Assembly (NCBI GenBank): GCA_027018935.1 | Contig: JALUXZ010000222.1 | Location: forward strand, 1 to 36,196 | Direction: 5' to 3' | Source: Mariprofundaceae bacterium | GTDB taxonomy: Bacteria; Pseudomonadota; Zetaproteobacteria; Mariprofundales; Mariprofundaceae | Length of the DNA: 36,196 bases | Part shown: piece after piece, positions 1 through 36,196 of the stretch | How the letters are laid out: every line of letters starts with the position of its first letter | Position numbering within the stretch: the stretch's first letter is position 1 | Notes under the pieces: generated by a model | What the model was told of the DNA's origin: nothing | What the model saw: only the letters and a program-made list of their open reading frames with translations | Database searches by the model: none | Program-made: the position numbers and the translations under genes

Positions 1-140
1 ATGCGTGGATATGCGATTCAAAATTGCCAACACCAAGACGGCAAGCGCAAGTAATAGCAACGCTATTGCTAAGTTTGCCAACGCAGGTGTTGGTGATTTT
101 GGACGCATAGGCACCATTCATTGAGTTGATCAGCGCCTCC
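1..140. mobile_element. Family A fold-back MITE-like element, copy A0 (truncated by the window start)
   Basis: Matches 5334-5493, 5498-5657 and 18832-18992 (GGATATGCGATTCAAAATnnCCAACA...AATAGCAACGCTATT...TTGGTGATTTTGG...GAGTTGATCAGC..CTCC); followed by CTAG. Confidence 0.85.
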
Positions 141-193
141 CTAGGGGTGAAAAGCACAAGTTTGGCGAAGTACCGAGGTTTTTCGAGGTGCCC
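141..193. mobile_element. Family B element, 3' half only (B0), directly abutting A0
   Basis: CTAGGGGTGAAAAGCACAAGTTTGGCGAAGTACCGAGGTTTTTCGAGGTGCCC matches the 3' arm of B3 (14338-14390); followed by TATA. Confidence 0.85.
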
Positions 194-304
194 TATATTT
201 AGTGCCAAATCAAGAAACTTCACCTTGCCTGATAAATACACCTTGAGTAGCGTCCCGCTTCTTTTAGAAAATCTGTTTATTTACTTGTTATATTGGGGAC
301 TACA

Positions 305-1906
305 ATGCTCGAAATTATGCGCAATCAAGCACAATCATGGCTAGCCAAGCTTATTCTTGGCGGTATCGCTCTTTCATTTGGATTGTGGGGCATCGGCGAT
401 TACTTTACAGGCAGCCGTGTTGCTTATGTTGCTGAAGTCGATGGCAAACCAATTAGCGACTTAAGTTTCACACAAACCTATGAGCGCCAACTTAATAGTT
501 ACCGCTCCATGCTGGGACAGCAGTTTTCAAAAGCCCTGGTTGCTCAACTGGGGGTGAAAGACAACACCTTACAAACCATGATTAATCGTCAATTGATGCT
601 TGATGAAGCATCTCGCATGGGGCTCGTTGCCTCTGATGCAGCACTATTGGCTTATGTACAAAACAATCCAACCTTTCAACAGGCTGGCACTTTTGACCCG
701 CAACGTTACCACACATTCACACGCAACATGGGTTTTGCAACCACCCGTGATTATGAAGATGATACCCGTGTCAATCTAATGATTGATGCCCTGCAAAAAG
801 CCATTGTTGATTCAGCTCAAGTCAACGATGCAGAAATTCGCGCTCAATTTGAACGTGAATTTGCACAGCGCACCATTGCCGCAGTGATGATTGAACCAAC
901 AAACCTTCTCAAAGATATTAAAATCGATGATGCCACAGCACGCGCTTGGTATGATAGCCATAAACAAGATTATCACTCCAAACTACAAGTAAAAATCAAC
1001 GCTGTTGAAATCAACCCTGTCGAGCTTGCCAAAGATATTCGCATTGATGAAGCTGATATAGCCGCTGCTTATAAAGCTCGTAAAGCCAACTGGACTAAAG
1101 ATGGTGTCAGTAAACCACTTAGCGAAGTTCATGATGAACTGCTCAAATCATTAACGACTGAGAAAGCCCGCGATGAGGCGTATGAATTATCACAAGATTT
1201 GGATAATGCCTTGGGCATGGAAGATTCACTTCAAGCCGCTGCCAGCAGCCTAAACCTTCCTGTTTATAATGTTGATGCGATTGATGCCACGAAAGCACGT
1301 ACAGACAAGCTTCTTGGCAGTGACCCTGCTTTGATTCAACAAGCTTTCACCATGACCCCAGGTGATAGCGTTGATATTATTGAGCTTGATGATGGGCGTT
1401 TTGTAGCTATTGAAACCTTGCAACGCATTGAACCAGCACCACTAGCATTTAAGGATGTGGCGACTGAAGTATATGCCGATGCCCGCAAATCTGCGGCTGC
1501 AGACAAAGCCCGCGAAGTTGCCGAAACACTGCTTGCAAATACTGGCACGTTAACACCTGATGCGATGGCACAAAAAGGCGGTTATGCAAAATTCCTTTCC
1601 AAGCCTGTGCGCCATAGCGGCATCGGTGATGATGCAAGTTGGCTGACCCCAAGCATTATTGATGCAGCATTCAAAACAGGCGTAAAACAATGGGCTGCTA
1701 AAGCCGTTGCCACATCACGCGGCCTAGCATTGGTTTATGTTACAGAAGCAATCGCAGGTGATGATGCTGTCTTTGCCAAACAAAAAGATGCTATCGCACT
1801 TGAAGCAGCCAAAGCCAAAGGTGCTGTACGTTTTGCTCGTTGGATTTCAACAGTTCGTGATCGCCATGAAATTGTTATTCATAAGAACGTACTTGAAAGC
1901 ATATAA
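305..1906 (+). CDS. ppiD: PpiD/SurA-N-type periplasmic chaperone (membrane-anchored)
   Basis: N-terminus MLEIMRNQAQSWLAKLILGGIALSFGLWGIGDYF is typical of PpiD (cytoplasmic tail, single TM, SurA_N-like region). Start moved to the ATG at 305. The parvulin domain is not evident. Confidence 0.75.
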   Translation: MLEIMRNQAQSWLAKLILGGIALSFGLWGIGDYFTGSRVAYVAEVDGKPISDLSFTQTYERQLNSYRSMLGQQFSKALVAQLGVKDNTLQTMINRQLMLDEASRMGLVASDAALLAYVQNNPTFQQAGTFDPQRYHTFTRNMGFATTRDYEDDTRVNLMIDALQKAIVDSAQVNDAEIRAQFEREFAQRTIAAVMIEPTNLLKDIKIDDATARAWYDSHKQDYHSKLQVKINAVEINPVELAKDIRIDEADIAAAYKARKANWTKDGVSKPLSEVHDELLKSLTTEKARDEAYELSQDLDNALGMEDSLQAAASSLNLPVYNVDAIDATKARTDKLLGSDPALIQQAFTMTPGDSVDIIELDDGRFVAIETLQRIEPAPLAFKDVATEVYADARKSAAADKAREVAETLLANTGTLTPDAMAQKGGYAKFLSKPVRHSGIGDDASWLTPSIIDAAFKTGVKQWAAKAVATSRGLALVYVTEAIAGDDAVFAKQKDAIALEAAKAKGAVRFARWISTVRDRHEIVIHKNVLESI

Positions 1907-1918
1907 ATAAATCTCTGA

Positions 1919-1950
1919 GCACATAAACGCACTGTGCTGCGTTTATGTGC
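1919..1950. terminator. Stem-loop between the convergent ppiD and sensor kinase genes
   Basis: Perfect 13 bp inverted repeat GCACATAAACGCA-CTGTGC-TGCGTTTATGTGC between stops at 1906 and 1954; only a weak T-tract. Confidence 0.6.
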
Positions 1951-1953
1951 CTC

Positions 1954-4900
1954 TTACGACATTGCCAACACCTTACAAATTGCCTGCGATAATTCGGGAA
2001 TTTGAACAGGCTTTGTGATAACCATCGTGTTTTTCTTTTCATCGCCTTCCAGTTTTACATCACCATGGTCATAACCCGTGACAAGTATAATAGGCACTAA
2101 CGCATTGGTTTGGCGAATTTCCCTAGACATATCCACCCCTCCCATTCTTGGCATAACCACATCAGTGATAACAACAGAAATCTTATCCCCATATTGCTTA
2201 AAGCATTCAAGCCCCTCAATACCATTACATGCTGTAATAACCTTATAACCCAAATCTTCAAGAACTTCCTTCATAGATTGAAGAAGCATCTGTTCATCAT
2301 CAACCAACAAAAGCATTTCACACGCTGAACTTTTCACAACTTGTGAAATAACACTATCGCTGCTCACTTCATCTACATCAATAAGCGGCAAGTAAACTCG
2401 AAACATACTTCCAGAAGAAACCTTGCTATCCACTTCAATCACACCACCGTGTGAGGTGACACTTCCGAAAGCCGAAGACAAACCAAGCCCTGTCCCTTGC
2501 CCCACGGCTTTGGAGGTAAAGAAAGGGTCGAAAATATTTTCCATTATTTCAGGGCTCATGCCATGCCCACTATCGGATATGCTTAATAATGCATATTCAC
2601 CAGGCGTAAGTTCTGGATGTTTGTAGAAAAAAGAAGCCTTAGGACTACATCGCTCTAAGCTTAGAGTAATACATCTTTCGGAGCTTTCAGCAACCGCATC
2701 GCGAGCATTATTCAGCATATTCATCACAACTTGCTGGATTTGACCTGCATCACAATGCACCATCATGTCTGCATCATGAATATGAAGCGATAGATTAATA
2801 CTCTCTTCCACGCCAAACTTTGCAGTCGCGAAGCCTTCTTCAACAATCGCTCCTATCTGCGCAGCCTGTTTATCCTGCGAAAAGTCTTTATGGGAAAATG
2901 CCAATAACTGCTTAACCATTTCTCCAGCCTGTTGAGATATATCAGTGATTGCATCAAGGTAAGGAATGGCTTGAACATCATGTTGCAGCTTCTTTTTTCC
3001 CAAGTATGCCTTACCAACGATGGCTCCCAAAAGGTTGTTGAAGTTATGTGCCACACCGCCGACCAGCACCCCCAAAGCCTGCATTTTCTGAGCCTGCCGA
3101 AATTGTTTCTCCAATGAACGATGCTCAGAAAGATCGCTCACCATACCAATAAAAACTTGTTGTTTATCAATCTCCATAACATTTATAGATAACGCCATAG
3201 GAAATTCCGAACCATCTTTCTTAAGACCCCGAACCTCAATAGAGCCTCCGGTGCCTGCAAGGTTCCCCTGCTCTGTCTGACAATAATGCTGTAAACCTAT
3301 TTGATGCCTTTCTCGATATTTCTCAGGCATTAATATCGTAATATTCTGCTCAAGGACTTCATCTTTGCTATAGCCAAAGATATGTTCAGCGGCTGGATTA
3401 AATGACTTTATCGCGCCTTTTTTATCAATGGTAATAATGCCCTCTAACACATGATTGACCACCGCACTCATATGCGCACTCACGCGCATCAACTCTTCAA
3501 CGATACCATTGAATGAGTTAGCAACGTTTCCTAACTCATCTTTCGCCAACAACTCAACAGGTTTACCAATATCCCCTCTACGCATGCGCTCAGCAGTTTC
3601 ATCCAGCGCACGAATTGTATTAATAACCGACTTATAAAAAGAAGCGAACAAAAACAATAAAATCAATGCCAATAAAACAGCCGCGAGTTTGATATTATAT
3701 TGAAAAACCTTGTTATCAGCGATTTGTTTCTGCAACTGATCTGTAACATATACCATCGAGGTATTATTGAATGCATAGCCTCTTTCAATGGTCTCAGTAG
3801 CCATCTGAAAATATTTAACCGATGTTATCGATAGAGCCTGTTCAGAGTGAAACATCCGCTCCGTTGCAGCAAGAAAATCCTCCACTTGGGCTCTAAATGT
3901 AACAAATAAAATTTTACATGCTTCAAGGTTTTGCGATGCCATAGGCAGCCTGGCCACTCGCTCCAGTGTTTCCAGTTGCGTCTGAATCTGCCCAACCATT
4001 GTAGCAAGCATCAGAAGACCATCTCTCGACATCCTTTTAGCAGTTAAAAAACCCGCCCCCTGACCTCGCAACTGAGCAATATTTTCAAGCAATTTGGGCA
4101 TCACCTCCAACTGCATGGTCAATAGGTTATGTAGCCTAGGCTCTTCTTCAAAAGCGAGTCCACTTTCTTCCCCCACATCACGCATATGATGGATCAGGAA
4201 GTCTATAATTTCCGTGTGAGCCTGCCATTGCTGCAATTGACTCATACCCTGCTTCTTTATCATCGCCCAACGAGAATCTACCTGTGTTGTCCAATGCCTA
4301 GAAATATGCCTTTGTTGCTGACTATGGCGCTGAATCATACGGTGCCGCTCTAGTAAAATCTTGTCAATTTGCGCTGTCTTTTGCTGCAATGCTTGCCTAA
4401 ACATCCCTGAATTGGAAAAACTAGCATTTGTCATACCACGGTGTTCCGCAAAGCTTTTAACCATGGCTTCAGTCAGATCAATATGCTCAATGCCAAGCAT
4501 TTTTAACTGAGCTGCGGCAACATCCTGCTCTGCCTCACGAATTTCGCTCCACATCAAAACACTCAGAGGTATGACAAAAAGCATACTAATAAGAGTAAAT
4601 TTTTGCGGGTATTTGAGTCTATACATCAAGTGTATCCCAGAATACAAAACGAGATTTCCACCTTGAACTTTCTGTTCGCATATGCCCAGCATTGCAATAA
4701 CCAATAATAAAAAAGAAATCGCCGTAAGCATAGAAATAGACGTTAAATATTCATAACCTTCCGGTGCTTCAGGCACCAATATATTCATGCTTATTCCCAG
4801 CAAAGCGAGCAAACCCAAAAGAAGAATCAATGTATGAGTAACAAATCCGAAGTGTCTTATCTTTTTACGAGAGAGCAATAAAAAAAGAATACTACTACTA

Positions 4901-5277
4901 AGTAAAAAACCTGCCGTCGTCGCTGGTGACATACGTCCTGAGTATGGGTTAGATACATCATAAGCATGCGAATCAAGCAGCAGGTTATCAATACCCCATC
5001 GAACAGAAAAAACATCCTGCAATAACGGCAGCATTGCAACCAAAGCAACAAACGCTGATAAAAATCTACAGAGTGAAAAAGCCGTTGCTTCGTTGCGGTT
5101 CAATCGAAAAATAACGACTGCCAACAAGATAAAACACAACGCTGTGTTGAATGTTATATTGGCAATACTTGGAAGTAAGACCGCTAATGCAGCATGGTCA
5201 GTCAGCCAACCAATCAGTACTATAGCACTAATCAATACCACAATCATAACGACTTTGTTTACGAAATCCTTGGTCAT
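1954..5277 (-). CDS. Membrane hybrid sensor histidine kinase (multi-TM, HAMP, PAS, HisKA, HATPase_c, REC)
   Basis: PAS region NPAAEHIFGYSKDEVLEQNITILMPE; H-box VGGVAHNFNNLLGAI; N/G boxes NMLNNARDAV, DSGHGMSPE, GQGTGLGLSS; REC LLLVDDEQ...ITDVVMPRMGG. Confidence 0.92.
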   Translation of the reverse strand: MTKDFVNKVVMIVVLISAIVLIGWLTDHAALAVLLPSIANITFNTALCFILLAVVIFRLNRNEATAFSLCRFLSAFVALVAMLPLLQDVFSVRWGIDNLLLDSHAYDVSNPYSGRMSPATTAGFLLSSSILFLLLSRKKIRHFGFVTHTLILLLGLLALLGISMNILVPEAPEGYEYLTSISMLTAISFLLLVIAMLGICEQKVQGGNLVLYSGIHLMYRLKYPQKFTLISMLFVIPLSVLMWSEIREAEQDVAAAQLKMLGIEHIDLTEAMVKSFAEHRGMTNASFSNSGMFRQALQQKTAQIDKILLERHRMIQRHSQQQRHISRHWTTQVDSRWAMIKKQGMSQLQQWQAHTEIIDFLIHHMRDVGEESGLAFEEEPRLHNLLTMQLEVMPKLLENIAQLRGQGAGFLTAKRMSRDGLLMLATMVGQIQTQLETLERVARLPMASQNLEACKILFVTFRAQVEDFLAATERMFHSEQALSITSVKYFQMATETIERGYAFNNTSMVYVTDQLQKQIADNKVFQYNIKLAAVLLALILLFLFASFYKSVINTIRALDETAERMRRGDIGKPVELLAKDELGNVANSFNGIVEELMRVSAHMSAVVNHVLEGIITIDKKGAIKSFNPAAEHIFGYSKDEVLEQNITILMPEKYRERHQIGLQHYCQTEQGNLAGTGGSIEVRGLKKDGSEFPMALSINVMEIDKQQVFIGMVSDLSEHRSLEKQFRQAQKMQALGVLVGGVAHNFNNLLGAIVGKAYLGKKKLQHDVQAIPYLDAITDISQQAGEMVKQLLAFSHKDFSQDKQAAQIGAIVEEGFATAKFGVEESINLSLHIHDADMMVHCDAGQIQQVVMNMLNNARDAVAESSERCITLSLERCSPKASFFYKHPELTPGEYALLSISDSGHGMSPEIMENIFDPFFTSKAVGQGTGLGLSSAFGSVTSHGGVIEVDSKVSSGSMFRVYLPLIDVDEVSSDSVISQVVKSSACEMLLLVDDEQMLLQSMKEVLEDLGYKVITACNGIEGLECFKQYGDKISVVITDVVMPRMGGVDMSREIRQTNALVPIILVTGYDHGDVKLEGDEKKNTMVITKPVQIPELSQAICKVLAMS

Positions 5278-5333
5278 TTGCGCTCCAATACTTGGAAGTT
5301 ACAACAGTTGCGCCTTCAAACAAATCAACCTAG

Positions 5334-5493
5334 GAGCTGCTGATTAACTCTGAATAAGTGGATATGCGATTCAAAATCACCAACATCAAGGCAGCAAGCG
5401 CAAGTAATAGCATCGCTATTGCTAAGTTTGCTAACGCAGCTGTTGGTGATTTTGGGCGTATAGACATCATTCATTGAGTTGATCAGCTTCTCC
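5334..5493. mobile_element. Family A fold-back MITE-like element, copy A1
   Basis: 160 bp imperfect palindrome GAGCTGCTGATTAACTC...GAGTTGATCAGCTTCTCC; preceded by CTAG (5330-5333); tandem with A2 across CTGG. Confidence 0.88.
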
Positions 5494-5497
5494 CTGG

Positions 5498-5657
5498 GAG
5501 CTGCTGATTAACTCTGAATAAGTGGATATGCGATTCAAAAGCACCAACATCAAGGCAGCAGGCGCAAGTAATAGCATCGCTATTGCTAAGTTTGCTAACG
5601 CAGCTGTTGGTGATTTTGGGCGCATAGGCATCATTCATTGAGTTAATCAGCACCTCC
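5498..5657. mobile_element. Family A fold-back MITE-like element, copy A2
   Basis: 160 bp imperfect palindrome nearly identical to A1; followed by CTAG (5658-5661), matching the CTAG before A1. Confidence 0.88.
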
Positions 5658-5740
5658 CTAGCTAACATTGAATTTGCAAAGGCATATAACCACAAAACCA
5701 TAATGGTAAATATCCAACTATACCAGTGACTTTTTTCATT

Positions 5741-5770
5741 AAAAAAAAGCCGCTCAACGAGCAGCTTTTT
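5741..5770 (-). terminator. Intrinsic terminator downstream of hemE
   Basis: Minus-strand hairpin AAAGCTGCTC-GTT-GAGCGGCTTT followed by a T-tract, 3' of the hemE stop. Confidence 0.75.
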
Positions 5771-5790
5771 AATGTCATCAAAGATACAAA

Positions 5791-6858
5791 TTATCGGTGA
5801 TATTTCACAGACTCCTCGCGCACAGCTTTAAAGAACTCAATGGCATGCTCTGGTGGAACATCTGGCGTGATGCCATGCCCAAGATTAAACACATGACCAT
5901 TACCTGTGCCAAACTTGGCAAGAATATCTTTCACCTCTGCGCGAATACGCTCTGGTTTGGCATACAACATCGTGGGATCCATATTCCCTTGCAAAGCAAC
6001 ACGATCACCCACACGGCGTTTAGCTTCATCAATATCAATTGACCAATCCAAGCCCAATACATCACAGCCTGTATCTGCCATCGCTTCCAACCAGCCCATG
6101 CCACCCTTGGAGTATAAAATAACAGGCACTTTTCGCCCATCATTTTTACGGGTTAATTGCTGCACAATACGTTGCATATATTGCAATGAAAAATCATTGT
6201 AACAGCTTGTATTAAGAATGCCGCCCCATGTATCAAAGATTTGCACTGCTTGCGCACCACTGGCAATTTGACCATTCAAATATGCAGCCACTGAATCCGC
6301 CAACTTTTCAAGCAACAAATGCATCGTTTCAGGCTCATTAAACATCATGGCTTTTACTTTCGAGAAGTTTTTAGAGCCACCACCCTCAACCATATACGTT
6401 GCCAATGTCCACGGACTACCAGCAAAACCAATCAGCGGAACACGTCCATTCAAATCTCTACGAATGGTGCTCACAGCATCCATTACATAACCAAGCTCGC
6501 GGTTTGGGTCATCCAATACTGGTAGTTTTTCTACATCTGCTTTACAAGTAATTGGGTCAGGAAATTTAGGCCCTTCCCCCGTACCAAAGGTTAGTTCCAT
6601 ACCCATTGCTTCAGGTACAACTAAAATATCAGAAAACAAAATCGCAGCATCTGCATCAAGAATATCAATCGGTTGCAATGTCACTTCACTGCACAGTTCA
6701 GGAGAGCGGCATAAATTCAAAAAACCACCTGCTTTGGCACGTGTAGCACGGTATTCCGCTAGATAACGACCTGCCTGACGCATCATCCAAACTGGCGTGC
6801 GCTCTACATCTTGGCGCAAACATGCGCGTAAAAACAAATCATTCTTTAATTCAGTCAT
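5791..6858 (-). CDS. hemE: Uroporphyrinogen decarboxylase
   Basis: [62 protein letters not shown]. Confidence 0.97.
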
Positions 6859-6955
6859 TTTATTTTCCTTTTAACCACGGTAGTTATTCAGTACCGCTGT
6901 AATATATAACTATTCAAAACGCTAGAAGGGGAAGTCAGAAGCAAGCTGAGCTTCC

Positions 6956-7732
6956 TTAGTCCCAGATATAACCTTCCGTTGGCGATGATGCCGAAGCAAA
7001 TGCCCTTTTGGGCATACGCCCTGCCAAGTGAGCCAATCTTCCTGCCCGCACGGCATCCCGCATAGCACGCGCCATCATGCACTCATCTTTTGCTTCTGCA
7101 ATGGCAGTGTTAATCAATGCGGCATCCGCACCCAATTCCAAGGCTTTCGCCGCATCCGAAGCTGTACCAATCCCCGCATCCACCACAATCGGCACATTCG
7201 CACGTTCTTTAATCACACGAATATTAAAGGGATTCGCCAAACCACGACCTGAACCAATCGGATTACCCAAAGGCATCACAGCAACACAGCCCACCTCTTC
7301 CAATCGCGTCGCCACAATCGGATCATCATTGGTATAAACCATCACTTCAAAATCTTCTGCAACCAGTGTTTCCGCCGCTTTAATAGTTTCCACAACATTT
7401 GGATATAAAGTTGCTGTATCACCAAGCACTTCCAACTTCACCAAATTCCAACCACCAGCTTCCCGCGCCAAACGCAGCGTACGTACAGCATCCTCAGCAT
7501 TAAAGCAGCCTGCCGTATTGGGTAAAATAGTATATTTTTTCGGATCAATATAATCGAGCAGGTTTTCCTTGCCCATATCTGTAATATTCACACGCCGTAC
7601 AGCCACCGTAATCATCTCAGCTTCCGAGGCTTCGGTTGCCAGCTTGGTTGTTTCAAAATCTTTATATTTTCCTGAGCCTACAATCAAACGTGATGTAAAC
7701 TCATGTGTTCCAACTTTAAATACGTCACTCAT
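6956..7732 (-). CDS. thiG: Thiazole synthase ThiG
   Basis: [91 protein letters not shown] open to 7753; [12 protein letters not shown] start preferred. Confidence 0.96.
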
Positions 7733-7739
7733 GCTCTGC

Positions 7740-7937
7740 TCATCCCCCACCAATCATGTGCACCAACTCAATGCGATCATTTTCTTCCAACTGTGTTGCT
7801 GTATATTCACTTTTAGGCACCACTTCCATATTGCGCTCAATGGCAATCATACGCTGTTCCAAACCCAACTCCGCGACTAGATCAGTCAAGTTTGTTGCTA
7901 CCACCTGTGTATTTTCGCCATTTAACTGAATCTGCAT
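7740..7937 (-). CDS. thiS: Sulfur carrier protein ThiS
   Basis: 65 aa beta-grasp-like protein [12 protein letters not shown]... with a C-terminal GG, directly upstream of thiG. Confidence 0.92.
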
Positions 7938-8018
7938 AAAACCATGCCTTTTTTATGTTTTCTTTAATAATAACACGTTATTTCGACAGAAAATGAGCAA
8001 AAACCGCCATCTTACAAT

Positions 8019-8489
8019 TTGACCCAACCATCGATACCCCGTAGATTGTCACGCATGCTAGCAGCAAGCACAGCTTCACCCAACCCAAGCGTAAAAATAA
8101 CTCCCAAACCTGAAAATTGGTCGGGTGTTGCTCAGGGTTTTATCGCTGCGAAAGAAGCCTTTCAAACACGTTCTTTACAAGAAGCTGAAGATATTTTATT
8201 GGAAATTTTAGAGTTTGCTCCCGCTGAACCCAAGGCTTGGGCATGGCTTGGGCATATCCAGCAATCACAGGGACAAGAAAAAAAAGCAGACCAACACTTC
8301 CAAAAAGCCAAGTCTCTTATTGCAAAAAAACATAACCAACAGCCTGAAGAAGCAAGTTCATTACCTTTAGCACGCATATTATGGAAGCAGGGCGAACATC
8401 AATCGGCTCGCTCTATGCTGGCAGTGTTGTTATCCGCAAAACCAGAAGATGAAGTATTACTACAATTATCCGCAGCATGGGAGGAATAA
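8019..8489 (+). CDS. Small tetratricopeptide-like protein
   Basis: [46 protein letters not shown] resembles a TPR. Start uncertain (TTG at 8019 or ATG at 8055). Confidence 0.7.
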
Positions 8490-8491
8490 AC

Positions 8492-8941
8492 ATGGCGCAA
8501 CTAAAGATCCTCGTACTGCATGGTCCAAACCTAAATCTTTTGGGTACACGTGAGCCAGAAACCTATGGCTCACAAACGCTGGCAGATATTAATGCCGAAT
8601 TGATAGATTTAGGAGAATCTCTCGGAGCAGAGCTATCCACTTACCAAAGCAATCATGAGGGTGAACTAATTGATCGCCTGCATCTAGCTGGAAGTAATGC
8701 TTTTGACGGTATCATTATCAACCCCGCCGCTTATACGCATACCAGCGTTGCACTACGGGATGCTTTGCTGGCTATCGACCTGCCATTTATCGAAGTTCAC
8801 CTGTCCAATGTCCATCAACGCGAAGCCTTTCGTCATCAATCTTTTTTGTCGGATGTCGCAAGCGGTATTATTGCAGGTTTCGGAAGCACGTCTTACACAC
8901 TCGCACTACGCGGGTTGGTCTCACAACTACAAAATAAATAA
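8492..8941 (+). CDS. aroQ: 3-dehydroquinate dehydratase, type II
   Basis: [73 protein letters not shown]. Confidence 0.97.
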
Positions 8942-8948
8942 CCCTAAC

Positions 8949-9422
8949 ATGAAGAAGGAGTTTACCTTGAACATTACTGAAATTCGCAAATTAATAAAGC
9001 TTGTACAAAGCTCAGATGTCACAGAAATTGAAATCACTGAAGGCGAGTCATCCATCCGCATTTCCCGCCAAGGAAGTGTTGCAGCAGCATCCACTTTTGC
9101 TGCGCCACAAGTAGCCGCCGCTCCAGTAGCCGCGCCTGCTCCAGACACGACAAGCGCAAGCGGCGACAATAACACAGCTCGCGAGCATGTTGTTAATTCG
9201 CCAATGGTCGGAACCTTTTACCGCTCACCAGGCCCTGACTCGGATGCATTCGTTAGTGAGGGAGACCATGTGAAGAAAGGTCAAACACTTTGCATCATTG
9301 AAGCTATGAAATTAATGAATGAAATTGAAGCAGAATACGCAGGTGTTGTTACAGAAATCTTGGTCGATAACGCTACGCCACTTGAATATGGTCAACCTAT
9401 TTTTGTTATCACACCAGCATAA
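8949..9422 (+). CDS. accB: Acetyl-CoA carboxylase biotin carboxyl carrier protein
   Basis: C-terminal biotinyl domain with [22 protein letters not shown]. The supplied ORF (8697) over-extends; start is ATG 8949 or TTG 8967. Confidence 0.95.
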
Positions 9423-9433
9423 GGAATATTATT

Positions 9434-10783
9434 ATGTTTCATAAAATTCTCATTGCCAACCGTGGTGAAATTGCAGTCCGTGTTATTCGCGCTTGTAAAG
9501 AATTGGGCATTGCGACTGTCGCAGTTTATTCCGAAGCAGACCGTGATGCCATGCATACGCGTCTTGCCGATGAAGCCATCTGCATTGGCCCTGCTGTAAG
9601 CACACACTCCTATTTAAGCATCCCCGCCATCATGGCAGCCGCAGAAGTAACCGATGCCCAAGCTATTCACCCTGGTTATGGATTCTTAGCTGAAAACTCA
9701 GAGTTCGCCGAAATTGTTATCGCATCTGGGTTAACTTGGGTTGGTCCATCCCCTGAATCCATGCGAATTATGGGCGATAAAGTGAAAGCCAAACATCGCA
9801 TGGAAAAAGCCAATGTTCCATTGGTTCCGGGCTCCGAAGGTGCCGTTCGCAGTGTTGAAGAAGCTAGGGAAGTTGCCAAATCTACAGGTTTTCCATTAAT
9901 CATTAAAGCTGCCTCAGGTGGTGGTGGGCGTGGCATGAAAATCGTCCGCTCTGAAGCATCATTAGCCACAGCCTTCAATGTCTGCCAAACAGAAGCCAGA
10001 ACCATGTTTGGTGATGATACCGTATTTATCGAAAAATTCCTTGAAGAGCCACGTCATATTGAAGTTCAAGTGATGGGTGATAAACATGGCAACTTGGTTC
10101 ACTTATTTGAGCGCGAGTGCTCCATTCAACGCAACAATCAAAAAGTGCTTGAAGAAGCTCCCAGCCCATCGATTAGTGAAGAAACCCGTCAGAAGATTTG
10201 TGCCGCAGGCGTTGCGGCGGCATCGGCTGTGAATTATGAAGGGGCTGGCACGATTGAGTTTCTACTCAACCCAGACCAGTCCTTCTATTTTATGGAAATG
10301 AATACACGCATTCAGGTTGAGCACCCTGTAACAGAATTCATTACCGGTGTTGATTTAATCGAATGGCAAATTCGTGTTGCAGCAGGCGAAAAACTTGCCT
10401 ATACCCAAGAGCAAATTAAGATGAAGGGGCATGCTATTGAATGCCGCATTAATGCTGAACACCCTTTTAAGTTTACGCCATCACCTGGTACTATTGAATT
10501 ATATCATGCACCTGGTGGGCGCAGTGTTCGCGTGGATTCTGCTGTTTACACAGGTTATAAAATCCCACCGCATTACGACTCCATGATTGCCAAAGTCATT
10601 GCGCATGCGCGTAATCGCAACAAATGCATTCGCCGCATGCAACGCGCCATTGATGAGCTTGCCATTATCGGCGTTACCACCAACTGCGAGTTACATCGCC
10701 GCTTGTTAGCCAACCCCGGCTTCCAAAAAGCCGACTTTAACATTCACTTTTTGGAACGCTGGTTAAAACAGCTTAGCTTCTAA
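9434..10783 (+). CDS. accC: Acetyl-CoA carboxylase biotin carboxylase subunit
   Basis: FHKILIANRGEIAVRVIRACKELGI, AIHPGYGFLAENSEFAE, ASGGGGRGMKIV, MEMNTRIQVEHPVTE. Confidence 0.98.
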   Translation: MFHKILIANRGEIAVRVIRACKELGIATVAVYSEADRDAMHTRLADEAICIGPAVSTHSYLSIPAIMAAAEVTDAQAIHPGYGFLAENSEFAEIVIASGLTWVGPSPESMRIMGDKVKAKHRMEKANVPLVPGSEGAVRSVEEAREVAKSTGFPLIIKAASGGGGRGMKIVRSEASLATAFNVCQTEARTMFGDDTVFIEKFLEEPRHIEVQVMGDKHGNLVHLFERECSIQRNNQKVLEEAPSPSISEETRQKICAAGVAAASAVNYEGAGTIEFLLNPDQSFYFMEMNTRIQVEHPVTEFITGVDLIEWQIRVAAGEKLAYTQEQIKMKGHAIECRINAEHPFKFTPSPGTIELYHAPGGRSVRVDSAVYTGYKIPPHYDSMIAKVIAHARNRNKCIRRMQRAIDELAIIGVTTNCELHRRLLANPGFQKADFNIHFLERWLKQLSF

Positions 10784-10796
10784 GTCAATAATCATA

Positions 10797-10957
10797 GGGC
10801 ACCTCGAAAAAACTCGCACGAGTTAAACGACGTTGATTTTCGCTCATAGCAAGGCGCAATGAAATGAGTCATAGCATCGCTATTGTCCATTTTATTCAAC
10901 GCAGCCATGAGTGAAAAGCACAAGTTTGGCGAAGTGCCGAGGTTTTTCGAGGTGCCC
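10797..10957. mobile_element. Family B fold-back MITE-like element, copy B1
   Basis: 161 bp imperfect palindrome GGGCACCTCGAAAAA...GGTTTTTCGAGGTGCCC flanked by CATA (10793-10796 and 10958-10961). Confidence 0.92.
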
Positions 10958-10959
10958 CA

Positions 10960-10992
10960 TAGCCTCTCCTGCATGAAAATGGGGAGAGGCTA
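10960..10992. terminator. Stem-loop, probable original accBC terminator or attenuating hairpin
   Basis: TAGCCTCTCC...GGAGAGGCTA, 10 bp perfect stem downstream of accC; no strong T-tract. Confidence 0.45.
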
Positions 10993-11015
10993 CAACATCA
11001 AACCTTCAATCAGTA

Positions 11016-11176
11016 GGGCTCCTCGAAAAACCTCGCACGAGTCAAACGATGCTGATTTTCACTCATAGCAGAGCGCAATGAAATGAGTCATAGCATTGCT
11101 ATTACCCATTTTATTCAACGCAGCCAAGAGTGAAAAGCACAAGTTTGGCTAAGTTTCGAGTTTTTTCGAAGTGCCC
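11016..11176. mobile_element. Family B fold-back MITE-like element, copy B2
   Basis: 161 bp copy GGGCTCCTCGAAAAACCTCGCACGAG...CGAGTTTTTTCGAAGTGCCC; flanks AGTA (11012-11015) and AGCA (11177-11180). Confidence 0.9.
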
Positions 11177-11255
11177 AGCATATCCAAGCGCATACTGTGA
11201 TGCCCGTCACGGATAACTTAGCTCTTTCAATGCAAGCTAGCTTTCTCGGAGAACC

Positions 11256-11954
11256 ATGATGCTAAATTTATTTACACACAATTTATCCCCCAACCTAGCC
11301 CTTATCTCCATATCTCTATTATTTGCCTCATTATTTCTCGCAAAACCATGGCTTATCGCAGCATGGGGGCACATGCGAATTCGTCATCACATGCATTTAT
11401 TGCATAAACAAGGTGCTCATATATTGGAAAATATTCATTTTCAAGATAGAAAAGGCAATCCTATTTACATCGAATACATCATCTTGGGAACTGAAATAAC
11501 CTGCCTTAACAGCGCAGCATATTCAGGCATAATTTGTGGCTCATTGCGTGATGCCATGTGGTCTCAACAAAGCAATCAAGAAAGCTTTCGTTTTGAAAGC
11601 CCTTTACGCCAACATGCACGTACTTGTGATGCCCTCCAGGCCATTATCGGAAAACGCGTAAAGACTCAGGCTGTTACATTATTCACCCATGCCATCATGA
11701 ATGCAGCTGAACATACAAACATCATCACCTTAAAAGAACTGAATAAACGCCTTCCTGTCAACAAACCACAAGAAACAAGGAAGCAACTTCAAACACTCTC
11801 CCAACTCATTCAAAATATTTCTTTTAGCGAACAAACACCGCCTGTTATCCAACATGGCAACCCATCACGCCTAAGAACTGCTCAAACATTATTATTCAGC
11901 AGCCTGGCAAGCATGTTTGCGGCAATTGGCCTAACACTTTACAGCGCGTTTTAG
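11256..11954 (+). CDS. Putative membrane protein with a degenerate NERD-like (nuclease-related) domain
   Basis: Hydrophobic segments at both ends. Central ILENIHFQDRKGNPIYIEYIILGTEITCLNSAAYSGIICGS...ESPLRQHARTCDALQAIIG...VTLFTHA follows the NERD pattern from memory, with the catalytic EtK-like motif replaced. Confidence 0.6.
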   Translation: MMLNLFTHNLSPNLALISISLLFASLFLAKPWLIAAWGHMRIRHHMHLLHKQGAHILENIHFQDRKGNPIYIEYIILGTEITCLNSAAYSGIICGSLRDAMWSQQSNQESFRFESPLRQHARTCDALQAIIGKRVKTQAVTLFTHAIMNAAEHTNIITLKELNKRLPVNKPQETRKQLQTLSQLIQNISFSEQTPPVIQHGNPSRLRTAQTLLFSSLASMFAAIGLTLYSAF

Positions 11955-11963
11955 CCCTCATAA

Positions 11964-11998
11964 AAAAGCCAAGGTTATCAATGATAACCTTGGCTTTT
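11964..11998. terminator. Bidirectional intrinsic terminator between the NERD-like gene and recQ
   Basis: Perfect 16 bp stem AAAAGCCAAGGTTATC-AAT-GATAACCTTGGCTTTT between convergent stops. Confidence 0.88.
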
Positions 11999-12018
11999 AC
12001 TGTTACGCTTTACAGAAA

Positions 12019-14181
12019 TTAGCTTACGCCAATTCCCTCACGCCATGCTAGCACCAAACGAAATTCTTCATTGCTTAAATCCACCGTTAACTCACTTTTA
12101 ATTTCAGTTAACGATGCATAAGGATCGGCATCATCCAATTCGCTCATAACTTGATCAAAATCAGGCACAATTTTTGACACATCAACCTGCTGCGCAGCGC
12201 GCACCAAGGCAATAAAGTGATTAATGACCGTTTTTTCAGAAATGCCCTGTTGTTCAGCAATATCTTCAATACTCACACCTTTTTTGTACAAATTCCAAGT
12301 GTGGCTTTGCCCATCCGTTGGCGCAGGACCTTTGGCAAGAAGCTTAGGGAAACCATTGGTATCACTCATCTTCCCACTAGACCTTGCAGAAGCATGAGCC
12401 TTCAACACAGCCACAACAGCTTCACCATAAGCATCCAACTTATGCTGCCCCATACCACTGACTTTACGTAAATCATCAATTTTTATTTCGCCCACAAACT
12501 GACTAATTTCAGTTAGAGCCACATCACTTAAAATAACATGATTGGCAACATCTTCCGCCTCTGCCAATGCGATACGCATCGCCACAAGCTTCTTAAATAG
12601 CGCTTCATCTCTACCTTGTGAAAAACGACGTAATTTACGTTTAAGACCAGGTTGATAACGTGCCAGTGTTGCTGCACCACCTTTGAGTAAAAGCTCACCT
12701 TTTTTTGTTACCACAAGAGCAGCACGGCGCGAAACATCTTGCTGAAAATAACCTTGATGCACCAGCTGCCTTAGGATTGAAGTCCACTCATCACCATTAA
12801 TATCCGCACCATTGCCATGTGTTTTCAGTTTTTCATGTTTATTACCAATAATGCGCGCATTTTTAGAGCCACGTAGCACATCAATAATATAACCCACACC
12901 AAAATCACCCTTGGCTTCTTTCACACAGCGAATCGCCAACTGCGCCAACTCCGTACCATCATAAGTTTCAGGCGGATCAAGACAAATATCACAGTTGCCA
13001 CAATCTTCTTCCAAGTGTTCACCAAAATACCCCAGCAATACACGGCGACGGCATGTTAATGCTTCAGAAAGAGCCACCATGCTGTTCAATTTATGCACTT
13101 CCACACGGCGCTGATCAATATTCTCAACATTCTCAATCAAACGACGCACCAAATTCACATCACCAGAGCCATACAACATCAAAGCTTCAGACTCTTGACC
13201 ATCACGACCCGCACGACCTGTTTCCTGATAATATGACTCAATCGATTTTGGTAAATCATGGTGAATCACAAAGCGTACATTTGGTTTATCCACACCCATA
13301 CCAAAAGCAATCGTTGCAACAATCACTTTTACACGGTCTCGTAAAAAGTCATCCTGCACTTTCTCACGCGAACGACCAGGCATGCCCGCATGGTATGCCG
13401 CCGCACGAATGCCATGCCGTTGAAGGTTCACAGCCATGTCTTCCACACGTTTGCGAGACAAACAATAAATAATCCCACAACAATCTTTCCAGTCTTCCAA
13501 GAACTGTAATACTTGAGTTAAAGGCTGACGCTTTTCCGATACCAAATAGCGGATATTCGGGCGGTCAAAACTAGAAATATGACGTTTTGCCTTTTGCAGG
13601 CTCAAACGATCTGCAATATCTTCACGTGTATGTTCATCAGCCGTTGCAGTCAGTGCCACCATCGGAACATCAGGGAAAGTTTCACGCAATTCACCCAAAC
13701 GCACATATTCAGGTCGGAAATCATGCCCCCATTGAGAAACGCAATGCGCTTCATCGACGGCAAACATCGCCACTTTCACGTTTTCCAAACGTTTTTGGAA
13801 AGTCTTGGTTAATAGGCGCTCTGGCGCGACATACAATAAATCTAATTCACCCGCTTCAAAGCGATCCAACACATCCTTGCCCTCTGCTGCTTTCAGCGAT
13901 GAGTTATAATATGCCGCATTTACGCCACAACGGGTCAGTGCATCCACCTGATCTTTCATCAATGAAATCAACGGTGATACAACAATGCCTGTGCCTTCAC
14001 GCATAATTGAAGGAATCTGATAACACAATGATTTACCGCCACCTGTGGGCATCAATACAAATGCGTCTTTGCCATCCAATAGGGAGCAAATAATATCTTC
14101 CTGCATGGCTCGAAATTCATCATAGCCAAATATATCTTTTAATACTTTTCGTGCTTGTTCTTTTACTTTTTTAGTTGCCAT
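12019..14181 (-). CDS. recQ: ATP-dependent DNA helicase RecQ
   Basis: FVLMPTGGGKSLCYQIP, FAVDEAHCVSQWGHDFRPEY, ETGRAGRDGQES, RQC zinc motif CRRR..CGNCDIC, HRDC-like C-terminus. True start likely MATKKVKEQ; upstream 37 aa partly read through a B element. Confidence 0.96.
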   Translation of the reverse strand: MATKKVKEQARKVLKDIFGYDEFRAMQEDIICSLLDGKDAFVLMPTGGGKSLCYQIPSIMREGTGIVVSPLISLMKDQVDALTRCGVNAAYYNSSLKAAEGKDVLDRFEAGELDLLYVAPERLLTKTFQKRLENVKVAMFAVDEAHCVSQWGHDFRPEYVRLGELRETFPDVPMVALTATADEHTREDIADRLSLQKAKRHISSFDRPNIRYLVSEKRQPLTQVLQFLEDWKDCCGIIYCLSRKRVEDMAVNLQRHGIRAAAYHAGMPGRSREKVQDDFLRDRVKVIVATIAFGMGVDKPNVRFVIHHDLPKSIESYYQETGRAGRDGQESEALMLYGSGDVNLVRRLIENVENIDQRRVEVHKLNSMVALSEALTCRRRVLLGYFGEHLEEDCGNCDICLDPPETYDGTELAQLAIRCVKEAKGDFGVGYIIDVLRGSKNARIIGNKHEKLKTHGNGADINGDEWTSILRQLVHQGYFQQDVSRRAALVVTKKGELLLKGGAATLARYQPGLKRKLRRFSQGRDEALFKKLVAMRIALAEAEDVANHVILSDVALTEISQFVGEIKIDDLRKVSGMGQHKLDAYGEAVVAVLKAHASARSSGKMSDTNGFPKLLAKGPAPTDGQSHTWNLYKKGVSIEDIAEQQGISEKTVINHFIALVRAAQQVDVSKIVPDFDQVMSELDDADPYASLTEIKSELTVDLSNEEFRLVLAWREGIGVS

Positions 14182-14229
14182 CTTACTATGACAACATATT
14201 TCAAACACAATGGCAAGCATTGAAATATA

Positions 14230-14390
14230 GGGCACCTCGAAAAACCTCGCACAAGTTAAACGACGTTGATTTTCGCTCATAGCAAGGCGCAATAAAATGA
14301 GTCATAGCATCGCTATTATCCATTTTGTTCAACGCCGCTAGGGGTGAAAAGCACAAGTTTGGCGAAGTACCGAGTTTTTTCGAGCTGCCC
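14230..14390. mobile_element. Family B fold-back MITE-like element, copy B3
   Basis: 161 bp copy GGGCACCTCGAAAAACCTCGCAC...CGAGTTTTTTCGAGCTGCCC flanked by perfect TATA (14226-14229 and 14391-14394). Confidence 0.92.
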
Positions 14391-14452
14391 TATACATGGC
14401 ATGTATTCTTCATCCATTTGTCTTACAATCATTTTGTTTATACAGTACAGGC

Positions 14453-15220
14453 ATGCCAAATTCACCCCTTGCAGGTAAACGCATTCTGATTACGCGTGCA
14501 GTGCAGCAAAGTGCTGAAACTGAGGCTTTGATTGCGACAAAAGGAGCCACAGCTATTGCCTTCCCTTGCTTGCAACATCAAAGTCTTCATGCTTCTATTC
14601 TACAAGCTTTAAGCCATGCCAAAGATTATAGTGATCTTGCCTTTACCAGCGTGAATGGCATTCAGGCAGTATTTGAAAACAATTCAAATTTCGTCATAAA
14701 CACCTTTCAAGACAAGCGTATTGCAGTGGTCGGAAAAAGAACTGCGGCAGCATTAAAAAAGCATGCCATGCAAGCCGACATCATTCCCAAAGTTGCATCC
14801 CAACAAGGGCTTATAGAAGCCTATCAAAAACATGGTCTTCCACAATCCTTACTGTTTTTCCGAGCCGAAGAAGGCAGCAACGAACTGCTTGAATATTTGC
14901 AAGCACAAGGTATCAAAACATGTCTTATCAAGGCTTACCGAAGCATTTGCCCTGATGACGATAATAGCAAAGTTCTCAGCATGCTGGAAAAGAACAGTAT
15001 AGATGCCTGTCTGCTAGGCAGTTCAAGAACTGCCGAGCATTACCTTCAACGCATTGGCAACCTTAAGCTTGCCAACCGCCCTATTCTTGTCGCCATAAGC
15101 CAACAAGTCGCAGATGCTGCTGACAAACTTGATTTGAAGGTGCAGATTATCGCCAAGCATGCCAACTTCCCCTCCATGCTGGAGGGCTTGGCAGAATATT
15201 TCTCTCAACGGAGCAACTGA
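14453..15220 (+). CDS. hemD: Uroporphyrinogen-III synthase
   Basis: PLAGKRILITRAVQQSAETEALIATKGATAIAFPCL, DLAFTSVNGIQAVF, RIAVVGKRTAAALKKHAM; next to hemB/hemX/hemY. Confidence 0.88.
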   Translation: MPNSPLAGKRILITRAVQQSAETEALIATKGATAIAFPCLQHQSLHASILQALSHAKDYSDLAFTSVNGIQAVFENNSNFVINTFQDKRIAVVGKRTAAALKKHAMQADIIPKVASQQGLIEAYQKHGLPQSLLFFRAEEGSNELLEYLQAQGIKTCLIKAYRSICPDDDNSKVLSMLEKNSIDACLLGSSRTAEHYLQRIGNLKLANRPILVAISQQVADAADKLDLKVQIIAKHANFPSMLEGLAEYFSQRSN

Positions 15221-15224
15221 TACG

Positions 15225-16208
15225 ATGTCTTTACCCGATTTAACCATTCGCCCACGCCGACTACGCAAAACAGCAACCATTCGCCGCATGGTGCGTGAAA
15301 CATCGTTATCAGTAGCCGACTTTATTTACCCACTATTCGTGGATGAAGGCATTGATAAAGCCATTGAAGTAAAAAGTATGCCTGGTGTATTTCGCATTCC
15401 TCTAAGCGATGTAGCAACAAAGGTTCGCGAAGTTGAAGCACTGGGTATTCCAGGCGTTATTTTATTCGGCATTCCCACTGATAAAGATGACATCGGTGCA
15501 TCAGGTTGGGATGATGAAGGTATTGTGCAAAAAGCCATTCGCGCTGCCAAAAAAGCTTGCCCTGATATGTGCGTGATTGCCGACACATGCTTTTGCGAAT
15601 ATACCGAACATGGTCATTGCGGCGTATTGTGCGGTGAAGAAGTCGATAATGATGCAACCCTTGAAAACCTACAAAAAGAAGCAGTATCCTATGCAAAAGC
15701 AGGGGTCGATATTGTTGCCCCATCGGGCATGATGGATGGCATGATTGCAGCGATTCGCTCTGGCTTGGATGAAGCTGGGTTTACTGAAACACCGATTATG
15801 TCGTATGCCGTGAAATATGCTTCGGGCTACTTTGGTCCTTTCCGCGATGCTGCTGATTCCACACCAAGCTTTGGGGATAGGGCCGCTTACCAAATGGATC
15901 CTGCCAATCGTAGGGAAGCCATTAAGGAAGCATTGTTAGATGTTGAGCAGGGAGCTGATATGTTGATGGTCAAACCTGCCTTGGCATACATGGATATTGT
16001 CCGTGAAGTCAAAGATGCCACCAACTTGCCCATGGCTGTGTACAACGTATCTGGTGAGTATGCCATGGTCAAAGCTGCGGCTGCCAACGGCTGGATTGAT
16101 GAAAAACGTGTGGTACTCGAAACCATGCTGGGCTTCAAACGCGCAGGGGCAGACTTAATTTTATCCTATCATGCACTGGACGTAGCCCGCTGGTTGAACG
16201 ATGATTAA
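15225..16208 (+). CDS. hemB: Delta-aminolevulinic acid dehydratase (porphobilinogen synthase)
   Basis: RPRRLRKTATIRRMVRET, DTCFCEYTEHGHCGVL, VAPSGMMDGMIAAIR, KYASGYFGPFRDAADS, LMVKPALAYMDIV. Confidence 0.98.
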   Translation: MSLPDLTIRPRRLRKTATIRRMVRETSLSVADFIYPLFVDEGIDKAIEVKSMPGVFRIPLSDVATKVREVEALGIPGVILFGIPTDKDDIGASGWDDEGIVQKAIRAAKKACPDMCVIADTCFCEYTEHGHCGVLCGEEVDNDATLENLQKEAVSYAKAGVDIVAPSGMMDGMIAAIRSGLDEAGFTETPIMSYAVKYASGYFGPFRDAADSTPSFGDRAAYQMDPANRREAIKEALLDVEQGADMLMVKPALAYMDIVREVKDATNLPMAVYNVSGEYAMVKAAAANGWIDEKRVVLETMLGFKRAGADLILSYHALDVARWLNDD

Positions 16209-16211
16209 AGC

Positions 16212-17252
16212 ATGAATGATAAACAACAAACCACTGAAACAAGCACTGATGAAGCCATTGTGATTGAAGCCGATCCTCTGGAGCAGGAAGCTATTGAAAA
16301 AACACCAGCAAAAACAAGACGCTGGCCTCTTTTTGTGTTCGCTTTTATCGTGGGTTCTGCAACATCAATCTTTGCTCTCAATTATTACCAACAAAATTAT
16401 ATATTGAAATCCAACAGTGCCCCAGCTGCTATCACACCCAGCACTAAAGCCCCACTCGAAAGTGCTTCCATCAAGCCAGCCCAAGAAGCCAGTAAGTCAG
16501 TTGACACACTGACTCTCGAAACATCTGTACCCACAGCCATCAGTAGTGAAGAGGGCGAAGCTTTAATTACTGCGATTACTACACTACAAGATAACATACA
16601 AAGCTTGCAAAGTGAGCTACAGACCCTGCGTCAGCAACAGCAAGATGTGGCTCATTCCCAGTCTATGTTAGAATCTATGCAGCTGCATTCTCGGCTTTCA
16701 TGGATTATGAAGCACAACAGTCACCTTCCACAAATCAAACTAGCATGGCAGGAAGTAAGCTTATTACCATCTCTTACAAGTGAGCAACGAGACCTTGCTG
16801 AGTCCATGTTAAAACTAGCAGAGCAGCGACAAAATGATGTCCATCAATGGCAACAAGAAATTGACCACCTCATCAGCACTTTAAAAACCAATGCTTCTGA
16901 TAATGTTATTCCTACAGCCATCGCTGCAGATGCCTCCACCCCGTGGCTGCAATGGCTTGTTCAACAGTTTAGCCTCAAACGTTCACAAAGCAGCCAAGAA
17001 ATGGCACTACTTACATTGAAAAACACACTACTACATATCAAACAAGGCATGAATCTGGAGCAATGGCCAACAGGCACTGAATGGACAACATTACGTGCGC
17101 AATTACAGCTACGCTTGGTTGCCCAATTCAATGAGCACAAAAGCGATGACAAACAAGCTGCCACTCTGCAGCTACCAGAGAATTTCGATGCTATTCAGGT
17201 AGATGTTAAACAACTTCGTCAAGCCGCCCAGTCATGGCTGGAGGAATCTTAA
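16212..17252 (+). CDS. hemX: HemX-like membrane protein
   Basis: Single N-terminal TM after a cytoplasmic tail, coiled-coil region, position between hem genes and hemY. Confidence 0.75.
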   Translation: MNDKQQTTETSTDEAIVIEADPLEQEAIEKTPAKTRRWPLFVFAFIVGSATSIFALNYYQQNYILKSNSAPAAITPSTKAPLESASIKPAQEASKSVDTLTLETSVPTAISSEEGEALITAITTLQDNIQSLQSELQTLRQQQQDVAHSQSMLESMQLHSRLSWIMKHNSHLPQIKLAWQEVSLLPSLTSEQRDLAESMLKLAEQRQNDVHQWQQEIDHLISTLKTNASDNVIPTAIAADASTPWLQWLVQQFSLKRSQSSQEMALLTLKNTLLHIKQGMNLEQWPTGTEWTTLRAQLQLRLVAQFNEHKSDDKQAATLQLPENFDAIQVDVKQLRQAAQSWLEES

Positions 17253-18389
17253 ATGCGCCTAAAATTTCGCCTCCTTATTGCATTTCTTCTTACCATTGTA
17301 CTGACCTCTCTACTTGCCCTATTCCCTGATATTGCACTACAAACATTGCGCATTGAGGCCTTCGGTTGGCAATTTGAAACACGTCAGGGTGCATTTGTAG
17401 TCAGTCTATTACTCATCTTTGGCGTTCTCTGGCTGATTCAACGTCTGCTTTCGGCACTGGTTGCAGGGCCAGGACAACTTTGGCAAACACTACGCATGGG
17501 CGGAAAAAAACGCCGTGAACAACGCCTGCGTGATGGCATTGCCCAGTGGCTGGATATGCGTGGTGACTATGGCAAACGCACCTTTAAAAAATCACGCGGC
17601 ATTATCCCTGATTGGGCTATAGCACTGCTTCAAACAAGCACTATTTCCGCCTCTGACCAAACCCTTGCAGCTAGCGATGATGATAGCTTACTTATCGCAT
17701 TAAGCGCGCGCATTGCCACCGATCCTGAAGCCAAATCCAAACCTGACATTGCGACTCGCAAAGCCCACTTAGAAGCATGGCTAAAAAGCCAACCTAATTC
17801 GCCTTTGGCATTGATTCGCATGGCTGATTTGGCAGTTGAAGAGCAAGATTGGAAACATGCTGCTGAACGTTTGGAAAGTATCTGGAAACATGGCTATCGC
17901 TCGGCATCACGCGCCAAGCCCCAAATGGCACAAGCATGGCTGGCTTTGGCTAAACAAGAGCCTAAACATGGCATGGAATATTTAAGAAAAGCCTACCGTA
18001 TGCAGCCCGCAGATAGTCATGTTGTGCTGGCACTGGGCTATGCCCATATCGAAGAAAACAATCGCAAAGCTGCCGAAAAATTATGGCTAGGTCACCTACA
18101 ACAGCATGATGACCGTGCGGTCGCAAGTGCTGCCTTCGAAATTTTAAACACAGATGCTCTGGCAGCCTTTCGAAAACTTGAGAAGCAACAAGGCACCGCT
18201 GCATTACAATGGTTACGCGCTCGCCTTGCCCATGCTGGGAAACTCGATGGCTTGGCAGAAGAAGCTTTAACCAGCTTGCTTGAAACAAATCCATGCCGTG
18301 AATTTTGGCGCACCCAAGCTGATTGGCTAGCCCAAAAAGAACAGTGGCAAGAAGCCATGCAAGCATATCAAAAGGCACTGGATTGCTAA
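17253..18389 (+). CDS. hemY: HemY-like TPR membrane protein of the porphyrin operon
   Basis: Two N-terminal TMs, then TPR-rich region; directly downstream of hemX. Confidence 0.82.
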   Translation: MRLKFRLLIAFLLTIVLTSLLALFPDIALQTLRIEAFGWQFETRQGAFVVSLLLIFGVLWLIQRLLSALVAGPGQLWQTLRMGGKKRREQRLRDGIAQWLDMRGDYGKRTFKKSRGIIPDWAIALLQTSTISASDQTLAASDDDSLLIALSARIATDPEAKSKPDIATRKAHLEAWLKSQPNSPLALIRMADLAVEEQDWKHAAERLESIWKHGYRSASRAKPQMAQAWLALAKQEPKHGMEYLRKAYRMQPADSHVVLALGYAHIEENNRKAAEKLWLGHLQQHDDRAVASAAFEILNTDALAAFRKLEKQQGTAALQWLRARLAHAGKLDGLAEEALTSLLETNPCREFWRTQADWLAQKEQWQEAMQAYQKALDC

Positions 18390-18766
18390 AAAAAGAGGCT
18401 TGGCAAACAATTCCTCAACCCCAAGAAGGTAGTGCTGTTAGTTTTGATATTACCGTTCAAATGCAAGCAACCATCGATGGTGAACATACAACACTAAGCA
18501 TTCAAGAGGGTGGTTTTGCTATCTGCCGTCAGGGTCAATTCTATGCCTATCGAAATCATTGCCCACATGTAGGAAGCCCACTCGACTGGATTCCCAACCA
18601 GTTCTTTTCCGAGGATGCAAATACCCTACTATGTCATACTCATGGTGCTGTATTTAGTCCAACCACGGGGGAGTGTCTTACTGGTCCATGCCCACGCGGC
18701 TTATACCCCATTCCCATCCAAATCGATGGAAGTCATATCCAAGTTCCAGTTATTCTAGTTCTATAG
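18383..18766 (+). CDS. Rieske [2Fe-2S] ferredoxin-like protein
   Basis: Rieske ligands CPHVGSPLDW...LLCHTHGAVFSPTTGECLTGPCPRGLYPIPI. Likely TTG start at 18383, overlapping the hemY stop. Confidence 0.85.
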   Translation: MLKKEAWQTIPQPQEGSAVSFDITVQMQATIDGEHTTLSIQEGGFAICRQGQFYAYRNHCPHVGSPLDWIPNQFFSEDANTLLCHTHGAVFSPTTGECLTGPCPRGLYPIPIQIDGSHIQVPVILVL

Positions 18767-18831
18767 GGCTTGAAGCATTCATTTACCCATTCAATACTGG
18801 ATAGGGGGCAAAAAAGGTAGGACTAGCCTTG

Positions 18832-18992
18832 GGAGGTGCTGATTAACTCTAGATGAGTGGATATGCGATTCAAAATCACCAACACCAAGGCAGCAAGCGC
18901 AAGCAATAGTCCCGCTATTGCTAAGTTGGCTAACGCAGGTGCTGGCGATTTTGGGCGTATAGGCATCATTTATTGAGTTGATCAGCACCTCC
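18832..18992. mobile_element. Family A fold-back MITE-like element, copy A3
   Basis: 161 bp GGAGGTGCTGATTAACTC...GAGTTGATCAGCACCTCC flanked by perfect CTTG (18828-18831 and 18993-18996). Confidence 0.92.
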
Positions 18993-19043
18993 CTTGATGG
19001 ATGGACGTTTATAATTGCCTCTGGTTGAAAAAGCCTTGATTGC

Positions 19044-20516
19044 TTATTCGCCTACTACTACCGAAAAAGTTTCTCCACCCATAGCTTGGTATAGGGCTAT
19101 GGTATCAATCATCCTACGTGTTTGCGCAGCAATCAATACAACGCGTGTTTGCTCCAACTCTTGTTTGCTTGCCAGCACTTGCGCATAACTTGCTGAACCA
19201 GCTTCATGCTCTTGCTGCACCAACTTCGTTGTTTCTTCTGCTGCTTTCATCGCTTTTGCTTGCGAGCTCAAGCTTTGTGCATCATAATCCAATGCTGAAA
19301 GCACATCTGCCACACCTTGAAAAGCTTGCAGTACCGTTTGCCTATAATTAGCTGCCACAGCTTCATAGCCAGCTTTCGCAGCACGTGATTCGGCAGGAAG
19401 ACCAGCATTAAACAAAGGCTGCGTTAACTGCCCTGCCAAACCCCACACCAAAGTCTGCGCACCAAACAAACCTGCGGTGGTTAATGCTTGTGAACCAATA
19501 TTTGCACTTAAATTAAGTTGTGGGTACATCCGTGATACCGACATCCCATACTTAGCATTTGCCGATTGAAGCAAAGCTTCCGCTGCCAAAATATCAGGGC
19601 GTTGATCCAAAAGCTCGGATGGAATAAGTACAGGAAGCTCTTGCGGCAATGTAAAATCTGCTAATATAAATGAAGGTACTTGATTGCTATTCGGTGCCTG
19701 ACCAATCAATAATGTCAACACATGCTGCTGCTTCGCCAATCCATTTTGCAATTGCGGAATATTGGCACGAAATTGCTCCACACTGCTTTCGAGTGCGCTT
19801 ACGTCATTTTGCCCGACTGCGCCCAATGCAAAACGCTGCTTGCTCATCTCCAATTGCTCTTCTAACACTTGTAGAATTTGTTGATTCGCCAGTAATTGTT
19901 CTGATAACTGAGCCTCTACCATGGCTGCACTAAGCGTATTGGCAATCAAACTTAAGCGTGCTGCTTCAAATTGATAGCGTTGGTATTCTGTCTCTGCTGC
20001 CAACGATTCAAGCAAACGCCGATTACTACCAAACAAGTCAAAATTATAACCCAAGTTCAAACCTGCATTATATAAAGTATAGATTGATGAATCATTGGTT
20101 AAACCAAATGCAGCTTTGTTAACACGCTGCCTAGAACCACCTGCATCCAAAGATGCTTGTGGGTATAAGCTCGAACCTGCTTGGGCTTCATAAGTTTGCT
20201 TGGCTTGCTCTAATTTAGCCTCAGCAGCTTGTAGGGTTGGGCTAGATTGCAAAGCTCGTTCGACAAGTTGATTTAACTTCTCTGACTCAAAGCTTCTCCA
20301 CCATTCCGCTTGCACTGAATGACCTACAAACCTTTGTGTTTCGCCCAGTGCGACAGGTTCTGGCAAGGACTCAGCCAAAGTTAGCTTCACCTGAAAGCTA
20401 TCATCTTTAACACCTGAATCTTTTAACACTTCAGGGCGTTCATAATCAGGGCCAACAGCACAAGATGAAAGCAATATCATGATGACGGGTAATATTTTAT
20501 TCCATGGTTTTATCAT
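19044..20516 (-). CDS. Outer-membrane efflux lipoprotein (NodT/OprM-type)
   Basis: Lipobox LLSSCAVGPDYERP; OEP repeats. Confidence 0.93.
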   Translation of the reverse strand: MIKPWNKILPVIMILLSSCAVGPDYERPEVLKDSGVKDDSFQVKLTLAESLPEPVALGETQRFVGHSVQAEWWRSFESEKLNQLVERALQSSPTLQAAEAKLEQAKQTYEAQAGSSLYPQASLDAGGSRQRVNKAAFGLTNDSSIYTLYNAGLNLGYNFDLFGSNRRLLESLAAETEYQRYQFEAARLSLIANTLSAAMVEAQLSEQLLANQQILQVLEEQLEMSKQRFALGAVGQNDVSALESSVEQFRANIPQLQNGLAKQQHVLTLLIGQAPNSNQVPSFILADFTLPQELPVLIPSELLDQRPDILAAEALLQSANAKYGMSVSRMYPQLNLSANIGSQALTTAGLFGAQTLVWGLAGQLTQPLFNAGLPAESRAAKAGYEAVAANYRQTVLQAFQGVADVLSALDYDAQSLSSQAKAMKAAEETTKLVQQEHEAGSASYAQVLASKQELEQTRVVLIAAQTRRMIDTIALYQAMGGETFSVVVGE

Positions 20517-21217
20517 ATCTCTCTACCTTCCCCAGCTTCCTCAATCGTTTTACCATCACGAATGTGATAAATACGTTTAAACGTAGGGATAATCTTTTCA
20601 TCATGGGTTACCACAATAATCGCTGTTTCATATTGTTTTGCCATTTCGTTTAAAATTTTCATCACCGCTAATGCGCGTTCACTATCCAGTGGTGCAGTCG
20701 GCTCATCAGCAAGAATCACAGGTGGACGACTTACCAAAGCTCTGGCAATCGCCACACGCTGTTGCTCACCACCAGAAAGCTGAGAGGGCATAGCTTTCGC
20801 ACGGTGTGCCACATCCAAAGCTTCAAGAAGCTCCATTGCACGTTTGCGCGACTCATCATTGGATTTTCCTGCCAACATGAGAATCAGTGCCACATTATCA
20901 ATCACATCGAGGAACGGAATTAAATACGGTGCTTGAAATACAAAACCAATACTATCGCGGCGCAACGCACCCAAGTCTTTGATATTCCATTTTTGATTAT
21001 AAATGCTTTCACCACCTAAAATCATGCGACCATTGCTTGGCTCAATCACCGCACCCAAGCACTTAAGAAGCGTACTTTTCCCTGAACCCGATGGTCCAAC
21101 CAAACCTACCACTTCACCAGGACCCACTTGCATATTCACACCTTTAAGTGCTTCTACTGCCGTATCACCCACACCATATTGTTTGTGAAGGTCTTCAATA
21201 ATAATGCCTCTAGCCAC
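20513..21217 (-). CDS. ABC transporter ATP-binding protein (MacB/LolD/DevA-type)
   Basis: [53 protein letters not shown] start at 21217 ([15 protein letters not shown]) preferred over 21262. Confidence 0.95.
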
Positions 21218-22412
21218 CGATAGCCTCCGCAGGATCCACTTTAAGAGCTGCCCGAATGGCAATCAGGCTAGCCAACACACAAATCACCATAATCAGCACA
21301 AAACCAGTCGCGGCATCGGATGGTTCAAGCAAAATATATTTGGGAAATACAGGAGCCCAAAATGTGGCTGCAATTTTACCAATCACAAAGCCAATAAGTC
21401 CCAAGCCAATAGATTGTTGAATAATCATAGCTGCAATGGTTCTATTTTTTGTGCCAATCAATTTAAGCACTGCAATTTCTCTTATTTTACCAATCGTTAG
21501 TGTATAAATAATAAATGCCACAATCGCAGCACTTACAATCGCTAGAATGACTAAGAACATAGCAATCTGTTTAGCCGCAGTTTTAATCAACTTCTCAATC
21601 AAAATAGATTCCATTTGCGCACGCGTATAGACCTGCAAGCGTTTCCATTTGCGAATTGGTTCTGCCACTTGCTCAGGTGTAAAGCCTGCTTTTACACGTA
21701 CCAATACTGCATTGACAAAGGGGTTCACACTTTGTGAAGCAAGGACAGCATCCAATAAACCGGGTACCGCTGGATTATTAAACGCAGGGTTCGCAGCCGT
21801 TCTACGGCGCTGATTCAAAATCGCATCATTATCTTTTAAAAACTGTGCTTCCTGCGCATCTTTGAGCGGGATAAACAACATAGGATCGCCACTGGATGAG
21901 ACCATACGCTTGGTCAAACCCACGACTGTATAATGATTACGACGAATCTTCACTTCATCACCGATGTTAAAACCCGTTTTCACATCGGCCACGGCTTCAT
22001 AATGACCACGAGTGATGTGCCTTCCTTTAACTAAAAAGCGTGGCTGACCAGGTAACCCCAGCACTGTGGTTACAATGCCCGCCACCATCACCCTAACATC
22101 CAAATCACCTTGGCTAATTTGTGAGGTTAAATATGTTACATTCGCAGCCGCATCCACACCTGCCATACCTAAAATACCACGGTATTCATCATCATAAATG
22201 CTTGAGGCTTCGGCATAAGGCCCCAGTGTCCCTTGCTGCACCACCCATAAATCTGCACCACTATTATCTAATAGAACTTTAGCATCATCCACCATACCGC
22301 GATATACACCCGCCATAGTCATCGTCACACCAATTAGCAAACCAAGCCCAACACCTGTGAAGACAAACTTACCCCATGAATGGGCAATATCGCGCCCAGC
22401 AAGGCTAATCAT
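21210..22412 (-). CDS. ABC transporter permease (DevC/FtsX-type)
   Basis: N-terminal TM, large periplasmic loop, three C-terminal TMs; operon with MFP and ATPase. Confidence 0.92.
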   Translation of the reverse strand: MISLAGRDIAHSWGKFVFTGVGLGLLIGVTMTMAGVYRGMVDDAKVLLDNSGADLWVVQQGTLGPYAEASSIYDDEYRGILGMAGVDAAANVTYLTSQISQGDLDVRVMVAGIVTTVLGLPGQPRFLVKGRHITRGHYEAVADVKTGFNIGDEVKIRRNHYTVVGLTKRMVSSSGDPMLFIPLKDAQEAQFLKDNDAILNQRRRTAANPAFNNPAVPGLLDAVLASQSVNPFVNAVLVRVKAGFTPEQVAEPIRKWKRLQVYTRAQMESILIEKLIKTAAKQIAMFLVILAIVSAAIVAFIIYTLTIGKIREIAVLKLIGTKNRTIAAMIIQQSIGLGLIGFVIGKIAATFWAPVFPKYILLEPSDAATGFVLIMVICVLASLIAIRAALKVDPAEAIGG

Positions 22413-23584
22413 GGCTGAATAGCCTCCACTACATCAATTTTCGAGCCTTGTTTCAAAGCATGTTTGCTATACACCACGATTTCATCACCCGCTTGCAAAC
22501 CTTTTAAAATTTGAACTTCACCATTCAAATTGTTCTCGCCGACCGTTATAGACGCAAATGCAATCTCACCATCACTAACCAGCCATACGCCGACTTCGCC
22601 ATCCACTTGCTTAATTGCCGCATTAGGAATCACAGGTTTTGCAGGTAATTCAGGAAGCGCCACAGTCACCTCGGCTAACTCACCAATCGGAGGCATGAGT
22701 GAAGGTAAATGATTAAAGGCTACTTTTGCTAAAATCTCTTCGGTCACAGCATCTGCCATGATTTCAACACGCTGAACCTTTGCTGCGTAACGCTTCTGAC
22801 TTTGTGAACGCAACTGAATTTTAGCATGCAAACCTGCTGCTAGCCCAGCAGAGCGTTGTTGATCAAAACGTGCATTGATCCAAAGGCTTGTTGGGTCAAT
22901 CATTTCCACTACTGCTTGACCAGACATCACAGCAGAACCCGCTTCAAAGCGTCTTGCAGAAATCACACCATCTTTGGGCGCAATCAAACGCAAATTATCA
23001 CGTAAATTACTCAATCCTTTTCGGTCAGATTGCACACGCGATAATTCTTTCTTAGCTGAATTCACATTCGCTTTGGCAATAGCTTTGCCTGAAACCGCAG
23101 CTTGAAGCTCTTGTTTCTTGGCTTCATACACTTCATCACCTATGGATTTAATTTCCAAAAGTTTTCTGTAGCGCGTTTCTTGGATTTGAGCAAAATTTAA
23201 ACGTGCTTCGGCTTCTTTGAGCATAGCTTTTGCCGTGGTAATACCATCTCTAGCCCGTTTAATTGCCATGCTTTGTGAAACAATCTTTTCGTCCAAGTCT
23301 ACAGGTTCCATTTCAGCCAGCAATTGACCTTGCTTTACCCTATCACCGACATCCACATACACAGCTTGCAAGTGCCCAGGTGCAATCGGCCCTATACTAT
23401 AAGCGTATCGAGCTTCAACAATACCAATCCCAAACAGTGCTGGAGAAACCCCCTTATTTTCAACCTTTGCGGTTGTTACAGGAACAGGTGCCAATGGCCC
23501 GGATGTCATGCCCACATATATAAACAAGAGCAACATAGGCACAACCACTGCCAATAGACCTAAAGTTCTTTTATTGACGTTCAT
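22409..23584 (-). CDS. HlyD/RND-type periplasmic adaptor (membrane fusion protein)
   Basis: Lipoyl/coiled-coil architecture PGHLQAVYVDVGDRVKQGQLLAEMEP... RLIAPKDGVISARRFEAGSAV. Confidence 0.93.
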   Translation of the reverse strand: MNVNKRTLGLLAVVVPMLLLFIYVGMTSGPLAPVPVTTAKVENKGVSPALFGIGIVEARYAYSIGPIAPGHLQAVYVDVGDRVKQGQLLAEMEPVDLDEKIVSQSMAIKRARDGITTAKAMLKEAEARLNFAQIQETRYRKLLEIKSIGDEVYEAKKQELQAAVSGKAIAKANVNSAKKELSRVQSDRKGLSNLRDNLRLIAPKDGVISARRFEAGSAVMSGQAVVEMIDPTSLWINARFDQQRSAGLAAGLHAKIQLRSQSQKRYAAKVQRVEIMADAVTEEILAKVAFNHLPSLMPPIGELAEVTVALPELPAKPVIPNAAIKQVDGEVGVWLVSDGEIAFASITVGENNLNGEVQILKGLQAGDEIVVYSKHALKQGSKIDVVEAIQP

Positions 23585-24186
23585 GATGCCACCTCAATTC
23601 CGCGCTGATAAATTTTAAATGCTAGTTTTGCCTGCGAAGGCATTTCTTTAAGGCTTCCTGTAAGCATGGATTGCATCACCAAACCTTGCACCATACCAAT
23701 AAACATAGTCGCTGCGCTTGCTGCATCGACATCCGCGTGCAACTGACCAGCTTGTTGACCCTGCTCAACAATGTTCTTCATTTTCTCTGCATAACGCATC
23801 ATCAATGTATTCGCCATTTGCTTGGCAGGAGTCATTTTGGAGCGTTGCAACTCCCCAAACAAAATACGAGGAACACCTGGATTATTGAGTACAAACTCAA
23901 TATGCGTCATCAATGCCGCCTCTAAGGCTGGTAACGCTTCTTTTCCCTGAACTGCCCTGTCAATTCGGTTCAAAAGACGATCTGCGACCCAAACCATCAC
24001 GGCTTTCAACATCGCATCTTTATTGGGAAAGTGTTTAAACAGTGCGCCTTGGCTGAGTCCCATGCGCTTTGCAATGGCTGTTGTTGTAATCTCATCAGGA
24101 CTATGCTCAGAAGCCATTTGAATCATGGTTTCTACCGTATGCTCTTGCCTTTTCTCTCGTGATAAATGTTGTGCGTGTTCCACCAT
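23581..24186 (-). CDS. TetR/AcrR family transcriptional regulator
   Basis: N-terminal HTH TTTAIAKRMGLSQGALFKHFPNKDAML; first gene of the exporter operon. Confidence 0.95.
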   Translation of the reverse strand: MVEHAQHLSREKRQEHTVETMIQMASEHSPDEITTTAIAKRMGLSQGALFKHFPNKDAMLKAVMVWVADRLLNRIDRAVQGKEALPALEAALMTHIEFVLNNPGVPRILFGELQRSKMTPAKQMANTLMMRYAEKMKNIVEQGQQAGQLHADVDAASAATMFIGMVQGLVMQSMLTGSLKEMPSQAKLAFKIYQRGIEVAS

Positions 24187-24190
24187 GACA

Positions 24191-24230
24191 AACCTCTAAA
24201 GTAAGTAATTAGTCACTTACTTTAGAGGTT
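24191..24230. promoter_or_regulatory. Operator-like palindrome upstream of tetR
   Basis: AACCTCTAAAGTAAGT-AATTAGTC-ACTTACTTTAGAGGTT: perfect 16 bp arms, 8 bp centre, ending 4 bp from the tetR start codon. Confidence 0.88.
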
Positions 24231-24307
24231 GCTAGGTATTCGTCAATATAATAATTTACGAATGCGTTAATACAAAGACTCTATCCATAGATATAAACAA
24301 TAAATGA

Positions 24308-24364
24308 GGCGTTGAATAAAATGGATAATAGCGATGCTATTACTCATTTCATTGCGCCTTGCTT
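24308..24364. repeat. Core-only remnant of family B
   Basis: GGCGTTGAATAAAATGGATAATAGCGATGCTATTACTCATTTCATTGCGCCTTGCT matches the reverse complement of the B1/B3 core; terminal arms absent. Confidence 0.85.
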
Positions 24365-24365
24365 A

Positions 24366-25805
24366 TTACTTTCTCCAGAATTCAGGAACAAGCAACACAA
24401 AGAAGGTGAAAATTTCCAAACGCCCTAGCACCATACCAAACATCAATACACCTTTGGCAGCATCAGGCAAACTCGCATAGGTCGAGGCTGGTCCTACAGC
24501 ACCGAAACCAGGGCCTGTATTGGTAATGCATGCTGCTGCTGCTGTAAGTGAGGTCAACATATCCACGCCTGTAAATGCTAACAGTATGGCAACAATGCCA
24601 TAGCAAACCATATACAATACAAAGAAGCCCCACAAAGCCTGTACAACTGGCCCTGAGATACTTTGTTCATTAATTTTCACATGAATAACGCCATGTGGAT
24701 GAATCAAGCGGCGAATCTCACGCATACCTTGGCGAAATAATAATAAAACCCGCACCACCTTCATGCCACCGCCTGTTGAGCCAGCACAAGCCCCAACAAA
24801 CATTGCTGCAAATAACAACATCGTTGTGCCTGGTGGCCAAAGAGCATAATCACTCACCGCAAAACCTGTGGTGGTTGCAACCGCAACCGTATTGAAAATA
24901 ATTTCATCCCACGTACCGCTACCTGTCAATAAAGTAAGCCCGCCAATTAAAACAATAAGCACACTTATCCATTTAATATAGGTGCGAAACTCATCATCAC
25001 CACTATAGCTTTTGATGGAAAAACCGCGCCGCATAGCCGCAAAGTGTAAGGTAAAATTAATGCCTGCAAGCAACATAAACACCACAGTAAGCCCACGAAT
25101 CCACATCGAATCATAGAACCCCATACTGGCATCATGTGTAGAGAATCCACCAATTGCGACTGTTGTCATGGCATGATTAATCGCATCAAAAGGGGTCATG
25201 CCTGCCAACCACAGTGCAATACCTGATAAGATGGTCATAGCCAAATAGATATACCATAAAGCTTTGGCAGTTTCAGTCACCCGCGCTGTTAGTTTATCTT
25301 TTACAGGCCCTGGTGTTTCCGCACGAAATAACTGCATGCCTCCAACACCTAGCAACGGCATCACAGCCACAGCCAGCACAATAATACCCATACCTCCCAA
25401 CCATTCTTGCATGGAACGCCAGAAAAGGATGGATGGTGGCAGGCTATCTAACCCAGTAAGAATCGTTGCGCCTGTTGTGGTTAAACCCGATGTCGATTCA
25501 AACAATCCATCAACAATGCTTACGCACACACCCGTTGTCCAAAAGGGTATCGCACCAAGCAAGGACAAAACAACCCAAGCCAATGCTACAATTAGGAAAC
25601 CATCTTTATGACTAAGTCGTTTGGGGGCTCCGCCACCCCACTTCATCATGACAAAACCTAATCCAGCCGTCATCACACTCGCGATAAAAAAGTGATCAGC
25701 GTGACCCGAAGAAAAATACAGCGACACCAAGGCGGGAAGCAACATTCCCGATGCAAATAAAATAATAAGAATGCCCAGTGTCCATATGACACCTTTAATA
25801 TGCAT
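24366..25805 (-). CDS. trkH: Trk potassium uptake protein TrkH
   Basis: Multi-TM; ESTSGLTTTGATIL, TTTGFAVSDY, GACAGSTGGGMKVVR, TNTGPGFGAVGP pore-loop motifs. Confidence 0.95.
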   Translation of the reverse strand: MHIKGVIWTLGILIILFASGMLLPALVSLYFSSGHADHFFIASVMTAGLGFVMMKWGGGAPKRLSHKDGFLIVALAWVVLSLLGAIPFWTTGVCVSIVDGLFESTSGLTTTGATILTGLDSLPPSILFWRSMQEWLGGMGIIVLAVAVMPLLGVGGMQLFRAETPGPVKDKLTARVTETAKALWYIYLAMTILSGIALWLAGMTPFDAINHAMTTVAIGGFSTHDASMGFYDSMWIRGLTVVFMLLAGINFTLHFAAMRRGFSIKSYSGDDEFRTYIKWISVLIVLIGGLTLLTGSGTWDEIIFNTVAVATTTGFAVSDYALWPPGTTMLLFAAMFVGACAGSTGGGMKVVRVLLLFRQGMREIRRLIHPHGVIHVKINEQSISGPVVQALWGFFVLYMVCYGIVAILLAFTGVDMLTSLTAAAACITNTGPGFGAVGPASTYASLPDAAKGVLMFGMVLGRLEIFTFFVLLVPEFWRK

Positions 25806-25847
25806 GATTTAGCCTTCTAACTTGAGGTGCTTGAATAAACATTCTCA

Positions 25848-27227
25848 TCAAAAAAATTCCAGACCGACTTCAAAAAGTTTCTCAACCTCACGCAAAGCCG
25901 TACCCTGTGTAATCAATAAAACATGGTCATTGGGTTCAACTCTCGAATCACCATCAGGAATAATGACCTCATCACCACGGATAATTGCGCCAATCACTGT
26001 GTTTTCAGGCAGTTCTAACTCACTTAATGGTGTATCCAAAATTGCCGATGTTTTAAGAGCCTCTGCCTCTAACACCTCCAGCGTACCATCGCCCAATGAA
26101 GAAAGTCCAAAAATTCGCCCTTTACGCACATGGCGCAAAATAGCTGATGCCGTGGTCAAACGTGGTGAGACAGTAATTTCCAAACCCATTTCACGCATTA
26201 AATCACTATAAATAGCGCGGTTTACCAGCGTTACAATATGAGGAACTTTATACTTCTTGGCTATCAAACTACCCAAAATATTGGTTTCATCATCATTGGT
26301 AAGGGCAAGAAAATCATCAATGGTATCAATCGCTTCCTCTTCAAGAAGCTGCCTATCCAGAGCATCACCATGAATAACAACCGTACGATCCAAATGCTCT
26401 GCCAACCATTCCGCACGCATAGGGTTATGTTCAATTAATTTCACCGACGCACCAAGTTTCTCTAATTCTTGCGCAACAATATAACCTACATGTCCACCAC
26501 CCACGATCAGCACATTACGTTGTGAACTTCTTTTTTCCTCGCCACCCTCCGTACCCAGACACTCCAGCAGACGACCCACTTCATGACCTGCCACTGCCAA
26601 ATAAATACTATCACCCGCCAATAATACTGTTTCAGGCTTAGGAACACGCCATAAACGATTATGCTCGTGTGCCACAACATAGGTTCGCAAATCACCCAGC
26701 ACTTCATGCAATTCGCTTAATGCTACACCTGCCAAATGCCCTTTGGGAGCAATACGCATACCCAGTAATTGTACTTTACCCCCCGCAAATTCTTGTGCAT
26801 CCACTGCCGAGCTGATTTGAAAACGTTTCACAATCGATTTCGCAGCCTCATTTTCAGGTGAAATAATCAAGTCAATCGGCAGCTCATCCCTACCAAATAA
26901 TTTGGGATGGTTTACATAATCTGTTTCACGAATACGAGCCATTTTGGTTGTTACTTTAAATAAGGAGTGAGCGACCTGGCATGCCAACATATTGGTCTCA
27001 TCATTGGTCGTCGCAGCGATTAAAAGCTCCGCATTTTCAGCGCCAGCTTGCGCGAGCGTGCTTGGATGTGTGGCATAGCCAAGAATGGTTTTTACATCCA
27101 TGGTATCTGCGACTCGCTGCAAACGTGCGGCATCATTATCAATCACCGAAACATTATTGCCTTCGGATGCCAAACGTTGTGCAATATGAAAGCCCACCTC
27201 TCCTGCACCTAAAATTAAAACATTCAT
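25848..27227 (-). CDS. trkA: Trk potassium transport regulatory NAD-binding protein TrkA
   Basis: Two RCK halves: MNVLILGAGEVGFHIAQRLASEGNNVSVIDND and NVLIVGGGHVGYIVAQELEKLGASVKLIEHN. Confidence 0.96.
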   Translation of the reverse strand: MNVLILGAGEVGFHIAQRLASEGNNVSVIDNDAARLQRVADTMDVKTILGYATHPSTLAQAGAENAELLIAATTNDETNMLACQVAHSLFKVTTKMARIRETDYVNHPKLFGRDELPIDLIISPENEAAKSIVKRFQISSAVDAQEFAGGKVQLLGMRIAPKGHLAGVALSELHEVLGDLRTYVVAHEHNRLWRVPKPETVLLAGDSIYLAVAGHEVGRLLECLGTEGGEEKRSSQRNVLIVGGGHVGYIVAQELEKLGASVKLIEHNPMRAEWLAEHLDRTVVIHGDALDRQLLEEEAIDTIDDFLALTNDDETNILGSLIAKKYKVPHIVTLVNRAIYSDLMREMGLEITVSPRLTTASAILRHVRKGRIFGLSSLGDGTLEVLEAEALKTSAILDTPLSELELPENTVIGAIIRGDEVIIPDGDSRVEPNDHVLLITQGTALREVEKLFEVGLEFF

Positions 27228-28609
27228 TGTTCTTTCTCCGTTTGAGTCAGTGAGAAGTGTTTTATCTTACGGTGTAACTGGCTCCGTTCCATGCCAATAT
27301 CTGCGGCGGTATGACTAATATTCCAGTCATGTTTATCGAGGTGGTGTAACAAATAACCACGTTCAAATCGCTCTCTCGCATAATTAAAATTATGTTGCGA
27401 ATCATCCTCAACCACAGTGCTTTCTTTGCTGCTTACCTGCTTGGTAGTATCCAGTGGCGGCATACTATCTGCAGTAATCACTTCGCCAGGCTGTAGGATG
27501 TGGCAACGTTCAATGTAATTGCGCAACTCTCGCACATTTCCTGCCCATGAATAATTCGCCATCGCTGCTTGTGCAGATTCGGCGAATTGCACGGCATCTC
27601 CACCCAAAAGAGCCGCCTGTTCCGTTACAAGTGTCTCGATTAATAACGGCAAATCTTCTATGCGATCACGTAAACTTGGTAGCTGGATGGTAATCACATT
27701 TAATCGGTAGTAAAAATCCTCACGCAACATACCCTGCTGTAACATTGCCTCAGGGTTTGATGATGTTGCCCCTAAAATTCGTACATTGGCAGGCATATTG
27801 GCGGGATTACCCAAACGTTGAATACGTCGCTCTTGCATAGCTCGAAGAATCTTGGCTTGCGCACTAAGGCTGAGCTCACCAATTTCATCCAAAAACAAGC
27901 TACCCCCATGCGCTGCTTCAAAGCGCCCTCGCTGCGTATGCAATGCACCTGGAAACGCTCCTTTTTCATGCCCAAACAATTCAGAATCCATTTTTCCGTC
28001 AGGAATACTGGCAATATTAACATCCATAAACGGTGCGCCTGCGCGCTTGGATTGCTGATGCAACATACGAGCAGCAACAGCCTTCCCTGTTCCATGCTCA
28101 CCCAATAATAATACAGGGGTGTCCGTCATTGCCACTCGCTGAATAAGTGCCCTTACCTTGCCAATGGCCTCACTATCACCCATCAACTCATGCCGTGATT
28201 GTTGTTGTATATTTTGTTTAAGTTCCGTATTTTCACGGGTTAATTTTCGTTTTTCGAGTGCATTACGCACAAGCACAAGTAGCTTTTCAGAAGACAATGG
28301 TTTTTCAACAAAATCAAATGCACCCTGACGTGTCGCCCGTACAGCCGTATCAATAGTTGCATGACCCGACATAATAATAATGGGCAATTCATCATCCAAT
28401 TGATGCAAACGCAGCATGGTTTCCAAACCATCAATACCAGGCATCCAAATATCCAATAACACGCAATCTACAGGTTGCTTACGAAAGCGTGCTACAGCCT
28501 CTTCACCCGATGGAGCCAAACTTACGAGATAATCCTCATCTTCAAACAGCCCTTGCAAAGACTCACGTATAGCCTGTTCATCATCGACAATCATAATACG
28601 CGCGCTCAT
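27224..28609 (-). CDS. ntrX: NtrX-like sigma54-type response regulator
   Basis: REC MSARIMIVDDEQAIRESLQGLFEDE...LLDIWMPGIDG, AAA+ GEHGTGKAVAARMLH, FLDEIGELSLSAQAKILRAMQE, Fis-type HTH C-terminus. Confidence 0.92.
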   Translation of the reverse strand: MSARIMIVDDEQAIRESLQGLFEDEDYLVSLAPSGEEAVARFRKQPVDCVLLDIWMPGIDGLETMLRLHQLDDELPIIIMSGHATIDTAVRATRQGAFDFVEKPLSSEKLLVLVRNALEKRKLTRENTELKQNIQQQSRHELMGDSEAIGKVRALIQRVAMTDTPVLLLGEHGTGKAVAARMLHQQSKRAGAPFMDVNIASIPDGKMDSELFGHEKGAFPGALHTQRGRFEAAHGGSLFLDEIGELSLSAQAKILRAMQERRIQRLGNPANMPANVRILGATSSNPEAMLQQGMLREDFYYRLNVITIQLPSLRDRIEDLPLLIETLVTEQAALLGGDAVQFAESAQAAMANYSWAGNVRELRNYIERCHILQPGEVITADSMPPLDTTKQVSSKESTVVEDDSQHNFNYARERFERGYLLHHLDKHDWNISHTAADIGMERSQLHRKIKHFSLTQTEKEQ

Positions 28610-30786
28610 GTGTCCTCCAAGCTCTGCTTCGTAGATTTTACTTCTGGTTCTTGTATTGGCAATGCCAAACAAAAATGTGTCGGATTCTCATTTGATAGCA
28701 ACAATAAATCTCCACCATGCTCATCAGCAATGCGTTTAGCGATCGATAACCCCAAACCAGAGCCTGTCGATTTTGTTGAGTAATAAGCTTCAAATAAATG
28801 CGGGCGTACTGATTCGGGGATGCCATCACCATCATCTTCAATATGAAAACGAACCATCTCATTATCACTAGAAAGATATAAGCGAATATGTTTTTTTCCA
28901 TCTTCCGTCGCAGCCAAGGCATTTTCCATTAAATTAATAAGAATTTGACGCACTTGATCGGCATCACAATAACATGACAAATCCGGCGGCATATCTGCAA
29001 CACGCACCCGCGAATAAGCGCTGTATAAATCACGTAGCTCCTGCACAAAGGTCGCACATTTCACCTGCTTACAATGTGGTTTTGGCAAACGTGCCAGTGT
29101 TGAAAAATCAGCAATCAGACGTTGCAAACGCTCAACCTGTGCAATAATTGCATGGGTACAGCTATCAAACACATCATGATCATCTACCTGTTGACGAAAA
29201 CGTCGCTGCAAACGCTCTGCTGCCAACTTAATCGGTGTCAGCGGGTTTTTAATCTCATGTGCCAAACGTTGCGCGACTTCAGACCAAGCCCGATGGCGTT
29301 GCGCCTCTGCCAATTGACTCACATCATCCAGCAACAGTAAATAACCAGAAAAACCTGATAACCCCGATGCATTCAAACGCGCGCCACGCGCTAAAAGATG
29401 GCGTTTTTCACCCTGAATCACGACTTCTAACTCGCGCTGTAGCGTTTCATTCTGCTGATGGCTCAATTCATCATAAAACTCATGCACCAAATGCAATTTT
29501 CCTCTGCTTAAATCAGAAAAATTACGCCCACTCACCCAATCACTGGGCTGCAACACAAGCAGTTGACGCAACGATTGATTGATAAGGCGAATTTCTCCAC
29601 GTTCATTGAGCAATAACACGCCACTTTGCAGATTGGCAAGTAGGGTTTCCAGCACATATTGTCGCTGGCGACTACTGGTTAAAGCATCACTTAAGTCCAA
29701 CTGGGCTTTCTCAGTGGCTTCTATATTCTGCTTCATATGTAGAGCCATACGGTTAAATGAATGCACCAAATCACCCAACTCATCATCCGATGTGTTTGGA
29801 ATCGACACATCAAGATCGCCATCTGTCACCTTCTTCAAGGCATGTGCCAATTGCCCAACAGGGCTGGTTAAACGCCTTGAAAAGACCACCGCAACCAAAC
29901 CTACAACCAAAACAATCAACAAGGTGATAAAAAGCATGGCATGGGTAAATATATCACGAATGGATTGACGGTGCCTTTCCAGTTCTTTGTAGGTTCGATA
30001 ATCTGATTCCACAGCCCTTGCATGTTGAATCAACCCCTCAGGCAATACTGTTTTTACCTTGAGTAAGGCAACAATGCGCTGTTGAATCACCACAGGGGCA
30101 TAAGCAGCCAGCATTTCTTCATTTTTTACATTCAACAGCTCACTGCTTACCCTTCCCATGGTTAAACTAATCAAGGCCTGTTCACTAAAAGCTTCGGGTT
30201 TAAAATCAGATAACCCTTCCGATTGCACCGCTGCAAGCAAGCGTTGATTGCGATCATAAAGCTGAATACTCTGCCAGCCCTCTCGCTGTAGAATTTCAAT
30301 CATGCGACTGTTTAAATTTCTGTAACTCGCAGGAAAACTGGCAATATCGGATAACAACCCATCATCATTCGCGTAGAGGGCAAGATTGTGCCGCATATCT
30401 TGATCAATTCGACCATAAAACCCTTGCGCCAAACTTAAAGCTCTATCCAACAAGGTATCAACACGCACATCAAACCAAACATCCATACCCTTTTCAACCA
30501 TTTGATTGGCAGCAAACTGCAGCGTTCCTGCAGGTATCAGCAACATGCCCACGGCACCAATCACTAGCTTGGCTCGCAATCGCGAACCTGGGCGGGGTGC
30601 TTTTTTTTGTAGAAACAAGCGCATGCCATATAAAAACAACACCATCGACAGCAAAAATAACAGGCTAATATTCACCCATACCACCACTTGCAAATCAGGT
30701 GTCGTATGACTTGGCCACAACCACACAATCACCGACCACAGTGCCGCCGACAATAATAATGGCAAAATCTTCAGCCATAGACTCAT
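28606..30786 (-). CDS. ntrY: NtrY-like sensor histidine kinase
   Basis: N-terminal TMs, HAMP, PAS, HEIKNPLTPIKLAAERLQRRF H-box, GDGIPESVRPHLFEAYYSTKSTGSGLGL; 4 bp overlap with ntrX. Confidence 0.93.
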   Translation of the reverse strand: MSLWLKILPLLLSAALWSVIVWLWPSHTTPDLQVVVWVNISLLFLLSMVLFLYGMRLFLQKKAPRPGSRLRAKLVIGAVGMLLIPAGTLQFAANQMVEKGMDVWFDVRVDTLLDRALSLAQGFYGRIDQDMRHNLALYANDDGLLSDIASFPASYRNLNSRMIEILQREGWQSIQLYDRNQRLLAAVQSEGLSDFKPEAFSEQALISLTMGRVSSELLNVKNEEMLAAYAPVVIQQRIVALLKVKTVLPEGLIQHARAVESDYRTYKELERHRQSIRDIFTHAMLFITLLIVLVVGLVAVVFSRRLTSPVGQLAHALKKVTDGDLDVSIPNTSDDELGDLVHSFNRMALHMKQNIEATEKAQLDLSDALTSSRQRQYVLETLLANLQSGVLLLNERGEIRLINQSLRQLLVLQPSDWVSGRNFSDLSRGKLHLVHEFYDELSHQQNETLQRELEVVIQGEKRHLLARGARLNASGLSGFSGYLLLLDDVSQLAEAQRHRAWSEVAQRLAHEIKNPLTPIKLAAERLQRRFRQQVDDHDVFDSCTHAIIAQVERLQRLIADFSTLARLPKPHCKQVKCATFVQELRDLYSAYSRVRVADMPPDLSCYCDADQVRQILINLMENALAATEDGKKHIRLYLSSDNEMVRFHIEDDGDGIPESVRPHLFEAYYSTKSTGSGLGLSIAKRIADEHGGDLLLLSNENPTHFCLALPIQEPEVKSTKQSLEDT

Positions 30787-31352
30787 GGTAAAGTGAAACT
30801 TCCTATAGCAACCGTTTTCCCAAGCTTCGTCACAGCATTCCACCAGTGCTCACTGACTTCGCCTTCTTCGATATACAGCCTTACTTTGAGGGTATAATTT
30901 GCCCCTGACTGCAACAAGCTTTTATCAATAATGGGGAAGTTTTTTAAGCTGGATAAAAATGCAATCGCCTTATGCTCCGACAATGTTGCACTGGTAATGC
31001 CGCTATTACTGTCTTTCAACAACCACTGTCGAGATACCAAATCAGGCACAACTTGGCGGCTAATCTGTACGCTAGCAATACTTTTATTGAGCCAATAATC
31101 TCGATTCTCCTCGATGAGAATCTCCCATGAATATGTCATCAGGCTTCCCTCTTTAAGGGCAAGCTTCAATCTTTCAACGCCTATTTCAGAAGCAATATCA
31201 CAATAAATCACTGGCTGACTTGTATCAATTTTAACATCTGCCAACTCTTCACTATAGCCATAACTTGCATATAAAAAAAACATGCCAAACAGGCCAAGCT
31301 TGCACAGCCAGTCACACAACTTCGCACATATTTTTTTCTGCCTAAGGAACAT
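30783..31352 (-). CDS. DUF4390-type exported protein
   Basis: Hydrophobic N-terminus, then the DUF4390-like pattern; overlaps ntrY start by 4 bp. Confidence 0.7.
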   Translation of the reverse strand: MFLRQKKICAKLCDWLCKLGLFGMFFLYASYGYSEELADVKIDTSQPVIYCDIASEIGVERLKLALKEGSLMTYSWEILIEENRDYWLNKSIASVQISRQVVPDLVSRQWLLKDSNSGITSATLSEHKAIAFLSSLKNFPIIDKSLLQSGANYTLKVRLYIEEGEVSEHWWNAVTKLGKTVAIGSFTLP

Positions 31353-31412
31353 TACCCAAACCTACAATAAAAAAGTGATGGGTAGAAGTATGTCACCTAT
31401 CAAGGTTAGTAT

Positions 31413-33362
31413 TTGCCCATGCCCATCATAACCTTAAACCACCTTGAGAAAGCCTTCGGCTCGCAAGTTCTGCTCGACAATGTTAGTTTGAATATTGCTA
31501 AAGGCGTACGCATCGGGCTTATTGGCCGCAATGGTGAAGGCAAATCAACACTACTTAAAATTATGGCAGGCTTGATTGATAGCGATAGTGGCAGCATCAC
31601 ACTGCGCAATGGTGCAAGCATTGCCTACTTACCTCAGGCTCCCCATTATGATGCAGGGCAAAGCGTTTTCCATGTCGTTGCAGATGGTTTGGGGAGTGTT
31701 GCAGCACTACTTGAGGATTATCAAACAGCATTACAAACATTGCAGCATGACAGCTCCGATGCGGCTCTCAAGCACGTGGATAAACTACAAGCCCAACTGG
31801 AGCATGCAGGAGCATGGCAATTACATGCCCGCATTGAAATGGCAATCTCAAAACTAAGCTTGGATCCACAGCGTGATGTCAAAGAGTTGTCAGGCGGCTG
31901 GTTGCGGCGTGTTGCTTTGGCTAGAGCAGTGGTTTCCAACCCTGATGTTTTACTACTTGATGAGCCAACCAACCATTTGGATGTCGCATCCATTGAGTGG
32001 TTAGAGGATTTTGTCGCCGATTTCCCTGGCTCTGTATTATTTATTACCCATGACAGATATTTCCTTGATGCAGTGGCAGAAGAAATCATTGAGCTGGATC
32101 GCGGGCACTTAACCCACTTCCCCTACTCCTATGCCGAATATCTGGAAAAAAAGGCAGAGATGCTGGCAATTGAAGAAAGTAAAAACCGAAAATTCGACAC
32201 CGTGTTAGCGGAAGAAGAGCGCTGGATTCGCCGTGGCATCCCCGCTCGTCGCACACGCAATGAAGGGCGCGTACGTGCCTTGGAAGATTTACGCAAACAA
32301 CGGGCTGCCCGTCGGATGCGTGGTGGCGATGTCGATTTACGCGTGGCTTGCGGCATTAAATCAGGAAAAATGCTTATGGAGGCAGTCGAGTTATCACATA
32401 GCTTTACACGCCCTAATGGTGAAAAAATTATCATTGCCAATCACTTCGAGCATAAAATCATGGCGGGCGACCGTGTTGGCTTGATTGGGCCCAATGGCGT
32501 GGGAAAAACCACCTTGCTGAAAATTTTACTGGGCGAAATAACACCTGAAAACGGCAGAGTTCGACATGGTGTGCGTCTCGCTCCTGCATTTTTAACGCAA
32601 ATGCGTGATTTGGACGATAGCACGAAATTAAAAGATGTACTGCTGCCACAAGGTGGCAACTATGTGCATATTGGTGGGCATGAGCCCCGCCATATTGTCA
32701 CTTATATGCAAGATTTTCTCTTTGACAAGGAGCGACTCAATGCCCGTGTTGCAGCACTGTCAGGCGGTGAGCGTGGTCGTTTATTATTGGCAAAATTACT
32801 ACTTGAGCCCGCCAATGTCTTGATTCTTGATGAACCAACCAATGATTTGGACATCGGTACACTCGCTGTATTGGAGCAAGCCCTAGCAAAATATGATGGT
32901 ACGGTCATTGTAGTGAGTCATGACCGCGCATTTATGGATCGTGTGGCTTCACGCGTTTTGGCATTTGAAGGTCATGGTGAAATTATTCCTATTGAAGGTG
33001 GTTATTCAGATTATCAGGCATGGAAACAACGTCGTTTGGACATTGAAAAAGAAAGAAACATTGAAAAAAGCACAAAAAAACAAGAAACCACATCAAAAAC
33101 ACCAAAAATATTAAAAAAACTTTCCTATAAAGAGCAAAAAGAGCTAGAAGAACTACCCTTGAACATTGAAAAAATGGAAGAAGAAAAAGCTGAAATAGAG
33201 GCGCGCTTTTGCAATCCTGATTATTTCACCAGTAATGCCGAAGCCTATCAAAAAGATCAGCAACGTTTATCCACATTGGACGATGCGCTACTCGATGCTT
33301 ATGCTCGCTGGGAAAGCTTAGAAGAAAAACAAAGCAACTTACAGGATAAGGATAAAGCATGA
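31413..33362 (+). CDS. uup: ABC-F family ATPase (Uup-like)
   Basis: Two ATPase domains, GLIGRNGEGKSTLLK and GLIGPNGVGKTTLLK, LSGGWLRRVALARA, LSGGERGRLLLAKLL, linker and C-terminal coiled coil. Confidence 0.93.
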   Translation: MPMPIITLNHLEKAFGSQVLLDNVSLNIAKGVRIGLIGRNGEGKSTLLKIMAGLIDSDSGSITLRNGASIAYLPQAPHYDAGQSVFHVVADGLGSVAALLEDYQTALQTLQHDSSDAALKHVDKLQAQLEHAGAWQLHARIEMAISKLSLDPQRDVKELSGGWLRRVALARAVVSNPDVLLLDEPTNHLDVASIEWLEDFVADFPGSVLFITHDRYFLDAVAEEIIELDRGHLTHFPYSYAEYLEKKAEMLAIEESKNRKFDTVLAEEERWIRRGIPARRTRNEGRVRALEDLRKQRAARRMRGGDVDLRVACGIKSGKMLMEAVELSHSFTRPNGEKIIIANHFEHKIMAGDRVGLIGPNGVGKTTLLKILLGEITPENGRVRHGVRLAPAFLTQMRDLDDSTKLKDVLLPQGGNYVHIGGHEPRHIVTYMQDFLFDKERLNARVAALSGGERGRLLLAKLLLEPANVLILDEPTNDLDIGTLAVLEQALAKYDGTVIVVSHDRAFMDRVASRVLAFEGHGEIIPIEGGYSDYQAWKQRRLDIEKERNIEKSTKKQETTSKTPKILKKLSYKEQKELEELPLNIEKMEEEKAEIEARFCNPDYFTSNAEAYQKDQQRLSTLDDALLDAYARWESLEEKQSNLQDKDKA

Positions 33363-34840
33363 TTACAGGTGAGTTGAAGAGTCAGGTGGATACAGTTTGG
33401 AATGCTTTTGCGACGGGCGGTATCAGTGATCCACTTACGGTGATTCAACAGTTTACCTTTTTATTGTTTCTGCGCCGCTTGGATGAAGCCCAGCTTTTGG
33501 AAGAAAAGAAGATGAACCTTATTGGTGGAAAAGTTTCCAATCCAACCTATCAACCCCAACATGCGTCTTTTCGTTGGCACAGCTTTAAACATAATGACCC
33601 TGAAACGATGTTTGACCTCTTCACCCAGCCTCAAGCCTCAGCAGATGGATTTACGGTCTTCACGCACATGATACAGGTTGGCAAAGCAGGCGGTGTGTTT
33701 GCCAAATATATGAAGGGTGCAACCTTTATGATTCCTACGCCTCGCTTGCTTGACCAAGTGGTGCAGATGATTGATAGCATTCAAATGGATGACCGCGACA
33801 CCAAAGGCGACCTGTACGAATATCTACTTTCTAAAATCGCTACGGCTGGTCGCAATGGTCAGTTTCGCACACCACGCCATATCATTCAGATGATGGTTGA
33901 GATGATGGAACCAACCCAAGAAGATACGATTTGTGACCCAGCATGTGGCACATCAGGTTTCTTGGTTGCCGCCGGGGAATATGTGCATGACCATTTCCCT
34001 GAATGGTTTCATCAAGAGGCATTTCGCAAGCACTACAATACGGACATGTTCACAGGCATCGAGTTTGATTCCAATATGTTGCGTATTGGTGCGATGAATT
34101 TGCAACTGCATGGCATCGAACACCCGCAACTGATTGGTCGTGATTCGTTGAGTGAAGCCAATGCAGACATGCGCGAACAATTCAGTCTGATTCTTGCCAA
34201 CCCACCCTTCAAAGGCTCGTTGGATTATGATGGTGTGGAAGCTTCGCTACTTAAAACCGTTAAAACTAAAAAGACCGAATTGCTGTTTTTAGCCTTGATG
34301 TTGCGTATGTTGAAAATGGGTGGTCGTTGTGCGGTGATTATTCCAGATGGTGTGCTGTTTGGCTCGTCCAATGCCCATAAGAAGTTAAGAGAGGAATTGG
34401 TGGCAGGGCAAAAGCTTGAAGCAGTGATTTCCATGCCCAGCGGCGTGTTCAAGCCGTATGCAGGGGTAAGCACGGCGATTCTTATTTTTACCAAGACCAA
34501 TAATGGCGGCACAGACAAGGTTTGGTTTTATGATATGCAAGCCGATGGCTATAGCCTTGACGATAAGCGCGCACCGATTGCCGAGAACAATATCCCCGAC
34601 ATTATCCAACGCTTCAAAGCGCGTGATGCCGAACACGAGCGCGCACGCACCGAGCCAAGCTTTCTTGTACCGATGGATGAAATCAAAGCCAATGATTGGG
34701 ATTTAAGCATTAACCGCTACAAAGAGATTGTGTATGAGGAAATCGAATACGATGCACCTGCGGACATCATCAAGCAGATTGAACAGCTTGATGGTGAACG
34801 CGTTGAGGCTTTAAAAGTACTAAAGGAACTATTGGCGTGA
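33359..34840 (+). CDS. hsdM: Type I restriction-modification DNA methyltransferase subunit HsdM
   Basis: HsdM N-terminal region, RTPRHIIQMMVEMM, CDPACGTSGFLVAAGEY, LILANPPFKGS. Confidence 0.97.
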   Translation: MITGELKSQVDTVWNAFATGGISDPLTVIQQFTFLLFLRRLDEAQLLEEKKMNLIGGKVSNPTYQPQHASFRWHSFKHNDPETMFDLFTQPQASADGFTVFTHMIQVGKAGGVFAKYMKGATFMIPTPRLLDQVVQMIDSIQMDDRDTKGDLYEYLLSKIATAGRNGQFRTPRHIIQMMVEMMEPTQEDTICDPACGTSGFLVAAGEYVHDHFPEWFHQEAFRKHYNTDMFTGIEFDSNMLRIGAMNLQLHGIEHPQLIGRDSLSEANADMREQFSLILANPPFKGSLDYDGVEASLLKTVKTKKTELLFLALMLRMLKMGGRCAVIIPDGVLFGSSNAHKKLREELVAGQKLEAVISMPSGVFKPYAGVSTAILIFTKTNNGGTDKVWFYDMQADGYSLDDKRAPIAENNIPDIIQRFKARDAEHERARTEPSFLVPMDEIKANDWDLSINRYKEIVYEEIEYDAPADIIKQIEQLDGERVEALKVLKELLA

Positions 34841-36042
34841 GCTTCCCTCTTGAAAATATTGGCAACTATGTTGAAAAAGTCGCTACATGGAACCCAAAGC
34901 AAAGTATCTCCGAAGATAGCTTCCTTTACATAGATTTAAGCTCTGTTGATAAGGATGCGAAGACAATACCCATCGAAGAAGTTCAAGAAGTTCTTTCATC
35001 AGATGCACCAAGCCGAGCTAGGCAGTTGGTAGAAGGTTCGGATATATTAGTGTCGACAGTGAGACCTAATTTGAATGGTGTTGCGATTATTCCAAAGCAA
35101 TTAAGTGGGGCAACAGCATCTACAGGCTACTGTGTTTTGAGAGCAAAGGCACAATCATTAGATTCAAAATATTTATTTTACTGGGTTCAATCTCACTTAT
35201 TTGTAAATGATATGGTTAGGAAAGCATCAGGAGCAAACTATCCTGCCGTTTCAGATAAAATTATTAAGCAAAGTAACATCCCACTCCCACCCCTAGAAGA
35301 GCAAAAAAAGATTGCTGCGATATTGGATGCGGCGGATGCGCTGCGGCAAAAAGATGCGCAACTTATCGACAAATACAACGCCCTCAGCCAATCCCTGTTT
35401 TTGGATATGTTTGGTGACCCTGTAACCAATCCGATGGGGTGGGAGAAAATGCAGTTAGGGTTAATATGTAAACTTCAGGGCGGATTCTCATTTAAAAGCT
35501 CAGACTTCATTGATGATGGAGTTAAATTAGTCAAAATTGCTAATGTTCATTTTCAAAATCTAGATTGGTCTGAGGTTGATATGCTACCCAATAGCTACCT
35601 TGATAAATATCCAGACTTTGCATTAAAGACTGGGGATATATTGATGGCACTTACACGTCCTATTATTAAATCTCTAGATTCAGTAAAGGCAATAACAGTC
35701 AAAGCGGACGACCTGCCAGCATTATTAAATCAACGTGTAGCAAGGTTTAAGCCTAATAAGAATAAAATTAACAATGTGTATTTGATGAGGGTAATTTACA
35801 GCGACTATTTTAAAAATAAGGTAGCCAAATATTCTTCAACTTCATTACAGCCGAATGTTAGCAATAAGCAAATAGAAGCAACTGAAATGCTTGTTCCTCC
35901 AATCACCCTACAAAACCAATTCGCCGAGCGTATCCAGCATATCGAAGCGCAAAAGCAGCAAGCGCAAGCCGCCCTGCAAAAGTCCGATGATTTGTTTAAC
36001 AGCTTATTGCAGCGTGCCTTTAAAGGTGAATTAACGGCATAA
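34837..36042 (+). CDS. hsdS: Type I restriction-modification specificity subunit HsdS
   Basis: Two target recognition domains separated by IPLPPLEEQKKIAAILDAADALRQKDAQLIDKYNALSQSLFLDMFGDP; GTG start overlapping the hsdM stop. Confidence 0.95.
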   Translation: MSFPLENIGNYVEKVATWNPKQSISEDSFLYIDLSSVDKDAKTIPIEEVQEVLSSDAPSRARQLVEGSDILVSTVRPNLNGVAIIPKQLSGATASTGYCVLRAKAQSLDSKYLFYWVQSHLFVNDMVRKASGANYPAVSDKIIKQSNIPLPPLEEQKKIAAILDAADALRQKDAQLIDKYNALSQSLFLDMFGDPVTNPMGWEKMQLGLICKLQGGFSFKSSDFIDDGVKLVKIANVHFQNLDWSEVDMLPNSYLDKYPDFALKTGDILMALTRPIIKSLDSVKAITVKADDLPALLNQRVARFKPNKNKINNVYLMRVIYSDYFKNKVAKYSSTSLQPNVSNKQIEATEMLVPPITLQNQFAERIQHIEAQKQQAQAALQKSDDLFNSLLQRAFKGELTA

Positions 36043-36076
36043 CCAAGCCCAGAACCTGAGCGAACACGCCTACATG

Positions 36077-36160
36077 TTTACAGTTAGACGACCTTGAACT
36101 TTACAATTGGACGATGTTTAACTTTACAATTGGACGACGCTAAGGTTTACTATCAGACGA
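36077..36160. repeat. Four-copy direct repeat array with exact 23 bp period
   Basis: TTTACAGTTAGACGA (36077), TTTACAATTGGACGA (36100), TTTACAATTGGACGA (36123), TTTACTATCAGACGA (36146); 8 bp unrelated spacers. Confidence 0.9.
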
Positions 36161-36196
36161 TATGAATAGCATGACTTATATTAGGCACATAAAGCC

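Follow-up and report, generated by a model that had tools for sequence, protein, structure and literature searches.

The described system closest in mode to the repeats analysed here is MITEPsy1 of Pseudomonas syringae pv. phaseolicola, a short IS5-family MITE of 100 nt for which the available portion of the source reports 18-nt termini nearly identical to those of the resident ISPsy2, a 4-nt target duplication (CTAG or YTAA) and observed transposition (PMC3189936). MITEAba12 of Acinetobacter, at ~113 bp, is similar to its partner ISAba12 in the terminal repeats only, and its mobilisation in trans has been proposed (PMC6382973). Among autonomous elements, IS1246 of plasmid pWW0 and ISAzo41 belong to the IS5 group of the IS5 family; in the accessible part of its source, IS1246 is tabulated as 1275 bp long with termini matching at 15/16 and the duplication given as 'ND' (PMC3056050).

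The 36,196-nt window (the whole stretch of Mariprofundaceae DNA that was analysed) carries three full copies of a 161-bp repeat. Like MITEPsy1, the repeat is a short IS5-family MITE with a 4-bp duplication, but MITEPsy1 has the terminal sequence GGAAGGTCTGAAAAAGCC, only 6 copies and a resident partner, and the accessible part of its source describes no whole-length hairpin, whereas the 161-bp family has one (PMC3189936). As with MITEAba12, the element is non-autonomous and its likeness to an IS partner is confined to the termini, although MITEAba12 makes 9-bp duplications and ends in GGCTTTGTTGCACAAA (PMC6382973). With IS1246 and ISAzo41 the repeat shares the terminal 15-21 bp and the 4-bp duplications of their clade; unlike it, these elements are autonomous, transposase-encoding and 1.2-1.3 kb long, and only the ends are common to both. 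We conclude that the 161-bp repeats are very probably MITEs for which an IS5-family DDE transposase of the IS1246/ISAzo41 clade served as mobiliser in trans, and that they form a well-supported, unnamed family of a kind (IS5-family MITEs) that is already known.

The 161-bp family in the window and its genome

A preliminary description of the window had listed three 161-bp units with their termini and flanks, and its coordinates, lengths, termini and flanks were all exact on re-check. Two further traces of the family lie in the same window.

10793..10796, no strand: target-site duplication CATA, left of copy 1
10797..10957, + strand: MITE copy 1, 161 bp, a whole-length imperfect hairpin; an accC-like stop codon lies 13 bp before it
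10958..10961, no strand: target-site duplication CATA, right of copy 1
11012..11015, no strand: copy 2 left flank AGTA, a 3/4 match to the right flank AGCA (decayed duplication)
11016..11176, + strand: MITE copy 2, 161 bp, 89% identity to copy 1
11177..11180, no strand: copy 2 right flank AGCA
14226..14229, no strand: target-site duplication TATA, left of copy 3
14230..14390, + strand: MITE copy 3, 161 bp, ~48 bp upstream of a recQ-like start codon (recQ-like gene on the - strand)
14391..14394, no strand: target-site duplication TATA, right of copy 3
141..193, + strand: 3' part (element positions 109-161) of a fourth copy, split at an internal CTAG by a MITE of a second family
24309..24363, - strand: relic with only the central part (element positions 52-106), without termini

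Copies 1-3 are 87-93% identical to one another, and each aligns end to end with its own reverse complement at ~68-71% identity, so the hairpin pairing proposed for the three units does run along their full length. Bounded by 15-20-bp termini, the element holds no coding sequence (0 ORFs of at least 80 aa inside any copy), and at 161 bp it is too short for a transposase gene. The second-family MITE that splits the fourth copy has its right part at window 1-141, where it is cut by the contig start, and the relic directly adjoins the end of an ORF at 24366-25805 (- strand).

The genome is represented by a draft assembly of 2.57 Mb in 274 contigs. A search of it with the element returned, among the matches listed, at least 41 distinct full-length or near-full-length copies at E <= 1e-56, and genome-wide there are 179 occurrences of the 15-bp terminus with no more than one mismatch, versus one for a reversed-pattern control. 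Reading 0.94 Mb directly, in contigs picked mainly for carrying matches, we found 46 full-length copies and 35 partial ones, the latter cut by contig ends, truncated, split by another element or deletion forms. These many further copies stand in varied contexts, neither restricted to the window nor tied to one gene setting, which agrees with the non-autonomous family first described. Mean pairwise identity among copies is 93.9%; several are 99.4-100% identical to the consensus and others 88%. Two 59-bp deletion forms retain just the two ends, their middle appearing to have been lost between short repeats GCACRAGTT (read by eye), and a 51-bp form is also present.

At three other loci of the genome (L054:413, L058:767 and L061:781), a perfect 15-bp end stands alone, next to an unrelated interior and with no second end or transposase nearby; the last locus runs into apparent tRNA genes (by eye). 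As candidate IS ends they were rejected, since the fetched sequence showed no signs of an IS and genome-wide transposase searches gave no match there; they are unexplained relics.

Target-site duplications, empty sites and relatives

A perfect 4-bp target-site duplication borders 29 of the 35 copies having both flanks, and a 5-bp duplication borders 0/35; in a shuffled-flank control, 4-bp matches averaged 3.7 and reached a maximum of 12 of the 35. The target consensus is C[TATA]G. Alignments built from fetched loci show that the site filled at L005 is empty in the same-genus MAG G002, which reads GGGG[TATA]GTGT with one uninterrupted TATA, and that the L024 site (TCCA; TTCA in the relatives) is empty in G002, G006 and G009. 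In the window, copies 1 and 2 are absent from G006 and G009, where the interval between accC and the downstream ORF, which holds both copies, is ~330 bp shorter, equal to 2 x (161 + 4). The copy 3 site in G006 is also without the element, in an alignment too diverged for reading the target. Empty sites in same-genus relatives, with the 4-bp target present once, indicate that the family spread by transposition; together with the exact duplications, they substantiate the signature of transposition that the preliminary description had claimed from its three copies.

The MAG G002 has a 161-bp population of its own, ~80-85% identical and with its own duplications, and the element is absent from most other genomes of the genus searched. 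All three window insertions are shared, at ~98% identity, by contig C205 of the MAG G267. This MAG looks chimeric, C205 seeming to stem from the species of the window or a very near relative, and such an origin would account for MITEs in a 'different genus'. Its contigs C205 and C71 carry two recQ genes, which match that of the window at 100% and 74% identity. A ~80-bp repeat (GTTAGAAAATGCTCACTTACAGCAGTAAGTTGCGC...) in the right flank of the copy at L020 is found many times over in most of the same-genus genomes searched and is unrelated to the MITE family.

Halothiobacillus, Nitrosomonas sp. Nm34, Thiohalocapsa, a Deltaproteobacteria MAG and others have elements of 150-164 bp whose ends are exactly those of the 161-bp family but whose interiors differ; many of these elements are flanked by 4-bp duplications. 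The exact 15-mer terminus was found in only 7 of 399 Proteobacteria genomes. The 161-bp element had no match in the plasmid and phage collections, and none of the papers listed by a literature text search for the terminus was relevant. On contig C25 of the Halothiobacillus genome G064 (L118; L133:2845-2874), a 30-bp element consists of two 15-bp ends back to back with TCTA on either side, possibly the smallest substrate of an IS1246-clade transposase. A 1491-bp pair of ends in Halothiobacillus, considered as an IS, is actually two MITEs in one contig.

IS5-family elements with matching ends

The terminus of the 161-bp family recurs on complete, autonomous IS5-family elements in other genomes. 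In the complete genome G404 it bounds a 1213-bp element that encodes a 339-aa transposase of the IS5-family model NF033581 (E 2.5e-75), and on pWW0 a 1276-bp element whose termini are 15/16 identical and which we name IS1246 by plasmid, length and terminus match rather than by an ISfinder look-up. GGGCACCTCGAAAAACC, or a 1-3-base variant of it, is carried by the pWW0 element, by ISAzo41 and by elements of Pandoraea, Thauera, Azotobacter, Massilia, Comamonas, Acidithiobacillus and Pseudosulfitobacter; for the plasmid relatives, two methods, an unbiased scan for inverted repeats and a terminus search, were used to locate the ends. Elements of the IS1246/ISAzo41 clade begin with GGGCACCTCGAAAAACC, which lies upstream of 9/10 clade transposases at no fewer than 15 of 17 positions and downstream of 8/10 at no fewer than 14; the controls, IS5 elements outside the clade (ISAba23, IS1169 and C6 of the window's own genome), match at just 8-10/17. 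Lactococcus IS1194 keeps the terminus in part (15/17), which makes it probable that the terminus predates the clade. Over its outer 20-21 bp the MITE is identical to the left end of the pWW0 element, but beyond ~20 terminal bases no sequence is shared by the MITE and any IS examined, so the MITE is no simple internal deletion of any of these.

The clade elements also match the MITEs in duplication length, with 4-bp duplications flanking IS copies in the complete Proteobacteria genome G300 (TTGA, GGAA, TTAA, TGAA and ATAA) and elsewhere (TTGC, TGAA, TTAC and TTTA). The IS copies with 4-bp duplications include those of Comamonas, Massilia, Pseudosulfitobacter and Nitrosomonas. Eight clade IS copies in G300 stand beside MITEs of that genome with the same kind of end, the IS termini (GGCCACC.../GGGAACC...) differing slightly from the MITE termini, and in Halothiobacillus IS fragments bearing the same end sit at contig ends. 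The literature on IS1246, in the portions available, does not mention MITEs. A transposase of this clade would recognise the terminal GGGCACCTCGAAAAACC, move the 161-bp hairpin element and join it to a target with a 4-bp stagger, C^TATA^G being preferred; the target would then be duplicated during gap repair.

No clade transposase was found in the window's own assembly, whose 274 contigs may miss repeats, or in G002, each giving only weak matches at 30-32% identity. The preliminary description, working from the window, had proposed mobilisation in trans with no transposase present and no candidate partner. Its proposal holds across the assembly, whose only DDE_Tnp_1/DUF772 gene has different termini, and the matching ends now point, within the IS5 family, to the IS1246/ISAzo41 clade. 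In this lineage, the mobiliser would have belonged to that clade, and would either have been lost or be missing in the draft assembly as an unassembled repeat or a plasmid.

The absence of a partner transposase from the assembly is also what would be expected of an old, stranded relic whose partner IS was lost and which now passes on by vertical descent only, as are the three window insertions common to the G267 contig and the decay of some duplications, such as that of copy 2. However, several copies are nearly or fully identical to the consensus beside others that have diverged, and most related genomes of the genus are without the element, which makes such stranding unlikely. It is in any case compatible with mobilisation by an IS1246/ISAzo41-clade transposase as the origin of the family, and differs on present activity only.

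The resident C6 element, a second MITE family and the hairpin

That a resident transposase, C6 (L044:3801-4757), mobilises both MITE families of this genome is suggested by its being the assembly's only DDE_Tnp_1/DUF772 transposase and a member of the same NCBIfam family, NF033581. Its element, however, has termini GGAGGTGCTGATTAAC and CTAG duplications, and these ends recur on a MITE family; the transposase shares just 24-30% identity with the IS1246 clade, and the best match to the terminus of the 161-bp family beside it is 8-9/17. C6 was rejected as mobiliser of the 161-bp family because the ends do not match, and a common role for it in both families is very improbable.

The second family has ends GGAGGTGCTGATTAAC, a CTAG-type duplication, a length of ~161 bp and a whole-length hairpin, and C6 is likely its partner. 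Two of its window copies are in tandem.

5332-5494: second-family MITE copy
5496-5658: second-family MITE copy
18831-18993: second-family MITE copy

The two families are alike in length, whole-length hairpin, IS5 type and a weakly similar centre, but the second has other termini and another target, and its partner IS is resident. At window 1-193, L045:408-723, L046:448-773 and other loci, second-family copies interrupt the first family at one and the same internal CTAG, marking a fixed preferred target. The central similarity, an AATAGC..GCTATT hairpin, has a local score of 50 vs a shuffled maximum of 43, and the two families, unlike in their ends, seem related in their centres (compared at window 24309-24363, 10797-10957 and 5332-5658).

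Copy 1, folded as single-stranded DNA, forms one hairpin, as had been expected of it, at -41.3 kcal/mol vs -19.6 +/- 2.8 for 200 shuffles (z -7.65; 0/200 as good). Between the own-genome and G002 populations, pairing is 0.86 vs 0.77 expected if those substitutions fell at random on sites carrying the same base (P 0.002); double compensatory changes alone between the two populations are not significant (P 0.15). In Rfam, no family matches the element, the sole weak match lying outside it. The strong hairpin, the pairing kept above random substitution and the intergenic position in the window would each suit palindromic intergenic units (REP/BIME-like or terminators) spread by non-transposon means, but such units would have no target duplication and no IS ends, and given the exact 4-bp duplications, the empty sites between genomes, the fixed ends common to IS5 elements and the lack of an Rfam family, this origin has next to no probability.

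For the genome itself, the 161-bp family accounts for part of its fragmentation and of its intergenic repeats. It is conceivable, though we hold it only tentatively, that IS1246-clade transposases repeatedly spawn short hairpin elements across Proteobacteria, with a near-invariant 15-bp end and diverse interiors of 30 to ~250 bp, and that selection maintains the hairpin, perhaps since transposition is easier for a folded element. A likely autonomous partner clade can now be given for an unnamed, high-copy MITE family, and a duplication length for the clade; the MITE ends (15-20 bp, in elements of 30-161 bp in total) offer a minimal substrate for testing what an IS5-family transposase needs.
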